A program made the position numbers and the translations under genes. Positions 1 to 64,000 of a stretch of DNA of 64,000 nt are shown here, in pieces. How positions within the stretch are numbered: position 1 is the first letter of the stretch; each line of letters begins with the position of its first letter. The stretch is from positions 1-64,000 of the forward strand of contig JAOAIP010000028.1 of NCBI GenBank assembly GCA_026414605.1, in the 5' to 3' direction. Source of the DNA: Bacteroidia bacterium (GTDB lineage: Bacteria > Bacteroidota > Bacteroidia > B-17B0 > Aurantibacillaceae). The notes below the pieces were generated by a model. The model was not told where the DNA came from, searched no databases, and saw only the letters and a program-made list of their open reading frames with translations.

Positions 1-2238
1 TTACTTCCAATAATAACGTAAGCCCGCATAGAGCATTCTTCCATAAATGGGTGCCCATATCATAGATGCATCAAAGTAAGGAGAGGATGGTTTATCAAAA
101 GCCACAATAGGATTTTTTTGAGTAAAGTCATTAAGATTTTCACCACCAAGGTATATTTTTAATTCATTCTTTTTCCATTTGATAGCGTAAGTAATTTGTG
201 CTAATAAATTCCAATAACTGGAGGAATAATTAGGGCGTTGAAATTCTATAGGATTTAATTTGGTATAAGGTAGCCGTTTTGCAGAAATGTATTGAGTCGT
301 AAAATCAAAGTTCCATTTTTTGTTTTTGGTAGTATACACAAGATTTAAGAATCCACGGTATTTGGCAATAAAGGGTTGTTCATTTAATCCATACGTGTAG
401 CGTGTCTTTTGATCTATCCAACGAAATGCTAAATGTGTTTCTAAATGTTTAATAGGTTGACATTGAAGTTCGGATTGAAAACTTTGTGCATACGCAAAAG
501 AAGCATTGTAAAAATAAACTGCACGAGGATCGTCTATGTCTGCAACGGCTTGTGTTAAAAAATACGTGTAATAATATTCAACTAATACATTTGCAGGACG
601 ATAGAATAATTTGAATGAATGATAAAAATTAGTGCCTAATGTCCACGCCTTTTCGGGCTGCAATCCATAAGGTAATGGCGATAAGTAAGAAATATAAAAC
701 GTTCTGCGAGATGCCATTAGTCCTATATTTTCTGCTAATGGATTAGGTGTTCGAAATGCTTTTCCTATAGATAATTTCCAAACGGAGTTTTGATTATTAA
801 AGTTAAATTTCAAATGTACTCTTGGAATATAAATCCAACCATAATAATTGTGATAATCCAATCGATGGCCTATCAATAAAGAAAAATTGGGTGATGGAAC
901 ATAATTGTATTCTGCAAAAACACCTGTTACTTTTTCATCTCTTCCTAAAAGATAATACTTGAAATGTTCATTAACTTGGATAGTATTAAAACTCCATCCT
1001 ATTTTGTAAGTGTGTGCAGTGGTATTCAAAATTCCTTGATAAATCAAATTAGCATAAAAGGTATTTTGCAGGGCATTGTAAGGATCCACATCATATTGAT
1101 TTTGGTTGTCGTAGTGAGAATATAAAAGTTGAAGCCCAACACTATGTCCAGGTTTGTTGCGAAATATCCAACCGGATTTACTAAACACATCATAACGTTT
1201 GGTAGAAGATTGAACAATATAAGGGGTTTCAGCATAATCAAAATAATCCATTATTTGACCTGATTTTCTATCATCTACTATAACTTGTCCACCAAATTGC
1301 CAATCCAAACCTTTGCTGGTAGAAAGAGCATATTTGTGTATGATGTTAAATTGTCTTCCTGTTGGGATATCTACAAAGCCATCATTATTCATATCTTGTG
1401 CTAATGGATTAAAACTACTATGTACAAGTAAATTACTACTCCATTGATGATTTAGTTTTTGATTCCATATCACATTGTATTCGTTTCTTGCATTTTGGTT
1501 GACATAATTATTGAAATAAAGTTTGAATTCGGGTTTAGCGGGATGCCAAAGTTCCGTATTGATTTGTCCAGAAAAGGATTCATAACCATTAAGAACGGAA
1601 CCTATTCCTTTACTTAATTGGATGGATTGAATGAAAGGTCCGGGTAGAAAAGAAAGTCCTTGGGCTGTTTGCACTCCAAATAAATAAGGGATATTTTCTT
1701 TTGTGAGTAAAATGTATTTTCCAGTGAGCCCATTCATTTGAATTTGGCGAATGCCTGTGATGGCGTCTGTGATTTGAACATCAATACTGGCGTTGGTTTC
1801 AAAACTTTCAGATAAATTACAACATGCGGCTTTTTGTAAATAATTTTCATTAAGGTTTTGGACTTGTAAGGGGTTGAGTAATGAATATTCCACAGCAGGA
1901 CGTTGATAAACAATTTCTACTTCATTCAGTTGAACAGCAGGTTTCAATACAATAAAAATTTTTTCTTGCGGATTTTTGACAACAAATTTTTGACGCACAT
2001 AACCTATACCTACTACATCTAAGGTATCATTAATAGGGATGTTTGATAATTTAAAAAAGCCCGCAGAATCTGAATAAACAACTTGTTTAGTCAAAATAGA
2101 ATAAATCATTATGTCGGATAAAAATACAGTATCCTTTGAGGATTTTAATTCAATCACTTTTCCTTGAATTTGAGAAAATGCTTGATAGGACAAAGATATT
2201 AAGATAATTTCCATTAATACCAATATTGGCTTTTTCAT
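1..2238 (-). CDS. TonB-dependent outer-membrane receptor of a metal-linked operon
   Basis: A 745-residue receptor with a signal peptide (about residues 1-22), a carboxypeptidase-regulatory-like domain (about 24-100), a plug region and a C-terminal beta-barrel ending in aromatic YYWK. The plug opens with a dicysteine (ACCNLSESFE, Cys139-Cys140), which I associate with Bacteroidota receptors encoded beside heavy-metal-associated (HMA) proteins. It is the last gene of a three-gene minus-strand set after the HYC_CC_PP-like and HMA genes, 101 bp beyond the HMA stop. Inference: it imports a thiophilic metal (copper is the first guess) or a metal complex with TonB energy. The substrate cannot be read from sequence. 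The stop codon is the first triplet of the window, so the gene is complete. Confidence 0.85.
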   Translation of the reverse strand: MKKPILVLMEIILISLSYQAFSQIQGKVIELKSSKDTVFLSDIMIYSILTKQVVYSDSAGFFKLSNIPINDTLDVVGIGYVRQKFVVKNPQEKIFIVLKPAVQLNEVEIVYQRPAVEYSLLNPLQVQNLNENYLQKAACCNLSESFETNASIDVQITDAITGIRQIQMNGLTGKYILLTKENIPYLFGVQTAQGLSFLPGPFIQSIQLSKGIGSVLNGYESFSGQINTELWHPAKPEFKLYFNNYVNQNARNEYNVIWNQKLNHQWSSNLLVHSSFNPLAQDMNNDGFVDIPTGRQFNIIHKYALSTSKGLDWQFGGQVIVDDRKSGQIMDYFDYAETPYIVQSSTKRYDVFSKSGWIFRNKPGHSVGLQLLYSHYDNQNQYDVDPYNALQNTFYANLIYQGILNTTAHTYKIGWSFNTIQVNEHFKYYLLGRDEKVTGVFAEYNYVPSPNFSLLIGHRLDYHNYYGWIYIPRVHLKFNFNNQNSVWKLSIGKAFRTPNPLAENIGLMASRRTFYISYLSPLPYGLQPEKAWTLGTNFYHSFKLFYRPANVLVEYYYTYFLTQAVADIDDPRAVYFYNASFAYAQSFQSELQCQPIKHLETHLAFRWIDQKTRYTYGLNEQPFIAKYRGFLNLVYTTKNKKWNFDFTTQYISAKRLPYTKLNPIEFQRPNYSSSYWNLLAQITYAIKWKKNELKIYLGGENLNDFTQKNPIVAFDKPSSPYFDASMIWAPIYGRMLYAGLRYYWK

Positions 2239-2339
2239 ATAATGAGTTTTAAAATGAATAAAAAATTAAATTAGAAAAAGCAGATAACTTTAATAACTAC
2301 TAAAAAGAAAGAAAAATTTCAAATAAGAAGTATTAAATT

Positions 2340-2690
2340 CTAATGCGGCTTTACGTGTCTAAATTTACAACAATCAGGAAGTTTATCATACACGCTATCG
2401 TTGGCTTTCAAAGTATCCACATCATGGCCAACATTGAGTATTTTTGTTTTAATTTCATCAATAGAAATAACAGAGGGTTTGTAAGTGATAGTTAATACTT
2501 GCGTTTTTTTATTCCACTCAGCATATTTTACTCCTTTTACATCTACTGCACTTTCTATTCTTTCCTTGCATTGGCCACAGTTTCCTCTAACATTTAATGT
2601 TTGAGTAATAACAGATTTTGAATTTTGTGCTATGAAAGACATTGATGCAAATAATAAGATATTGATGATGAAAATGATTTTTGTTTTCAT
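2340..2690 (-). CDS. Secreted heavy-metal-associated (HMA) domain protein
   Basis: A 116-residue protein with an N-terminal signal peptide (residues 1-21) followed by one HMA fold of the CopZ/Atx1 type. The metal-binding loop is CGQC (Cys38, Cys41) in a VRGNCGQCKERIE context, and the fold ends near residue 95. A C-terminal tail adds a dicysteine (Cys107-Cys108) with His112 and His116, which could be a second metal site. The signal peptide places it in the periplasm or at the outer membrane, unlike cytosolic CopZ. Position between the HYC_CC_PP-like gene and the TonB receptor suggests it passes metal between them; this is inference. Confidence 0.85.
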   Translation of the reverse strand: MKTKIIFIINILLFASMSFIAQNSKSVITQTLNVRGNCGQCKERIESAVDVKGVKYAEWNKKTQVLTITYKPSVISIDEIKTKILNVGHDVDTLKANDSVYDKLPDCCKFRHVKPH

Positions 2691-2799
2691 AGATGTTTAA
2701 TTTAATGGTTCTTAAATATTGATTTTCATAAAAAAAATTATTTTAGGAAATAATTGAAAAACAAATAAAAATTATTTGGGAAGACAAACAACAAGCCCA

Positions 2800-3231
2800 C
2801 TAATTCCTTAAAACGACAGATTTTACAAGAGAAGTACGAGTATAGATATACCAACAACTTCGGCATTTCTCTTTGAATATACTATAATATCTTGATAGTA
2901 TTACAAAGAAGTTTTTATCAAACAAATTTTTGACATAAGAGATAACAATAAAAACAAAAGACAAAATAAAGATGAGAATCATCCATTGCTGAGAAATAAA
3001 GGGCATATCAAGATGAGCAAAAAGTAAAGTTTCAGAGCAGCAATCATTTTCTTGAACATTCATCCATTGAGAAGTATTTAAAGGACTGCTATCGCCACAT
3101 TCACAAGTTACAGTTTTGTATAAAGCAGTAGCATACAATTCATTTCCACAATAATGCTGATAAATAAAGAGATTAGAATTAATAAAGAAAAAATACAATG
3201 CTAAAAATATGTTTAAAGTTTTTTGTTTCAT
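2800..3231 (-). CDS. HYC_CC_PP-family-like membrane protein, first gene of metal operon
   Basis: A 143-residue protein of unknown function. It starts with a hydrophobic segment (about residues 7-24) followed at once by HYC (26-28), then CEC (43-45), a dicysteine NDCC (64-65), a second membrane helix (about 83-101) and a late CRSC pair (123-126). The HYC and CC spacing matches the small Bacteroidota family named HYC_CC_PP, commonly encoded before HMA proteins and TonB receptors; the PP element is not clear here. The Cys/His content suggests metal or redox binding outside the membrane. It leads the operon and has a good -7 box 22 bp upstream of its ATG. Confidence 0.65.
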   Translation of the reverse strand: MKQKTLNIFLALYFFFINSNLFIYQHYCGNELYATALYKTVTCECGDSSPLNTSQWMNVQENDCCSETLLFAHLDMPFISQQWMILIFILSFVFIVISYVKNLFDKNFFVILSRYYSIFKEKCRSCWYIYTRTSLVKSVVLRN

Positions 3232-3252
3232 TAAGAATGATAAATGATGCTA

Positions 3253-3260
3253 CAAATATA
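3253..3260 (-). promoter_or_regulatory. -7 promoter box of the metal operon
   Basis: Reads TATATTTG on the minus strand, matching the Bacteroidota sigma-A -7 consensus TAnnTTTG, 22 bp before the ATG of the HYC_CC_PP-like gene. No clear -33 TTTG. Confidence 0.55.
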
Positions 3261-3525
3261 ATGAATTTTTTGTTTTGAGATGCACTACTGTTTAGACCAC
3301 AAGATAGAAACAAAATGAGTCCTTTAGGAACGATGCATTTTTAATGATTTATTATGTGCCGAGCCATTGGCTTTTTGTTGTGATTAGATTTATTTTGGAT
3401 GGAAAAAGTCCATCTTTACAATACAAAGCAGAATCGTGCCTACAGCATTTTTTCATTAATGCTAACTCCTCAAAAAAGAATTAGCCAACCTCTTTTTGAA
3501 ATTTGCAATTAGGCAAAAAATATAT
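3261..3525. other. Non-coding gap upstream of tRNA-Leu
   Basis: No credible gene here. It contains a stretch starting GTCCTTTAGGAACGATGCAT near 3320, which resembles degenerate dispersed Bacteroidota repeats of the CTTTAGGAACG kind, and the upstream half of the tRNA promoter. Confidence 0.4.
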
Positions 3526-3533
3526 TAGTTTTG
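3502..3533 (+). promoter_or_regulatory. Promoter of tRNA-Leu
   Basis: TTTG at 3502-3505 and TAGTTTTG at 3526-3533 with 20 bp between them match the Bacteroidota -33/-7 consensus. The tRNA 5' end lies 19 bp downstream. Confidence 0.7.
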
Positions 3534-3552
3534 CGGCGTCCCATAATACAAT

Positions 3553-3634
3553 GCCCGGATGGTGGAATTGGTAGACACGTACGTTTGAGGGGCGTATGCC
3601 GCAAGGCGTGGGGGTTCAAGTCCCCCTCCGGGTA
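3553..3634 (+). tRNA. tRNA-Leu (GAG)
   Basis: An 82-nt class II tRNA. The acceptor stem GCCCGGA (3553-3559) pairs with TCCGGGT (3627-3633), the first pair being a G-U wobble, with discriminator A3634. The D arm carries GG in AATTGGTAGA. The anticodon stem is 3580-3584 with 3592-3596, and the loop TTGAGGG puts GAG at 3587-3589, reading CUC and, by wobble, CUU. The variable arm TGCCGCAAGGCG forms the expected Leu hairpin. The T arm is GGGGG-TTCAAGT-CCCCC. No CCA is encoded, so it is added after transcription. Confidence 0.95.
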
Positions 3635-3770
3635 CTAAGTTAAAAAGTAAATTTTAGCAGTAGATTAAGTTTCTTTTTTAAAAATTGTATTCTTATTTTT
3701 TTTCAATAATTATCTATTGCAAAGTTTAACAAGTTAAGAATCATTTTTTTTCCTTCATTTCGTTATAAAT

Positions 3771-3808
3771 AAAAAATGAGTCACTAAAAAAGTGACTCAT
3801 TTTTATTT
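3771..3808. terminator. Bidirectional intrinsic terminator
   Basis: TGAGTCACT (3777-3785), a six-A loop, then AGTGACTCA (3791-3799), flanked by an A run on the left and a T run on the right. It can stop both the tRNA transcript and the converging TonB receptor transcript. Confidence 0.85.
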
Positions 3809-3842
3809 TGCCATCAATCTTAAACGAACAAGATAAAACGAA

Positions 3843-6290
3843 TTAAAAATTGACTATCAACCTCAAAAAGATATTTCTTCCCATATTAAATAATCCCATT
3901 CTTCCTGTGGCTGGATTGGGGCGAACGTACTTCAATCTATTCAAATGATCTTGATAAGCAATGTCAAATAAATTATTCACGCCTGCAATAATTTGAAACT
4001 CTCTTTCTTTCCAATACTTTATTGAGGTTCCGGCGGATAAATTAACCAATGTATAATCGGGCGTGTAGGTCTCGGTATTATACGCTTTGAAAAAATGATG
4101 TTGTGGAAAAACATACATTACTTCTGCTTTTAAGAAAAGGAGTTTAACAGAGGGACTTAAGTTTTTCCATTCAGTACGCAATTCATTTGTCCATCTGCTT
4201 GGTGGAAAGAAAGGTAAATACTTTGTGCTATCGGGTTGATTAAGCATATTACCTTGCAAATAAGAAAAGTTTGTTTCAAAATGCAACCAATCAAGCGGAT
4301 GAGGATGAATGTCAATGTTTATCTCTCCTCCATAAATCAACGCTTGTGATTGATTGTAAGTAAATGCCCATAAGTTTTCTCCTTCTTTGGTTATGATAGA
4401 GTCACCATTTAATAAAGAAGATAATTTTCTGTAATAAATGTAATTTGTAATATGATTTACAAAAGGCGTCAGTTCAAATAAAAAGTGTTCTTTATTGACA
4501 ATAAGACCTACATCCAATTGATGAGATATTTCGGGCTTTAATGCGGCATTGCCATATTCATAGCGAACAGTGCCCTCGTGTGCTCCATTGGATGATAATT
4601 CTGATAAATTTGGCGCACGAAATCCACGAGAAAGATTAAATTTCAAAATGGCATCTTTCCATCCATTAAAAACAAGTCCCGCCGTGCCGCTGAAATTGTT
4701 ATAGTTTTTAAAAAGTGACGAAAATTTTTCAAAACTATTAGCAGGGTCAGGATTGCCCTCTATACGCTTGCCTGTTGAATCTACGAACATTTTTTCAGTA
4801 GAAATACTTCTGTTATCCCATCTCAAGCCACCTGCAAAGGTCCAATGATGAAACGTCTTTTGATAAAAAACATACAACCCTGCATCTATCAATGAATAAT
4901 CAGGTATCAAAAGTGCTTCACCCTTGTTGATGTTTTTTTGATACATTCCTGATGTTCCAATACTCAAAAGTTGCGTAGAGTCAATGTTTTTAATGTATCT
5001 GAATTGATACGGAATACTATGCAAGTGCATACTTAATTCGCCGTGATTTTCTTCCTCCTTCTGCTGTTTATTTTTTTCTAATAATGTATAGGGACCATAT
5101 TCATCTCTGATGTTGTATTGATATCCGATGTTAGATATTATTTTGCTGTTATTTTTCAAATTAAACATTGAATAGTTTTGTAATCTATAATGTTGAATGT
5201 ATTGATAAGGAACAAAAAATTTGTATCCCTTTAAGTCATCATTGCTTACAGGCACTTGCACTAAAGTGCTATCGTTTTCTTTTTTATATGCTAAAAATCT
5301 TCCTAAACTGTCTCTGTCGCCTTCGGGCATATTTAATTGTTGTGTAAAGGCAGATGCATAAAAATTGGACATTCCCCAATGTTTGTTGATTTGAAAAGCC
5401 GCAGACAAATTACGTTCATTAAAGCCCGTGCCAAATACTTTTCCATCTATTGAATTTTGATAATTAGAAGCATCTTTTTGAGTGGCTTGTAAATACAAAC
5501 CCCAATCCGTTTTTTTATACTGTATCATTGCAGAGTTAGCAATCATTTGGTTATTGCTTTGATAGAGTCCAAGATACTTGCCGCTCCATCCTTCTGTTGA
5601 AAAGCGATAGGGGATAAAGTTAATTACTCCTGCCAATGCATCTGACCCAAACATAATACTACTTGGACCTTTAATCACTTCTGCTTTTGAAATAGCATAT
5701 TGATCAATTTCTACTCCGTGCTCATCTCCCCACTGCTGACCTTCTTGACGCAATCCGTTTACTAATACCAAACTGCGATTATATCCCAATCCACGAATAA
5801 CGGGCTTAGCAATGCCTTGCCCTGTTGTTAATGCCCATACATTATCTTTTTTACCAATGGCTTCTATGATATTATTACTTGCTTGTTGATGGACATTATC
5901 AAAAGAAATACTTTTGATGTTAATAGGATTATCTTTGTCTTGCACTGCATCAGCAGCCGTTGTTACAATAACTTCATCCATTTCACGGGCGCTTGGCAGC
6001 ATTTGAATGTTGAGTTCAACATCGGATTCATTTATGTTGATTTTTTTTGAAACGGTTTTATATCCTAATAACTTAAACTCTACAACATAATACCCTTTTG
6101 GTAAGCGATTAATTTCATAATATCCGTCTTTATTAGAAATATTGCTTTTATTGACAGAAGGAATATAAACAACCACACCTGTTAATGTTTGATTGTTTTC
6201 ATCTTTGATATACCCTTTTAATGTATATTGAGCAAATATATTTATGCTCATAAGCATAATTGTTATGATTAAATGCAGTTTTGTTCTCAT
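3843..6290 (-). CDS. TonB-dependent receptor, probable metal or metal-chelate importer
   Basis: An 815-residue receptor with a signal peptide (1-20), a carboxypeptidase-regulatory-like domain (about 22-105: GYIKDENNQTLTGVVVYIP), a plug (about 115-230) containing VIRGLGYNRSLVLVNGLRQ and KGPSSIMFGSDALAGVINF, and a 22-strand-type barrel ending LRLIVNF. The plug loop GQQWGDEHGVEID has a His-acidic cluster seen in receptors suggested to take up divalent metals. The 112-residue His-containing protein encoded upstream supports that. Zinc or copper are guesses. Its own upstream gap holds a perfect 22-bp palindrome that may control it. Confidence 0.85.
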   Translation of the reverse strand: MRTKLHLIITIMLMSINIFAQYTLKGYIKDENNQTLTGVVVYIPSVNKSNISNKDGYYEINRLPKGYYVVEFKLLGYKTVSKKININESDVELNIQMLPSAREMDEVIVTTAADAVQDKDNPINIKSISFDNVHQQASNNIIEAIGKKDNVWALTTGQGIAKPVIRGLGYNRSLVLVNGLRQEGQQWGDEHGVEIDQYAISKAEVIKGPSSIMFGSDALAGVINFIPYRFSTEGWSGKYLGLYQSNNQMIANSAMIQYKKTDWGLYLQATQKDASNYQNSIDGKVFGTGFNERNLSAAFQINKHWGMSNFYASAFTQQLNMPEGDRDSLGRFLAYKKENDSTLVQVPVSNDDLKGYKFFVPYQYIQHYRLQNYSMFNLKNNSKIISNIGYQYNIRDEYGPYTLLEKNKQQKEEENHGELSMHLHSIPYQFRYIKNIDSTQLLSIGTSGMYQKNINKGEALLIPDYSLIDAGLYVFYQKTFHHWTFAGGLRWDNRSISTEKMFVDSTGKRIEGNPDPANSFEKFSSLFKNYNNFSGTAGLVFNGWKDAILKFNLSRGFRAPNLSELSSNGAHEGTVRYEYGNAALKPEISHQLDVGLIVNKEHFLFELTPFVNHITNYIYYRKLSSLLNGDSIITKEGENLWAFTYNQSQALIYGGEINIDIHPHPLDWLHFETNFSYLQGNMLNQPDSTKYLPFFPPSRWTNELRTEWKNLSPSVKLLFLKAEVMYVFPQHHFFKAYNTETYTPDYTLVNLSAGTSIKYWKEREFQIIAGVNNLFDIAYQDHLNRLKYVRPNPATGRMGLFNMGRNIFLRLIVNF

Positions 6291-6363
6291 AAGTTTAAGA
6301 TTTTTTAATTTGATTTGTATTAATTTTTTTGATGATTATATAATTTTAGTTTTTAAGACACAC

Positions 6364-6396
6364 AAAGAGTTTGCCTTAAAGTTCTCAAAACTCTTT
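6364..6396. other. Inverted repeat upstream of TonB receptor gene
   Basis: AAAGAGTTT (6364-6372) pairs with AAACTCTTT (6388-6396) over a 15-nt loop. A second element, CACAAAGAG (6361-6369), also has its complement CTCTTTGTG at 6507-6515. The leader of the receptor gene could therefore fold in two exclusive ways. This is seen in sequence only; function is unknown. Confidence 0.35.
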
Positions 6397-6435
6397 TGAT
6401 GCATTCTATTTTGTACTTATCGGTTAACATTTTAA

Positions 6436-6457
6436 TGCAAGAAAAATTTTTCTTGCA
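6436..6457. promoter_or_regulatory. Perfect 22-bp palindrome, candidate operator
   Basis: Half-site TGCAAGAAAAA is followed directly by its exact reverse complement, with no spacer. It lies 146 bp upstream of the TonB receptor start, between that gene and the upstream His-containing gene. The form suits a dimeric repressor such as a Fur/Zur-type metal regulator, but it does not match the classical Fur or Zur boxes that I know. Confidence 0.5.
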
Positions 6458-6589
6458 CTTACATTATGTGTCTACGATATTAATTAATCACTAATAACAA
6501 CTTGTCTCTTTGTGATCTTTGAGTTTAAAATTTAAAGTACTTTACTTGCGGGACAATTTATAATCCATTCAAACTAAATGTTAGTTTTT

Positions 6590-6928
6590 TTAATGGATTA
6601 CAATTTTACTACAAATGGGGGGACTTTTATTTGAAACATTAAAAAGAAATGAACAAACTAATTGAGTGTTAATTTCAAAATACTCTCTAGTTTGAAATGC
6701 AATAAAGTATTGATAATTAAACTCAATAAATTTTTGAAATGGAAAAAAACTTAAATATTTACAAACATCATTATGATCATTTGTGTGATAGTGAAATGAA
6801 GAAGAAATACAAACAGTATCATTTAGGTGTTCTAACTTGTGAAATGCTAAATGTATGTTTGAATACAAAAAAGAGACAACACTAAAAAAAATCAGAATTT
6901 TAGTTGTATGTTTGTTTCTTAAAAACAT
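6590..6928 (-). CDS. Small His/Cys-containing envelope protein, unknown
   Basis: 112 residues, not recognised. An N-terminal hydrophobic segment (about 10-25, ILIFFSVVSFLYSNI) suggests a signal anchor or signal peptide. It is followed by clustered His residues (HLAFHKLEH and FHYHTNDHNDVC, about 27-56) and a few Cys. Such His clusters ahead of a TonB receptor resemble metal-sensing or metal-scavenging accessory proteins. It has a clean -7 box and lies 299 bp before the TonB receptor gene on the same strand. The function is inferred from composition and neighbours only. Confidence 0.6.
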   Translation of the reverse strand: MFLRNKHTTKILIFFSVVSFLYSNIHLAFHKLEHLNDTVCISSSFHYHTNDHNDVCKYLSFFPFQKFIEFNYQYFIAFQTREYFEINTQLVCSFLFNVSNKSPPICSKIVIH

Positions 6929-6933
6929 CGCTA

Positions 6934-6941
6934 CAAAAATA
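6934..6941 (-). promoter_or_regulatory. -7 promoter box for the His-containing gene
   Basis: TATTTTTG on the minus strand, 5 bp before the ATG. A GTTG lies about 20 bp further upstream as a possible -33 element. Confidence 0.5.
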
Positions 6942-6958
6942 ATTAAATTGATTTTATC

Positions 6959-8065
6959 TCACAACCACTTTTTCTTCTTAAAATAATACAACAAAGAAAT
7001 TATTATTAAAAGCATTATCAATAAAGTAATAAAGTAACCATAAGGATGTCTCAATTCAGGCATATTATCAAAATTCATCCCATAAATACCTGCAATAAAT
7101 GTAACAGGAATAAAAATCGTAGAAATAATTGTCAAAAATTTCATTACCTCATTCATCTTATTCGCATTCATTGATAAATAAAAATCTATAAGCCCTGATA
7201 CTAAATCTCTTTGCGTTTCTATATTATCAATTATTCGCACAATATGATCATATACGTCTCGTAAATAAAATTTAGTGTTTTCAGAAATCATATCATTATC
7301 TTCATAATGCAATATATTATTTACCATATCCCGCATTGGCCATACAATCTTTCGCATCTGAATAATATCTTTTTTTAATCGGTATATCTTAAAGATATTG
7401 ACTGACGAAACACTGATGTTTTTGTCCTTAATAATCTCTCTTTCAATATCTTCTACTTTATCCCCTAATTTTTCAATGCAAACAAAATAATAATCTACCG
7501 TCGCATCAATCAAAGCATACAACAAATAATCAGATTTTGAACGACGAACCTTGCTTTTAGTATTGTTCATTCTTTTTCTTACTACTTCAAAAGGATCTAT
7601 CGCTATATTTTCCTGAAAAGAAATCAAAGTATTGTTTTTGGCTAATACCAAACTTAACTGCTCGGATATTAAAGATACGGCCTCTTTAGATTCATCTTGT
7701 TTTTCTTGGTAATAAAAAGCACGAAAAATTGCAATCAAATAATGATCAAACTCTTCAAACTTTGGTCGCTGATCTATATGCACAATATCCTCTAATGACA
7801 AAGGATGAATATCATAATACTCTCCAATTTTTTCTATCAAATGAATGTGATTAATACCATCTACATTGATCCATTTTACATACTTTTCATCAAATTGCTC
7901 AATATACTTTTCCAATGCTGACCAATCAAAAAATACCTGTTGTTCTAATACCTGATCGTTGTACACAATAACCGACAACTTTGACCTGTCTTTTGGGGCA
8001 GTTCCTGTATAAGTTAATGTTCCTGGGGCTAACCCCGTTTTTTTGGAAGATGTATCTACTACCAT
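6959..8065 (-). CDS. corA: CorA-family magnesium/cobalt transporter
   Basis: A 368-residue member of the CorA family, a homopentameric inner-membrane channel for Mg2+ (also Co2+, Ni2+). It has the large cytosolic N-terminal domain, a long helical stalk, and two C-terminal membrane helices. The first ends in the signature YGMN (GMN at 329-331) followed by the short acidic-polar loop NFDNMPEL, and the second is followed by the basic tail KKKKWL. Length is normal for the Bacteroidota form. Transcribed alone; its upstream side is the large repeat region. Confidence 0.95.
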   Translation of the reverse strand: MVVDTSSKKTGLAPGTLTYTGTAPKDRSKLSVIVYNDQVLEQQVFFDWSALEKYIEQFDEKYVKWINVDGINHIHLIEKIGEYYDIHPLSLEDIVHIDQRPKFEEFDHYLIAIFRAFYYQEKQDESKEAVSLISEQLSLVLAKNNTLISFQENIAIDPFEVVRKRMNNTKSKVRRSKSDYLLYALIDATVDYYFVCIEKLGDKVEDIEREIIKDKNISVSSVNIFKIYRLKKDIIQMRKIVWPMRDMVNNILHYEDNDMISENTKFYLRDVYDHIVRIIDNIETQRDLVSGLIDFYLSMNANKMNEVMKFLTIISTIFIPVTFIAGIYGMNFDNMPELRHPYGYFITLLIMLLIIISLLYYFKKKKWL

Positions 8066-8092
8066 AATATCCTTAATTTTTTTATATTATTT

Positions 8093-8440
8093 GGGCGTGC
8101 CCCTCGCCCACCACAGCAAGCAATTCCTAAAGAACAAGCAAATTCAAACAAAATTTAAAACGACACAAAATGTCGTTTAAATATTTCGCACGGCTGTGGT
8201 GGGCTCGGGTCGGGCTGCTACGGGCTTCGCTATCGCTTCGGTAAATGTGCTTAAATGATAATTTAAGCACATTCGTGAGCACCTTGATATAAAAAACAGA
8301 TGGCGAACAATCCTTGTGGCATCCCTGTTCCCTTGTTATTGCTATTTTCAATCATTTGATGCTACTCTCATAATATCTATCTCCTTCATAACGGCCACAA
8401 GGCAGTACCGGCTTCGCCGCCCTCCGCATCCCTCACGCAA
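8093..8440 (+). repeat. Composite palindromic repeat, copy A
   Basis: Starts GGGCGTGCCCCTC and ends CCGCATCCCTCACGC, the same ends as copies at 34265 and 35851. CCCACCACAGC (8107-8117) pairs with GCTGTGGTGGG (8193-8203), enclosing an inner hairpin around 8156-8179 (TAAACGACA/TGTCGTTTA type). Then come a GC-rich part (8204-8241), a strong 13-bp hairpin at 8244-8273, and the GC-rich tail 8399-8440. I recognise these ends (GGGCGT..., ...ATCCCTCACGC) as a dispersed repeat family of Bacteroidota genomes. Confidence 0.8.
8244..8273. other. Strong hairpin inside repeat copy A
   Basis: AATGTGCTTAAAT and its exact complement around a GATA loop. No T tract follows, so it is not an ordinary terminator. 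It is absent from copies B and C and therefore looks like an insert specific to copy A. Confidence 0.6.
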
Positions 8441-8441
8441 T

Positions 8442-8640
8442 CCACCAACTGTCGTTGGTGGTTATTCACATTAAGCCCCTTCGGGGCTTAGCGGAATTCG
8501 CTTTCTCTTGATCACCCCTTCCCCTCTCTTTTCCAAAGAGAGAGGCGATACGAAAAAAGTTGTTTTATTCAATTGTTCCCCCTTTCTAATTCACTTAGAG
8601 AGGGGGAAATAAAGGGGGTGAGTAAATCACGCAAACTTCA
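8442..8640. repeat. Nested inverted repeats after copy A
   Basis: Three hairpins in a row: CCACCAAC/GTTGGTGG (8442-8461), TAAGCCCC/GGGGCTTA (8472-8490), and CCTCTCTTT/AAAGAGAGG (about 8523-8545). An outer pair, CACCCCTTCCCC near 8512 with its rough complement GGGGGAAATAAAGGGGGTGA near 8603, encloses part of the region. No coding potential. Confidence 0.6.
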
Positions 8641-8645
8641 TTTAA

Positions 8646-8850
8646 AAGTCAAAAGTTGAAAGTTGAAAGTTTTTTCCGATCGTTGAATTTGATTTTTAAA
8701 TCCAAAATCTTTATTTCCAGAAAATTCAGTATAAATACTGACCTCCCAATCCTTTACTCTTTGCCAAGCAATGATGCCTTCAAATCTCTGTATTTTCATA
8801 TTCTTCAAATTTAACTTTCAACTTTCTATTAATAAAAGAGGGTGAGTGAA
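8646..8850 (+). repeat. AAAGT-type inverted repeat pair, copy A
   Basis: AAGTCAAAAGTTGAAAGTTGAAAG-like DNA at 8646-8671 and the complementary strand pattern TTTAACTTTCAACTTTCTAT at 8810-8829, followed by AATAAAAGAGGGTGAGTGAA. The same pair and the same tail follow composite copies B and C. Confidence 0.7.
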
Positions 8851-8993
8851 TATAACCTTTCACATTCTTATTGCTTTCGTTTTATCTCATTTAACCCTTA
8901 AATATCTCATTTGTAAGATGTTGAAAACTTTTCATTTTTTTAGTTTGGAAAAGTCAAAATAATTGCCATAAATTTACAGGAAAATTTAAATGT

Positions 8994-10049
8994 ATGGCAA
9001 AGAAAAATGATGAAGCAGTGGAAACAAAGGAAAATACTAAAAAAGCCCCTAATCCTGAAAAATTAAAAGCACTTAGTGCTACTATAGAAATGCTTGAAAA
9101 AACCTATGGTAAAGGCACTATAATGAAACTCGGCGATACTGCCGTAGAACCATTAGATGCTATACCTACAGGGTCTATTAGTTTAGATGTGGCTCTTGGT
9201 GTAGGCGGATTCCCTCGTGGTAGAGTGGTTGAAATTTTTGGACCCGAATCTTCAGGTAAAACTACATTAGCCATTCACGCTATTGCGAACGTACAAAAAA
9301 ATGGTGGTATTGCAGCCATCATAGATGCAGAACACGCTTTTGACAAAACGTATGCTGAAAAATTAGGTGTTGATACAGAAAGTTTACTTATCTCTCAACC
9401 TGACAATGGCGAGCAAGCCCTTGAAATTGCAGACAATTTAGTAAGATCGGGAGCGATTGATATTATTGTGATTGACTCTGTTGCTGCACTGACGCCAAAA
9501 GCAGAAATCGAAGGAGAAATGGGCGATAGTAAAATGGGCTTACAAGCCCGCTTGATGAGCCAAGCACTTCGTAAAATGACAGCCACCATCAATAAAACGG
9601 GATGTTGTTGTATTTTTATTAACCAATTGAGAGAAAAAATTGGCGTAATGTTTGGAAACCCTGAAACCACAACCGGTGGAAATGCCCTCAAATTCTACGC
9701 CTCTGTACGCTTAGATATTCGCAGAATTGCTCAAATCAAAGAAGGTGAAAATGTAATAGGCAATCGTGTTCGTGTAAAAGTAGTGAAAAACAAAGTAGCA
9801 CCACCTTTTAAACAAGCCGAATTTGATATTATCTTTGGTGAAGGTATAAGTAAAATCGGAGAAATTATTGACATTGGAGTAGAAAAGGGAATAATCAAAA
9901 AAAGCGGTTCTTGGTTTTCTTACAATGACACAAAATTAGGACAAGGTCGCGATGCCTTAAAACAACTATTAAAAGACAATCCTGATCTTCTTGCAGAATT
10001 AGAAGAAAAAGTAAGAACTGCACTAAAAGAATCTGCCAGCGTGTTTTAA
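8994..10049 (+). CDS. recA: Recombinase RecA
   Basis: 351 residues, the normal length. RecA polymerises on single-stranded DNA, drives strand exchange in recombinational repair and stimulates LexA-type self-cleavage. Visible landmarks are the Walker A motif GPESSGKT (83-90), the Walker B region [12 protein letters not shown], the L2-loop phrase [21 protein letters not shown] split by conserved GG, and an acidic-to-mixed C-terminus. The N-terminus [14 protein letters not shown] is a lysine-rich leader common in Bacteroidota RecA. It is followed by its own terminator, so it is monocistronic. No SOS box was recognised upstream. Confidence 0.99.
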
Positions 10050-10073
10050 TAAAGATAAATTTGCATTATATCC

Positions 10074-10105
10074 AATCCACTGATGCTTTATCAGTGGATT
10101 TTTTA
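10074..10105 (+). terminator. Intrinsic terminator after recA
   Basis: AATCCACTGAT (10074-10084), loop GCTTT, ATCAGTGGATT (10090-10100), then TTTTATT. Confidence 0.9.
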
Positions 10106-10130
10106 TTAAATTTACTAAAACAATTAAAAA

Positions 10131-10850
10131 ATGTTTCCAATAGCAGATACAATACCATCATCAAGAGTTCCAATAGTCAATTATCTCTTGATTTTTATTA
10201 ATGTTCTTATCTTTTCGTTTGAAATAATGATTCCGCCGCATCCATTAGAACAATTTTTTTACCACTTTGGTTTAGTTCCTGCCCGATACACTAATCCAAT
10301 GTTTGCATACGAAGCATCACTTTCAGACAATGATTATCTCCCCTTTTTTACAAATATGTTTTTACACAGTGGTTGGGCTCATTTAATTGGGAATATGTGG
10401 ACATTGTACATATTTGGCGATAATGTAGAAGACAGAATGGGGCATTTTCGCTATTTAGTGTTTTATATTCTTTGTGGTCTTGCCGCATCTTTGACTCATT
10501 TTTACACCAACTCAAATTCTACCATTCCTGCAGTAGGGGCTTCTGGTGCAATATCTGGTGTTATGGGCGCCTATATGTTTTTGTTTCCAAAATCACGAAT
10601 TATATTCTTGTACTTTTTCTTTTTCTTTTTTGATTTTATACAAATACCCGCCGTTATTTATTTGTTCTTTTGGTTTGTAGGACAGTTAATAAGTGGAACA
10701 GTAAGTTTGTTTGTATTGCCTCAAAATGTTGGTGGTATTGCTTTTTGGGCACATATAGGTGGGTTTGCTGCAGGAATGTTGTTATACAAATTTTTCATTC
10801 AAAAACCAAAGCGATATTCGGATGAAGTGGAGTATGAAATCATTGATTAA
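10131..10850 (+). CDS. Rhomboid-family intramembrane serine protease
   Basis: A 239-residue polytopic inner-membrane protease that cuts membrane-embedded helices. It has the rhomboid signature: the conserved HSGWAHLIGNMW (about 79-90), the catalytic GASG with Ser138, and the catalytic His208 in AHIGG of the following helix, forming the Ser-His dyad. An unusually Phe-rich helix lies between them (about 158-170). It ends in a short acidic cytosolic tail. The gene sits between recA and rpmB, each with its own signals, so it appears to be a single-gene unit. The natural substrate is not predictable. Confidence 0.93.
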   Translation: MFPIADTIPSSRVPIVNYLLIFINVLIFSFEIMIPPHPLEQFFYHFGLVPARYTNPMFAYEASLSDNDYLPFFTNMFLHSGWAHLIGNMWTLYIFGDNVEDRMGHFRYLVFYILCGLAASLTHFYTNSNSTIPAVGASGAISGVMGAYMFLFPKSRIIFLYFFFFFFDFIQIPAVIYLFFWFVGQLISGTVSLFVLPQNVGGIAFWAHIGGFAAGMLLYKFFIQKPKRYSDEVEYEIID

Positions 10851-10870
10851 AGTAATGATTAAATAAAAAA

Positions 10871-10902
10871 TTTGTTTGTATAAATAAATTTAATTACCTT
10901 TG
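10871..10902 (+). promoter_or_regulatory. Promoter of rpmB operon
   Basis: TTTG at 10871-10874 and TACCTTTG at 10895-10902, 20 bp apart, 21 bp before the rpmB ATG. This is one of the best consensus Bacteroidota promoters in the window. Confidence 0.8.
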
Positions 10903-10922
10903 CCGCCCTTAAATTTAAAATT

Positions 10923-11183
10923 ATGGCAAGAGTATGTGCATTAACCGGCAAAAAACCCGTGAAAGGACACAATGTATCGCATTCCAATAAAAAGACAACA
11001 AGAGAATTTGGAGTAAACTTAAAAGTAAAAAAGATATTTGTGCCCGAATTAAATAAATGGGTTACATTAAAACTTTCAACTACTGCTATTAAAACCATCA
11101 ACAAAAAAGGGGCTTATGCCACCATCAAAGAAGCAGTAGAAAAAGGTTTTTTAGATAAATCAATATTAACCCCTGCAAAATAA
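10923..11183 (+). CDS. rpmB: 50S ribosomal protein L28
   Basis: 86 residues. The start [20 protein letters not shown] is the typical L28 N-terminus (C.LTGK.P..GNxVSH), followed by a basic RNA-binding body and the motif [14 protein letters not shown]. The two-Cys zinc form is not evident; only one N-terminal Cys is present. First gene of the rpmB-rpmG-DUF4295 operon, 7 bp before rpmG, an order conserved in Bacteroidota. Confidence 0.97.
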
Positions 11184-11190
11184 TACCACT

Positions 11191-11376
11191 ATGGCAAAGA
11201 AAAAAGGAAATAGAATACAAGTGATTTTGGAGTGTACAGAACATAAAAATAGCGGTCTTCCTGGGACTTCTCGCTACATCACTACCAAAAATAAAAAAAA
11301 TACACCTGAAAGATTGGAGTTAAAAAAATACAATCCAATCCTCAAAAAATACACTATTCATAAAGAAATTAAATAA
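11191..11376 (+). CDS. rpmG: 50S ribosomal protein L33
   Basis: 61 residues. Recognised from [18 protein letters not shown] and [21 protein letters not shown], the L33 core. Only one Cys (in ECTEH) remains and the CxxC pairs of zinc-binding L33 are missing, so this is a C-minus type that needs no zinc. Second in the operon, with the DUF4295 gene 11 bp downstream. Confidence 0.97.
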
Positions 11377-11387
11377 AACTTACAACT

Positions 11388-11558
11388 ATGGCAAAGAAAA
11401 CCGTTGCTACGCTCAGAACAGGTAAAGGAAAAGAGTTTGCAAAAGTGATTAAACCAATCAAAACTGCAAAGGGGACTTATACGTTCAAAGAAAAAGTAGT
11501 TCACGTTGATCATGTTCAGGATTTCTTAAAAGAAAAAGAAACCACTACTAAAAACTAA
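11388..11558 (+). CDS. DUF4295 family small basic protein
   Basis: A 56-residue protein, MAKKTVATLRTGKGKEFAKV followed by IKPIKTAKGTYTFKEKVV and a polar end. It is strongly basic and has the size and position of the Bacteroidota-specific DUF4295 family, found almost always just after rpmG and before ftsY. A ribosome-associated role is inferred from this location and charge; none is proven by sequence. Start ATG is 11 bp after the rpmG stop; the stop is followed by an intrinsic terminator. Confidence 0.9.
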   Translation: MAKKTVATLRTGKGKEFAKVIKPIKTAKGTYTFKEKVVHVDHVQDFLKEKETTTKN

Positions 11559-11599
11559 AATATCTACCAAAGAACAATATTAATTTTGATAAGTAGTTT

Positions 11600-11628
11600 A
11601 AAAAATCCCGACACAATCGGGATTTTTT
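11600..11628 (+). terminator. Intrinsic terminator of the rpmB operon
   Basis: AAAAATCCCGA, short loop CACAA, TCGGGATTTTTT. It separates the ribosomal genes from ftsY. Confidence 0.9.
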
Positions 11629-11733
11629 CATTTTATTTGTGCATCTCATTAAACTAATATCTACCTGCATATTATTCTCTGATTTAGATTCTTTGCTTTA
11701 ATGATGAAACGAATTAATATACAATAAATTTTT

Positions 11734-12687
11734 ATGCTAAAATTTATCAAAAATCTTTTTGGAAAATCTGAACAACAGGAGAAAGAAGAATTAAAAGAAT
11801 CTCTACAAAAAACAAAAACAAGTTTATTAGACAAAATTGCAAGAGTCATTGCAGGAAAGTCAAAGGTAGATGATGAGGTATTAGATGAATTAGAAGCCGT
11901 ATTAATATCTGCAGATGTGGGGGTTGATACTACAATTGAAATAATTGAACGATTACAAAAAAGAGTAAAAGAACAAAAGTATTTAAATACAGAAGAATTA
12001 CATCGGATTTTACAGGAAGAAATTCAGCAAATGTTGGTATTATCACCTGCCTCTATTTTTACAGTGGATACAAAACCTTATGTAATAATGGTGGTGGGCG
12101 TAAATGGAGTCGGAAAAACAACTACTATTGGAAAATTAGCCAATATGTTTAAGCAAAGTGGCTATTCCGTAATGCTGGGAGCTGCTGATACCTTTCGTGC
12201 TGCTGCGATTGACCAACTAAAAGTATGGGCAGATAGAGTGGGTGTTCCTATCATTACACAACAGCATGGATCTGATCCTGCAAGTGTGGCTTTTGATACC
12301 TTACAATCCGCCAAAGCCAAAAATATAGATGTTGTGATTATTGACACTGCAGGACGGTTACACAACAAAGTCAATTTGATGAACGAATTGAGCAAAGTAA
12401 AAAATGTAATGAAAAAAGTTATTCCTGATGCCCCTCACGAAGTATTACTTGTTTTGGACGCTACCACTGGCCAAAATGCTTTTGAACAATGCAAGCAATT
12501 TACCAATGCTACACAAGTCAATGCTATTGCTCTTACAAAATTAGATGGTACTGCAAAAGGAGGTGTTGCTATAGGATTATCTCATCAATTTAATATCCCT
12601 ATAAAATACATAGGTACTGGCGAAAAATTAACCGATATTCAACTCTTTGATGCTCAAAAATATATTCAATCTATCTTTGAAAAATAA
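11734..12687 (+). CDS. ftsY: Signal recognition particle receptor FtsY
   Basis: 317 residues. FtsY is the SRP GTPase receptor that delivers ribosome-nascent chain complexes to SecYEG at the inner membrane. The N domain is about residues 20-100. The G domain has G1 GVNGVGKTT (122-130), the DTFRAAA motif (152-158), G3 DTAGRLH (204-210) and G4 TKLDG (268-272). The acidic A domain found in proteobacteria is reduced to a short charged helix at the N-terminus, which is usual in this phylum. It has its own leader after the rpmB-operon terminator. Confidence 0.98.
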   Translation: MLKFIKNLFGKSEQQEKEELKESLQKTKTSLLDKIARVIAGKSKVDDEVLDELEAVLISADVGVDTTIEIIERLQKRVKEQKYLNTEELHRILQEEIQQMLVLSPASIFTVDTKPYVIMVVGVNGVGKTTTIGKLANMFKQSGYSVMLGAADTFRAAAIDQLKVWADRVGVPIITQQHGSDPASVAFDTLQSAKAKNIDVVIIDTAGRLHNKVNLMNELSKVKNVMKKVIPDAPHEVLLVLDATTGQNAFEQCKQFTNATQVNAIALTKLDGTAKGGVAIGLSHQFNIPIKYIGTGEKLTDIQLFDAQKYIQSIFEK

Positions 12688-12814
12688 TTTGTTTCTATTA
12701 TTATGATAATAAATTTATCCGCTCATCCCTATTTTTCATACAGGACTTATCACTTTTAACTATTTAAATTCAACTAACCATTAATCATTAACTTGTATTA
12801 AAAATTATTTTTTT

Positions 12815-13456
12815 ATGAATAACCAAATCAAAACTATTTTATTTATCCTCTTAGGTGTTGCGTTATTTTTCACACTGTATTTTGTATTACACTTAGAAAT
12901 AGAAAAAAAATTAAGTACCGCATCTAATGTTCCTAATAATGAAAAAACAAGTGTTGTAACCTCTACACTACTGCCTGATGCCAAAATTGCTTTTGTAAAT
13001 ATTGATACACTGAATGAAAAATATCTTTTTATAGCAGATTATGTCAAAGCAATGAAAAAAAGAAAGGAAACTATAGAAGCACAATTACAAGCAATGATGA
13101 ATCAATTTCAAAATGACTATGAAGCATTTCAACAATCCGTTCAAGCAGGCATTGCCCCTCAAGCAGAATTAGAAAAACAAAAAAGAAAATTAGAACAACA
13201 ACAAAAAGAAATTCAAAACAAACAACTGCAAATGGATAATTTAGCACTTGAACTTCAAGCAAAAAACGAACAATTACAAAGAGATATTAAAGAATTTATG
13301 AAACGCTTTAATAATGGTAAATACGATTATATTATTTCATACTCAGATGCATTGCCCAATGTGCTTTATGCCAATCCAAAATATGATATTACAAAAGAGG
13401 TATTAGATGCTCTCAATAAAGAATATCTTGAGAAAAAATCAAATCAAAAACCATAA
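12815..13456 (+). CDS. OmpH/Skp-family periplasmic chaperone-like protein
   Basis: 213 residues with an N-terminal membrane anchor (about 6-25) and then the OmpH/Skp pattern: a beta strand IAFVNIDTLNEKY (about 58-70), a long Gln/Lys/Glu-rich coiled coil (about 75-160), and a closing segment FNNGKYDYIISYSDALPNVLYANPKYDIT that completes the small beta body. Family members are trimeric holdases that guide outer-membrane proteins through the periplasm. The uncleaved-looking anchor is a variation from soluble Skp. It is a single gene, converging on the RimB-like gene. Confidence 0.85.
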   Translation: MNNQIKTILFILLGVALFFTLYFVLHLEIEKKLSTASNVPNNEKTSVVTSTLLPDAKIAFVNIDTLNEKYLFIADYVKAMKKRKETIEAQLQAMMNQFQNDYEAFQQSVQAGIAPQAELEKQKRKLEQQQKEIQNKQLQMDNLALELQAKNEQLQRDIKEFMKRFNNGKYDYIISYSDALPNVLYANPKYDITKEVLDALNKEYLEKKSNQKP

Positions 13457-13544
13457 GTTAATTAGTATTTGGTAAAAAGTCAAAAATTTAGTTTTCAAAA
13501 AATCAACTAATAATTCCATAAATCCGCCGAAGGCAGGTAAATAT

Positions 13545-13940
13545 TCACCTTGTTAAATAAACCTTTTCCACATCTACAATAAACTTGCCCTTCAAAAACT
13601 TTCTCCCTAATAAAACAGGATATTTCATTTCTGCTCTATTCGTCAAAGACAAGCGTGATCTAATTTTTCTTTTACCAATAATGATTAAAGTTTTAATAAC
13701 AAAACGTTCTTCACCTATACCAGAGGTGTTTTTGATAAATCGTTTTTCAAAATTATCAAAGCAGATCCAAGGACTGTCATTAAAAACCTTAATACAAAGT
13801 TGAGAGTTTTGCAACTCTATTTTTTCACAATGCAATGCCGATGTATATGCACCTGTATCTATTTTCGCCTCAATATTATACAAATGCAATTCAGGTAAAT
13901 CTATAAACTCCCTTCGCCCAATAATTGTTTTATCTTTCAT
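13545..13940 (-). CDS. RimB-like ATP-dependent zinc/aspartic protease (PF05618)
   Basis: 131 residues counted from the ATG at 13940. An upstream in-frame ATG at 13994 is rejected because the -7 box TACTTTTG lies at 13949-13956, inside that extension. The family is a retropepsin-like fold: the core IDTGAYTSALH carries the Asp-Thr-Gly triad (28-30), and YPVLLGRKFL is the second conserved block. PF05618 proteins include RimB, the partner that trims poly-glutamate tails added by RimK to ribosomal protein S6. A RimK gene is present 46 kb away, which makes this role plausible but not proven. Confidence 0.85.
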   Translation of the reverse strand: MKDKTIIGRREFIDLPELHLYNIEAKIDTGAYTSALHCEKIELQNSQLCIKVFNDSPWICFDNFEKRFIKNTSGIGEERFVIKTLIIIGKRKIRSRLSLTNRAEMKYPVLLGRKFLKGKFIVDVEKVYLTR

Positions 13941-13948
13941 AATCAGCA

Positions 13949-13956
13949 CAAAAGTA
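13949..13956 (-). promoter_or_regulatory. -7 promoter box fixing the start of the RimB-like gene
   Basis: TACTTTTG on the minus strand, 8 bp before the ATG at 13940. This implies a very short leader and rules out the longer N-terminus. Confidence 0.65.
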
Positions 13957-14135
13957 TGAAATAAAAAATTACAACGATCTTTATTTTCTGTCATTTAATT
14001 AAAAATATCAAAATTTCTTTGTCATATTTGCATAAAAAATTTTTTTACCTATCACATTACTTGTAAAATCAGCCATTTTGACTTAAAAATGCGTATTGAA
14101 TAATCTTTGATAATATACTCACAAAATTAAAAACT

Positions 14136-16751
14136 ATGAATTTAGACAAATTTACAATCAAAGCACAAGAAGCCATTCAGCAAGCGGTGCAAATTGCTTC
14201 TGAACATCAACAACAAGCGATAGAATCTGCCCATATTCTAAAAGGTGTTCAAGAAGTGGATGAAAATGTATTACCATTTATTTTAAAGAAATTGAATGTC
14301 AATGTTTCTGTTTTTACAAAATCATTGGATAGTGTGATCGCTTCTTATCCAAAAGTAAGTGGCGGACAGCCTTATTTAGGAAGTACAGGACAAGCCGTCA
14401 TCAATAAGGCACAATCCTTGGCTAAAGAAATGAAAGACGAATACGTTTCGCTCGATCATTTGATTTTAGCCACATTCTTAGCAGGTGGCCAAGCATCTCA
14501 ACTAATGAAAGATGCAGGCATTACCGAAAAAGAATTGCGTTTAGCCATAATGGATTTACGCAAAGGCAAACCTGTAACTTCTCAAACTCAAGAAGAAACT
14601 TATCAAGCATTAAGTAAATATGCGGTAAACCTTAATGAAAAAGCACGTAGTGGAAAATTAGACCCTGTTATAGGTCGCGATGAAGAAATTCGCCGTGTAT
14701 TGCAAATATTGGCTCGTAGAACCAAAAACAACCCTGTTTTAGTAGGTGAACCTGGTGTAGGTAAAACAGCCATTGTAGAAGGTTTAGCCCATCGTATTAT
14801 CAATGGAGATGTGCCCGAAAACTTAAAGACCAAACAAATCTATGCTTTGGATATGGGGGCACTGATTGCCGGGGCTAAATACAAAGGTGAATTTGAAGAA
14901 CGTCTTAAATCTGTGATTAAAGAAGTAACCGAAAGTGAGGGAGAAATTATTCTATTCATTGACGAAATACACACTCTCGTAGGTGCGGGCGGAGGCGGAG
15001 AAGGCGCAATGGATGCCGCTAATATCTTAAAGCCCGCCTTAGCAAGAGGAGAATTGCGTGCTATTGGTGCTACTACACTCAACGAATTTCAAAAATACTT
15101 TGAAAAAGATAAAGCCCTTGAAAGACGTTTCCAAAAAGTAATGGTAGATGAGCCCACAGAAGAAGATGCTATTGCTATATTGCGTGGTATCAAAGATAGA
15201 TACGAAGCCCATCATAAAGTAAGAATCAAAGACGAAGCCATTATTGCTGCCGTAGAATTATCTACTCGTTATATCACCGATCGCTTTTTACCTGACAAAG
15301 CCATTGACCTTATTGATGAAGCCGCTGCTAAATTGAGAATGCAAATGGACTCCGTGCCTTATGAATTGGATGAAATTGAACGCGAAATAATGCAACTTGA
15401 AATTGAACGTGAAGCAATGAAGAGAGAAAACCAACAAGACAAAGTGGACTTGTTGAATAAAAAAATCTCTGAACTTCAAGAAAAACGTTCTCAAATTCGT
15501 GCAAAATGGCAATCTGAAAAAGAATTGATATTAAAAGTCCAATCTGTAAAACAAAAAATAGAAGATTTAAAAAATCAAGCAGCTATTTATGAACGTCAAG
15601 GAGAGTATGGAAAAGTAGCAGAAATTCGTTATGGAAAATTAGTGGAAGCCCAAAACGAATTAGCCGCATTAGAAAAACAATTGAATGAACTCAAAGAAAG
15701 TGGCTCTCAATTGGTAAAAGAAGAAGTAGATGCTGAAGATATTGCTGCTATTGTGAGTGCGTGGACAGGTATACCTGTAAAGAAAATGCTTCAAAGTGAA
15801 AGAGAAAAATTATTACACCTTGAAGAAGAATTACATAAACGTGTAGTAGGACAAGACGAAGCCATTCGTAGTATAGCAGATGCTGTGCGTAGAAGTAGAG
15901 CAGGTATGCAAGATCCCAAAAGACCTATTGGTTCCTTTATATTCCTTGGAACTACAGGAGTAGGTAAAACAGAATTAGCAAAGGCATTAGCAGAATTCTT
16001 GTTTAATACCGAAAATGCAATGACTCGTATTGATATGAGTGAATATCAAGAAAGACATTCTGTAAGCCGCTTGATTGGTGCACCTCCAGGATATGTAGGA
16101 TACGAAGAAGGCGGACAACTCACCGAAGCCGTTCGTAGAAAACCATATAGCGTTGTGTTACTGGATGAAATAGAAAAAGCCCACCCCGATGTGTTCAATA
16201 TCTTGCTTCAAGTTTTGGACGATGGACGACTCACTGATAACAAAGGTAGAGTGGTCAATTTCAAGAATACCATCATCATTATGACTTCTAATTTAGGATC
16301 TCATATTATTCAAGAAAATTTTGAAAACATTTCAGAAAAAAATCGTGAAGAGGTTATAGAAAGAACCAAAAACGAAGTGATGGATTTACTCAAAAAGACC
16401 ATTCGCCCCGAGTTTTTGAACAGAGTAGATGAAATCATAATGTTTGAGCCACTTACGCGCGAACAAGTCAAACAAATTATACGCTTACAAATTCAGCAAA
16501 TAGCCAAGCGTATGGAAGATCAAAACATACAAATAGAATTGACAGAATATGCTATTGAAGCATTAGCCGATATTGGCTTTGATCCTCAGTTTGGTGCAAG
16601 ACCTATAAAACGGGCTATTCAAAAGCACATACTAAATGAACTATCCAAAGCCATCTTAGCAGGCACAGTAAAGAGCAATCAAAAAATAGTAGTAGATTAT
16701 TTAGGTAATCAGTTTGTATTTATGAACCAAAGCGAAAAAGTAAGTGAATAA
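14136..16751 (+). CDS. clpB: ATP-dependent disaggregase ClpB
   Basis: 871 residues. A hexameric AAA+ chaperone that extracts polypeptides from aggregates with DnaK. Order: Clp N domain (1-145, two repeats), NBD1 with Walker [10 protein letters not shown] (about 203-211), the coiled-coil M domain (about 400-530, rich in Glu/Lys/Gln), NBD2 with GTTGVGKTE (about 605-613) and a D2 C-terminal domain with [10 protein letters not shown]. The M domain and absence of an IGF/L ClpP loop distinguish it from ClpA/C. Monocistronic with a strong terminator. A near-match promoter (TAATCTTTG, 14101-14109, one base too long) precedes it; no CIRCE element was seen. Confidence 0.98.
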
Positions 16752-16770
16752 ACCAAGATAGAACACAATC

Positions 16771-16799
16771 AAAAAGCGGTCTTAATGACCGCTTTTTTT
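16771..16799 (+). terminator. Intrinsic terminator of clpB
   Basis: AAAAAGCGGTC (16771-16781), loop TTAAT, GACCGCTTTTT (16787-16797) plus more T. Confidence 0.92.
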
Positions 16800-16827
16800 G
16801 TTTTAAACACTCTAATTATCCAGAAAC

Positions 16828-16876
16828 CTAAAATTCCACTTCAAATACCAAAATATCTATTTTTAAGATGGTATAA
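16828..16876 (+). repeat. 49-bp direct repeat, left copy
   Basis: Begins CTAAAATTCCACTTCAAATA and ends GATGGTATAA. It matches 17890-17938 at 47 of 49 positions in the same orientation. The two copies flank the TRL-like/XRE gene pair. This copy ends 17 bp before the -7 box of the lipoprotein gene and contains the short dyad AAAATA-TC-TATTTT, imperfect in the right copy. Confidence 0.9.
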
Positions 16877-16893
16877 AAAATTTATTCGGTCTG

Positions 16894-16901
16894 TAGCTTT
16901 G
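16894..16901 (+). promoter_or_regulatory. -7 promoter box of TRL-like lipoprotein gene
   Basis: TAGCTTTG, 28 bp before the ATG. The expected -33 area falls inside or at the edge of the 49-bp repeat, so a protein bound to the repeat could control this promoter. Confidence 0.6.
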
Positions 16902-16929
16902 CGGCATAAACCAATAAAAACAAAAAACT

Positions 16930-17352
16930 ATGAAAAAGACATTACTCATTGTAGGAACAAGCATTGCAGTAGCATTAACAAATGTTTCTTGTACTGCAAG
17001 ATTAGTTGATTTTACAGTTATATCAACTAAAAATGTAAACCTTGGATTCAAAAAAAGTGAAGGAAAGAAAGTAGTAGGAAAATCGATGGGGTTCTTAGGA
17101 ATTGGGGTAGATATTAAAACAGCTATTGATAAAGCACTTGAAAGTGCAGGACCTGATTACGATCTCTTGGTTGATGGAGTTCTGAAACAAGTAGCTTATC
17201 CTTTTTTCAGTGGATTTCAAGTTGAAGGTATAGCTATTAATAGTAGTATTAAAAAAGCTGAAATGGGTGAAGAAAATTTTAAGAAGTGGTGTGAACAACA
17301 CAATGTGATTTATAAATCTGATGCAGAAAGTTCTGTAACAAAAAGCAAATAA
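16930..17352 (+). CDS. TRL-like family small lipoprotein
   Basis: 140 residues. It has a signal peptide ending in a lipobox-like TNVSC (Cys21), though the -3 Leu is replaced. The mature start ARLVDFTVISTKNV and the following Gly-rich GFLGIGVDIKTAIDKALESAG resemble the TRL-like family (PF13146), small bacterial and phage lipoproteins of unknown role. The body then predicts beta strands (VDGVLKQVAYPFFSGFQVEG). The gene lies between the 49-bp repeats, converges on an XRE regulator and overlaps its ORF by 43 bp. No function is assigned. Confidence 0.75.
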   Translation: MKKTLLIVGTSIAVALTNVSCTARLVDFTVISTKNVNLGFKKSEGKKVVGKSMGFLGIGVDIKTAIDKALESAGPDYDLLVDGVLKQVAYPFFSGFQVEGIAINSSIKKAEMGEENFKKWCEQHNVIYKSDAESSVTKSK

Positions 17353-17816
17353 GTATTAAAAAAAATAAAGTCAAAAATAAAAGCCCCAATTTTTGGGGCT
17401 TTTTTATTTCTTTTTTTTTCCTTCAACAATTTTATTATCTCATCTTTTTCTTTTAGCAAACGCTCATAGAGTTCTTTGAGTTGATCAATTTCTGTGGCAT
17501 AGTAAAACTTGTATCCTTCACTATGTTGATTATTTATGATGTTATTAAATATCTTGTCTTCTGTTAAACCAATAAGATTTGTTACAGACGTATCCAATGC
17601 TTTGGCTATTTGAAATAAACGGGTAATAGAAATATCTACGTAACCGCCTTCTATTTTGGAATAATGTTTTTGGTTAATACCTAATTCATCGGCAACATTT
17701 TGTTGAGAATATCCTTTCATCATCCGTATTTTGCGAATGTTTGAAAAAATTTTTTGTATCTCTTTTGAATGCAAGCTAATCTCTTTATCTTCTCTATCTC
17801 TTGATGAATTCGTCAT
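17310..17816 (-). CDS. XRE-family HTH regulator with read-through C-terminus
   Basis: 168 residues from the ATG at 17816; the TTG further upstream lies inside the -7 box. A Cro/C1-type HTH (about residues 19-75: IRKIRMMKGYSQQNVADELG, then HYSKIEGGYVDIS) is followed by a Leu/Glu/Lys coiled coil (about 100-130). After LLKEKK the reading frame enters an A9 run (17411-17419) and continues through the terminator hairpin for about 30 unusual residues into the convergent lipoprotein gene. One added A would give a TAA at 17404-17406, just before the hairpin, and a roughly 137-residue protein with an ordinary end. The full C-terminus is therefore suspect. Confidence 0.85.
   Translation of the reverse strand: MTNSSRDREDKEISLHSKEIQKIFSNIRKIRMMKGYSQQNVADELGINQKHYSKIEGGYVDISITRLFQIAKALDTSVTNLIGLTEDKIFNNIINNQHSEGYKFYYATEIDQLKELYERLLKEKDEIIKLLKEKKRNKKAPKIGAFIFDFIFFNTYLLFVTELSASDL
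17379..17404. terminator. Bidirectional terminator in the direct-repeat cassette
   Basis: AAAAGCCCCAA and TTGGGGCTTTT (17393-17403) around a short T loop, with T tracts on both strands. It ends the lipoprotein transcript and, on the other strand, sits just after the presumed natural end of the XRE frame. Confidence 0.88.
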
Positions 17817-17828
17817 AAATTTTTTGTG

Positions 17829-17836
17829 CAAAAATA
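17829..17836 (-). promoter_or_regulatory. -7 promoter box of XRE gene
   Basis: TATTTTTG on the minus strand, 12 bp before the ATG at 17816. Confidence 0.6.
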
Positions 17837-17889
17837 GTGAGTAGAAAGGATAAAGTAAAAACTATTTTTATTTAATCTGTTTTTTAATA

Positions 17890-17938
17890 CTAAAATTCCA
17901 CTTCAAATACCAAAATATCCATTTTTAAGAGGGTATAA
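17890..17938 (+). repeat. 49-bp direct repeat, right copy
   Basis: Same sequence as 16828-16876 except for two substitutions (T to C and T to G). Here it lies about 54 bp upstream of the XRE promoter and, relative to that gene, in the opposite orientation to the left copy. Confidence 0.9.
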
Positions 17939-18062
17939 TTATTTATCTCTTAATAATATCTCTAATCGCTAAATAATTTCCTCATTTATCATCAGCAAAT
18001 AACCCTTATTAATAAATTAAATTTTCAAACACTTTGAAACTCTTGACAAGATCATAAACAAA

Positions 18063-18093
18063 AAAAAGAGCATCCTTTTGGGATGCTCTTTTT
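18063..18093. terminator. Intrinsic terminator of the TonB/winged-helix/beta-helix operon
   Basis: AAAAAGAGCATCC (18063-18075) and GGATGCTCTTTTT (18081-18093). It is A/T flanked on both sides, and lies 27 bp beyond the minus-strand gene end. Confidence 0.9.
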
Positions 18094-18119
18094 GTTATAG
18101 GTATTTATGAATGCGATAA

Positions 18120-19739
18120 TTATTCCTTAATAATGGCTGTGTTTGTAATACCTTCTTTGGATTCAAGAGTCATTACATAATATCCTTTCGGTAATGCTTC
18201 AATGTTTAATAAAGCGGCATTAGTAGAGTTGAAATTTTCATTTACTAATACTCTTCCGGTAATGTCCATAATTTTAATGTTGCGAATGGGGTTATCATTA
18301 GTATGGATATTAATAATATCTTTTGTAGGATTTGGATAAATCAAGAATCCGTTGTTGAAGGGAGTATTATTGATAGAAGTTACTAAATTGGCAAAAGCAG
18401 GGTCGTTAAAATCAGCACCAGATGCAGCAATGCCAGTGCTTACAGGTCTGTAGTCAGGATTATAAAAATCATAAGGATTAACTAAAATCCCCGATGTAGA
18501 TACTAATGAGTCATTATTATTAGCACCAAACCAAGCAGGTGCATTGAATGAACTACCACTCACTACTTCTGTAACTTTTCCTGTAGAATTGCCTGCTACG
18601 ATATTGTATTTGAATTTTAAAGTACCATTTGTAGCATTGTTTTCACAAGCAGTTCCATCAATCATTACACCTCTTGGATGATCCATAAATATAGAGTTGA
18701 ATATTTTAAGTTCAGAGTTTCTTCTAATACGTGCACCTCTTCTAAATCCAGAAGCAATAGTACTTGATGTATTTCCTCTATAAGGTCCGATGATAGTTAT
18801 ATTAGAAAATATAGCAGATGTTTTTGGAGTGGCTGTGCTACCTGTAGGGTCGTTGTCAGATTCAAAACCCTCAGATGTAGATACAGAAGGATTGTCTGCA
18901 ATGAGTGGATCTCTTACAGCAAGACAAAATTGAACATTTCCACGATAACCGTTGTCAGTATCAAAATCATCGTCTAAGTTTCTATAAGATACAAGATGTT
19001 TGCAATTTACTGTTCCGCCAAACCATTCAAAACCATCGTCATTTGCAAAAGATACTTGAACATAGTCCACTACCGTTTTTCTACCAACAGCACCAAAAGT
19101 TAATCCATTGATTTCTTTGTTTGGTTGATAGGCGTAGCCCGCAAATTCAATACGCACGTATTTTAAGATACCAGAACTATCATTGTCATTAGGAGTAGCA
19201 CCTCCGCCATATTGTGTATCAGGGCTTGGTGGAAGACCTTCAATGTAATTCGTTCCGCCTGCATCATTAGTGCTGGCATTTCCTAATATCACAACGCCTC
19301 CCCAGTCGCCCAAGTTTCTTTGTCCAGGGGCTTGATCAGAAGTAAATACAATGGGTTGATTAGGTGTGCCTTGAGCAATTATTTTAGCCCCACGAGTGAT
19401 GAATAGTCCAGCGCCTGCTACACTTTTATCGCCGCGAATAATCACACCTGGCTGAATAGTGAGTACTGCGTTGTTTTTTACAAAAATTTGACCGCTTAAT
19501 AAAATAACTTGACCTGTGCTCCAAGTGGTATTGGTTGTAATGTTACCTGTAACGGTCATAGTAGGAGCAGGATACATTTTGTTTTGAGGATCCCATTCGC
19601 ACCATTGATCGGTCCACATAGGAGTAGGTGCAGGATCAAATGCGCCACGGTAAGTAGTGGGTTGGAAAAAGGGTTGCTGAGCAACACCCCATTGTAAGCA
19701 CGCTGTAATAGCCGCTACTTGTAGAATTGTTTTTCTCAT
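18120..19739 (-). CDS. Secreted beta-helix protein with T9SS type A sorting domain
   Basis: 539 residues. A signal peptide (1-20) leads into a Gly/Asn-rich region with repeated short strands (LTIQPGVIIRG, KIIAQGTPNQPIVFTSD, GDWGGVVILGNAS, LKYVRIEFAG), characteristic of a right-handed beta-helix. Acidic clusters such as NLDDDFDTDNGY could bind calcium. The last about 75 residues (IYPNPTKDIINI, KIMDITGRVL, LPKGYYVMTL) are a type A C-terminal sorting signal for T9SS. The protein is therefore released or anchored on the cell surface. It is the last gene of an operon with a TonB receptor and a winged-helix protein, suggesting it binds or processes what the receptor imports. Confidence 0.88.
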   Translation of the reverse strand: MRKTILQVAAITACLQWGVAQQPFFQPTTYRGAFDPAPTPMWTDQWCEWDPQNKMYPAPTMTVTGNITTNTTWSTGQVILLSGQIFVKNNAVLTIQPGVIIRGDKSVAGAGLFITRGAKIIAQGTPNQPIVFTSDQAPGQRNLGDWGGVVILGNASTNDAGGTNYIEGLPPSPDTQYGGGATPNDNDSSGILKYVRIEFAGYAYQPNKEINGLTFGAVGRKTVVDYVQVSFANDDGFEWFGGTVNCKHLVSYRNLDDDFDTDNGYRGNVQFCLAVRDPLIADNPSVSTSEGFESDNDPTGSTATPKTSAIFSNITIIGPYRGNTSSTIASGFRRGARIRRNSELKIFNSIFMDHPRGVMIDGTACENNATNGTLKFKYNIVAGNSTGKVTEVVSGSSFNAPAWFGANNNDSLVSTSGILVNPYDFYNPDYRPVSTGIAASGADFNDPAFANLVTSINNTPFNNGFLIYPNPTKDIINIHTNDNPIRNIKIMDITGRVLVNENFNSTNAALLNIEALPKGYYVMTLESKEGITNTAIIKE

Positions 19740-19847
19740 AGTTTTATATTTTAATTTTGTGCTGCAAAGTTGTTCACTTTATATTACCTGATTATTAAAC
19801 TCATATTGCTAAAATATTATGTTTTTGGATTTAAAGATGATCTCACA

Positions 19848-20144
19848 CTATTCATCTCTTTCAATAATTTTTACAGGCGAGATGTTTAATTTATATCCAA
19901 CATTTTTAATGGTTTTGATAATACTTGCACCTAATTTTTTCCGAAGATTAACAATATGAACATCTACTGTTCTTTCTTTGATATTTGATTCTTCTGGCCA
20001 AATTTTTTTAAAAATATCTTTGCGATTGTATACTTTCCCTGGTACTTCGGCTAATAATTTGATGATTTCAAATTCTGTTTTAGATAGTTCTACAATAATT
20101 CCATTTTTATTTACAACATACTTTTCACAATCTACAATAAACAT
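19848..20144 (-). CDS. Stand-alone OmpR/PhoB-type winged-helix protein, no receiver domain
   Basis: 98 residues, comprising almost only a Trans_reg_C DNA-binding domain: LSKTEFEIIKLLAEVPGKVY (about 20-39), the recognition-helix region RTVDVHIVNLRKKLG (about 58-72) and the wing IIKTIKNVGYKLN. Full response regulators of this family have a 120-residue receiver in front; here the TonB receptor stop lies only 6 bp upstream of the ATG, so no receiver is present. It is co-transcribed with the TonB receptor and the beta-helix gene. It may be an autoregulator working without phosphorylation, or a remnant. A remnant would be expected to decay, but the fold looks intact. Confidence 0.88.
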   Translation of the reverse strand: MFIVDCEKYVVNKNGIIVELSKTEFEIIKLLAEVPGKVYNRKDIFKKIWPEESNIKERTVDVHIVNLRKKLGASIIKTIKNVGYKLNISPVKIIERDE

Positions 20145-20150
20145 AACAAT

Positions 20151-23030
20151 TTAAAATTTATAAGAGATATTGATTTGATAAATTGTAGGATAATTTATTT
20201 TCAAAATAGTATAATCCACATTTTTATTGAATTTCGTGTTTTTATCGGCATTTTGATATACAAACTGATCTTGATGTAGTAAATCTCGGATATTAAATTT
20301 AATTTCTAATTTATCATTGATAAATGATTTGGCAATTTGAAAGTCAATAACATCTCTTCCTGTTTCGTATCTATCAGGATCTCTTTGGTTTCCAGCAAAG
20401 ATGATTCTTCTTCCTATTCTATTATAGGCAATGGTGATTTTCCATTTTGTTTTTTTATCAAAATAAGTAACACCTGAATTGATTAAAAATGGTGATTGTC
20501 CTTGTAATGGGCGGACTTTACTTGCAGAATAGATGTTATCAGGTAAGTTTACTTCTGATTTTATTAATGCAAGATTGGTAAATACTGAAAATTTATCTAA
20601 GATAGATGAAGTATCTTTTGTTTTGAAAATACTAGATAATTCCATTTTTACTTCTGTTTCAATACCATAAACACTTGCAAAGTTAGCATTTGCCCAAGTT
20701 ATTTCATTAGTATAGCCGGGTGACATCACTTGCTCAATAGGATTTATAAAGTATTTGTAAAATGGTGTAAAGGTGATGAGTTGTCCTTTGCCTGGATAGT
20801 ACTCGTAGCGAACATCAAAGTTGTGAATGGTAGATGGCAATAAAGTATCGTTACCATAATATACTAAACGATTGACGGGATTGTACCAACTCACGAGTGC
20901 TAACTCTCTAAATTCAGGTCTATTCAAAGTTTTTGAATAACATACTCGTATACCTTGTTTTTCATTAATATTGTAAATGATATTAATGCTTGGTAAAAGA
21001 TTTTTGTATACATCATTTATCTTTATTGAATCTTGTTGATTTCTTTTGGCTAAAAGTTGCTGATAGTAGTACTCGTATCTTACACCGGTTATGATTTTAA
21101 TGGATTGGTATTCCAATGTTCCCATTAAATAAGTAGCGAAATTATTGGCTTTTGCAAAATATTTATCACTTGGTTTAGTTACTTCTATTAACTTAAATCC
21201 TGTTTTATTATTTGATAACACCCCCATATTTTGTTCAGAAAAAATTAAATCAGGTGGGAGATATAATAAACTATCGTCAAAGAATTTGCCCATTTGAGTG
21301 TATTTAGCATAACCAAATTGACGAATATCAAAGCTTCTTTGTCTTTGTTGAAAATACAAGCCTGTTTGAAGAGATGTCTTGACCTTTTCAGTTGAAATTA
21401 TCTTTTCAAGATCCCATTTTGCAGAACGAATGTCTTCGTTCATTTTTGAGAAAAAGCGGTAACCTGCATAATCGGGACCTGTAGATGCATTAGAGATATT
21501 GGCAGCATACATTGTGTCTCTAATAAAGGCAGGTGCTGGTTCTGAAGGATCTGGTTGATTTTGAATACGCACAAATTTTGAGTAACTCATATATCTAACA
21601 TTAGGGGTGAGAATATTGATATTACTATATCCAAGTGTGAATTTTGATTTGATACCTAACTTTTCTATTTCATTTTCTGTGGCAATTTGTGTAGAATAAA
21701 TTTTAGTATGTGTATAAAACAATGCAGTGTTTTTATCTACAGTTCTATTTGAATCCAGGGGAGCAATGGTGCCTTGTTGTTCTATTGTAGATTGATTAGA
21801 ATTTAAGATAAGCATATTTTTAAAACTAATTTGATGTTGAGGATTAAATTTATATCCTACGTTCAATAAAGATGTATTTATCACAATGTTTTGAGTATTG
21901 ACAATGTTGTAATAATCGTCCAGCATAACATCTGCATCGTTGTTGGGATTATTAGTATAATTGGTTCTTCTTGTAGTCGTTTTATTAAAAGAGTTATTAT
22001 AATTTTGAGAGAAAATAAAACCTAATTTGTGATTGTTCTTAAATGTTTTAGTATAAGCAGCGGTGAGGTTAACACTGGTGTTGGGCATTATTTTTTTACT
22101 GGTTGTTCCAAAGTCATTTTTAAATTGTTTGGCCATTTCTACTTGTTGGTCATTTTTAATCCAAGATTTTGGTGACTCGGGAATAGCAGAAGGAATGTTT
22201 TGTGAATTATCATAAATACCTAAAGAGTGATATTGGCTGGCAGAATAAGAATCAAAATTTTTAAATGTTGCCAGTGTATTATATCCTGCAGAAGTACTTA
22301 CTTGAATAAAGGATTGATCGGGAATGGATTTGGTAGATAGAAAGATGCTTCCACCTCCAAAATCTGCGGGCAAATCAGGAGTTGCAGTTTTATTGATGAT
22401 GATATTATCAATAATTTGTGAAGGAATGAGATCAAAAGAAAATGCTCTTCTATCGCTTTCAGTAGAGGGAAGCGGAGCATTGTTTAAGAAAGACAAATTA
22501 TATCTTTCGTTTAAACCTCTTACAACTACAAATCTATTATTCACAATACTTACACCACTTACTCTTTTAAGTACATCGGAGGTTGTTCTGTCGGCAGTTT
22601 TTTTGATTAATTCAGCAGATACACCATCACTTACACTTTTATTTTCTTTTTGAATGATAGCCAATCCAGCATCGTTATTTAGTATCCTTTCTGCGACAAC
22701 AGACACTTCTGAAAGCACATTGTTTTTCTCTGGAGACAATGCTATTGAAATAAATATGCTATCATTTTTAATAACAATATTTTGAGTAAAGGTGTTGTAA
22801 GTAATATAAGAACATACTAATTTATACGTGCCAGGGTATACCTTTAGTTGAAAACTACCATCAAAATTGGTAGTAGCAGAGATATTAGTGCCTTCAAGAT
22901 AAACAATAGCACCAGGCAATGCTTCATTAGTTAATGAATCCTTAACTTCGCCATAAATGATATTTCTTTGCGAGTAAGAAAGTTTTGCTAATAAAATAAA
23001 TGTAATTAAATGATAAAGATACTTTTTCAT
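20151..23030 (-). CDS. TonB-dependent receptor with carboxypeptidase-like N-domain
   Basis: 959 residues from the ATG at 23030, where MKKYLYHLITFILLAKLSYS is a standard signal peptide; an upstream in-frame ATG at 23051 overlaps the promoter box. The N-domain (about 20-110, IIYGEVKDSLTNEALPGAIV) is followed by the plug with the phrases RGLNERYNLSFLN and LPADFGGGSIFLSTKSIPD, typical of the large receptor class with PDLPADFGGG, and then a long barrel ending in YQINISYKF. The substrate is unknown. The downstream surface beta-helix protein is probably its functional partner. Confidence 0.9.
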   Translation of the reverse strand: MKKYLYHLITFILLAKLSYSQRNIIYGEVKDSLTNEALPGAIVYLEGTNISATTNFDGSFQLKVYPGTYKLVCSYITYNTFTQNIVIKNDSIFISIALSPEKNNVLSEVSVVAERILNNDAGLAIIQKENKSVSDGVSAELIKKTADRTTSDVLKRVSGVSIVNNRFVVVRGLNERYNLSFLNNAPLPSTESDRRAFSFDLIPSQIIDNIIINKTATPDLPADFGGGSIFLSTKSIPDQSFIQVSTSAGYNTLATFKNFDSYSASQYHSLGIYDNSQNIPSAIPESPKSWIKNDQQVEMAKQFKNDFGTTSKKIMPNTSVNLTAAYTKTFKNNHKLGFIFSQNYNNSFNKTTTRRTNYTNNPNNDADVMLDDYYNIVNTQNIVINTSLLNVGYKFNPQHQISFKNMLILNSNQSTIEQQGTIAPLDSNRTVDKNTALFYTHTKIYSTQIATENEIEKLGIKSKFTLGYSNINILTPNVRYMSYSKFVRIQNQPDPSEPAPAFIRDTMYAANISNASTGPDYAGYRFFSKMNEDIRSAKWDLEKIISTEKVKTSLQTGLYFQQRQRSFDIRQFGYAKYTQMGKFFDDSLLYLPPDLIFSEQNMGVLSNNKTGFKLIEVTKPSDKYFAKANNFATYLMGTLEYQSIKIITGVRYEYYYQQLLAKRNQQDSIKINDVYKNLLPSINIIYNINEKQGIRVCYSKTLNRPEFRELALVSWYNPVNRLVYYGNDTLLPSTIHNFDVRYEYYPGKGQLITFTPFYKYFINPIEQVMSPGYTNEITWANANFASVYGIETEVKMELSSIFKTKDTSSILDKFSVFTNLALIKSEVNLPDNIYSASKVRPLQGQSPFLINSGVTYFDKKTKWKITIAYNRIGRRIIFAGNQRDPDRYETGRDVIDFQIAKSFINDKLEIKFNIRDLLHQDQFVYQNADKNTKFNKNVDYTILKINYPTIYQINISYKF

Positions 23031-23048
23031 AAATTTAATTTTTTGGGG

Positions 23049-23056
23049 CAAAGTTA
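23049..23056 (-). promoter_or_regulatory. -7 promoter box of TonB/winged-helix/beta-helix operon
   Basis: TAACTTTG on the minus strand, 18 bp before the ATG at 23030. It supports the shorter start of the receptor. Confidence 0.6.
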
Positions 23057-23291
23057 CCTTACTTATGTTTTAAGTATTTTAAGTCGTAGTTATGTTTATT
23101 TAAATAAAAATTAAACTCAATGTTAGGTTTTTGTTAAGAAAAATTAATATTGAATTAACAATAAATTTTGTTGCACATTTTTTTGTAAAAGAACAGTCCT
23201 TAAAAAGGAACATCCACAATACATCATCAAAAAATTTTCTCAAAGGTAAAAATTAAGTTTAATTGGTAGATATTAAACTAAATCTGTTTAA

Positions 23292-23299
23292 TACATTTG
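23292..23299 (+). promoter_or_regulatory. -7 promoter box of M1 peptidase gene
   Basis: TACATTTG, 17 bp before the ATG at 23317. It lies inside the longer open frame, arguing against a start at 23263. Confidence 0.6.
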
Positions 23300-23316
23300 C
23301 AGCCAAAAATTTATTT

Positions 23317-25317
23317 ATGAATAAATCAAGCATTACTTCTTGGCTTATTTTGTTTGGGGTATTAAGTGTTTTTGCTCAAACTTCACATCCTTGTGCTAAA
23401 ATCAAGCAGCAACACAAAGCCGCTACAGAAAAACAATTACTCAACAAACAAGTTTTATCAAGCAATAATTTAATGAATAATTACGATGTAAAATTTCATC
23501 ATCTTAATTTGAATTTAGAAAGAACGAATAAAAATATCTCTGGCTATGTGAGAACAATTGCAAAGGTAATCAGTAATCAACTGGATACTTTTGCTTTTGA
23601 ATTGCATCAAAATTTTACCATAGATTCTGTTGTAATAAATTCTCAAAAAGAGACCTCTATTGTGAGAGTAGATAGTTTAATAAAAGTAAAAATTTCTAAT
23701 CCTGTTAATCAAAATAATTTAGTAGATGTCTTAATTTATTACCACGGCACAGCACCTTCTTTATCAGGAGCATTAGGTGATGGTTTTAGCAATGGCACAT
23801 CGCCTTCTTGGGGCAATCAAGTAACTTGGAGTTTGAGCGAAACAAGAGGGGCTTATCATTGGTGGCCTTGCAAACAGGACTTAAGAGATAAAATAGATAG
23901 TGCGTGGATTTTTGTTACTACAGATTCTACCAATATGGTAGGTTCAAATGGTGTGCTTACAAACGTAGTTACCATTGGTAATAAAAAACGTTACGAATGG
24001 AAAACGCGTTATCCTATAGATTATTATTTAATATCAGTAGCAATAGCCAAATACAAACCTTATGTTTTATACGCCAAACCACAATATCTTACAAACGATT
24101 CTATTTTAATCCTAAATTACATTTATGACAATGCTATCAATAGTCCTGCGTTTATTAGTGGACAAAAGGTTCAATTGGATCAAATAAAACCAACCATAGA
24201 GTTTTTAAGCAAAATGTATGGAATGTATCCTTTTTACAAAGAAAAATATGGGCATTCTATGGCACCCATTGGAGGCGGTATGGAGCATCAAACAATGACT
24301 ACGATTGGCTTTTTTGATTTTCAAATAGATGCTCACGAGTTAGGACATCAATGGTGGGGCGACCTTGTTACATGCAAAACATGGGGAGATATTTGGATTA
24401 ATGAGGGCTTTGCTTCCTATACAGAGCATTTAGTTAATCAATACCTAAAACCATCTTCGTTTATGAGTAATCTTAATAGCGTTCATAACAATATAATGAG
24501 CCAAGCAGGTGGAAGTATTTATTTTACTGGAATAGACACCACAGATGACAATAGAATTTTTGATAGCCGCTTGACTTATGACAAAGGTGGTGCTATTATT
24601 CATACACTTCGTTTTGTAACTAATGATGATTCGTTGTTCTTTAATGGATTGAGAAATTTCTTGAATACCTATAAATTTAGCACTGCTACAGCAATGGATT
24701 TTAAAACATCTTTTGAATCCTATACAGGACTTAATTTGACTCAATTTTTTAACCAATGGTATTTTGGTGAAGGATATCCTACCTTTAATGTAAAGTGGAA
24801 TTATTTTAATGATACTTTAATTATACAATCTACGCAAACGACTTCAAAACCAAGTTCTGTGCCTTTGTTTATTACACCGATGGAGTACAAATTAATTCGT
24901 AGTACAGGCGGAGATACCATTATTCGTGTAATGCACGCTAATGCTACTGAGACCTACACTTTAAAAGTTCACGGAAATGTAACAGGCATTCAAGTAGATC
25001 CTAACAATTGGGTTATTAATAAAACAATAGGTCCTTTAAAGGATAACACCTTAGATGTTCAAGGATTTTCAAATAAAATGGCTATTAATGCCTACCCAAA
25101 TCCTGCGAGTGATGCGATAAATATAGAAACAGGGAATGTTAATATCAAAACTATTGAAATCAGAGATATTTTGGGGAATGTAGTATATAGCAAAACAAGT
25201 CATTTGTCTGATGAGAGAATATCTGTGCATTCGCTTTCTAATGGACTTTATTTGATAGTTGTAAAAGATTCCAACAATAATGTTTTAGCAACAGAAAAAT
25301 TAATCATTCAAAAGTAA
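23317..25317 (+). CDS. Secreted M1-family metallopeptidase with T9SS type A sorting domain
   Basis: 666 residues from the ATG at 23317, which begins a clear signal peptide (MNKSSITSWLILFGVLSVFA). The zinc site is HELGH (340-344) with the third ligand Glu363 in NEGFASY, exactly HExxHx18E. The exopeptidase motif is GGGMEHQT rather than GAMEN. The C-terminal about 75 residues (AYPNPASDAINI ... LSNGLYLIVV) are a T9SS type A sorting signal. It is therefore a surface or released aminopeptidase feeding peptide nutrition. Fusion of M1 and a sorting domain is common in this phylum. Monocistronic, downstream of its own promoter. Confidence 0.95.
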   Translation: MNKSSITSWLILFGVLSVFAQTSHPCAKIKQQHKAATEKQLLNKQVLSSNNLMNNYDVKFHHLNLNLERTNKNISGYVRTIAKVISNQLDTFAFELHQNFTIDSVVINSQKETSIVRVDSLIKVKISNPVNQNNLVDVLIYYHGTAPSLSGALGDGFSNGTSPSWGNQVTWSLSETRGAYHWWPCKQDLRDKIDSAWIFVTTDSTNMVGSNGVLTNVVTIGNKKRYEWKTRYPIDYYLISVAIAKYKPYVLYAKPQYLTNDSILILNYIYDNAINSPAFISGQKVQLDQIKPTIEFLSKMYGMYPFYKEKYGHSMAPIGGGMEHQTMTTIGFFDFQIDAHELGHQWWGDLVTCKTWGDIWINEGFASYTEHLVNQYLKPSSFMSNLNSVHNNIMSQAGGSIYFTGIDTTDDNRIFDSRLTYDKGGAIIHTLRFVTNDDSLFFNGLRNFLNTYKFSTATAMDFKTSFESYTGLNLTQFFNQWYFGEGYPTFNVKWNYFNDTLIIQSTQTTSKPSSVPLFITPMEYKLIRSTGGDTIIRVMHANATETYTLKVHGNVTGIQVDPNNWVINKTIGPLKDNTLDVQGFSNKMAINAYPNPASDAINIETGNVNIKTIEIRDILGNVVYSKTSHLSDERISVHSLSNGLYLIVVKDSNNNVLATEKLIIQK

Positions 25318-25354
25318 TTGGTTTTTCTTTTTACTACTAAAGAAATAATTTCTG

Positions 25355-25362
25355 TACTTTTG
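25355..25362 (+). promoter_or_regulatory. -7 promoter box of LEA-like lipoprotein gene
   Basis: TACTTTTG followed by a leader of only about 5 bp before the ATG at 25368, so the mRNA is almost leaderless. Confidence 0.6.
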
Positions 25363-25367
25363 CGTTT

Positions 25368-25832
25368 ATGAGGTTGGTATTCTTTTTTGCATCGTTGTTA
25401 TTATTTACATCTTGTTACAATTACAAAGAAGTATCTGTATTAGGAATACAAGATTTTCAGATATTAAAATTAAACAAAGAGGGTATTCAAACAGATATTT
25501 CTGTGAAAATTAAAAACCCTAATAAATTTGGATTTAATATCTATTCAGGTTCTGCCAATATCTCTTTAAGTAAAATTTCTCTTGGTAAAGCAAAGTTAGT
25601 AAAAAAAGTTTATATCCCTGCAGAATCAACAGGAACGTATCATCTTATTTTAAATACATCTTTTGACAAAATTACTATGCAAGATGTGATTAATAGCATT
25701 GGCTTTTCTGGTTTACCAAAATTAAAGATTGATGGACATATTAAAGTAGGAAAGTTCTTGATAAGAAAAAAAATTCCTGTTAATTATGAAGGAAGTCCTT
25801 TGAACGTTATTAATTTTGGTATAGGGAAGTAA
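25368..25832 (+). CDS. LEA type 2 (WHy-domain) lipoprotein
   Basis: 154 residues. The signal peptide ends in lipobox LFTSC (Cys16). The mature part is a single LEA14/WHy fold: FQILKLNKEGIQTDISVKIK, NPNKFGFNIYSGSANISLSK and a Tyr/Leu-rich third block. WHy domains in plants and bacteria are linked with desiccation or cell-envelope stress. In bacteria the function is unclear. It sits alone between the peptidase and the lipid A genes. Confidence 0.8.
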   Translation: MRLVFFFASLLLFTSCYNYKEVSVLGIQDFQILKLNKEGIQTDISVKIKNPNKFGFNIYSGSANISLSKISLGKAKLVKKVYIPAESTGTYHLILNTSFDKITMQDVINSIGFSGLPKLKIDGHIKVGKFLIRKKIPVNYEGSPLNVINFGIGK

Positions 25833-25972
25833 ATAAGAACATAAGTAAACTAAAGTAATCTATTTTTAAGAGTTATTTCATCTACCATCAAAAACTTTCG
25901 TTATTTCAAGCATTTTCAATGATTCCTAATTTTTGTTTTAAAATCTTTTAAGGGGGACAAATAATTTTTTAT

Positions 25973-25980
25973 TACTTTTG
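25973..25980 (+). promoter_or_regulatory. -7 promoter box of lpxC/fabZ operon
   Basis: TACTTTTG, 24 bp before the ATG at 26005. Confidence 0.6.
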
Positions 25981-26004
25981 CCTACTTAATTAAATGGTTT
26001 GAAA

Positions 26005-27456
26005 ATGGCTGAAAAACAAAAAACAATTAAAGAAAAAGTAAGTATTAAAGGCGTTGGACTACACACAGGTAAGCCCGTTCAATTGACCTTTTTACCTGCA
26101 CCGCCTAATCATTGGTTCAAATTTCAAAGAGTTGATTTACCAGGACAACCAATTATTGATGCAGATGTTGATAATGTTATTAGTACAGAACGTGGCACTT
26201 CATTAGGATTGTTAGATGATCAAGGAAAACTAAAAGATAATGCCGTTGTTCATACCACTGAACACGTTCTGGCTGCACTGGTAGGTATGGATTTAGACAA
26301 CTGTTTAATACAAGTAGATGGACCAGAAATGCCAATTATGGATGGAAGTGCTATGCTATTTGTAGATGCCCTTCAACAAGCAGGTGTAGTTGAACAAGAC
26401 GAAGAAAGAGTTTACTTTGAACTCAAAGAAAATTTAACTTACGAATGTCCTGAAAGAAAAATTGAAATGCTTGCCGTTCCGCAAGATACTTATAGAATCA
26501 CAGTGATGGTAGATTACAATAGTGAAGTTCTGGGTACTCAACATGCCAGTATGTATAATATCGGCGAGTTTATTCCAGAAATTGCAAAGTGCCGCACCTT
26601 TGTTTTTTTACACGAATTAGAAGTACTTTTACAACACAATCTTATTAAAGGAGGAGATTTAGACAATGCTATTGTGCTTGTAGATAGAGAATTGCCAAAA
26701 GAAAAAATTGATTACTTAAAAAAAGTATTCAATAAAGAAAACGTAGAAGTCAAAGGAAAAGGTGTTTTGAATAATACCAAATTGCATTTTTACAATGAAC
26801 CAGCAAGACATAAATTATTGGATATCGTTGGCGATATGGCACTTGTTGGACAACATATGAAAATCCATATTTTAGCAGCCCGACCAGGACATTATGGAAA
26901 TACTCAATTTGCCAAAAAAATCAAAGAAGCAATTAAAAAACAAAAGAAAGAACAATACATTCCTAAAATCAACCTTAATACTCCTGCCTTATTTGATGTT
27001 CGTGATATTCAAAAGATATTACCGCACCGTCATCCATTTTTATTAGTAGATAGAATTGTAGAACTTACCCCTGAATATGTTGTAGGTATTCGCAACGTAA
27101 CCATTAATGATTATTGGTTTCCAGGTCATTTCCCTGACGAACCCGTGATGCCAGGCGTTTTGATTATAGAAGCATTGGCTCAAACAGGCGGTATATTAGC
27201 ATTGAAGTCCGTTCCAGACCCTGAAAATTATCAAACCTATTTTCTTAAAATAGATAATGCCAAATTCAAACAAAAAGTTGTGCCTGGTGATACATTAGTA
27301 ATGCGTATGGACTTGGCAGAACCCATTCGTAGAGGTATTTGCCATATGATTGGTAGAGCGTATGTTGGAAATAAATTAGTATGCGAAGCCGATATGACTG
27401 CCCAAATAGTGAAAGTTAGAAATATTGAACAACCCCAAAAATCTGCAGTAGTATGA
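26005..27456 (+). CDS. lpxC/fabZ: Bifunctional LpxC deacetylase / FabZ dehydratase
   Basis: 483 residues. Start ATG at 26005 is preferred over an in-frame TTG two codons earlier. Residues about 1-310 are LpxC (UDP-3-O-acyl-GlcNAc deacetylase, first committed step of lipid A): KGVGLHTGKPV, the metal ligand region TTEHVLAALVGMDLDN and RHKLLDIVGD. Residues about 320-470 are FabZ (3-hydroxyacyl-ACP dehydratase): ILPHRHPFLLVDRI with the catalytic His and GHFPDEPVMPGVLIIEAL with the catalytic acid. This fusion couples lipid A to fatty acid supply and is typical of Bacteroidota. It overlaps lpxA by 4 bp. Confidence 0.98.
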   Translation: MAEKQKTIKEKVSIKGVGLHTGKPVQLTFLPAPPNHWFKFQRVDLPGQPIIDADVDNVISTERGTSLGLLDDQGKLKDNAVVHTTEHVLAALVGMDLDNCLIQVDGPEMPIMDGSAMLFVDALQQAGVVEQDEERVYFELKENLTYECPERKIEMLAVPQDTYRITVMVDYNSEVLGTQHASMYNIGEFIPEIAKCRTFVFLHELEVLLQHNLIKGGDLDNAIVLVDRELPKEKIDYLKKVFNKENVEVKGKGVLNNTKLHFYNEPARHKLLDIVGDMALVGQHMKIHILAARPGHYGNTQFAKKIKEAIKKQKKEQYIPKINLNTPALFDVRDIQKILPHRHPFLLVDRIVELTPEYVVGIRNVTINDYWFPGHFPDEPVMPGVLIIEALAQTGGILALKSVPDPENYQTYFLKIDNAKFKQKVVPGDTLVMRMDLAEPIRRGICHMIGRAYVGNKLVCEADMTAQIVKVRNIEQPQKSAVV

Positions 27457-28226
27457 TATCGCCATTAGCCAATGTAAGCCCCAAAGCCCAATTAGGAAAA
27501 AATGTTATCGTTTCGCCCTTTGCTACGATAGAAGATAAAGTTATTATAGGAGATAATACGTGGATAGGACCTAATGCGGTCATTATGAATTATACTAAAA
27601 TAGGTAATAATTGCAAGATTTTTCCGGGAGCAGTTATTGGTGCAGAGCCACAGGACTTGAAGTTCAAAGGTGAAGAAAGTACCGTAGAAATTGGAAATAA
27701 CACAACAATTCGTGAGTTTGTAACTATTCACCGAGGCACACTTGATAAAATGACTACCAAAGTAGGAGACAACTGTTTAATAATGGCGTATGTGCATTTA
27801 GCCCACGATTGTATTATTGGTAATAATGTCATTCTCGCTAATGGTGTTCAATTATCAGGACATATTTTGGTAGAAGATTATGCTATCATTGAGGGAATGA
27901 GTGCGGCTCAACAATTTATTACAGTTGGCAAACACGCTTTTGTTGCAGGGGCTTCATTGATTCGTAAAAGCGTTCCACCTTATGTTCGTTGTGCCCGTGA
28001 GCCATTACAATACATTGGTGTAAATACAGTAGGTCTTACTCGTCGTGGATTTACTCCCGAACAAATCCGCCACCTAGAAGATATCTACAGAATCATTTAT
28101 GTAAAAGGATACAATCTACAAAATGCACTGGAAATAGTAGAAAAGGAAATACCCGATTCACCCTTTAAGCGTGAAATCATAGAGTTTATTAAAAATCAAA
28201 AAGACGGAGTAATTAGAGGGAATTAG
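27453..28226 (+). CDS. lpxA: UDP-N-acetylglucosamine O-acyltransferase LpxA
   Basis: 257 residues. LpxA adds the first 3-hydroxyacyl chain to UDP-GlcNAc. The N-terminal two thirds is a left-handed beta-helix of hexapeptide repeats, with the catalytic-His segment HLAHDCIIGN. The C-terminal helical domain has RGFTPEQIRHLEDIYRIIY. The start codon overlaps the lpxC/fabZ stop (ATGA), so translation is coupled. Length is normal. Confidence 0.97.
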   Translation: MISPLANVSPKAQLGKNVIVSPFATIEDKVIIGDNTWIGPNAVIMNYTKIGNNCKIFPGAVIGAEPQDLKFKGEESTVEIGNNTTIREFVTIHRGTLDKMTTKVGDNCLIMAYVHLAHDCIIGNNVILANGVQLSGHILVEDYAIIEGMSAAQQFITVGKHAFVAGASLIRKSVPPYVRCAREPLQYIGVNTVGLTRRGFTPEQIRHLEDIYRIIYVKGYNLQNALEIVEKEIPDSPFKREIIEFIKNQKDGVIRGN

Positions 28227-28269
28227 AATGATAATAGGATGTTTTTATACTTGAATTTGAATTTAAACA

Positions 28270-28896
28270 ATGATTATTCCTTCTATACATTTGCACAATA
28301 TCTCTAAAAAATACCACCAACATTTTTTGTATAAAAATTTTAGTTTAAATATTTTTCAACAAGATAAAATAGTAATTACTGGAAATAATGGTTCAGGCAA
28401 ATCTACTCTATTAAAAATTATTATTGGTCTTGTGTCTCCAACAAGTGGAAAAGTTGAGTATATTCATAATAACTTTATTATAGAAAAATCAGAATGGTAT
28501 AAATACATTAGCGTTGCTGCGCCTTATATGAGTAGCATAGAAGAGTTCACTGTGCTTGAATTAATTAATCATTTGTATGCATTTAGAAAGTATCAAATAG
28601 ATGAAAAAAAACTATTAAATTATTTAAACCTGGACAAACATTTAAACAAACCCATTAAGCAATTTTCAAGTGGAATGAAACAAAAAACAAAATTACTTTT
28701 TGCTATAATGGATACGGCTCCTATTTTACTTTTAGATGAACCCACCTCCAACCTTGATGCAAATGCAATCCAATGGTATCAAGATATGATTGAAAAATGG
28801 GCAAAGCATAAAACAATTATTGTATTTTCAAATTCTCAAAAACAAGAATATCTCTTTTGTCAAAAAGAAATCAATTTAAATGAATTTTTAAGTTAA
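28270..28896 (+). CDS. ABC transporter ATP-binding protein, orphan
   Basis: 208 residues, one ATPase domain: Walker A GNNGSGKST (38-46), Q-loop region, signature FSSGMKQK, Walker B ILLLDEPTSNLD. A short CcmA/ABC-2-like form. No permease gene is next to it: lpxA lies 43 bp upstream and proS follows. Position after lpxA suggests either export of an envelope component or simple co-transcription. The partner membrane protein is not in this window. Confidence 0.85.
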   Translation: MIIPSIHLHNISKKYHQHFLYKNFSLNIFQQDKIVITGNNGSGKSTLLKIIIGLVSPTSGKVEYIHNNFIIEKSEWYKYISVAAPYMSSIEEFTVLELINHLYAFRKYQIDEKKLLNYLNLDKHLNKPIKQFSSGMKQKTKLLFAIMDTAPILLLDEPTSNLDANAIQWYQDMIEKWAKHKTIIVFSNSQKQEYLFCQKEINLNEFLS

Positions 28897-28937
28897 AGTT
28901 TTTTGCCACTCAAACTCCAAATCTCACAAAACAATTC

Positions 28938-28995
28938 ACTCCACTTTTCACTTCCCACTTCCCACTTTTTACTTTTAACTTTCAACTTTCTAACT
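28938..28995 (+). repeat. AAAGT-type tract between ABC gene and proS
   Basis: Tandem CACTTTTCACTTCCCACTTC-type heptamer-like units running to CTTTTAACTTTCAACTTTC. It is the same unit as in the repeats after recA's upstream region, before and after porP/sprF, and after proS. It occupies the false upstream extension of the proS reading frame. Confidence 0.7.
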
Positions 28996-29055
28996 AACTC
29001 TATAAGATATTTTTTGATAATCCTCTTTTTTGTAGGATATTTGCCACAAAAAAAT

Positions 29056-30546
29056 ATGGCACAATTGCTTACCAATAAAGAAATTACTCCAAGAAATAAA
29101 GATTATAGTCAATGGTATAATGATATTGTATTAAAGGCAGGACTTGCAGATTATAGTGCTGTAAGAGGATGTATGATAATTAAACCCTATGGATATACGA
29201 TATGGGAAAAAATGCAACAAACATTGGATAAGATGTTCAAAGATACAGGGCACGTGAATGCCTACTTCCCTTTGTTTATACCAAAATCTTTTTTTAGCAA
29301 AGAAGCATCGCACGTAGAAGGATTTGCCAAAGAATGTGCGGTTGTAACTCATTATCGCCTAAAATTAGATGAACAAACCAAAGAAATAGTAGTAGATGAA
29401 GACGCAAAATTAGAAGAAGAACTCATTGTTCGTCCAACATCTGAAACTATTATTTGGAACACATACAGAAGTTGGATTCAATCGTATCGCGATTTACCTT
29501 TGCTAATCAACCAATGGGCAAATGTAGTAAGATGGGAAATGCGTACGCGTTTGTTCTTACGCACGGCTGAATTTTTGTGGCAAGAAGGTCATACTGCACA
29601 CGCAACAGCAGAAGAAGCCATTGAAGAAGCCGAAAAAATGTTGAATGTTTATACAGATTTTGCTGAAAATACATTGGCTATTCCTGTAATTAAAGGAATT
29701 AAAACACCTAATGAACGATTTGCTGGTGCAATAGAAACCTATTGCATTGAAGCCCTTATGCAAGATGGTAAAGCCCTTCAAGCAGGAACTTCCCACTTTT
29801 TAGGACAAAATTTTGCCAAAGCATTTGATGTAAAATTTGCTAACAAAAACGGTGAATTAGAATATGTATGGGCAACCTCTTGGGGCGTATCTACACGTTT
29901 AATGGGAGCATTAGTGATGTCTCATAGTGATGATTTAGGATTGGTACTTCCACCAAAGATTGCACCCCTTCAAGTCGTTATAGTACCTATTTACAAAGGT
30001 ATTGAAGAAATGGAAGAAATTCGCCAACAAATACAAGGATTAATTAACGGATTAAAACAATTAAACATTACTGTAAAATTTGATGACGATGATAAACAAA
30101 GACCAGGATGGAAGTTTGCTCAATACGAAATGCAAGGCGTTCCTGTAAGAATTGCTGTTGGTAAGAGAGATTTACAAAACAATCAAATAGAAGTGGCTCG
30201 CAGAGATACTGTTAGCAAACAATTAGTTCCATTAGATACCGCCATTGATTATGTCAAAAATCTTTTAGAAGATATTCAAAAAAATTTATTGAATTCAGCA
30301 CAAAAACGTTTGGAAAACAACATCCATCGTGTAGATACTTGGGAAGAATTCAAAGATGTTCTTGAAAACAAAGGTGGATTTATTTATGCTCATTGGGATG
30401 GAACATCTGAAACAGAATTAAAAATTAAAGAAGAAACAAAAGCCACAATTCGTTGTATTCCATTGAATAATACTTTAGAAGAAGGAAAATGTATCTATTC
30501 AGGAAAACCAAGTAAGCAAAGAGTATTATTCGCAAGAGCATATTAG
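29056..30546 (+). CDS. proS: Proline-tRNA ligase (archaeal/eukaryotic type)
   Basis: 496 residues from the ATG at 29056 ([20 protein letters not shown]). The open frame extends upstream to 28903 but that part is the AAAGT repeat tract and does not look coding. Class II aaRS motifs are visible: motif 2 region [16 protein letters not shown] and motif 3 region [13 protein letters not shown], then an anticodon-binding domain (about 300-390) and the C-terminal zinc-domain-like end of the short ProRS type. This type lacks the editing INS domain of the bacterial long form. It attaches proline to tRNA-Pro. Confidence 0.97.
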
Positions 30547-30590
30547 AATAATTACTACTCATCATTTCAAACTTAATTACAACTAAAATA

Positions 30591-30690
30591 ATTAGTTGAA
30601 AGTAGAAAGTGAAAAGTATTAAAACACCACATCATCATATTGAAAAATATTTCCTTTTACTTTCAAACTTCATACTTTTCACTTTTTACT
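30591..30690 (+). repeat. AAAGT-type inverted repeat pair after proS
   Basis: ATTAGTTGAAAGTAGAAAGT (from 30591) through GAAAAGTATT, and the opposite-strand pattern ACTTTCAAACTTCATACTTT (from 30658) through CACTTTTTACT. The two halves can pair around a 37-nt loop. There is no T-tract terminator for proS elsewhere, so this may act as one. Confidence 0.6.
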
Positions 30691-30903
30691 AAATGGTTCT
30701 TTGTTGTAAAATAGAATCTGAAAACTGTTCTGAATGGTTGAATAATTGCTATTTCTCATTGTATAAGATGATAAATCCCTTTATTTACAAAAGAATTTTA
30801 TATATCGTTTTTCAAACTTTGTAATAATACTTTGTGTACTTTGTAATAAAAATAACTTATCATAAATACTAATTTAATATCTATTCAGTAAAACATTTTT
30901 TCA
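30691..30903. other. Non-coding leader of DUF2723 gene
   Basis: No gene. It includes direct repeats ACTTTGTAATAA at 30816-30827 and 30838-30849, 22 bp apart, with a partial third ACTTTGTG between them. These are two DNA-helix turns apart and may be a regulator site. Confidence 0.4.
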
Positions 30904-30911
30904 TACATTCG
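30904..30911 (+). promoter_or_regulatory. Probable -7 box of DUF2723 gene
   Basis: TACATTCG, one mismatch from TAnnTTTG, 24 bp before the ATG at 30936. Confidence 0.4.
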
Positions 30912-30935
30912 CCTGCTCAATTAAAATTTTTTGTT

Positions 30936-33900
30936 ATGAACAATCCGACGTTTAAAAAATACAATAATATCATTGGATGGCTTGTATTTGCAATTGCTGC
31001 TTATACCTATTTAAGTACTATAGAACCTACTGCCAGTTTTTGGGATTGTGGAGAATTTATTGCTTGTACACATAAATTAGAAGTAGGACATCCACCTGGA
31101 GCACCTACCTTTATGTTATTTGGAAAGATATTTACATTATTTGCTGGAAATGATGTTACAAAAGTAGCGATGATGGTCAATGCTATGTCTGCATTGGCTT
31201 CTGCTTTTACTATTTTGTTTTTATTTTGGACAATTAGCCGTTTAGCATTAAAAATCATTACTAAAAATAATAAAGAATACGCTTTATCAAATGGCGAAAT
31301 GATTGCCATTTTAGGGGCAGCCACTGTAGGTGCCTTGGTGTATACCTTTTCTGACTCTTTTTGGTTTTCTGCAGTAGAAGGCGAAGTTTATGCTTCCTCG
31401 TCTTTATTTACAGCATTAGTATTTTGGGCTATCTTAAAATGGGAAGAAGAAGACGATACAGATCCAACATCTGCTTGGCGTTGGATAGTTTTAATTAGTT
31501 ATTTAGTAGGACTTTCTATTGGTATTCACTTGCTCAACTTACTTGTAATTCCTGCTATTGTTTATGTTTATTATTTCAAAAAATATAAATTTTCTGTAAA
31601 AGGATTTATTTATGCAGGAATAATCGGTATTGTTTTATTGGGTTTTGTACAATCTATTTTAATACCTAAAATAGTAAAACTATTAGCAGATAGTGAAGTA
31701 TTTGTAGTCAATAAATTAGGATTGCCTTTTAATAGTGGTATAGTTTTATTTTTTGTTTTATTAATAACCTCGTTGGTGTTTTTTATATTATATTCTATCA
31801 ATAACAATAAAAAACATTTTCAATATGGATTTTATGCTTTTGTTGCCTTTGCAGTATTATCTACCATTAGCGGATTAAGTGGTACAGGGATATTATTGCG
31901 ATTAATTACATTTTCTGCATTAATTTATGGAATCAAAAAATTAAAAGATCATTTATTAGCATTTAATATCACAATGATGTCTTTAGCCGCATTGTTGATT
32001 GGGTATTCCACCTTTTTTGTTATCGTTATTCGTTCGCAAGCCAATCCCCCAATGGATGAAAACGATCCTGAAAATGCACCCAATGTTCTTTCTTATTTGC
32101 TCAGAGAACAATATGGAGATTGGCCTATTTTGTACGGACAATACTATAATGCACCTACAAAACCCTCTCAATATTTCAAAGATATAGATCCTATATTTGC
32201 AAAAGATGAAAAAACAGGAAAATATAAAATAGTAAATGATGGTAAAAGAGCCATTCCTACTTATGAAGAAGAATTCTGTACTATTTTCCCAAGAATGTGG
32301 AGCAGTCGTTCAGATCACGTTGCAGGTTATAGATATTGGGGAAATGTTGTAGAAAATCATCGTATTATAAACAAAATGAATGAAAATGGAGAAGTAGAAA
32401 GCATAGAAGTACCTACTTTCAAAGCCAATCTTACCTTCTTTTTCAAATACCAGTTAGGGTATATGTACTTTAGATATTTCTTATGGAATTTTATGGGAAG
32501 ACAAAACGATGTGCAAGGACTAACAAACAATCCTTTAGAAGGAAATGCTATTAGTGGTATTGACTTTATAGATGACTTATTACTGGGTGGAGATGGATAT
32601 AGTCAATTAAAAACTTATGCATTAGAAAACAATAAAGGACATAATGAATTATATGGAATACCTTTATTATTAGGATTGTTAGGAATGTGGTACAATTACA
32701 AAAAAAATAAACCCATAGGTTGGATAGTATTTTTGTTTTTCTTTTTTACGGGTATTGCCATCAATATCTATTTGAATCCTACTCCCTATCAGCCCAGAGA
32801 AAGGGACTATGCTTATGCAGGTTCTTTTTATGTGTTTGCAATATGGGTAGGTATGGGCGTTTTATTCTTGTACGATCTTATCAAAGATTTTACTACTTCT
32901 CATATATCTGCTATTTTGGCAACAGCACTATCATTAATTGCCCCTGCTATTATGGCAAAAGAAGAATGGGATGATCACGATCGTTCCAAAAGAACATTGG
33001 CTCGTGATTGTGCCATAGATTATTTAGAATCCTGCGAAAAGAATGGTATCTTATTTACTAATGGCGATAACGATACTTTCCCGCTTTGGTATGCCCAAGA
33101 AGTAGAAGGTATAAGAACCGATGTAAGAGTTTGTAATTTAAGTTTATTTCAAACCGATTGGTATATCAATCAAATGCGAAGAAAAGTATACGAATCAGAT
33201 CCAATGCCGTTGACTATTCCACCCGATAAATACGCATACAGCAATAGAGATGTCGTTTATCTTATTGAACAAAGCAAAAATGAAATGAACTTAAAAGATG
33301 TTATTGATTTTGTAGCAAGCGATGATCCACAAAATAAATTTCCTATAGGAAACGGAAAATATCTTGACTTTATACCAACTAAAAGTTTTTACATAGATGT
33401 TGATTCTATACAGGTAATTAAAAACAAAGTTGTAAACGAAAAAGATTATAGTAAAATCACAAAGAAAATTAGTTTCCGATTAAATAGAAATTACATTACT
33501 AAAAATGACCTAATGGTGCTGGATTTAGTGGCACACAATGATTGGACAAGACCTATTTACTTTGCCGTAACCACAGGCTCAGATGCCTATGTAGGACTTC
33601 AAGATTATTTTCAATTAGAAGGATTAGCATATCGCTTTGTCCCCATTTTACAATCCCCCGAAGATAAGATGGTAGGAGGACGAGTAAATACCGACAGAAT
33701 GTATGACATCGTAATGAACAAATACCAATGGGGAGGAATGGATAGAGAAGGTGTATACTTAGATGAAAATTGTTTGAGAATGGCAGGCAACATTCGTATG
33801 CAAGTAACGATATTAGCCAATGCACTTATAAGAGAAGGTAAAAAAGACAAAGCCAAAAAAGTATTGGATTATATGATGAGTAAAATCAAAGAAGAAAATG

Positions 33901-34232
33901 TTCCCTACGATCCTTCTGTATTCACCATTGCTGCTTGCTACTATCAAATAGGCGATACATCTACTGCTAATAAATTAGCAAAAAAATTATTTGATATAAT
34001 GGAACACGACCTTCAAGTGTATAACAAATACAAGATGATGGATCAAATTGCCTTTACAAGAGAAATTCGTCAATGCAAAGACATTATGCAACGTTTAGCA
34101 TCCTTGACAATGCAATTCAATCAAAAACAATTATCCGATGAGTTTGTAAAAAAACTCTCCAACTATCTCACAAAAGAAGATTTAATGGAACAAACTCAAC
34201 CCGAACCCTCTGAAGCTGAAAGTACAGAATAG
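30936..34232 (+). CDS. DUF2723 multi-pass membrane protein, putative GT-C glycosyltransferase
   Basis: 1098 residues. The N-terminal about 780 residues hold many membrane helices with the DUF2723 hallmark STIEPTASFWDCGEFIA and LEVGHPPGAP (about 28-55). The acidic Asp/Glu in the first loop resembles the catalytic site of GT-C glycosyltransferases such as protein O-mannosyltransferases. A soluble part follows (about 640-960: TNGDNDTFPLWYAQEVEGIR), then TPR-like helices (about 960-1060) and a Glu/Pro-rich tail. The family is proposed to glycosylate exported proteins in Bacteroidota; I treat that as inference. Single gene with its own promoter. Confidence 0.85.
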   Translation: MNNPTFKKYNNIIGWLVFAIAAYTYLSTIEPTASFWDCGEFIACTHKLEVGHPPGAPTFMLFGKIFTLFAGNDVTKVAMMVNAMSALASAFTILFLFWTISRLALKIITKNNKEYALSNGEMIAILGAATVGALVYTFSDSFWFSAVEGEVYASSSLFTALVFWAILKWEEEDDTDPTSAWRWIVLISYLVGLSIGIHLLNLLVIPAIVYVYYFKKYKFSVKGFIYAGIIGIVLLGFVQSILIPKIVKLLADSEVFVVNKLGLPFNSGIVLFFVLLITSLVFFILYSINNNKKHFQYGFYAFVAFAVLSTISGLSGTGILLRLITFSALIYGIKKLKDHLLAFNITMMSLAALLIGYSTFFVIVIRSQANPPMDENDPENAPNVLSYLLREQYGDWPILYGQYYNAPTKPSQYFKDIDPIFAKDEKTGKYKIVNDGKRAIPTYEEEFCTIFPRMWSSRSDHVAGYRYWGNVVENHRIINKMNENGEVESIEVPTFKANLTFFFKYQLGYMYFRYFLWNFMGRQNDVQGLTNNPLEGNAISGIDFIDDLLLGGDGYSQLKTYALENNKGHNELYGIPLLLGLLGMWYNYKKNKPIGWIVFLFFFFTGIAINIYLNPTPYQPRERDYAYAGSFYVFAIWVGMGVLFLYDLIKDFTTSHISAILATALSLIAPAIMAKEEWDDHDRSKRTLARDCAIDYLESCEKNGILFTNGDNDTFPLWYAQEVEGIRTDVRVCNLSLFQTDWYINQMRRKVYESDPMPLTIPPDKYAYSNRDVVYLIEQSKNEMNLKDVIDFVASDDPQNKFPIGNGKYLDFIPTKSFYIDVDSIQVIKNKVVNEKDYSKITKKISFRLNRNYITKNDLMVLDLVAHNDWTRPIYFAVTTGSDAYVGLQDYFQLEGLAYRFVPILQSPEDKMVGGRVNTDRMYDIVMNKYQWGGMDREGVYLDENCLRMAGNIRMQVTILANALIREGKKDKAKKVLDYMMSKIKEENVPYDPSVFTIAACYYQIGDTSTANKLAKKLFDIMEHDLQVYNKYKMMDQIAFTREIRQCKDIMQRLASLTMQFNQKQLSDEFVKKLSNYLTKEDLMEQTQPEPSEAESTE

Positions 34233-34264
34233 TTTGGAGAATAATTTTTTAATGATGATTATTA

Positions 34265-34457
34265 GGGCGTGCCCCTCACACATCACAGCCATTTCAACCG
34301 TCATTGCGAATGAAGTGAAGCAATCTCAAAAGAACGACAACTCACTCAACAAGAGATTGCTTCGGGCTTCGCCCTCGCAATGACGTTCTCAACCGAAGGC
34401 GAGGCAGTGCCGGCGGTTCGCTTCGCTCACCGCCGCCCTCCGCATCCCTCACGCGAA
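34265..34457 (+). repeat. Composite palindromic repeat, copy B
   Basis: Same ends as copy A (GGGCGTGCCCCTC ... CCGCATCCCTCACGCGAA). The middle is replaced by a different inverted repeat: CATTGCGAATGAAGTGAAGC (from 34302) with AATCTC and its rough complement GAGATTGCTTCGGGC near 34352, ending CTCGCAATGACG. This second element is itself a known dispersed type in Bacteroidota (CATTGCGA...GCAATCTC). The GC-rich tail 34393-34457 is shared with copies A and C. Confidence 0.8.
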
Positions 34458-34460
34458 TTT

Positions 34461-34605
34461 TAGTCAAAAGTTGAAAGTAATTATCCTTAAAAAATTTAAA
34501 GCACCCAATATTTATCAAAAACATTATTCTTTATCACTTTCCACTTTCTACTTTTAACTTTCAACTTTCAACTTTCTACTAATAAAAGGAGGTGAGTGAA
34601 ATAAC
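34461..34605 (+). repeat. AAAGT-type inverted repeat pair, copy B
   Basis: TAGTCAAAAGTTGAAAGT (34461-34478) and CACTTTCCACTTTCTACTTT with further units (34535-34580), followed by CTACTAATAAAAGGAGGTGAG. Same order as in copies A and C. Confidence 0.7.
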
Positions 34606-34867
34606 CAAAATATATCAAGATAGAAATTAAAAAGGGCTACCTAAAAAATTTTTATTAAGCATAATCACAATTAAAAGATTTAAAAAATCTGTTTTAATCC
34701 GCCATATCTGTGTCATATATGTGCTATGATACTGAAATCAGAAATTATTATTAATCTAATAGAAAACAATTTCCAAGATATATTTTCATTGATATTTTCA
34801 AAACAAACAACTTTAATCAAGAAATCCAATATTTCCCCAACTTATATTTTAAACAAATCATCTACTC
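34606..34867. other. Non-coding AT-rich gap 3' of porP/sprF
   Basis: Nothing recognisable: no reading frame of note, no T-tract hairpin for the porP/sprF transcript. Confidence 0.4.
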
Positions 34868-35812
34868 TTAATACGAAGGAACACCATTATTAGTATCCTC
34901 CCATCTTGGGCTTTGACCTCTTGACAAACGCATTCCTATTACAATCTCGTGTGTACCCGAATTATATTTTCTTAATGCAGTAGTAGTAAAATCATAAGCA
35001 TAACCCACCATTAAATAATTTTTATACAACACTCCCACCATTGCACTCCAAGCATCATTCGTTCTATAACTTCCGCCCAACCATACCATATCTTTATAAA
35101 TTGCCCTAAGAGCCACATCTACCTTAACGGGCACTGGCTTTACATATTTAATTAAAAAAGAGGGCTCCACTTTAAAGTCCTCTGTAATGTCAAATTTATA
35201 TGCACCATTTACATAAAAATGCGTAACCAACTTGCTTTTATCTGTTGAGATCGGATAAAGTTTCAATTTACTTTGATACAATTGAGGCACAGCCACACCA
35301 AAATACCCTTTTTTATTATACAAATGAAAACCTGTCCCAAAATCAGGCACAAATACCGTTTGATATTGAATTAATAAATTCTCATCCCCTCCATCGTGCA
35401 ATTTTAATTTATGCCCATCTATTCCCCATCTCAAAAACCCCGCATATAAACCCATGGATAGTTTTATTTCCTTTTCTTTAGATAAAAGCAAATGATAAGC
35501 ATAATTCAAATTTGCTCCTTCACGACGAGTAGGTCCTACAATGTCTGTAAATATATTTACCCCCAGCCCCATTTTTTCTTTAGCAATAGGTCCGTGAACA
35601 TTTAAGTTAAAAGTTCTTGGTGCATCCGTTATCCCTATCCATTGATATCTATAAATGCCCAACATATCCACATACTCATATTTCCCGGCTACTGCAGGAT
35701 TGATGGCTAATTCATTCAACATATACTGCGAAAATTGAGGCAATTGCTGTGCCTTACTTACTAATATACTCATCAAAAAGAGTAAAATAAATTGATAACG
35801 AATGATTTTCAT
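34868..35812 (-). CDS. PorP/SprF family T9SS outer-membrane protein
   Basis: 314 residues from the ATG at 35812, where MKIIRYQFILLFLMSILVSKA is a signal peptide. A longer frame to 35872 only reads into repeat copy C. The core QQLPQFSQYMLNELAINPAVAG is the PorP/SprF hallmark, followed by beta strands of an outer-membrane barrel. SprF-type proteins are needed for export or surface attachment of a specific SprB-like cargo. The upstream gene on the same strand encodes just such a cargo, 533 bp away. Confidence 0.95.
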   Translation of the reverse strand: MKIIRYQFILLFLMSILVSKAQQLPQFSQYMLNELAINPAVAGKYEYVDMLGIYRYQWIGITDAPRTFNLNVHGPIAKEKMGLGVNIFTDIVGPTRREGANLNYAYHLLLSKEKEIKLSMGLYAGFLRWGIDGHKLKLHDGGDENLLIQYQTVFVPDFGTGFHLYNKKGYFGVAVPQLYQSKLKLYPISTDKSKLVTHFYVNGAYKFDITEDFKVEPSFLIKYVKPVPVKVDVALRAIYKDMVWLGGSYRTNDAWSAMVGVLYKNYLMVGYAYDFTTTALRKYNSGTHEIVIGMRLSRGQSPRWEDTNNGVPSY

Positions 35813-35850
35813 TGTTTTGAATTTTAATATAATTATTTTAATTTTTATTT

Positions 35851-36168
35851 GGGCGTGCCCCTCACACACCACAGCATTTTCTACCTTTGTAAAATAATCT
35901 CATTACGATTGTTTCAAAACGACAAAAAATGTCGTTTAAAAATTTCAATCGGCTGTGTTGTGTTCGGGTCGGGCTGCTACGGGCTTCGCTATCGCTTCGG
36001 CAATCCTCGCCTTCGCCATTGCGAACGCAGTGAAGCAATCTCAAACGAAACATATCAAAGCCAAAAAGATTGCTTCGGGCTTCACCTTTTCAATGACGCT
36101 ACCAAACGAAGGCGAGGCAGTGCTGCGGCTCGCTTCGCTCGCCGCACCCTCCGCATCCCTCACGCGAA
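35851..36168 (+). repeat. Composite palindromic repeat, copy C
   Basis: GGGCGTGCCCCTC start and CCGCATCCCTCACGCGAA end as in A and B. The first half (35851-36000) matches copy A, including the AAAACGACA/TGTCGTTTA hairpin (35916-35940) and the same GC-rich run. The second half (36014-36102) carries the CATTGCGAA...AAGCAATCTC inverted element found in copy B. Copy C thus combines the parts of A and B. Confidence 0.8.
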
Positions 36169-36170
36169 AG

Positions 36171-36300
36171 TTAGTTAAAAGTTGAAAGTAAAAAGTAGAA
36201 AGGTTTCTTACTGCCAAAGTGATAATTTCCCCAATCTCATAAAAATTATCTCTACTTTAAACTTTTCACTTTCAACTTTCTACTAATAAAAGGGGGTGAT
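36171..36300 (+). repeat. AAAGT-type inverted repeat pair, copy C
   Basis: TTAGTTAAAAGTTGAAAGTA through AAAGTAGAAAGG (36171-36202) and CTTTAAACTTTTCACTTTCA through ACTTTCTACTAATAAAAGGGGG (36255-36297). Confidence 0.7.
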
Positions 36301-36345
36301 TTAAAAAGAAATACCACCCTTAAATAAAATCAATAGATTAGGCGA

Positions 36346-39300
36346 CTATCTAAATACCGTTAGTGGTCCTGTATAATCTTTTGGATAAAGTTTAGAATTC
36401 AATCTAATTATGTAATAGTAAGTACCTACTGGCACATCTTTTCCTTTATATTTTCCATCCCACGGTGTAGAGTATCCTTTGGAATAAAATAGTTGCTCTC
36501 CCCATCTATTATACACCTCTACTTCACAGTCAGGGAATTGTTGTATATTGTCAATTACCCAATAATCATTTTTACCATCACCATTAGGGCTAAAACCATT
36601 AGGAATATCTATTTCAGGATAAACATATACCGTTACGGTATCCCAATTAGTACAACCATTGGCATCTGTAACTATAACTGTATAAGTTGTGGTAAGAGTG
36701 GTAGATGTTGTCGGATTGGGGATGTTAGGGCTATTTAATCCCGTAGCAGGAATCCATACATAATTAGTGGCAGTAGATGCAGTAGGATTACCACCAATAA
36801 CTGTTGATGCTCCCGTAGGCATTGTTACATAAGGTCCTGCATCTACATTAGGAAGTGGATATCCTACCAATACTACCATTTCGGTATCTATACATGTTCC
36901 ATTGGTTACAGTTAATACAAAAGTATTACTACCCACACTAACATTAGCAACAGCAGTAGATGTGTTAGCAATAGTAGTAGAAGGTAATTGTGTCCATTGA
37001 TAGCTTGTAGCATTTATAGAAGTACTACCATCAAGGGTATAAGTATAAGCGCCGCACTGTGCAGTGCCAGAGTTAGCAGATGCTAAAAGTGTAAGTGTTG
37101 ATGATACTACAAAACTGGTATCGTGAGTACAGCCCTTGCTATCTATTATACTTAAGGAATAAGTACCTATACCAATGTTGGATATAGAACCTGTATTATT
37201 AGTATATGAGTTCGGTCCATTCCAGTTGTAAGTATAGGTAGGATTACCTCCTGTAACAGAGATAGTAATAGACCCATCAAAAAGTGCACTACAACTTGGG
37301 TCTGTAATAGAAGCATTAGCCACAATAGGTTGTGGTTGATTAATATTGATAGTTACATTTGTTGGACAATTATTAGCATCTTGAACAATTACTGTATAAT
37401 TTCCAGTTCCTATATTTACTAAAGGATTTGTAGTACTACCAGATGGTTGGAAAGTATAACTATAAGGCAAAGTTCCACCACTTGTTACGATAGCAATAGA
37501 ACCATCTGTATCTCCGTAGCATTTGGGGTTTTGAACAATAGGAATGCTATTTAATATTCCAATTGGTGATGAAACACTTCCACTCAACACGGTTAAACAA
37601 CCTGCATTATCTGTAACGGTCGCAGTAATTAATCCGCTGCATAATCCAGATAAATTACTAAAATTACCATTTACAACTGTACCATCGTACCATGTGATAG
37701 TATAAGGCGAAACACCCGCTGTTACACTAACTGATGCAGCCCCATCGCAAGAAGTATTGCAGGCAGCATCTATGATAGAAAGAGTAGCAAGAGGTCCATT
37801 TTGATTAGAAACAACAAATACAGAAGAGGTAGTACAACCTGCAGCATCAGAAATGTTTAAGGTATAAGTTCCTGGTCCAATATTCGTAAGAGTAGCAGAG
37901 GATATATTTCCTGGAAGCCAAGTATATGTAAAAGGTGGAGTTCCTCCATTAATGTTAGCAATTATACTACCATTATTCGTTCCGCATGAAGGTTGATACA
38001 CTATTGGAACTATCTGAATGGTATTCGTTGCCACTATATTAACAGATTCAGTATTAATACAATTCATAGAATCCTTTACTTGAACATAATATGTCCCTGA
38101 ACACAATCCATTTTCAATATTAGATATATTTCCAGAATTTATCCATAAATATGAATAAGGTGGGGTGCCTCCACTTGCTGTTATTGTTGCGGACCCAACA
38201 CAATCACCAAAACAAGCAGGATTAGTTACAGTGATAGCAGTAATTAGTGAAGAATTATTACTTAATGGAATAAATTCATTTTGAATGCAACCATTAGCGT
38301 CTGTAATTGTAATCATATACAAGCCAGCACATAAATTAGCGGATCCCATACCTGAGTTTCCATTACTCCATTGAACAGTATAACCAGGCGTACCCCCTGA
38401 TAAATTTAAATTAATGGATCCGTCGCAATTACCACAAGATGGATTATTTGAATTATAGATAGTTGTTATAGAAGATGGTGAAGTAATAGTAACTGAGAAA
38501 TTGTCAAAACAGCCATTGTTGTCGGTGATGGTACAAGTATAATTTCCATTGCATAGTCCTATAGCAGTAGAATTACTTTGTCCTAATGGATCAGACCAAT
38601 GAAATACATAAGGCGGCAATCCTCCTGCTATTCCTACTAAAGAAGCAGTACCATTGCAGTCATAAAAACAATTATTATTTGTAACAAATGTACTTGCAGT
38701 GATAGAAATGCCTCCTGTCAATGTATAAGTCAAGGGATATTGACAGCCATTATTATCAAATACAGAAACCGAATACACTCCTGGACACAATGATGTTACT
38801 GAGTTAGAAGAGGATCCTGTATTCCATGTATAAGAATATGGAGCAGTGCCACCAGTAGGGGATAAACTAATACTTCCGTCACAAATTCCATTACACTGTG
38901 GATTTTGTATGTTAGCATTCGCATTAATTGGTGAGGGTTCAGAGATAGTAACTGATTGAAAAAACTTACAGTTATTTGCATCAGTAACCTGAACGGTATA
39001 AACTCCAGCACAAAGATTAGAGATGGTAGCAGATGCTACAGGTGGGCTAACCCACGTATAGGTATAAGGCGCAGTTCCTCCCGTAATAGGGGGAGAAGCA
39101 ATAGCCATCCCATCACAATAACTGTTACAAGAAACATTAGTAAAAGTAATCGTTATACCACTTGGACCATTTGAATTACTTAAAGGCAATTGGAACGTTT
39201 GACTACAATTGTTAGCATCAGATACAGTTACGGTGTACACTCCTGAACACAGATTTGTAGCCATACTGCCTGTAGATACAGATGGCTGCCAAGTATAAGA

Positions 39301-42300
39301 ATAGGGGCCAGTACCACCACTTGTTGCAAGAGTGATAGACCCATTGCATACACTACAATCTGATGGGCTCATTGACGGATTTACAGTAAGAGTTACAGGA
39401 GCATTTAAAGTTACCTGTCCACTATCTCTACATCCTTTGTTGTCTTGAATATAAACGGTGTATGTGCCTGCACATAAACCAGTTGCTGTTGGAGTACTTT
39501 GTGGTGGAGAAGAAGTCCATGTGAAATTAATAGGTGCAGTTGCATTTAATGGATTACTACTGGCTATTCCATTGCAATTGCTGCAAGATGTAGGGTTAGT
39601 AAAACTGATATTTGCTAAAATTTTTGGAGGATTAATTAAACTTGCTACTTGTTGTCCCTGACAATTTTTACTATCTTTAATCAGCAGTGTATAATTACCT
39701 GCACAAAGATTGCTGGCTGTAGATGAATTTCCTCCTGATGGTATCCAAGTGTAAGTATATCCACCGTTACCACCCACTGCAGTAGAAGTAATTATTCCAT
39801 TACATAGATTGAAGCACGTTGGATTTGTTGGAGTTACACTTACGCTAATAGGTGCTGGCTGGTTAATAGTAAATGTTTTAATGGATTGGCAACCATTAGC
39901 GTCAGTTACAATAGAAGAATAGGTACCAGCACAAAGAGTGTTTACCACAGAAGAAGTCAATACTGTACCACTCCACGAATAAGAATAAGGAGATACCCCT
40001 CCATTAACGGTTACAGTAGCACTTCCGTTACAATCTCCGTTACAATTGACACTTGGAGTATTTACTACTGTACTGGTTAATACAGGAGGTTCCGTAATAG
40101 TATATGTTAATGTAACATTACAACTTCCATTATCTTGTATATTTACAGTATAAACATTCGGACATAATCCAACAATAGAGGGAAGAGTAGATCCAGGGAA
40201 ACTTCCAATAGGCGTCCAAGAATAAGAATAAGGGGCAGTTCCACCTGAAACAACTAATCCAATTGTACCATTACAAGCACTATTACACAAAACATTTTGT
40301 GTGTTAGCAGTAACATTCAAGGTAGAAGGAGGATTGATGATAAAGGTTTGTGTGTAAGAACAGTTGTTGGCATCTAATATATCAAGAGTGTATGTTCCAG
40401 GGCATAATGAATTGACAAAAGAAGCATTAGACCCCGTAGACCAAGTGTAACTATACGCAGGAGTACCACCAGCAGGGGATACACTAATAGCACCAGAGCA
40501 ATTGGAATTACAAATGGGCTGTGTAACTGTTGGGTTCAAAGAAAATTGTGCTGGTTGGCTAATACTAATTACTGAACTTGTTGTACAACTTCCTGCATCA
40601 CCTATTGTAACAACATATACACCAGAAGAAAGACCTGATGCTACACTGTTTGTAGATACAGAAGGGCTCCAAGTATAAGATAAAGGAGGATTAGTAGATG
40701 TAGCAACTACTGTGGCAGATCCGTTTGAACCATTAAAGCAACTTACGGATTGAGTGGATATAGAAGTAATTGTAGGTCCTCCAGGACCATTCAGTGCAAC
40801 TACTGAAGTAGTAGAACATCCATTTGCATCCTTAACAATAATCGAGTATACCCCCGATGAAAGTGTATTTACTGTAAATGAAGAAGAGGTGGATCCTGTT
40901 GGTCCAGGACTTATAGTATAGTTATAATTTGGAATACCACCACTTAAAGTAGCACTTATTATGCCGTTATTGCTAACACAACTTGTAGGATCTGTATAAC
41001 TTATATTTACAGTGGTAGCTGGTGGTTGAGAAACTGTAAAAGTTGCTGTTTTTGTACAATTATTAGCATCCTTAATATCTACAGTATAATTTCCAGCGCA
41101 CAAACCTGTTACTGTACCTGTACCATCACCGGTGAGTCCTGAGGGTGTCCATGAATAATTTAAACTACCTGTTCCACCCGTTGCACTTATGCTAATTTTT
41201 CCATTGCAAGATCCAAAACAGTTATTATTTATAACATTAGAAGAAGTAATGGTAATAACAGGGGGATCAATAAATCTAACAGAATCAGCATTTTGACAAC
41301 CCTGATTATCTGTAACAGTAATCGTATAACCACCAGCACACAATCCATTGATATTTTGGTTATTAGAAATTGTTCCCGTAGAAGATGTCCAAGTATATGT
41401 ATAGGGGCTTACGCCACCGGACACGTTGACATTTGCAGCACCATTACAAGATCCATTACAAGTAAGGGTATTTCCACTTGTAGTTAAGGTTAAAAAGATG
41501 GCTTGTGGGATATTTACAGTGGCAGTTGCTGTACAGCCATTTATATCTTTAACAATAGCAGTATAGTTACCAATACATAAACCTGATGCAACAGAATTAC
41601 TACCACCACTTGGTAGCCAAGTGTATGAATAAGCAGGAGTACCACCCGATGGAGAAACTGTAGCAGCACCTATACATGTAGAACTACAGCTTGCTTGTAT
41701 GCCTGTAATATTTGCTTGCAATTGGGAGGGTTGGTTAATACTAATATTTTGAGAGGCAACACAACCTTTGCTATCTGTTACAGTTACTACATAATTTCCA
41801 GGGCATAAACCTGTAACCGCAGAGTTGGTAGTAACAGGAGTGGTATTCCATTGATATACATAACCCGGATTACCTCCTGTTGCTGTAGCGGTTGCAGAAC
41901 CATTACAAGCCCCAAAACACAATACATTTTGAACATTAGTAGTTATTGTAATAGCAGGAGGAGCTATCACAGTGAAAGTTTGGACTTTGGTACAATTTTT
42001 TGAATCAGTAACAGTCAATGTGTAGGTTCCTGGGCATAATCCAGTTATACTACTTGTTGTTGCACCAGTATTCCAATTATAGGAATAGGGAGAGTTTCCA
42101 CCTGTTACAGTGGTAGTAATAGACCCATTACAATTGTAACTACAAGAAGTGGAATTGGTGGTTGCAGTTACAGTAATATCTGGGGGAGAAGTGATATTTA
42201 CAGTTTTTGTTCCTACACATCCATTTCCATCTATAACATTGAGTGTGTAAATTCCTGCACATTGATTGGTTAATACAGCGGAAGTAAATGTAGTCCCACT

Positions 42301-44844
42301 TGGGGGAACAGACCATACATAAGTATAAGAGGGCGTACCTCCACTGGCGCTTCCTGAAACAGATCCATCGCATCCACCAAAACAAGATACGCTGGTGGAT
42401 ACGGCAGTTACAGTAAGAGCATTCGGTTGTGTAATAGTAATAACAGTACTTTGGATGCAGCTGTTAGCGTCTTTTATTTGTAATGTATAAGTTCCTGCGC
42501 ATAATGATGAATAAGGTGGATTAGTAGTAAGAGTTGTTGTTGGACCTGTTAGAGTATAAGTATAAGCACCCGTACCACCCGAAGGAGTAGCATTAATTAC
42601 TCCATTACAAGCATTATTACAGGTAACATTTGTTTTAGTTACATTGGGTGTTATAGAAGATGGTTGTGTAATAGTATAGTTAATCGTTACACTACAACTA
42701 TTAGCGTCTTTTACAAGAACACTATAATTGCCTGCACATAAGGAAGATATTGGATTAATAGTTTGAGAACCAGGCGACCAAGTAAAAGTATAAGGAGGAG
42801 TACCGCCTCCAGGTGTTAAAGTTGCGCTACCATTGCATAATCCATTACAAGTTACATTTGTAACATTAACAGTTCCAGAGAGCACAGGGGGTTGTGTAAT
42901 GGTAAATGTTTGTATCTGGGTACAATTGTTTGCGTCTTTTACATTAATTGTATAATTTCCTGCACATAGATTATTGATAGTAGCAGTTGGATTCGCTACG
43001 CCAGTAATGCTACCAGGCGAGAGAGTATAATTAAATGCAGGAGAACCACCATTTACAGTAAAGTTAACTTTGCCATTACAAGATCCGTTACAAAGTGCGG
43101 CAGTAGTAGATGGTACGATAGTAATTGACCCTGGTTGGGTGATGGTAAATGATTGGGTTTTCGTACAATTATGATTATCTTTAATAGTAACAGTACAATT
43201 GCCAGCACAAAGTCCAGAAGCAGAATTTGTAGTAGATCCAGAGCAGGACCATGTATAAGAATAAGGAGAAACGCCACCACTTACACTCACAGAAGCGGTA
43301 GCATCACATAAGCTGAAACAACTGACATTGGTTTGAGAAGGCACTACAGTGATAGAAGTAGGTTGTGTAATATTAGTAATATAAGTGGCTGTACATCCAT
43401 TAGCATCTGTAATAGTGGCCGTATACCCCCCTGGACAAAGATTGTTTATAGCCGTTGTATTAGTAGCTCCTGTGCTCCAATTCACAGTATATCCAGGTGT
43501 TCCACCTGATGGGGAAACTTGGGCTGATCCATTGCAAAATCCAAAGCAAGAGATATTGTTAGATGAACCATTAGGCAACAAAGGGGGGGGTTGTGATAAG
43601 GTAATTGTTGTAGTTTTTGTACATCCATTAGCATCTTTTAAGACAAAGGTGTGGGTACCCGCACATAAATTAGTGTATGTTGTATTTCCCTGAGGAATAG
43701 TGTAAGTATTAATACCATCTACAGTTATAGTATATCCTGTTGGTGGATAGGAGCCTTGAAGAGCATTGAGCGTTATACTACCATTACATTGACCATTGCA
43801 TAAAGGAGGATTATCAGATGTTTTAACTAAAATTAAAGCACCAGGTTGGTTGACATAACCAAGTGCAGATGTTAAGAAGTTATTATTATTATCATAAATG
43901 TCTACTTGATATGGGGAGCATTGACAAAGATTGGTAATTGTGTAAGAACCATTCCCTGCCACTGATGTAAGGGTAGGGGTAGAGGAACATCCAGATGGCC
44001 ATTGTAATTGAAAGGGTGTTGAAGTGGAGCAACCTGTACTACTTATAGTTAATACAAGAGATCCATCACAAGTACCAAAACAACTTGTTGAATATCCAGT
44101 TAATGTAGCGGATGCTATACAAGAAGTAGGAGACCAGTCAGGTGTATAAATTTTAGAATTTATATTGTTTTTAATTAATGTTTTTACAAATGCACTATCT
44201 TCTTTTGTAACAAAATGAGATTGTGATATATTAAATGATATGCTTTTATTTGTTATTTTATCTATTTTTAATACAGATGATTGGGCTTCAATGAGAGAAC
44301 TAATTGAAGTTAATTTTTGTGTTTCTAAATGTCCATTTATGATATTTAATAAAGCATTGTCAAGGTTTAAACTATCAGTAAATAAATTTGATATTTGAAA
44401 ATGTCCATTTTTTAGTACTAAAGCATTGTTTAATTTAGCATAAAAAAAGACATAAGATAGTGCCTTTTTTGTGTTTGTTACAATAATTGGTTTGGAAGTG
44501 TTAATAGAGCAATTAGGATGAATAATAATATCCCCATCAATTAAAAGAGAATGATTTTTAGTATCAATAAATACTTGAAAAAAAGAATTTTTAACTTCTA
44601 AACCACTTATTTTAATGTCTGAATGAAATTCAATTAACATATTAGATTTAGAGGATGCTTCATCAATAATCGCTTTGGTATTAGCATCTGGAAGGTGTCC
44701 GCAAGGGGTTCCTCCGCTTGTTAATGACCAATGTTGAGGATCGTTCCATTTGCCTGTTCCTCCAATCCAATACAAGGTCTTTTGGGCATTTAGTATAAAA
44801 AATAGTAGTAAAAAATTCAGAATATAAAGATATTTTTTTGACAT
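36346..44844 (-). CDS. Giant SprB-repeat surface adhesin with T9SS type B sorting domain
   Basis: 2832 residues. Signal peptide (1-20), an N-terminal head (about 21-240), then about 30 SprB-type repeats of 70-90 residues (about 245-2590). Each repeat opens with a Cys motif like SCFGxCDGSATVSxSGGxxPY and closes with GLCAGTYTVTVTDANGC, so paired Cys likely make a disulfide per repeat. After two PKD-like domains (about 2590-2740) comes a gliding-associated CHU_C/type B sorting domain (IPNGFSPNGDGKNDYWVIDN, VEVYNRWGEQLFYSKGY, VPVGTYYYIIRL). This is the architecture of the gliding adhesin SprB and kin, a filament moved or displayed on the surface. It is paired with the downstream porP/sprF gene. 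Confidence 0.95.
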   Translation of the reverse strand: MSKKYLYILNFLLLFFILNAQKTLYWIGGTGKWNDPQHWSLTSGGTPCGHLPDANTKAIIDEASSKSNMLIEFHSDIKISGLEVKNSFFQVFIDTKNHSLLIDGDIIIHPNCSINTSKPIIVTNTKKALSYVFFYAKLNNALVLKNGHFQISNLFTDSLNLDNALLNIINGHLETQKLTSISSLIEAQSSVLKIDKITNKSISFNISQSHFVTKEDSAFVKTLIKNNINSKIYTPDWSPTSCIASATLTGYSTSCFGTCDGSLVLTISSTGCSTSTPFQLQWPSGCSSTPTLTSVAGNGSYTITNLCQCSPYQVDIYDNNNNFLTSALGYVNQPGALILVKTSDNPPLCNGQCNGSITLNALQGSYPPTGYTITVDGINTYTIPQGNTTYTNLCAGTHTFVLKDANGCTKTTTITLSQPPPLLPNGSSNNISCFGFCNGSAQVSPSGGTPGYTVNWSTGATNTTAINNLCPGGYTATITDANGCTATYITNITQPTSITVVPSQTNVSCFSLCDATASVSVSGGVSPYSYTWSCSGSTTNSASGLCAGNCTVTIKDNHNCTKTQSFTITQPGSITIVPSTTAALCNGSCNGKVNFTVNGGSPAFNYTLSPGSITGVANPTATINNLCAGNYTINVKDANNCTQIQTFTITQPPVLSGTVNVTNVTCNGLCNGSATLTPGGGTPPYTFTWSPGSQTINPISSLCAGNYSVLVKDANSCSVTINYTITQPSSITPNVTKTNVTCNNACNGVINATPSGGTGAYTYTLTGPTTTLTTNPPYSSLCAGTYTLQIKDANSCIQSTVITITQPNALTVTAVSTSVSCFGGCDGSVSGSASGGTPSYTYVWSVPPSGTTFTSAVLTNQCAGIYTLNVIDGNGCVGTKTVNITSPPDITVTATTNSTSCSYNCNGSITTTVTGGNSPYSYNWNTGATTSSITGLCPGTYTLTVTDSKNCTKVQTFTVIAPPAITITTNVQNVLCFGACNGSATATATGGNPGYVYQWNTTPVTTNSAVTGLCPGNYVVTVTDSKGCVASQNISINQPSQLQANITGIQASCSSTCIGAATVSPSGGTPAYSYTWLPSGGSNSVASGLCIGNYTAIVKDINGCTATATVNIPQAIFLTLTTSGNTLTCNGSCNGAANVNVSGGVSPYTYTWTSSTGTISNNQNINGLCAGGYTITVTDNQGCQNADSVRFIDPPVITITSSNVINNNCFGSCNGKISISATGGTGSLNYSWTPSGLTGDGTGTVTGLCAGNYTVDIKDANNCTKTATFTVSQPPATTVNISYTDPTSCVSNNGIISATLSGGIPNYNYTISPGPTGSTSSSFTVNTLSSGVYSIIVKDANGCSTTSVVALNGPGGPTITSISTQSVSCFNGSNGSATVVATSTNPPLSYTWSPSVSTNSVASGLSSGVYVVTIGDAGSCTTSSVISISQPAQFSLNPTVTQPICNSNCSGAISVSPAGGTPAYSYTWSTGSNASFVNSLCPGTYTLDILDANNCSYTQTFIINPPSTLNVTANTQNVLCNSACNGTIGLVVSGGTAPYSYSWTPIGSFPGSTLPSIVGLCPNVYTVNIQDNGSCNVTLTYTITEPPVLTSTVVNTPSVNCNGDCNGSATVTVNGGVSPYSYSWSGTVLTSSVVNTLCAGTYSSIVTDANGCQSIKTFTINQPAPISVSVTPTNPTCFNLCNGIITSTAVGGNGGYTYTWIPSGGNSSTASNLCAGNYTLLIKDSKNCQGQQVASLINPPKILANISFTNPTSCSNCNGIASSNPLNATAPINFTWTSSPPQSTPTATGLCAGTYTVYIQDNKGCRDSGQVTLNAPVTLTVNPSMSPSDCSVCNGSITLATSGGTGPYSYTWQPSVSTGSMATNLCSGVYTVTVSDANNCSQTFQLPLSNSNGPSGITITFTNVSCNSYCDGMAIASPPITGGTAPYTYTWVSPPVASATISNLCAGVYTVQVTDANNCKFFQSVTISEPSPINANANIQNPQCNGICDGSISLSPTGGTAPYSYTWNTGSSSNSVTSLCPGVYSVSVFDNNGCQYPLTYTLTGGISITASTFVTNNNCFYDCNGTASLVGIAGGLPPYVFHWSDPLGQSNSTAIGLCNGNYTCTITDNNGCFDNFSVTITSPSSITTIYNSNNPSCGNCDGSINLNLSGGTPGYTVQWSNGNSGMGSANLCAGLYMITITDANGCIQNEFIPLSNNSSLITAITVTNPACFGDCVGSATITASGGTPPYSYLWINSGNISNIENGLCSGTYYVQVKDSMNCINTESVNIVATNTIQIVPIVYQPSCGTNNGSIIANINGGTPPFTYTWLPGNISSATLTNIGPGTYTLNISDAAGCTTSSVFVVSNQNGPLATLSIIDAACNTSCDGAASVSVTAGVSPYTITWYDGTVVNGNFSNLSGLCSGLITATVTDNAGCLTVLSGSVSSPIGILNSIPIVQNPKCYGDTDGSIAIVTSGGTLPYSYTFQPSGSTTNPLVNIGTGNYTVIVQDANNCPTNVTININQPQPIVANASITDPSCSALFDGSITISVTGGNPTYTYNWNGPNSYTNNTGSISNIGIGTYSLSIIDSKGCTHDTSFVVSSTLTLLASANSGTAQCGAYTYTLDGSTSINATSYQWTQLPSTTIANTSTAVANVSVGSNTFVLTVTNGTCIDTEMVVLVGYPLPNVDAGPYVTMPTGASTVIGGNPTASTATNYVWIPATGLNSPNIPNPTTSTTLTTTYTVIVTDANGCTNWDTVTVYVYPEIDIPNGFSPNGDGKNDYWVIDNIQQFPDCEVEVYNRWGEQLFYSKGYSTPWDGKYKGKDVPVGTYYYIIRLNSKLYPKDYTGPLTVFR

Positions 44845-44864
44845 AGAAGTGTATTTTTTTTCTG

Positions 44865-44872
44865 CAAAGATA
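44865..44872 (-). promoter_or_regulatory. -7 promoter box of the SprB-like gene
   Basis: TATCTTTG on the minus strand, 20 bp before the ATG at 44844, in the short gap after the saccharopine dehydrogenase gene. Confidence 0.6.
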
Positions 44873-44901
44873 ACAAATTTTACGCAAATAAATGTTAATG
44901 G

Positions 44902-46236
44902 TTATTTTTTTTCGTATTTTATTTCCTTAAAGGCAATATCATAAGCGGCTAATTCTTCTAATAATGGCAAGTAAATTTGAGGAATTACAGGGATTTGCAC
45001 ACCAGAAATCGGTAATTTTCCAAGAAGATAATTTTTTACAGTGATTCCAAGGGGTAATCCTACGGTTTTTGCCATAGAAGTATGGATGTTGTCTATTCCT
45101 TTGTCTTCAAAATAGGACTCAATAACGTATTTTTTCCCATTGAGTTCGTATTCAAAATAATGATACATTACCGTCCAATCTTTATCTTCTTTTTTTAACT
45201 GCAAACGTTCTTCCATAAGGGCTTGTAAAATCATTGCGGATGTTCCTTTTGAGGGATTTTTTATTTTTTCATCAGAGAAAAATTTTAAGTATTCTAACTT
45301 TTCTATAACTTTATCATCTATTCGGTGTTGAAAAATCTTTTTTAGTTTTTCTTTTGTAGATGAATTGCCTGCGGGAAGAAATAATTCAATCCATTCATTA
45401 TAGGACATTGAATTTAGGTTGTCCAACGCAATACTATCATCGGTTAAACCAAGATTTACGATAACATTCCATGCTTTACAAAAGCCCTCATAACGCAAAG
45501 TTCCACGTAAGATATTTTTGACTTCGGGGATTTTGTAAATATCAATGTATTGAATGCTATTTCTATTAGCATAAGCATCAAAGGTATAGTTGTCAATTTT
45601 GATAGTTTGATGTTCTTCAAATAATCGTTGATAGGGAAGAAGTTTGGGTTTTCCATCTGCAAGGAATTCGGCTGTGCCATTTCCAGCCATCACAACATTT
45701 CTTGGATTCCAACTGATTTTATAGCCCCAAGGATTGTCGTTGCTTTCAGGGGCTACAAGTCCTCCACAATAAGAGTGAAAAGTAATAATTTTTCCTCCTT
45801 GTTGATGAATGTGATCAATAATTTTCATTGCGGAAGCGTGATCAATGCCTGGATCTAAACCTAATTCATTAAACAAGACAATGTTTTTTTCTTTGGCTGC
45901 TTTGTCTAAACTTTTCATCGTATCGCTCACATAACTTGCAGTAGCCATACTTTTACCAAAATGAATGCAATCTTCTGCTACTTCGGGATGCATAGATGCA
46001 GGCAACATTGAAATAACAAAATCGTGATCTTTAATTAATTGGTGTCTTTTTGGGATATCAAACACATCGAGTTCTTCGGCATTACCATTGGGATGATGAT
46101 TAATTTTAGATTGTGCTAATGATAAATTACTGTCTGTTACAGTGATTTTCCAGTTATATTTTTCGGATTGTTTTAAAAGATATTCAATGAGAATAGTAGA
46201 AGATCTGCCTGATCCAATAATGAGTATTTTTTTCAT
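44902..46236 (-). CDS. Saccharopine dehydrogenase family protein
   Basis: 444 residues. Rossmann motif GSGRSS (8-13) at the N-terminus, then the saccharopine dehydrogenase phrases DFVISMLPASMHPEVAEDCI and FNELGLDPGIDHASAMKIID, and a C-terminal substrate domain. It resembles the glutamate-forming (LYS9-like) enzyme that splits saccharopine into glutamate and alpha-aminoadipate semialdehyde; the direction in this organism is unknown. It is 3 bp downstream of the PaaZ-like aldehyde dehydrogenase gene, so both are made together. That pairing suggests lysine breakdown through the saccharopine route. Confidence 0.88.
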   Translation of the reverse strand: MKKILIIGSGRSSTILIEYLLKQSEKYNWKITVTDSNLSLAQSKINHHPNGNAEELDVFDIPKRHQLIKDHDFVISMLPASMHPEVAEDCIHFGKSMATASYVSDTMKSLDKAAKEKNIVLFNELGLDPGIDHASAMKIIDHIHQQGGKIITFHSYCGGLVAPESNDNPWGYKISWNPRNVVMAGNGTAEFLADGKPKLLPYQRLFEEHQTIKIDNYTFDAYANRNSIQYIDIYKIPEVKNILRGTLRYEGFCKAWNVIVNLGLTDDSIALDNLNSMSYNEWIELFLPAGNSSTKEKLKKIFQHRIDDKVIEKLEYLKFFSDEKIKNPSKGTSAMILQALMEERLQLKKEDKDWTVMYHYFEYELNGKKYVIESYFEDKGIDNIHTSMAKTVGLPLGITVKNYLLGKLPISGVQIPVIPQIYLPLLEELAAYDIAFKEIKYEKK

Positions 46237-46239
46237 AAT

Positions 46240-48285
46240 TTATTGATTTTTACATTTAACCATTGTGAGAATAGTAGCAATGGCTACTGTTTCGCCTGTT
46301 TGGTCATATACATCTACAAGCCATTTTACAATGCCTTTTTTGATGTCTTGTTCGTCTTTTTTTTCTACGGAAATTTTTTCTTTGCAAGTGAGTTTTACGC
46401 CAATAGTAGTGCCTACATATACGGGTTTGGTAAAACGACAAGTATCAATTCCATAGTTTAATAATACTGGACCTTTTTTGGCTAAAACAAATAAACCTGC
46501 TGCTTTGCTTAATACATAATAACCATGGGCGACTCGTCCTGTGAACATTGTGCCTTCTAAGGAAGTAACATCTGTGTGTGCATAAAAATGATCGCCACTT
46601 AAATTTGCAAAATTAACTATATCTGCTTCTGTAACTGTATGTTTGGCGGAAATGTATGTTTCTCCAATTTCTAAATCTTCAAAGTATTGGGCAAAAGGAT
46701 GTTTTTCTTTTTCAATGTAGGTGGCACCGTATTGATATTGTTGGGTAATAGCCGTAATGACATCGGGTGTGCCTTGAATAGCCGTTCTTTGCATATAATG
46801 TAAAACTCCTCTTACACCGCCCATTTCTTCACCGCCGCCCGATCTTCCAGGACCGCCGTGTACAAGTAAAGGAAGTGGTGATCCGTGACCTGTATGCTCT
46901 TTTGCAATTTCATTATTAAGTACCATTATTCTGCCATTTAAGTGAGCAGTATTTAATACAAAATCTCTGGCAATTGTCTTGTCGTTAGTTACAATGCTTG
47001 TAACTAAAGATCCTTTGCCCATTTCTATTAAGCGAATGGCTTCATTTAAATCTTTGTAAGGCATAATAGTACTAACAGGTCCAAATGGTTCAATACTATG
47101 ACAATCTACACATTCTAATGGTTTTTCATTTAAGAATACGATGGGAGGTAAAAATGATCCTTTATTTTTGTCAGCACTAATTATCTCATAATCTTCTAAG
47201 TTACCTATAATTATTTTTTGGGATTTTTTTAGTTGTTCAATTTTTTCAAGAACATCTTTTACTTGGTCTTTGGAAGCCAATGATCCCATTCGTACTTTTT
47301 CGTCTTTTGGATTGCCGATAGTGATGCTTGCTATTCTTTTATGAAGGGCTTTTTGAACATCTTCTAAAAGATGTTGAGGTACCATAATTCGTCTTACTGC
47401 TGTACATTTTTGACCGGCTTTGACGGTAATTTCTCTGGCTACCTCTTTGATGAATAAATCAAACTCAGGCATATTAGGTGTTACATCTTCACCAAGTACC
47501 ATTGCGTTTAGAGAGTCCGCTTCCATATTAAAGGGAATACTTTCTTCAATAATGCGAGGATGAGATTTCAACATTTTACCTGTACTTGCAGATCCTGTAA
47601 ACGTTACAACATCTTGAAAAGTAAGATGGTCAAATAGTCCGTTGATAGATCCACATAATAATTGTAAACTTCCTTCTGGTAAAATTTGAGATGCAACAAT
47701 TTCTTTAACTACGGCTTCGGTTAAATAAGAAGTAATAGTGGCAGGTTTTACAACAGCAGGAACGCCTGCTAATAAGTTTACTGCGATTTTTTCTAACATT
47801 CCCCAAACAGGAAAATTAAAAGCATTGATGTGAAGAGCAATGCCTCTTTTTGGAACAGCAATATGATGACCGATAAATTTTCCTGATTTAGAAAGTTTTA
47901 CCATTTCACCGTCTATGTGATAAGGCAAATCTGGAAATTGACGACGCAAAGAAGCATAAGAAAATAAATTGCCAATGCCGCCTTCTATATCTATCCAACT
48001 ATCTGCCTTTGTAGCACCTGTCATATAACTTACTTCATAAAACAAATCTTTTTTAGATAATAAATGAAGGGCTAATTTTTTTAGCATTTGCCCTCTTTCA
48101 TAAAAAGTCATTTTTCTTAATGCCGGACCACCTACATTTCTTCCATATTCTAAAACTTGTTTGAAATCAATGCCTTTTGTAGTGGCTATTCCTATTGGTT
48201 CACCAGTAACAGCATTATACAATACTTGTCCATCACCTTCTCCTGCTACCCATTTCCCTAAAATATAATTTTCTATTTTTCTCAT
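46240..48285 (-). CDS. PaaZ-like bifunctional aldehyde dehydrogenase / MaoC hydratase
   Basis: 681 residues: an aldehyde dehydrogenase domain (about 1-520) with the catalytic Cys in AGQKCTAVRR (about residue 294) and Glu in NMEADSLN, followed by a MaoC-type hot-dog domain (about 535-675: FEDLEIGETYISAKHTVTEA, FANLSGDHFYAHTD, GRVAHGYYVLS). This matches PaaZ, which opens and oxidises the ring product of phenylacetyl-CoA degradation. No other paa gene is in the window, and its partner gene is saccharopine dehydrogenase, so an aminoadipate-semialdehyde substrate is also possible. Confidence 0.93.
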   Translation of the reverse strand: MRKIENYILGKWVAGEGDGQVLYNAVTGEPIGIATTKGIDFKQVLEYGRNVGGPALRKMTFYERGQMLKKLALHLLSKKDLFYEVSYMTGATKADSWIDIEGGIGNLFSYASLRRQFPDLPYHIDGEMVKLSKSGKFIGHHIAVPKRGIALHINAFNFPVWGMLEKIAVNLLAGVPAVVKPATITSYLTEAVVKEIVASQILPEGSLQLLCGSINGLFDHLTFQDVVTFTGSASTGKMLKSHPRIIEESIPFNMEADSLNAMVLGEDVTPNMPEFDLFIKEVAREITVKAGQKCTAVRRIMVPQHLLEDVQKALHKRIASITIGNPKDEKVRMGSLASKDQVKDVLEKIEQLKKSQKIIIGNLEDYEIISADKNKGSFLPPIVFLNEKPLECVDCHSIEPFGPVSTIMPYKDLNEAIRLIEMGKGSLVTSIVTNDKTIARDFVLNTAHLNGRIMVLNNEIAKEHTGHGSPLPLLVHGGPGRSGGGEEMGGVRGVLHYMQRTAIQGTPDVITAITQQYQYGATYIEKEKHPFAQYFEDLEIGETYISAKHTVTEADIVNFANLSGDHFYAHTDVTSLEGTMFTGRVAHGYYVLSKAAGLFVLAKKGPVLLNYGIDTCRFTKPVYVGTTIGVKLTCKEKISVEKKDEQDIKKGIVKWLVDVYDQTGETVAIATILTMVKCKNQ

Positions 48286-48301
48286 ACTTTAATTTTTTTG
48301 G

Positions 48302-48309
48302 CAAAAGTA
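48302..48309 (-). promoter_or_regulatory. -7 promoter box of the paaZ-like/saccharopine dehydrogenase operon
   Basis: TACTTTTG on the minus strand, 16 bp before the ATG at 48285. Confidence 0.6.
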
Positions 48310-48569
48310 ATAAAAAAGTACCGTTGCTGTTTGCTTAATTTCTTGATTTCATTCTTCTTTTGAGATGTTGCTACTGCAAAGGACTGATCAAATAATAGAT
48401 AGCGTTTATTAAATAAAAATTTGTTTTTGGAAAACAATGATATTGAAAAATGAATTATTAGTTTAGATAAGTCATTTTATTGATGTTGAATAAAAAAATA
48501 AACGATTTCACTATTATCTCAAAAATAAATTAATGCAAAAGATTATTTCATCAGTATTGAAAATCAGAA
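48310..48569. other. Divergent intergenic region
   Basis: AT-rich spacer between the PaaZ-like operon and the TPR lipoprotein gene. It contains no gene and no clear operator; only the two outward-facing -7 boxes are recognisable. Confidence 0.4.
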
Positions 48570-48577
48570 TATCTTTG
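48570..48577 (+). promoter_or_regulatory. -7 promoter box of the TPR lipoprotein gene
   Basis: TATCTTTG, 23 bp before the ATG at 48601. Confidence 0.55.
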
Positions 48578-48600
48578 CAGCACAAATTTTTATTAAATTT

Positions 48601-49635
48601 ATGAATAGATATTCTTGTTATTTTATTTTGATTGTGTTAATGTCCATTTTTTCAAATTGTCAGAGAAACCCTGAAATAGATGAAAAAGAATTGAAGCAAC
48701 AAGATAGTTTACAAAAAGTATTGAAAAATCCTTTATTGGATTCTATCAACAAAAAACTATTAGCGAATCCAAATAATGATTCGTTGTATAGAGAACGTGC
48801 AATGATTTATTTAGCATCAAAACAAATAGATGTAGCCATTAATGATTGTAAAAGGGCTATCAAAATTGATAGTCAAAATGTCAAAAATCACTTGGCTTTA
48901 GCCGATGTATATTTTGCGGCAAATAAAACTAAGCAATCAAAAGATAAATTAGAAGAAATTACAAAAAAGTTTCCAAACAATACGGAGGCGTATTTGAAAT
49001 TAGGAGAACTTTATTATCTTGTCAAACAATACGACAAAGCCATTGAAAATATCAATAATGCACTAAAAATAGATGCTACTTTAGCCAAAGGATATTACTT
49101 AAAAGGCAATGTGTACAAAGAAAGCGGTGATACTAACAAAGCCATCTCCAGTTTGCAAACGGCCATAGAACAAGACCCTAACATGATAGATGCGTTTATT
49201 GATTTGGGCGTTATTTATGCCGCAAAAAATAACACATTAGCACTTACGTATTACAACAATGCATTAAAGATAGACCCCAAAAATGCTGTTGCTCTTTATG
49301 ACAAAGGATTTTTCTTTCAGCAGCAAGGAATAGCAGACAGTGCTATTGCTGTGTACCAACACATTTTAAAACTCTATCCCAATTCCCCACAAGTGTTATA
49401 TAACATTGGAGCGATTCAATTTGCATTCAAAAAAAATTATGATGAAGCCATTCAATTTTTTTCAAAAGCAATAGAAAAAAAGCCCGATTATGCAGAGGCC
49501 TATTTTGCTCGTGCAATGGTCAAAAAAGAACTTAAAAAAAGACCTGACGCTATTGCTGATTTGAAAGAGTGTTTGAAATATAAAACCAATTTTGAACCTG
49601 CTATTGAAGAATTAAATCAATTGGAAAAGAAATAG
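48601..49635 (+). CDS. TPR-repeat lipoprotein
   Basis: 344 residues. The signal peptide ends at lipobox IFSNC (Cys20), so it is anchored in an envelope membrane. The rest is seven or so consecutive tetratricopeptide repeats (about 55-335) with the usual spacing, e.g. AYLKLGELYYLVKQYDKAIE, GYYLKGNVYKESGDTNKAIS and AEAYFARAMVKKELKKRPDA. TPR lipoproteins act as docking scaffolds. It starts a plus-strand run, 5 bp before an ABC ATPase gene, which suggests a joint transcript; a direct partnership is not shown. Confidence 0.9.
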   Translation: MNRYSCYFILIVLMSIFSNCQRNPEIDEKELKQQDSLQKVLKNPLLDSINKKLLANPNNDSLYRERAMIYLASKQIDVAINDCKRAIKIDSQNVKNHLALADVYFAANKTKQSKDKLEEITKKFPNNTEAYLKLGELYYLVKQYDKAIENINNALKIDATLAKGYYLKGNVYKESGDTNKAISSLQTAIEQDPNMIDAFIDLGVIYAAKNNTLALTYYNNALKIDPKNAVALYDKGFFFQQQGIADSAIAVYQHILKLYPNSPQVLYNIGAIQFAFKKNYDEAIQFFSKAIEKKPDYAEAYFARAMVKKELKKRPDAIADLKECLKYKTNFEPAIEELNQLEKK

Positions 49636-49640
49636 AAGTA

Positions 49641-50357
49641 ATGCTACAATTCAAAAACTTTTCATTTGGTTACAAGTATCCTTTGATTAATAAAACTATC
49701 AATGTAGATATACCACCTTCAAGTTTAACAGTGTTATTTGGAAATAATGGGAGTGGAAAAACTTGTTTGATTAAGACATTAGCACGTTTAAATAAACCCT
49801 TGTCAGGAGATGTTTTTTACAACCAACGACCCATTCAAGAATTAGATGCTTCTTATTTTTCTCGTCATTTTGCATTTTTAATGACAAAGCGTCCATTTCT
49901 AATGAATCATACAATAATGGACATCATTGCATTAGGAAGAATTCCATATTTGAGATGGGATGCTCAATTGAATGAAGAAGATATCAAGGTAATAGAATAC
50001 TATGCCCATTATTTTAATTTGAAAGATATCCTTCGTAAACCCGCTAATGAAGTAAGTGATGGACAATTACAAAAAGCATTGATTGTAAGAACATTAGTTC
50101 AACAAACAAATGTTGTGATACTTGATGAACCTTTATCTTTTTTAGATTATGGAACAAAAAAATTAGTGATAAAAAAATTAAAACAAATTGCTCGTGAAGA
50201 AAATAAAATTGTGATATTGTCTGCACACGATATACATTTATGTTTAAAATATGTAGATGCTGTTTTTTTGATACATCAAAAAGATTGGGCATATAATGAT
50301 AAAAATAAAATAACATCTTCAGAAGTATTTGAAAACTTTTTAAATACAGAAGAATAA
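49641..50357 (+). CDS. FecE/BtuD-like ABC transporter ATP-binding protein
   Basis: 238 residues: Walker A GNNGSGKT (34-41), signature VSDGQLQKA, Walker B VVILDEPLSFLD and switch-His segment ILSAHDIHLCLKYVD. Features such as DIIALGRIPYLRWD match the iron-siderophore/cobalamin importer ATPases (FecE, BtuD). No FecCD-type permease or substrate-binding protein is encoded nearby, so it must work with a permease elsewhere. It follows the TPR gene by 5 bp and precedes the SET gene by 24 bp. Confidence 0.88.
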   Translation: MLQFKNFSFGYKYPLINKTINVDIPPSSLTVLFGNNGSGKTCLIKTLARLNKPLSGDVFYNQRPIQELDASYFSRHFAFLMTKRPFLMNHTIMDIIALGRIPYLRWDAQLNEEDIKVIEYYAHYFNLKDILRKPANEVSDGQLQKALIVRTLVQQTNVVILDEPLSFLDYGTKKLVIKKLKQIAREENKIVILSAHDIHLCLKYVDAVFLIHQKDWAYNDKNKITSSEVFENFLNTEE

Positions 50358-50381
50358 TATAAGTTTAAAATCTATAAAAGT

Positions 50382-50849
50382 ATGGCACTGATTGTCAAAA
50401 AATCTCAACTACCTGGTGCAGGCAAAGGATTATTTACAAACAAATTGATTAAAAAAGGACAAAAAATAATTGAGTATAGAGGAGAAGTGATTGATTGGAA
50501 AGAATACTGCAAAAGAGTAAAGGAAGATAAAGATGGATATTTGGTATTCATTAGTCGTAAAAAGTGTATAGATGCTTATAATACGCCACAATACAAAGCC
50601 CGTTATGCAAATGATGCAGAAGGATTGATTAAAAATAAAAAATTTAAGAATAATGCAGAGTATCAAATTATTGGAGATAAAGTTTTCCTTGTTGCAAAAA
50701 GAGATATTCAACCTGGTGAAGAAATTTTTGTGAGTTATTCAAAAGATTATTGGGATGCAGTAAAATATAATATCAAGAATGGTTTGTATAATGAGAAAAA
50801 ATTAAAAGCATTAAAGGATTTAGTGAAAAAGTATAAAATAAAACTTTAA
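50382..50849 (+). CDS. SET-domain protein, putative lysine methyltransferase
   Basis: 155 residues, nearly all one SET domain. The start SQLPGAGKGLFTNKLIKKGQ is the SET N-block, followed by IIEYRGEVIDW, the pseudoknot region YANDAEGLIKNKKFKNNAEY in place of the usual NHSCxPN, and GEEIFVSYSKDYW with the catalytic-type Tyr. SET enzymes transfer methyl from S-adenosylmethionine to lysines. The altered NHSC motif appears to be a version kept in a bacterial subfamily. The target is unknown; ribosomal or surface proteins are possible. Co-directional with the FecE-like gene. Confidence 0.88.
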   Translation: MALIVKKSQLPGAGKGLFTNKLIKKGQKIIEYRGEVIDWKEYCKRVKEDKDGYLVFISRKKCIDAYNTPQYKARYANDAEGLIKNKKFKNNAEYQIIGDKVFLVAKRDIQPGEEIFVSYSKDYWDAVKYNIKNGLYNEKKLKALKDLVKKYKIKL

Positions 50850-50999
50850 TAAAAAAAGACATGGCCATTTTACTGATTTTACTTTCCTTCTCAATGGATG
50901 ATTATGTGAGATTGATTTTCAATTAAAATAGATTTGTACTTATTTGATCATTTGTTTATTAGCGATATTTTATAGTAATTTGCCGTAAAATTTAAAGTT

Positions 51000-51407
51000 A
51001 TGGAAAATGCAAAAACACTCACAGGATCATTTGTAAATGGATTATTAAAACTTAAAAAGGCAGGATTTTCAGAAGAAGATATTGACTCTATTAGTACGGA
51101 AACGTCTGAATTTATGGAGCAATTGCTGTTGTATTATGATCACATTGATTTTCGTTTTCAAGAATTTGCCAAAAACAGTTTGGATGAATGGTTTGATGGG
51201 ATTATAGCACTTCGTAAAGCAGGATATAGCACTGATGATGTGATGAATTATATGGGAGATATTAAAAATGCTTATTATTACATTGAGAATGATGATTTGT
51301 ATGACGAAGACGATGATGAAGATTATTATGATGATTTTGATGATGACGACGAAGAAGATGATAATGACAATGATTTTGATCCCCGTAAATTTTTCCCAAG
51401 AAAGTAA
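51000..51407 (+). CDS. Acidic-tailed protein of unknown function
   Basis: 135 residues, not recognised. Residues 1-95 are predicted helical and contain an internal repeat: GSFVNGLLKLKKAGFSEEDI and DEWFDGIIALRKAGYSTDDV, each about 20 residues, 65 apart. Residues 100-128 are almost only Asp/Glu/Tyr, followed by a basic end (DPRKFFPRK). Such tails often bind basic proteins, ribosomes or calcium. No signal peptide, so cytosolic. Confidence 0.7.
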   Translation: MENAKTLTGSFVNGLLKLKKAGFSEEDIDSISTETSEFMEQLLLYYDHIDFRFQEFAKNSLDEWFDGIIALRKAGYSTDDVMNYMGDIKNAYYYIENDDLYDEDDDEDYYDDFDDDDEEDDNDNDFDPRKFFPRK

Positions 51408-51535
51408 TTTTTAGGTATCTAAAATGACCTGCAAAGTACGCCATTCAGAAAAAAGCCCAGAATTAGGAACTGTAGGGAAAATCTATTGCACTTGACGTTA
51501 GCAAAATAAAGATAAAAAAGTATTAATTAAAATTT

Positions 51536-52399
51536 TTGTTTGTTGTGTATTCTAAAAGAAAAGCATTTTTGTTATTAACAAAGCATCGGTTGTCTTTATT
51601 AGTAGTATTTTCAGCGGTTGTAAGTTATGTTACGATTGCTGAAAGTCCAAAACTATCCATAGTGTTATATTTGAGTATTGGGGGTTTTTTAATTACAGCC
51701 GCTTCCAATGCGTTCAATCAGGTCATAGAAAAAAATCTGGATGCATTAATGATGAGAACAAAAGATCGTCCAATGCCATTGGGCATTCTTAAAAAAAGAG
51801 AAGCACTGCTTTTTGCCTTTACAATAACACTTGTAGGACTTTACTTTTTATATTTATGTTCTGTACTCACTGCTTTGATAGGACTAATATCAATGATAAT
51901 GTATGTGCTTATTTATACACCTTTGAAAAAGAAAACACCTTGGGCAGTATTTGTTGGAGCATTTCCTGGAGCATTACCAACACTCATTGGAGCCGTAACA
52001 GGTCAATCTCAACAAAATACAATTGAATTTTTTTCTGCCTTGTTATTTCTTATTCAATTTATATGGCAATTCCCTCATTTTTGGACATTAGCGTGGTTTA
52101 ATTATGATGATTATGCAAAAGCGGGTTTTTATTTATTACCTAATAGAAAAAAAGATGTTTTTTCAGCCAATATGATTTTTTTATACACAATATTTTTAGT
52201 AGCAGCAGCGATATTGCCTTATCTGTTTAATTTTGTGGGAGTGATTTCATTAATTATTATTTTAATGGCATCATTTACTTTAATTTTTTATGCTTATTTA
52301 TTTTACAAATATCAAACAGATGATATGGCCAAAAAATTATTTAAAGCATGTATATTATATTTGCCCGTTGTACAACTTATATTAATGACAAGATTATAA
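51536..52399 (+). CDS. ctaB: Protoheme IX farnesyltransferase (heme O synthase)
   Basis: 287 residues, a UbiA-type polytopic prenyltransferase. The Asp-rich site NAFNQVIEKNLDALMMRTKD and the second conserved segment YTPLKKKTPWAVFVGAFPGA are clear. It farnesylates heme B to heme O for the oxidase encoded just downstream. The start must be non-ATG: an in-frame stop is at 51524, and the only candidates near the N-terminus are TTG 51536 or GTG 51545, with the first ATG far inside the domain. Which is used is uncertain. Confidence 0.95.
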   Translation: MFVVYSKRKAFLLLTKHRLSLLVVFSAVVSYVTIAESPKLSIVLYLSIGGFLITAASNAFNQVIEKNLDALMMRTKDRPMPLGILKKREALLFAFTITLVGLYFLYLCSVLTALIGLISMIMYVLIYTPLKKKTPWAVFVGAFPGALPTLIGAVTGQSQQNTIEFFSALLFLIQFIWQFPHFWTLAWFNYDDYAKAGFYLLPNRKKDVFSANMIFLYTIFLVAAAILPYLFNFVGVISLIIILMASFTLIFYAYLFYKYQTDDMAKKLFKACILYLPVVQLILMTRL

Positions 52400-52447
52400 T
52401 TTTATCTAATGATAAAACAAGTTCTTTCAAACTAAAAATAAAATTAT

Positions 52448-53014
52448 ATGAATGAAAATTTTGAACTGAAAAGAAAATCCTTAAAAAATATCTTGTGGCT
52501 GGGGATATTTAGTATTATTATGGTTTTTTCAGGACTTACCAGCGCTTATATTATTCGTGCCAAGGGTGGAAATTGGTTGCATTTTCAACTTCCCGATATG
52601 TTTTATGTGAGTACTATTGTTATTTTATTAAGCAGTGCTACAATGTATTTAGCACAAAAAAATATACAAAAAAACAACACTGTATCTACTACCAAATATC
52701 TTTTGATAACACTTTTGTTGGGAATACTGTTTTCTGTTTTTCAATTTTTAGCGTGGAAAGAACTTTATCAAAATGGTATTGTGTATGCAGGTAAATATAG
52801 CAATCCTGCAGGGTCATTTTTATACTTACTGACCTTTTTGCATCTGGTACATTTAGTGGGAGGAATAATAGGATTAATAATTACTACTATTAAAAGTATT
52901 CTTAAACGCTATTCAGCAGAAAATTATTTAGGAATAGAATTGATTTCAATTTATTGGCATTTTTTGGATGCACTTTGGGTGTTTTTATTTTTATTTTTAA
53001 TATTTATTCGTTAA
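52448..53014 (+). CDS. Cytochrome c oxidase subunit III-like protein
   Basis: 188 residues, five predicted membrane helices of the heme-copper oxidase subunit III fold, e.g. FSGLTSAYIIRAKGGNWLHF (about 20-40), LLTFLHLVHLVGGIIGLIIT (about 128-147) and YWHFLDALWVFLFLFL at the C-end. A shorter paralogue of the next gene; paired III-like proteins are usual in Bacteroidota oxidase operons. Gene is 48 bp after ctaB and 24 bp before the next. Confidence 0.9.
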   Translation: MNENFELKRKSLKNILWLGIFSIIMVFSGLTSAYIIRAKGGNWLHFQLPDMFYVSTIVILLSSATMYLAQKNIQKNNTVSTTKYLLITLLLGILFSVFQFLAWKELYQNGIVYAGKYSNPAGSFLYLLTFLHLVHLVGGIIGLIITTIKSILKRYSAENYLGIELISIYWHFLDALWVFLFLFLIFIR

Positions 53015-53038
53015 ACTTGCCCCCAAAAATTTATCAAT

Positions 53039-53773
53039 ATGTCACACACAGCACACGCCACAGTAGTTGATGAAAAAGAATTATGGAACGGCGGAGTATC
53101 GCCTTTTAATTTGAGTTATGGAAAAATCATGATGTGGTTTTTCCTTGTTTCAGATGCTTTAACCTTCGGAGGATTATTGAGTGCTTATGGCTTTATGAGG
53201 CATCGTTTTGCCGATGTTTGGCCACATGCAGAACACGTATTTGTTCACTTTCCATTTGTAAAAGGACACATTCCTTTGGCTTATGTAGGGCTAATGACCT
53301 TTATTTTGATTATGTCCTCTGTAACTATGGTATTAGCCGTAGAAGCCGGTCAAAGAAAAGATAAAAAAGGGGTTATAATATGGATGTTGGCTACCATTAT
53401 TGGAGGGCTAATGTTCTTAGGGTCTCAAGCATGGGAATGGTATAATTTTATTGTAGGAACAGAAGAAGGGGCTCTCAGATGGGTATGGAATGATGATCAA
53501 GGCAAATATGTACAACAAATTGTTCATGGAGCAAATATGACTGTAAATGAATATGGAATTCCTCAATTTGCTAATTTCTTTTTCTTTATTACCGGATTTC
53601 ACGGATTTCACGTATTTAGCGGCGTTGTATTAAATATTATCATCTTTACTCAAGTATTAAATGGTGTAATGGAAAAAAGAGGACATTATGAAATGGTAGA
53701 AAAAGTAGGTTTGTATTGGCACTTTGTAGATTTAGTATGGGTGTTTGTATTTACATTCTTTTATTTACTTTAA
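53039..53773 (+). CDS. Cytochrome c oxidase subunit III
   Basis: 244 residues, a second subunit III with helices containing KIMMWFFLVSDALTFGGLLS, the conserved FITGFHGFHVFSG, and the C-terminal GLYWHFVDLVWVFVFTFFYL. Subunit III stabilises the catalytic core and helps proton entry. Subunits I and II of the oxidase are not in this window. Third gene of the ctaB operon. Confidence 0.95.
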   Translation: MSHTAHATVVDEKELWNGGVSPFNLSYGKIMMWFFLVSDALTFGGLLSAYGFMRHRFADVWPHAEHVFVHFPFVKGHIPLAYVGLMTFILIMSSVTMVLAVEAGQRKDKKGVIIWMLATIIGGLMFLGSQAWEWYNFIVGTEEGALRWVWNDDQGKYVQQIVHGANMTVNEYGIPQFANFFFFITGFHGFHVFSGVVLNIIIFTQVLNGVMEKRGHYEMVEKVGLYWHFVDLVWVFVFTFFYLL

Positions 53774-53820
53774 TCAAAAATGAAATAAACTATTAAAATT
53801 AACCTTTAAAAATTACAACT

Positions 53821-54264
53821 ATGCATTTTCATGATAATTATCCTGAATACGAAAAAATGGCCATTCATGGCGAAGAAGAAGGCAAAAAAGCTAGAAGAGT
53901 ATTGTGGAATGTGTTTTGGGTAATGTTGATTGTTACAATTATTGAATTAATTGTCGGATTTATTGCCCCCAGCAAAGGTTGGACAGGAACTTTTGGTTTA
54001 AAGTTTTTCTTTATTACATTAACATTGGTTAAAGCAGCAGGAATTGTTTTATACTTTATGCACTTAAAACACGAAAGAACTTTCTTTAAATACACTATTT
54101 TAGTTCCTTATTCTATCTTTATGTTATACACTATATTCATCCTTCTTACAGAAGGCACTTATTCTATGAATCCACGTTTTAGAAATAAAGTAGATAAACT
54201 TTATTATGAACAACAAGAAAAACTAAAAAACAACGAACACCATTCTGAGAATGTAGAACATTAA
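53821..54264 (+). CDS. Cytochrome c oxidase subunit IV-type protein
   Basis: 147 residues with three membrane helices (about 28-50, 62-82 and 92-110) and the conserved TLVKAAGIVLYFMHLKHERT of the bacterial COX4/CyoD-like family. The His-rich acidic C-terminus is soluble. Last gene of the oxidase cluster, 48 bp after subunit III. Confidence 0.92.
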   Translation: MHFHDNYPEYEKMAIHGEEEGKKARRVLWNVFWVMLIVTIIELIVGFIAPSKGWTGTFGLKFFFITLTLVKAAGIVLYFMHLKHERTFFKYTILVPYSIFMLYTIFILLTEGTYSMNPRFRNKVDKLYYEQQEKLKNNEHHSENVEH

Positions 54265-54332
54265 TTCTGATTTATCTAAAATTGTTTTTTAGTTTAAATT
54301 TTTCATTATATTGCCCGCCAAAATTAAACTCT

Positions 54333-56402
54333 ATGATAAAAAAAATCTTTTCTATTTTGTCAATAACAGTGCTTTTTATCAATGTTGCTGTTTATGCCCA
54401 AAAGAACTATATTAAATCCGCTGATGAAGCATTAAAATATGGTCAATATTTTAATGCTATAGAACTCTATAAACAGGCATACACCAAAGCCAAAAAACCC
54501 GATACAAAAGCAACCATATTATACAAAATGGGATTGGCATACAAAAGCATTAACGATTTAAAGTCGGCGGAAACCTATCTTCAAAAAGCCATTGCTGCAA
54601 AGTATCCTGACCCCGCTGTGCACCTTGCATTAGCAGATGTTTTGAAAGCACAAATGAAATACCCAGAAGCAATGGCTGAATATGAGGCATACAAAAAAGA
54701 AAATCCTTCTGACCCAAGAGGCGAAATGGGTATAAAATCCTGTCAATTAGCCCAAGAATGGAAAGATAATCCAACACGATACAAGATTGAAAATATGTCG
54801 CTCATCAATTCAAAAGAATCGGATTTCTGTCCTCAATATAAAGATGCTAAATACAAAACTTTGGTATTTACTTCTACTCGTGAAGGTTCTCAAGGAAAAA
54901 TTGATATTACGACTGGTCAAAATCATTCTGATTTGTACGAAACAACTCTTGATAAAAATGGTAAATGGAGTACCCCTGTTCCACTTGGCGTTATTGCTTC
55001 GCCTTTCAATGAAGGATGTGCTTGCTTTACTAAAAAAGGCGATTTTATGTTCTTAACTCGTTGTCCCGAAGCCAAAGGAAAAAAATTAGCATGTCAATTA
55101 TACATTGTAAAAAAGCAAGGTAACGCTTGGGGTGAACCTGAAAAGTTACCTTTTAATATAGATAGTATAGCATTTGGACATCCAAGTTTAGCCCCCGATG
55201 GAAAAACTTTGTATTTTGCGGCTAAACTGCCTGATGGAAAAGGAGGAAAAGATATTTGGAAATCTGTTTGGGATCCAAAAGAAAATACTTGGTCAAAACC
55301 TATCAATTTGGGCGATATGGTTAATACTCCAGGAGATGAAGTATATCCTTATATTCATTCAGATGGTAAAACTCTTTACTTTTCTTCGAATTACCATTTA
55401 GGCATGGGAGGACTTGATATTTTCAAAGCAGAAGCAGATGAAAACGGAAATTTTACAAAACCTGTAGAAAATCTTAAATATCCTATCAACTCGGCTGCTG
55501 ATGATTTTGCTATCATTTTTGAAGGAAAAGCCAAAAGAGGGTATTTTACATCTAATAGAGAGGGTGGTAAAGGAAGTGATGATATTTGGTCATTCTACTT
55601 GCCACCATTGGTGTTCAAGTTGAAAGGAACGGTTGTTAGTACAGGAGGTAATACAGGAGTAGGAAAGGGTGAAGGTGTTGCAAATGTAAAAGTGAAATTA
55701 GAAGGAAGCAATGGGGATATTCAAGAAACTACAACAGATAAAAGTGGTAATTATAGTTTTACAGGATTAAAAGAAAACACTTCTTATACTGTAAGTATTG
55801 AAACAGGAAAAAATTCTGTATCAGAACATTACCCAGATGGATATTTAACAAGCAGTGAAAAAGGAGTATTTACTACTGTTGGAGTAAACAATTCTAAAGA
55901 ATTTGTCAAGGATTTTGAAGTAAAACCTGTTGAAAAAGAAATTCGCTTGCCAAGAATTCTCTTTGACTTAGACAAAGCAACATTAAGACCAGAGTCCAAA
56001 GATTCTTTGGAATTCTTGTATAAAATACTTGTAGATAATCCAAGTATTGTAATTGAAATTCAAGCCCATACAGATAGCCGTGGTAGTGATAAAAAGAATG
56101 ATAAACTTTCTCAAGACAGAGCACAATCAGTAGTGGATTATTTAGTTAATGAGAAAAAAATTAATCCTGCACGTTTACAAGCAAAAGGATACGGAAAAAG
56201 AAAATTACTCATTAAAGACGATGTGATAAAAGCCGCTAAAACCAAAGAAGAACAAGAAGCATTACACGAAAAAAACAGAAGAGTAGTGTTTAGAATAATA
56301 AGTTGGGATTTTGTAGATCCAAATGCACCAAAGAAAGAAGCACCTAAGGTAAAACCAAAAATTGAAGGTGAAGAAAATTCAGAAGAAATTCCTGAACAAT
56401 AA
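54333..56402 (+). CDS. PorE-like OmpA-family protein (TPR, propeller, CRD, OmpA)
   Basis: 689 residues from the ATG at 54333 (MIKKIFSILSITVLFINVAV signal peptide). The order is a TPR region (about 25-130), a WD40/PD40-like propeller (about 160-430, repeats such as TLYFAAKLPDGKGGKDIWKS and TLYFSSNYHLGMGGLDIFKA), a carboxypeptidase-regulatory-like domain (about 440-530) and an OmpA C-terminal peptidoglycan-binding domain (about 545-655, ILFDLDKATLRPES, HTDSRGSDKKNDKLSQDRA). This is the architecture of PorE from the T9SS, which ties the secretion complex to peptidoglycan. Several paralogues of this form exist in Bacteroidota, so the exact role is inference. Confidence 0.9.
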   Translation: MIKKIFSILSITVLFINVAVYAQKNYIKSADEALKYGQYFNAIELYKQAYTKAKKPDTKATILYKMGLAYKSINDLKSAETYLQKAIAAKYPDPAVHLALADVLKAQMKYPEAMAEYEAYKKENPSDPRGEMGIKSCQLAQEWKDNPTRYKIENMSLINSKESDFCPQYKDAKYKTLVFTSTREGSQGKIDITTGQNHSDLYETTLDKNGKWSTPVPLGVIASPFNEGCACFTKKGDFMFLTRCPEAKGKKLACQLYIVKKQGNAWGEPEKLPFNIDSIAFGHPSLAPDGKTLYFAAKLPDGKGGKDIWKSVWDPKENTWSKPINLGDMVNTPGDEVYPYIHSDGKTLYFSSNYHLGMGGLDIFKAEADENGNFTKPVENLKYPINSAADDFAIIFEGKAKRGYFTSNREGGKGSDDIWSFYLPPLVFKLKGTVVSTGGNTGVGKGEGVANVKVKLEGSNGDIQETTTDKSGNYSFTGLKENTSYTVSIETGKNSVSEHYPDGYLTSSEKGVFTTVGVNNSKEFVKDFEVKPVEKEIRLPRILFDLDKATLRPESKDSLEFLYKILVDNPSIVIEIQAHTDSRGSDKKNDKLSQDRAQSVVDYLVNEKKINPARLQAKGYGKRKLLIKDDVIKAAKTKEEQEALHEKNRRVVFRIISWDFVDPNAPKKEAPKVKPKIEGEENSEEIPEQ

Positions 56403-56407
56403 ATTTC

Positions 56408-56441
56408 AAAATCCCTCTTCAAAACGAAGAGGGATTTTTTT
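56408..56441. terminator. Terminator of PorE-like gene, shared with the convergent operon
   Basis: AATCCCTCTTC, loop AAAAC, GAAGAGGGATTTTTTT (56426-56441); A run on the left makes it usable on the minus strand, where the HsdR-N gene ends 18 bp away. Confidence 0.88.
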
Positions 56442-56458
56442 GAACCATAGAAATTAGT

Positions 56459-56899
56459 TTAGCATTGTTTGAATGGCTTGATGTCTTTAATCATTACCCA
56501 TTTCTCATCCACCTTTTCAAAAACCCATTGTTCCAACCCATTTGTAATCACTAAATGTCGGGATTGTAAAGAGGTGTTGTAAGTCAAAATTTGATCTATC
56601 ACTTTTTGGTCTAATTTAACTGTTGGGGCTTTAATCTCTGCCAATAATAAAATTTCCTGAAATTTATTAATGACCGCAACATCAAATCGCTTTTTGACAT
56701 TAAACACGTTGATTTCTTTTTCTACAATAATAGTTTCTTTTGGGAAACTTTTTTCGTTCATTAAATAGTGTATAAAGTGCTGGCGAACGAATTCTTCGGG
56801 CGTGAGTATTACCCATTGTTTTCTTATAACATCAAAAACTTCAGTAGAATTATCTTTGTTTTTTCTTGTCTTTATGGGATATATAGGATAGATGAGCAT
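56459..56899 (-). CDS. HsdR-N domain nuclease-like protein (PF13588-type)
   Basis: 146 residues with a PD-(D/E)xK-type core: ETIIVEKEINV (about 55-66), RFDVAVINK with Asp73, and LLLAEIKAP with Glu88/Lys90. It matches the stand-alone type I restriction HsdR N-terminal domain family that is widely present in Bacteroidota, not a full restriction system; no specificity or methylase subunit is nearby. Last gene of the rimK operon, 3 bp after the OstA-like gene. Confidence 0.85.
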   Translation of the reverse strand: MLIYPIYPIKTRKNKDNSTEVFDVIRKQWVILTPEEFVRQHFIHYLMNEKSFPKETIIVEKEINVFNVKKRFDVAVINKFQEILLLAEIKAPTVKLDQKVIDQILTYNTSLQSRHLVITNGLEQWVFEKVDEKWVMIKDIKPFKQC

Positions 56900-56902
56900 A
56901 AA

Positions 56903-58594
56903 TCAAAGAAAAGATTTTTTTATAGGACGCAAATGCGGTTGCCACTTGAATTCAGGTAGTTTTTCTTTTTCCACTTGAATTTTTTTGATAGGATATAAAA
57001 TGCTTTCGGGCTGATCTATAAATACAATTTTTTCTATTTCGTTATTTGCAAAATCAATGCGAATTTTTCCACACTTGGCTTTGTTTAAGCCCACCCATTG
57101 ATGCTTTTCATTTTGTGTAAAATAATACACTTGTGCATTTCCTTCTACCAAGATATTTTTAATGCTATCATTTTGAAAATACATAGTCATTCTTCTTCCA
57201 CCCACTTGATTAAACTTATTATGATAGATAGTATCTGCTTCTTGAATAATGATAACATTGGTGTCTAAAATGATTTTTTCTATAGTGTTATTTTTGAGAA
57301 ATAGACGAGCGTGCTTGCTAATGGCTTGATTTTTATCAAACCAAAAAGTGGGATGTTCAATCAAATCAATTACAGAATCTTTTTGAGAATAAACAACATC
57401 ATTGGCAATTGCCTGAAATTGTTGGTGGTAGAGTTGAGCGTTATGAATGCATTTGGCTATGGCAAAAGAATCTTTTTTTGCATAAAACATAGTATCGGAC
57501 TTTAAGAAAATAGTATCTTTTTGTTCGTGAATTTTTAATAAAATGGGCTGTTGCGTAATCATTGCATTTTCTGATGACATATTATAATTGGCGTAATTGC
57601 CAGTAATAATAATGTTTTCAGCAGGATCTAATAAACGAATGTGATTAAAAGCATAACCGATATTTTTAGTTTCATCAAAAAACAAACTATCTGCATAAAT
57701 TTTTTTATTATCCGAAAAAATCATTGGATTCTTTGAAAAGTAACCTTTTTTATGTTTTGTATCATACCATCCTTTTTCACAATACAAATAATCTTGTTTC
57801 ATTAAAATAATGGTAGGTGCATTAAAGTGAGCAATGTCTGTAGTTGTGTAATAAAACAAAGTATCTGTTTTAATAGTATAATCAGGATTAGTGAGAATAA
57901 CATTGCTCTTGAAAGAAAGTGTTTTGCTATCTGAATAATAAAAACCTTTATCGCTGGTGAGTGTATGTTCTTGGCGAGTAATAGTGGCTTTGTTGGGATA
58001 ATAGGCAATATGACTTTTGGTATTGTATTCTAATTTTTCTGTTTGCAAACGGATTTGTGGATCTGTGCAAATCACATTTTTTTCTAATGAAGCAATTCTG
58101 TTAGTAGCATCGTAAAATAAATAATTTGCAGAAATATTTAAACTATCGGACACAATGCGAATATTTCCATAAGCATTCAAAGATTGGTTGGGATATAAAT
58201 AAGCACTGTCGCAATAAAAGTAAGTGTTTTCGTGCTTACATACTACATTTCCAAGCAATCTATTTGCATCTATTTTTTTATTGTATTTCAAAGCATCAGC
58301 GTGAAGAATTTCAATCTTTTGGATATTTGGTTGAGCAATTATCAAGGAGAAAGGTGCTATAAAAAAAATACATAACTTAAATCGTATTTTACTTGATGTA
58401 AAGAAACTTATTTTTGGTAAATAAAAATAAATATCTCTACTATTTGAACAAAATGACTTTAAGAGAATGTAATTACAACAAAGCAATAGATGGGTGATAA
58501 TATTGTTTTTAGTGTGAGTATTTTTAATGATAAAATTTTTTTGTAATTGAAATTGAAAGAATAAACTAATAATGAATTGGATAAACTTTGTCAT
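56903..58594 (-). CDS. OstA/LptA-like periplasmic protein
   Basis: 563 residues as an open frame from the ATG at 58594. The region from about residue 90 on is a chain of OstA-type beta strands (HADALKYNKKIDANRLLGNV, HENTYFYCDSAYLYPNQSLN, AYGNIRIVSDSLNISANYLFY), as in LptA/LptD-associated OstA_2 proteins that carry lipopolysaccharide across the periplasm. A signal-peptide-like stretch ends at FSLIIAQ (about residue 87), so the first about 60 residues may not be real; no ATG lies nearer. Third gene of a tight operon after dut (10 bp). Confidence 0.85.
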   Translation of the reverse strand: MTKFIQFIISLFFQFQLQKNFIIKNTHTKNNIITHLLLCCNYILLKSFCSNSRDIYFYLPKISFFTSSKIRFKLCIFFIAPFSLIIAQPNIQKIEILHADALKYNKKIDANRLLGNVVCKHENTYFYCDSAYLYPNQSLNAYGNIRIVSDSLNISANYLFYDATNRIASLEKNVICTDPQIRLQTEKLEYNTKSHIAYYPNKATITRQEHTLTSDKGFYYSDSKTLSFKSNVILTNPDYTIKTDTLFYYTTTDIAHFNAPTIILMKQDYLYCEKGWYDTKHKKGYFSKNPMIFSDNKKIYADSLFFDETKNIGYAFNHIRLLDPAENIIITGNYANYNMSSENAMITQQPILLKIHEQKDTIFLKSDTMFYAKKDSFAIAKCIHNAQLYHQQFQAIANDVVYSQKDSVIDLIEHPTFWFDKNQAISKHARLFLKNNTIEKIILDTNVIIIQEADTIYHNKFNQVGGRRMTMYFQNDSIKNILVEGNAQVYYFTQNEKHQWVGLNKAKCGKIRIDFANNEIEKIVFIDQPESILYPIKKIQVEKEKLPEFKWQPHLRPIKKSFL

Positions 58595-58604
58595 TGGATG
58601 GAAA

Positions 58605-59048
58605 TTATTTTACAGTCAATCCTGTAGAACCAAAGCCACCATCGCCACGAGAAGTGTTATCAAGTTCTTCTACCAATTGCCATTGAACGGTAGCATAAGA
58701 TGTAATGATCATTTGTGCAATGCGTTCGCCGTCATTAATTGTAAAATCTGTATTAGAAAGATTGATAAGTAAAACTTTTATTTCACCTCTATAATCTGCA
58801 TCAATAGTGCCAGGCGAATTCAAGACAGTTATTCCGTGTTTGAATGCCAGTCCGCTACGGGGGCGGATTTGTGCTTCATATCCCGCAGGCAAAGCAATAA
58901 ACAATCCTGTTGGTATGAGTGATCTTTCCAGTGGCTTTAAGGTGATGGGTTGGTCTAAATTGGCAATTAAATCCATACCTGCAGATAAATCCGTTTGATA
59001 TTTAGGTAATGGATGTTTGCTTTTATTGATGATTTTGACTTGTATCAT
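58605..59048 (-). CDS. dut: dUTP diphosphatase
   Basis: 147 residues, a trimeric dUTPase. Motifs 1-5 are visible: [43 protein letters not shown] and [10 protein letters not shown]. It converts dUTP to dUMP and prevents uracil entry into DNA while feeding dTMP synthesis. It lies 9 bp after cysQ and 10 bp before the OstA-like gene. Confidence 0.98.
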
Positions 59049-59057
59049 AGTAGTTAT

Positions 59058-59873
59058 TTAATATACTGCGTAGGCAATAAAATCAGGGTTTTCAAAGTTC
59101 TTTTTATGGTATTGAAGTGGTTGTAATGTCTTAAATTCAAGTAGATTGCCGCCTGCTTCTTTTAATATAGCATGAGCCGCAGCGGTATCCCATTCCATTG
59201 TTCTGCCAAATCTTGGATATTCGTGGGCTTTTCCTTCTGCTAATAAGCACATTTTAATGCTACTGCCCATACGAATGTATTCTATTATACCGTGATCTTT
59301 TCTTTTATCATCAATGTATTTAATGGTCTTGTCATCTAAATGAGAACGACTTGTTATGATAGTATATACATTAGGTAAATTGTAAATTGGTAATTTATCA
59401 GAAAGTTCTAATATCTCTTCCAAAGAATATTCGGGATGAAAAATAAGTTTTTGCACATCGGTGTCTGAAATTTTATAGGAACCAAAATGTTTCATCCCAA
59501 AATAAAGAAGTGAAATGGCAGGAGCATAAACAACACCTAATATCGGTTCTCTATTTTCAATAAGAGCGATATTAATGGTGAATTCACCATTTTTTTTAAT
59601 GAATTCTCTTGTGCCGTCCAATGGGTCAATGATAAAATAAGTATCTATAGATTGCATTTCTTCATCGCTGATATTTTTTTCTTCTTCGCTAATTATAGGA
59701 AGTTCAAAGGAACTTAATTTTTCAATAATATGTCGGCTGGATAATTTATCAGCAATGGTAACAGGTGTATTATCGGCTTTTGTAGATACTTCAAAATTGG
59801 TATGATAAACAGTGTTGATAATTTGTCCTGCTTCAATGGCTGTTTTAATACTATGTAATAAAACATCTCTCAT
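59058..59873 (-). CDS. cysQ: 3'(2'),5'-bisphosphate nucleotidase CysQ
   Basis: 271 residues of the inositol monophosphatase-like fold. Metal and substrate motifs: PIISEEEKN, IDPLDGTREFIKKNGEFTIN and WDTAAAHAILKEAGG. It hydrolyses PAP, the by-product of sulfate assimilation and sulfotransfer, to AMP. Sits 6 bp after rimK. Confidence 0.95.
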   Translation of the reverse strand: MRDVLLHSIKTAIEAGQIINTVYHTNFEVSTKADNTPVTIADKLSSRHIIEKLSSFELPIISEEEKNISDEEMQSIDTYFIIDPLDGTREFIKKNGEFTINIALIENREPILGVVYAPAISLLYFGMKHFGSYKISDTDVQKLIFHPEYSLEEILELSDKLPIYNLPNVYTIITSRSHLDDKTIKYIDDKRKDHGIIEYIRMGSSIKMCLLAEGKAHEYPRFGRTMEWDTAAAHAILKEAGGNLLEFKTLQPLQYHKKNFENPDFIAYAVY

Positions 59874-59879
59874 AACTAC

Positions 59880-60776
59880 TTATTCTCCGGGTTTATTAAA
59901 TTCATTTCGTTCAACATATTCTATGATTTTTCCTGCAATATCTATTTTTGTTGCAGTTTCTATACCTTCCAGTCCGGGGGAAGAATTAACTTCTATAACC
60001 AATGGTCCTCTTTTACTTCTAAGAATATCTACGCCTGCGATGCCTAATCCTAATTTTTTAGCGGCTTTGATGGCTGTTTCTCTTTCTTCTTTGGTGAGTG
60101 TTACTAAAGAAGCCGTTCCACCTCTGTGAAGATTGCTTCTAAATTCACCTTCTTTGGCTTGTCGCATCATTGCACCTACTACTTGTCCATCTACTACAAA
60201 TGCCCGAATATCTGCCCCGTTTGATTCGGCAATGTATTCTTGCACTAATATCTGTGCATCTAATTTCAAAAATGCTTCAATAACAGATTTTACGGCTTTT
60301 TTGTTTTCTGCTAAAATCACACCTATACCTTGTGTCCCTTCTAATAATTTAATAACACAAGGAGCACCACCAACCGCATCAATGAGCAAGTCAATATCTA
60401 CTTCTTTTGGTGAATAAGCAAATGCCGTTTTAGGAATACCAATGCCCGCTCTTGAAAGAATTTGTAAACTTCTCAATTTATCTCTTGAACGAACCAATGC
60501 TTGTGATTCTACAGCCGTAAATACTTTCATCATTTCAAATTGTCTAACCACCGCAGTGCCGTAAAACGTAGCCGATGCACCAATTCTTGGAATAACCGCA
60601 TCTACATTAGTTAGTTCTTTCCCATTGTAATAAATATGGGGACGCCCTTGTTCTGTTATTAATACACATTTCATATGATCAATCACTTGAACAGAATGCC
60701 CTCTTTGTTCTGCGGCTTCTACTAAACGTTTGGTAGAATAAAGATTTTTATTTCTTGATAGAATAACGATATTCAT
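59880..60776 (-). CDS. rimK: RimK-type ATP-grasp ligase
   Basis: 298 residues from the ATG at 60776 ([20 protein letters not shown]); the open frame to 60827 adds only an unlikely hydrophobic extension. The ATP-grasp core includes [58 protein letters not shown] and [20 protein letters not shown]. RimK adds glutamates to ribosomal protein S6 C-terminus, or makes related peptide bonds. A RimB-like protease at 13545 could reverse this. First gene of the five-gene minus-strand operon with cysQ, dut, the OstA-like gene and the HsdR-N gene. Confidence 0.95.
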
Positions 60777-60958
60777 ATATGCGAAAATAATCCCCATAAA
60801 GTTAAAGAATAAAACAATGATGAACAAAATGTTTTAAAAGTTAGAAACTCATTACTAACGGATAATTATTAACGAAAAGACATTAATAAATAGTTGATTA
60901 TTTGTGTTTTTGTAAAAAATTAAGAGATGTTTATACGGATGTGTTTTGACTATAAAAG

Positions 60959-60966
60959 TAAATTTG
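60959..60966 (+). promoter_or_regulatory. -7 promoter box of DUF5522 gene
   Basis: TAAATTTG, 15 bp before the ATG at 60982. It lies within the longer open frame and supports the shorter start. Confidence 0.6.
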
Positions 60967-60981
60967 CGTAAATTTACCACA

Positions 60982-61194
60982 ATGAATAAGCCCCAGTTAC
61001 AACCAGAGGATTACTACATTTCTGAAGAAGGTTATATTGTATTTACAGAAACCTATCACTTAAAAAGAGGATATTGTTGTAAAAGTGGCTGTAAGCATTG
61101 TCCTTATGGCTATGATAAAAAAACAGATAGTTTTAAGAAAAAGATATCTTCTTCATCAATAGATAAGAAAGACGATTTAAATAATAAATTATGA
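60982..61194 (+). CDS. DUF5522 small cysteine protein
   Basis: 70 residues from the ATG at 60982. The centre reads FTETYHLKRGYCCKSGCKHCPYGY, with four Cys in the CCKSGCKHCPYG pattern typical of DUF5522, probably a small zinc or iron-sulfur site. Function unknown. Its stop overlaps the start of the next gene (ATGA at 61191-61194), so the two are translationally coupled. Confidence 0.82.
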   Translation: MNKPQLQPEDYYISEEGYIVFTETYHLKRGYCCKSGCKHCPYGYDKKTDSFKKKISSSSIDKKDDLNNKL

Positions 61195-62447
61195 AATTAA
61201 TTCTTTTTGATTTGCCTGTGAGTTGGGCAAATTTATTGCCATTAACTTTCACTCGTCCTATTCCACAAATTCGTATGGGGATATTTACACTCATTGAAAG
61301 ATGGCAAAAATTATTTCCTGAACACAATATTAGTACCTTGTCTGCTACCTATCTCAATGATGATACTGTATTAGATCTTGAAGATGAAATGATTTACATT
61401 AATAGTTCTTTAATTCCTGATAAAAATATACTTTCAAAAATTCAACAATTAGAACTTCATAAGGGTATTCAAAAAGATGGTGTGCTTTTAGCATACAGAG
61501 GTTATATTAAATATCAAGAACAAAGTATCTCTTTTCCATTTGGAGAAGTAAAATTTTTCATTCATGCGAATAATTTGCATTATCAAAAAGCATTGCTTCA
61601 GTCAGATCAAATTACTGATGTTCTTTGTTTAGAATATCCTTATCAAATTTTTCTATGGAATGAAAAATTAATTAATTTTGATTTTGAAAATTTCATCAAT
61701 GGCTTGCCACAAGGCATATTGAGTTCTACAAATAAACTTATAGGACCAGAAAAAAACTTATACATAGCACCAAGTGCAAAAGTAGAAGGAAGTATTATTA
61801 ATACTCAAACAGGTTATGTTTTTATTGGCGATAATGCTGAAATAATGGAAGGTTCTTTAATTCGTGGTCCTTTTGTTTTAAATAATTCTGCTGTATTAAA
61901 GATGGGAAGTAAAATTTATGGGGCTACTACTATTGGACCATATTGCAAAGTAGGAGGCGAAGTTAATAACTCTGTATTTTTTTCTTATTCAAATAAAGCC
62001 CATGATGGTTTTGTCGGAAACGCTGTCATTGGTGAATGGTGTAATTTAGGAGCAGATACTAATAATAGCAATTTGAAAAATAATTATGGCGAAGTAAAAA
62101 TGTATAATTATTTGGAAGATACAATGAAGGGAACAGGATTGCAATTTTGTGGTTTGATTATGGGCGATCATTCTAAATCAGGTATCAATACGATGTTTAA
62201 TACAGGAACAGTAGTAGGTGTGGGTGCAAATGTATTTGGTGCAGGATTCCCATCTAAACACATACCGTCTTTTGCATGGGGAGGTGCAAATGGTTGGGAA
62301 GAACAAGATTTGGAAAAATTATTTTATACAGCAAATGAAATGTATAAAAGAAGAAATCAAACACTCAGCGAAAAAGAAAAAAATATCTTATATCAAGTCA
62401 AAGCATTAACAGAGTATCACAGAAAAAAGAGTATTAAAATTAAATGA
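61191..62447 (+). CDS. GlmU-like sugar nucleotidyltransferase family protein
   Basis: 418 residues. The N-terminal part (LFDLPVSWANLLPLTFTRPI) lacks the standard GxGTRM nucleotidyltransferase loop. The C-terminal half is a left-handed hexapeptide beta-helix (KVEGSIINTQTGYVFIGDNA, MEGSLIRGPFVLNNSAVLKM, TIGPYCKVGGEVNNSVFF). This is the Bacteroidota GlmU-like family, with a degenerate transferase half; activity on UDP-sugars is plausible but not certain. The stretch GEWCNLGADTNNSNLKNNYG is strongly conserved in this family. Confidence 0.85.
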   Translation: MKLILFDLPVSWANLLPLTFTRPIPQIRMGIFTLIERWQKLFPEHNISTLSATYLNDDTVLDLEDEMIYINSSLIPDKNILSKIQQLELHKGIQKDGVLLAYRGYIKYQEQSISFPFGEVKFFIHANNLHYQKALLQSDQITDVLCLEYPYQIFLWNEKLINFDFENFINGLPQGILSSTNKLIGPEKNLYIAPSAKVEGSIINTQTGYVFIGDNAEIMEGSLIRGPFVLNNSAVLKMGSKIYGATTIGPYCKVGGEVNNSVFFSYSNKAHDGFVGNAVIGEWCNLGADTNNSNLKNNYGEVKMYNYLEDTMKGTGLQFCGLIMGDHSKSGINTMFNTGTVVGVGANVFGAGFPSKHIPSFAWGGANGWEEQDLEKLFYTANEMYKRRNQTLSEKEKNILYQVKALTEYHRKKSIKIK

Positions 62448-62452
62448 GTCAA

Positions 62453-64000
62453 TGATGATGAAGAAAGCAAAATATTTTCAGATAGTATTTTTGTTATTCG
62501 TGCTTGTAAGTAGTGCTCAAACCGATGAGGACGTAGTGCGATATACCAATCTTGGTATCGGTGGAACATCTCGTTTTATTGGATTGTCGGGGGCAATGGG
62601 GGCATTGGGCGGTGATATGAGTTGTGCATCTTACAATCCTGCAGGAATAGGTATTTCTCTTAAAAGCGATTTGAATTTTTCTTTTGGAATGCATTTTGCC
62701 AATACCATTACTGATTTTAATTCATCTACTCAAAAAAAATTAAGTCCTGCTTTGAATTTTAATTTTCTTGGTCTTGGGGGCACAAGCATTGATAAAAAGA
62801 ATCCAGAGAATCGCTATTATTTTATGATAGGATATAGCCAACTTCAAAATTATAATCAATCAATAGTCATTAAAGGTCGTCCTACTCGTGGAAAATCAAT
62901 GACACTGGATATGTTGGATTACGCCAAAGGAAAAGCACCTAAAAACTTGGATGGTTTATATGAAGGGGCTGCGTATTATGTTTATTTACTGGATTTATTA
63001 GACACATTGAATTATAACACTTATTACTCATACATTGATACTTCTAAATCATTTTTACAACAAAAAAAAATTAATACTTCTGGTCGTGTCAATGAATTGA
63101 CTTTTTCTTATGCATATACATTTGATGAAACCGTTTATTTGGGTGCAACACTTGGTATTCCTTTCTTGAAGTTTTCTTATCAATCAGATTATGCTGAAAT
63201 AGATGACAAAAACGAAATGTATATTGTAAAGAATCCAAACAATACCTATTCATCATCGTATAGTTATCCTGTGAAGTATTACAATGGTTTGGGTGGAATA
63301 AAAGATTTTCATTATCAAACAACATATACTACTACGGCTACAGGAATTAATATAAAATTAGGTTCAATATGGCGTGTTAATGATTATTTCAGAGTGGGCT
63401 TGTATTATCATTCCCCTACTTGGTTCAAAGCAAAAGATATTTATTATTATAGGTTTGAAACAAATTGGGATGAAGGACAAAATATCAATGTTACTGTTCC
63501 TGATGGAGGAGGATTGTATAATTATAGTATCAGAACGCCTTCAAAATTGGGCATTGCAATATCAAGTATTGTCCAAAATAAAATGTCTATTAATGCAGAT
63601 TATGAATTAGTAGATTATAGAAAAGGATTGTTAAGTAGTAGTGATGTGGGAGTGTTTGATAATGCTAACAAAGCATTAAAAGAAAAATATGCAATGACAG
63701 GAAATTTAAGATGCGGTATAGAACTCAATACAAAGCCCGTTATTTTCCGCATGGGATGGGCATCTTACGGAAGTCCTTTTGGCAATCAAATAGCAGGAAA
63801 TTATGTACGCAATTCTTTTTCTTTTGGCTTTGGATTTAAAACAACTTATTTTTATTACGATTTTGCTTTTGTCAAATCATTTATTGGAAAGCAAGAATAC
63901 TATATGTACAATCCTAAATACTGCGATGTAGCAAACATACGGTTGAATTTGACACAAGTAATTTTTACGATTGGTTTAATTGGTACGCGTTACGATGATG
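62453..64000 (+). CDS. OmpP1/FadL/TodX-type outer-membrane transporter, 3' end outside window
   Basis: The frame starts at ATG 62453 (three ATGs in a row; 62459 is equally possible), with a signal peptide ending SSAQTDEDVV and the FadL-type start YTNLGIGGTSRFIGLSGAMG, then ALGGDMSCASYNPAGIGISL. Strands of a beta-barrel follow (FMIGYSQLQNYNQSIVI, SFSFGFGFKTTYFYYDFAF). It is open to the last base, so the C-terminus is beyond the window. FadL-type proteins take up hydrophobic compounds such as fatty acids. It follows the GlmU-like gene by only 5 bp. Confidence 0.85.

Follow-up and report, generated by a model that had tools for sequence, protein, structure and literature searches.

A 1,013-bp segment carrying a lipoprotein gene and an XRE-type regulator gene has probably been inserted between clpB and a T9SS-cargo gene, with a long (49-bp) duplication of the target and without a transposase. 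We place the probability of this reading at about 0.6. The segment lies in the window, by which we mean the whole stretch of 64,000 nucleotides analysed here, from a member of the Bacteroidia (Aurantibacillaceae). In the mechanism we propose, a piece of DNA containing both genes, each with a candidate promoter, would have entered where clpB and the T9SS-cargo gene converge, between their 3' ends, and the 49 bases of the landing site would have been copied to both sides of it. The act was likely an illegitimate or homology-aided capture of foreign DNA, either through a widely staggered break followed by fill-in, or through a single crossover with a circle that carried the 49 bp.

Direct repeats and the segment between them

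The features of the locus are as follows (positions in the window, strand, description).

16771..16797, +, terminator-like hairpin of clpB, left outer flank
16828..16876, +, left 49-bp direct repeat, putative target-site copy from the repeat comparison
16877..17889, no strand, putative inserted segment of 1,013 bp, GC 0.295 (window 0.329)
16894..16901, +, candidate Bacteroidota -7 box TAGCTTTG of the lipoprotein gene, a consensus match only, 17 bp right of the left repeat
16930..17352, +, lipoprotein gene, 140 aa, unnamed family
17310..17816, -, XRE-type regulator gene, 168 aa, HTH_3, convergent orientation, 43 bp shared with the 3' end of the lipoprotein gene
17379..17403, both strands, terminator-like hairpin after the lipoprotein gene, within the XRE frame
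17829..17836, -, candidate Bacteroidota -7 box TATTTTTG of the XRE gene, a consensus match only, 53 bp from the right repeat
17890..17938, +, right 49-bp direct repeat, 47/49 identical to the left
18063..18093, -, terminator-like hairpin of the T9SS-cargo gene, right outer flank
18120-19739, -, T9SS-cargo gene, right flank, identified by its Por_Secre_tail domain match

The two repeats stand on the same strand with their starts 1062 bp apart, and the coordinates, orientation and identity given for them in the first-pass annotation were all reproduced. Their edges are abrupt, and beyond them the flanking sequences bear no obvious likeness to each other. When the sequences on either side of the lipoprotein gene were aligned locally, the score was 44, compared to a maximum of 15 for shuffled sequences. 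The presence of near-identical and sharply bounded direct repeats exactly around two genes favours an insertion. A search of the 2.48-Mb genome for further copies of the 49-mer, a check proposed in the same annotation, found two copies, that is, the flanking pair only. The 86 other genomes of the family yielded only three weak matches of 23-36 nt; two fall within long reading frames, none has a relative of the XRE gene nearby, and we treat them as chance. The exact 24-mer core of the repeat was absent from the viral contigs searched, and the repeat list of the window contained no terminal inverted repeats around the insert.

Direct repeats are in themselves no rarity in this genome, as interspersed and tandem repeats were also present in the stretches that we sampled (464 kb including the window and another 378 kb, about 0.84 Mb). 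The window itself holds an interspersed intergenic repeat family with GGGCGTGCCCCTC, CGTCATTGCGAA and CTTTCAACTTTCTACTAATAAAAG blocks at three places (8068-8244, 34240-34601 and 35826-36305), and many degenerate internal repeats at 37219-43636 with spacings near 228, 477 and 1,600 bp, a pattern that a very long, repetitive gene for a surface protein would be expected to show.

Only the lipoprotein and the HTH_3 protein are encoded between the repeats, along with both candidate -7 boxes. As had been claimed earlier, no transposase or integrase gene is present there, nor is any recombinase gene. No restriction-modification (RM) genes were recognised in the insert, and no Rfam element came near its own gathering score at 16700-18200. 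The flanks had been described as clpB and a T9SS operon; the near end of the supposed operon is a single T9SS-cargo gene.

The regulator matches HTH_3 with E = 1e-12, and its resemblance to RM control proteins is weak and runs through the generic HTH. The last ~30 codons of the gene (17310-17403) are antisense to the terminator and 3' end of the lipoprotein gene, and have no counterpart in the best relatives. Alignment to these relatives stops at about residue 139, which corresponds to position ~17400. The arrangement suggests that the earlier stop codon of the XRE gene may be gone, so that its frame now runs antisense into the tail of the lipoprotein gene. Given such read-through, the pairing of the two genes need not be old.

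Congeners and relatives of the two genes

No ortholog of either gene was found in the three available congeners (G001, G002 and G003), whose genomes are 78-89% complete; by sequence comparison, both genes are likely to be truly absent from each of them. In G003, clpB is followed by hemA, and in G001 and G002 the T9SS-cargo gene adjoins pth. The adjacency of clpB and the T9SS-cargo gene thus occurs in no congener, and the junction is particular to the source genome among those available, so that the congeners may instead have lost the genes, or the locus may have been rearranged in a more complex way.

With both flanks rearranged relative to the congeners, a local event that involved no foreign insertion may be considered, in which 49 bp were copied while the clpB/T9SS-cargo junction formed, or in which a promoter region was duplicated. 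Duplicated upstream regions do occur elsewhere in the genome. One such pair, similar to that in the window and older in appearance, is an 83-bp direct repeat (L173, G000:C23, 107-189 and 677-755; 87% identical) that contains promoter-like sequence and a start codon before a lipoprotein gene and before the next T9SS-cargo gene. However, local duplication alone would not account for two genes absent from the congeners lying exactly between the copies, and the right copy is not followed by a gene or a promoter-like box on the + strand. We therefore consider a purely local origin unlikely.

The first-pass annotation had described the enclosed genes as a 'TRL-like' lipoprotein gene and a convergent XRE gene. 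The gene pair is as described, but the label found no backing: neither Pfam nor NCBIfam offers a named family for the lipoprotein, and the Pfam TRL profile (PF13146) matched none of 18 proteins (the window protein and 17 aligned relatives) at E values up to 5. The name thus stays unproven. The TRL family is known from the tRNA-associated locus of Helicobacter pylori (PMC3120642); it shares with the present case a small, patchily present gene between resident genes, which was the source of the label, and differs in that the window's only tRNA is 13 kb off. A fold search with a model of the lipoprotein (mean pLDDT 68) returned nothing significant, with a best E value of about 0.1.

A scan of GTDB species genomes identified 57 relatives of the lipoprotein, the best of them 59% identical, and the family has a conserved motif, RLxDFTVIS. 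The long form of the gene is patchily distributed: of 394 other genomes drawn evenly from the phylum, one carries it. This patchiness, together with the lack of orthologs of both genes in the congeners, favours insertion. So does the fact that the window's XRE gene is a neighbour at none of the 57 related loci, where XRE matches occurred only ~3 kb away, at four short-form loci. Rfam DUF805/DUF805b RNA motifs lie directly upstream of five of the relatives, and are not reported at 16700-18200 of the window:

L104:3914-3981
L106:3918-3982
L118:3913-3977
L110:3950-3987
L107:3941-3972

Parallel cases

The clearest parallel in the sampled stretches of the same genome was seen on contig C58 (L166), where 99 bp from the 3' end of an MMPL gene (PF03176) are duplicated at 98% identity, 2.4 kb apart:

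L166:2827-2925 (G000:C58:42827-42925), proximal 99-bp repeat
L166:5258-5356 (G000:C58:45258-45356), distal 99-bp repeat

These repeats enclose three genes, two lipoprotein-like and one DUF4221, and the repeated 99 bp end right at the MMPL stop codon. The end of the MMPL gene is uninterrupted in all three congeners. Compared with G001 and G003, the distal copy keeps its match up to and including the stop codon, whereas the proximal copy diverges at the stop and is extended by nine new codons. This gives the event a polarity: DNA was inserted, and 99 bp of the target were duplicated. Since the gene downstream of this insert has no match in the congeners, the polarity applies to the gene-end side of the site only.

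Two relatives of the window lipoprotein, both from other organisms, are also placed between direct repeats. One, in Gillisia (L118), is enclosed together with its DUF805 RNA leader by exact 27-bp copies of the 3' end of ahcY (3842-3868 and 4482-4508), and the other, at L113, lies between two ~90-bp copies of the 5' region of the neighbouring lipoprotein gene, start codon included. These loci and the C58 event lend further weight to an insertion in the window, and by analogy we infer that the window pair arose in the same way as the C58 pair.

A flanking-repeat score of at least 25 was obtained for 2 of 22 long-form loci, with the window excluded, and for 0 of 293 control genes (p = 0.005); the control above 25 that was left out of this count is the L113 lipoprotein gene itself. 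We regard the enrichment as no more than suggestive, since the first examples had already been seen when the test was made. Against recurrence stands the finding that the remaining 20 of the 22 long-form loci have no such flanking repeats. That long-form lipoprotein genes are recurrent passengers of transposase-free insertion with target duplications of 27-90 bp in Bacteroidota is therefore a tentative proposal, which we regard as possible rather than probable. If true, it would mean that a general process of gene capture acts on genes other than RM genes in this phylum. Insertion with long target duplication has been reported mainly for RM genes in Helicobacter. The occurrence of its signature at least twice in the sampled parts of one Bacteroidota genome, with an ordinary cargo of lipoprotein and regulator genes, suggests a broader, transposase-free gain of small modules. 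With its interrupted gene end and three uninterrupted congeners, C58 offers a clean place for the study of the ends.

Alternative roles of the repeats and comparison with known systems

Two readings of the repeats had been offered in the first-pass annotation: operators of the XRE protein at both promoters, or the ends of a removable or newly inserted module. Under the first, the regulator would control both the XRE promoter and the lipoprotein promoter. An XRE gene and a sequence common to two upstream regions are what this arrangement shares with XRE-type autoregulated operator pairs; the regulator has a normal HTH_3 domain, both repeats occupy upstream positions relative to the two genes, and a -33 element of the lipoprotein promoter would sit at the end of the left one. 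However, the repeats are direct, and thus stand in opposite orientation at convergent promoters, where equivalent operators should be inverted unless palindromic. No palindrome is evident, as the best dyad in the 49-mer was equalled by 103 of 200 shuffles. The distances to the candidate -7 boxes are unequal (17 and 53 bp), and a sharply bounded stretch of 49 bp at 96% identity is longer than usual for an XRE site. The absence of the XRE gene from the related lipoprotein loci argues against a conserved partnership, and the best relatives of the regulator have no comparable repeat nearby. On these features of the sequence, operator function appears quite unlikely.

Of the second reading, the 'newly inserted' half is the better supported. 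The other half would make the repeats attachment sites of a cassette that is still movable, with a recombinase (an integrase or XerCD) acting in trans. A two-gene module between direct repeats does resemble att- or dif-flanked cassettes. Nevertheless, this genome holds no further copies of the site and the family no clear ones, and the repeats around the other examples are unrelated in sequence. Likeness to dif was 15/28 when judged by the E. coli consensus, which may not be that of Bacteroidota, and was matched by 138 of 300 shuffles. The lipoprotein has no match in phages, plasmids or viral contigs. Attachment sites are thus not indicated, and we hold a movable cassette to be very improbable.

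Also rejected were a XerCD dif module, on the score against the E. coli consensus just given; a phage or plasmid origin, as the lipoprotein has no match there and the XRE protein matches only the generic HTH in plasmids; and insertion of an IS or composite transposon, as no transposase lies between the repeats and 49 bp is too long. Direct repeats of target DNA around an insert are common to IS elements and the present case, but IS target duplications measure 1-14 bp (PMC11708052), and here the repeats are of 49 bp, with neither a transposase nor terminal inverted repeats.

The preferred reading, insertion with a long target duplication, has its closest precedent in the RM genes of H. pylori (Nobusato et al., 2000), and in the accounts cited here the association with RM genes is frequent, not strictly defining (PMC1643837, PMC3031569, PMC4978471). 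The H. pylori insertions, like the one proposed here, place a module between long direct repeats of the landing site, without a transposase and with a repeat length that varies from case to case. In the window, repeats of tens of base pairs lie exactly around the insert and no transposase or integrase is encoded, but the host belongs to the Bacteroidota, the cargo is a lipoprotein gene plus an XRE gene, and an RM association is lacking. A single uninterrupted site in relatives, a further trait of such insertions, is seen at C58; at the window, the insert genes are absent from the congeners but the flanks are not adjacent there. The feature in the window is most likely a further example of this known but little-studied, transposase-free movement of genes.

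Follow-up and report, generated by a model that had tools for sequence, protein, structure and literature searches.

The locus described here raises the question of what role a response-regulator output domain can play when it is encoded without a receiver, as the middle gene of a surface-uptake operon. The gene lies at positions 19848-20144, on the minus strand, of the 64,000-nucleotide stretch of Bacteroidia DNA that was analyzed (the window). A preliminary description of the window had presented its product as a 98-residue PhoB-like winged helix with no receiver, and had suggested that a regulator in this place exerts autogenous control without phosphorylation. The domain assignment is borne out: the 98-amino acid protein matches PF00486 (Trans_reg_C) with an E-value of 7.8e-22 and 77.6 bits against a cut-off of 26.2, no receiver domain was found in it with Pfam, and no receiver remnant was found upstream of the gene, whose open frame comprises just 100 codons. 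It is the sole member without a receiver-sized N-terminus among the five Trans_reg_C proteins of the window's genome. The gene is indeed the middle one of a surface-uptake operon and, because its product has no receiver, control cannot depend on phosphorylation of that product.

AlphaFold2 predicts a complete winged helix (mean pLDDT 90.8), and a Foldseek search with the predicted structure returned the PhoB effector domain (1gxp/1gxq), GlnR, ArlR and similar DNA-binding domains, which together with the PF00486 score above the curated cut-off places the protein among the OmpR/PhoB-type output domains. It is not a PhoB equivalog, a class which combines receiver and output domains and scores above 270 bits against NF053854, as it reaches 73.2 bits through its output part only. 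It does not belong to the pseudo-receiver or aspartate-less receiver proteins either, since the receiver is absent entirely, nor is it an NnaR, which joins a HemD-like N-terminal domain to an OmpR-type DNA-binding domain, since its 98 residues hold no further domain. Its identity to the PhoB of its own genome is about 44%. Two positions which contact bases in PhoB are altered (R200 to V and R201 to N), so that the protein may favour a different DNA site, and the Gly that follows the conserved Trp of the PhoB transactivation loop is lost from the receiverless protein (WG to WP/WN).

The first gene of the operon encodes a TonB-dependent receptor (20151-23030, minus strand) with a plug (PF07715), CarbopepD_reg_2 (PF13715) and OMP_b-brl_3 (PF14905). 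Its ATG start is at 23030, the listed start being a TTG at 23051, and its end at 20151 leaves the 6-bp gap to the winged-helix gene that the preliminary description had reported. The receptor scores 55 bits against TIGR04056, far from the more than 368 bits that mark the SusC/RagA class. The third gene (18120-19739, minus strand), separated from the winged-helix gene by 108 bp, had been called a T9SS beta-helix gene. Its product carries a type A sorting domain (Por_Secre_tail PF18962, E 3.1e-13), which substantiates T9SS secretion, and its predicted beta-helix fold is suggested by a homologous Flavobacterium protein with a pectin-lyase fold (IPR011050, PMC8115612); no Pfam model matching that fold was found for the beta-helix part, and a PDB sequence search matched the sorting domain alone. 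Homologues of this ElpS/FII-like protein accompany the same TonB receptor both within Bacteroidota and outside it, the TonB gene lying 5' of the beta-helix-type gene in 60 of the 72 loci examined (Bacteroidota, Ignavibacteria and others). The window's pair has the domain composition of TBDT/ElpS-FII pairs, in which a PF07715/PF13715/PF14905 receptor accompanies a secreted predicted beta-helix partner, with the winged-helix gene intervening. One record titled Glaciecola amylolytica (L018) contains Bacteroidota-type TonB/ElpS-like genes and may be mislabelled. Elsewhere in the window, a gene for a T9SS M1-family aminopeptidase (23263-25317, plus strand) is divergent from the TonB operon and has a common intergenic region with it, and the minus strand at 36346-44844 encodes a 2832-amino acid protein that consists of numerous segments similar to one another and may be a T9SS surface adhesin.

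The operon has a known counterpart in the phosphate regulon, the TBDT/ElpS-like pair (PMC8115612, PMC2996285), and its substrate is therefore most likely phosphate or an organophosphate. In Flavobacterium johnsoniae, Fjoh_0542-0546 encode OprP, PhoR, PhoB, a TBDT with PF07715, PF13715 and PF14905, and FII, which has a pectin-lyase fold, and the listed induction values of the TBDT and FII genes (Fjoh_0545/0546) under phosphate depletion are 8.02 and 9.91 (PMC8115612). FII is reported to have a relative in Caulobacter, a low-Pi lipoprotein (PMC8115612), which we take to be ElpS (cc0170), the gene of which adjoins the TonB receptor gene cc0171 (PMC2996285). The window's TonB/T9SS pair would match Fjoh_0545/0546 and ElpS by domains, by context and by the induction of the counterparts, not by direct alignment. 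In relatives PhoB and PhoR flank the pair, in most of them divergently (the domains were checked for L008 and L012), and one locus (L023) additionally encodes Porin_O_P and PHO4 (phosphate transporter) proteins. Both a Pho box and PhoBR linkage are present in the relatives, whereas in the window the box is weaker yet in phase and PhoBR is unlinked: the genome retains a PhoB whose receiver residues are intact (L158; full-length PhoB on G000:C25), together with a histidine kinase (L179) that shares 58-60% identity with PhoR from two relatives, and neither of them lies beside the operon. The genome's pst-phoU operon (L215) contains no winged-helix gene.

The order of TonB receptor, winged helix and beta-helix protein is found in three species of the window's genus, in the window and in the genomes matched to contigs JAOABO010000003.1 (G001) and BPGX01000003.1 (G002). 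Since it is present on separate assemblies of two further species it is no assembly artefact, and the agreement of the three assemblies rules out a chance order. Across the three species the winged-helix protein has the same length of 98 amino acids and an identity of 74-78%; pairwise dN is 0.16-0.20 and dS, where computable, is about 1.76 and near saturation. With dN/dS about 0.09-0.10, the gene is, by this codon-based estimate, under purifying selection, and decay is ruled out by this ratio together with the complete predicted fold. The order therefore recurs beyond the window with its regulator intact, which disposes of the concern, raised in the preliminary description, that it might occur here alone and degenerate in relatives. 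The same description knew of no standard system with this exact order; the order that includes the winged-helix gene is restricted to one genus, and the operon as such has its counterpart in the phosphate-regulon pair discussed above.

Among 87 genomes of the window's taxonomic order, receiverless copies were found only in the window's genus, apart from two shorter frames at contig starts (G065, G095). A class-wide sample of 395 genomes yielded two matches which outrank every full-length regulator, a 104-codon frame in G405 and a 99-codon frame in G180, both 56% identical to the window's protein over the aligned part, and a search of the taxonomic order of G405 yielded a third member in G819. 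In all three genomes, which belong to two other Bacteroidota families, the gene lies between pstS and pstC in a porin-pstS-wHTH-pstC-pstA-pstB-phoU operon (gene names from NCBIfam for L200 and part of L201, the remainder by similarity), and in G405 and G819 its stop overlaps the start of pstC. Two arrangements in which the two halves of a regulator are encoded apart were also observed: in the pst operon of G180 (L201:9002-9677) a swapped split regulator consists of the winged-helix gene followed by an ATGA-overlapping receiver gene, whose frame contains a one-base shift, and in G051 (L202:2649-3366) receiver and winged helix lie in overlapping different frames, possibly those of a frameshifted full-length regulator.

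In many relatives a further PhoB-type regulator, here called RR2, is encoded 3' of the beta-helix gene, directly or soon after (L160:10984-11673, L161:8701-9375, L162:3880-4554 and a further 12 loci). Its receiver has lost the second acidic residue (D10) in all 15 aligned sequences and the phosphorylated Asp (D53) in 11 of the 15, whereas the divergently encoded PhoBs all keep the residues lost in RR2, save for Thr-to-Ser changes; normal phosphorylation of RR2 is therefore not expected from its sequence. Three of four genomes from the window's genus encode PhoU, as do those in which the receiverless gene sits in a pst operon; in the two RR2-bearing relatives that were tested it was not found. 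In two genomes a conserved gene of about 280 amino acids stands between the ElpS-like gene and RR2 (L174:8349-9194, L175:5386-6228), which suggests a further regulatory partner. In a tree based on an alignment of 93 columns, the deeper order of which is uncertain, the six receiverless proteins from three families form one clade (96/89) separate from PhoB, and a branch (98/87) divides this clade together with RR2 from all PhoBs. The position of PhoB Arg201 is Asn in RR2 and the receiverless proteins (Ser in L006), as against Arg or Lys in PhoB. Neither simple line of descent is favoured, and neither is rejected: a grouping of the proteins of the window's genus with RR2 alone has an AU p of 0.094, all receiverless proteins falling in one clade near the RR2/PhoB split once the pst-embedded members are included, and direct descent from the genome's own PhoB has an AU p of 0.187.

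A motif trained solely on the TonB upstream regions of 22 relatives, TTAAcaTTTtGGTAACATTaAATTtAag, consists of 11-bp repeats (log-likelihood 241 vs 82-85 in shuffles), and its core agrees with the TTTAACA core obtained for Riemerella PhoP by DAP-seq (PMC9603813). In 20 of the 22 relatives the motif begins exactly 52 bp ahead of the TTTG in the -7 element; in the other two the distance is 41 bp, one repeat fewer. Of the 19 beta-helix promoters that have a TTTG, 17 show the corresponding phase of 8 mod 11, although two of the 17 also have a second, out-of-phase TTTG. Among genes outside the training set, 9 of the 10 porin/pstS promoters in which a box can be recognised show this phase too, and they include those of pst operons in other families. 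In the window the TonB promoter has a Bacteroidota-type -7 element, TAACTTTG (23049-23056, minus strand), the TAnnTTTG of which is found in the two congeners as well. Upstream of it, within the region 23031-23262 for which the preliminary description had proposed a binding experiment, an extended array of TTAA(C)-type half-sites spaced by 11 bp (23078-23160, minus strand) stands in the same phase of 8 mod 11 to the -7 element, with its best Pho-box-like match at 23110-23137. A second Pho-box-like site upstream of the beta-helix gene (19771-19798, minus strand) lies 30 bp before a TTTG, again 8 mod 11. These two sites are, in this order, the top minus-strand motif matches in the 64-kb window, in which two plus-strand matches in coding regions score in the same range (10.9 and 8.5).

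The array of the window's genus differs from that of its relatives in both strength and length. Its TonB boxes score 2-10 bits vs 15-31 in relatives, and are shifted by exactly two, three or four repeats, while the pstS promoter of the window's own genome retains a near-consensus box (23.5). Of five upstream slots, four, four and two are occupied by in-phase half-sites in the three species (four in the window), giving a mean of 3.3 vs 0.49 in dinucleotide shuffles (0 of 500 as high), compared with 0.5 vs 0.43 in relatives; the extension comes from a single three-species clade, in which it is not separable from common descent.

The reading which we favour, with modest confidence, is that the protein is a phosphorylation-independent PhoB paralogue, reduced to the DNA-binding domain, which binds the repeats of its own operon beside the global PhoBR. 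The phosphate signal would be supplied by PhoR-PhoB, encoded elsewhere in the genome; the winged-helix protein, being made with the operon, would bind the tandem 11-bp TTAA-type repeats that precede the TonB gene and the beta-helix gene, its own amount thereby becoming the input. Because it lacks the receiver that normally gives dimerisation, we infer that it binds cooperatively, as a head-to-tail row of monomers, a mode which fits the longer, weaker array of the window's genus; the added repeats would offset the missing dimer interface. As to the sign of this presumed autogenous control, a positive amplifier is preferred by a narrow balance to a feedback brake, because the operator of this genus has moved away from the PhoB consensus and has at the same time acquired half-sites in phase. 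That other Bacteroidota carry the same family in their phosphate-transporter operons suggests that phosphate uptake is under a local layer of control which needs no phosphorylation. A broader generalization is offered tentatively, at somewhat short of an even chance: a receiverless PhoB-type family, resident in operons for phosphate acquisition (pst operons in two families, a TonB/ElpS-like one in a third), would sense no phosphate, would take the expression of its host operon as its input, and would have cooperative DNA binding on a long in-phase array in place of dimerisation through a receiver.

The evidence must also be weighed against readings in which the protein acts otherwise. As a feedback brake it would occupy the same repeats, activate poorly and displace PhoB, capping expression as the operon is expressed; the position of its gene inside the operon to be capped, the missing receiver dimer interface and the lost Gly of the transactivation loop all agree with this, but one would expect a competitor to retain the PhoB consensus, from which the weak TonB boxes of the genus, unlike the genome's own pstS box, depart, and we regard the brake as rather unlikely. 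The sister proteins belong to another phosphate operon (pst), so the family is not tied to one host operon, and the main targets might instead be other Pho-box promoters at which the protein modulates PhoB in trans, its place in the TonB operon merely coupling its dose to phosphate starvation. That both best minus-strand matches of the window, and the array extension, are in its own operon tells against this, and makes it a distinctly unlikely account.

The protein could also be one half of a split response regulator working with a separate receiver protein in trans, as the ATGA overlap in G180 and the overlapping frames in G051 might indicate; but no receiver gene adjoins the winged-helix gene in the window's genus, in L200 or in L238, and the frameshift in the first of these examples and the possible frameshift in the second weaken both, so that we consider this improbable. 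The absence of any receiver could finally be taken as the mark of a decaying, functionless remnant of a full-length regulator, to which the constant length and high identity in three species, the low dN/dS, the complete predicted fold and the single clade across three families leave hardly any probability. The favoured reading, binding to the operon's own repeats, has points against it as well: the R200/R201 changes, the array extension in one clade only and the absence of the gene from its own genus's pst operon. Isolated output domains of E. coli PhoB do bind and activate. The isolated DNA-binding domain of Riemerella PhoP, a Bacteroidota counterpart of PhoB, did not bind its target in EMSA (PMC9603813), which by analogy is the strongest counter-evidence to the proposed binding; between these two precedents either outcome is possible for the window's protein.

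The locus lends itself to a natural test of why response regulators need a receiver, because a single regulon allows canonical PhoB, dead-receiver paralogues and receiverless paralogues to be compared together with matching changes in their operators. It also provides a predicted Pho box for Bacteroidota, in the form of 11-bp repeats in fixed phase to the -7 element, and promoter evidence that ties a widespread and poorly understood TonB/ElpS-like surface system to phosphate. In the open-licence literature searched, no paper on receiverless response regulators was found, nor any description of a receiverless PhoB-type family in phosphate operons with a matching operator change.

The individual pieces, namely PhoB output domains, Pi-induced TBDT/ElpS pairs, pseudo-receiver regulators such as ChxR and the receiver-lacking NnaR, are already known. 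The window's protein shares with Bacteroidota-type PhoB (NF053854) the winged-helix output domain and the Pho-box-like 11-bp repeats at the promoter, but differs from it in having no receiver, in recognition-helix positions 200 and 201, and in being encoded inside its presumed target operon. The PUSIV TBDT-FII pair in the PhoBR operon of F. johnsoniae (Fjoh_0545/0546) and Caulobacter cc0171/elpS likewise set a TonB receptor beside a secreted phosphate-starvation-induced protein, the induction having been published for those proteins, whereas in the window a receiverless regulator gene separates the pair and PhoBR is unlinked. ChxR of Chlamydia is an OmpR/PhoB-type regulator which works without phosphorylation, but it retains the receiver fold as a dimerisation module. 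NnaR, the actinobacterial nitrate regulator, is a receiverless OmpR-type DNA-binding domain beside a global regulator (GlnR), but it has a HemD-like N-terminal domain and serves nitrogen, not phosphate. RR2 resembles the window's protein as a local PhoB paralogue at the same operon for which normal phosphorylation is not expected and which has Asn at PhoB position 201; it differs in that it keeps a pseudo-receiver, and the window's protein belongs to a separate clade.
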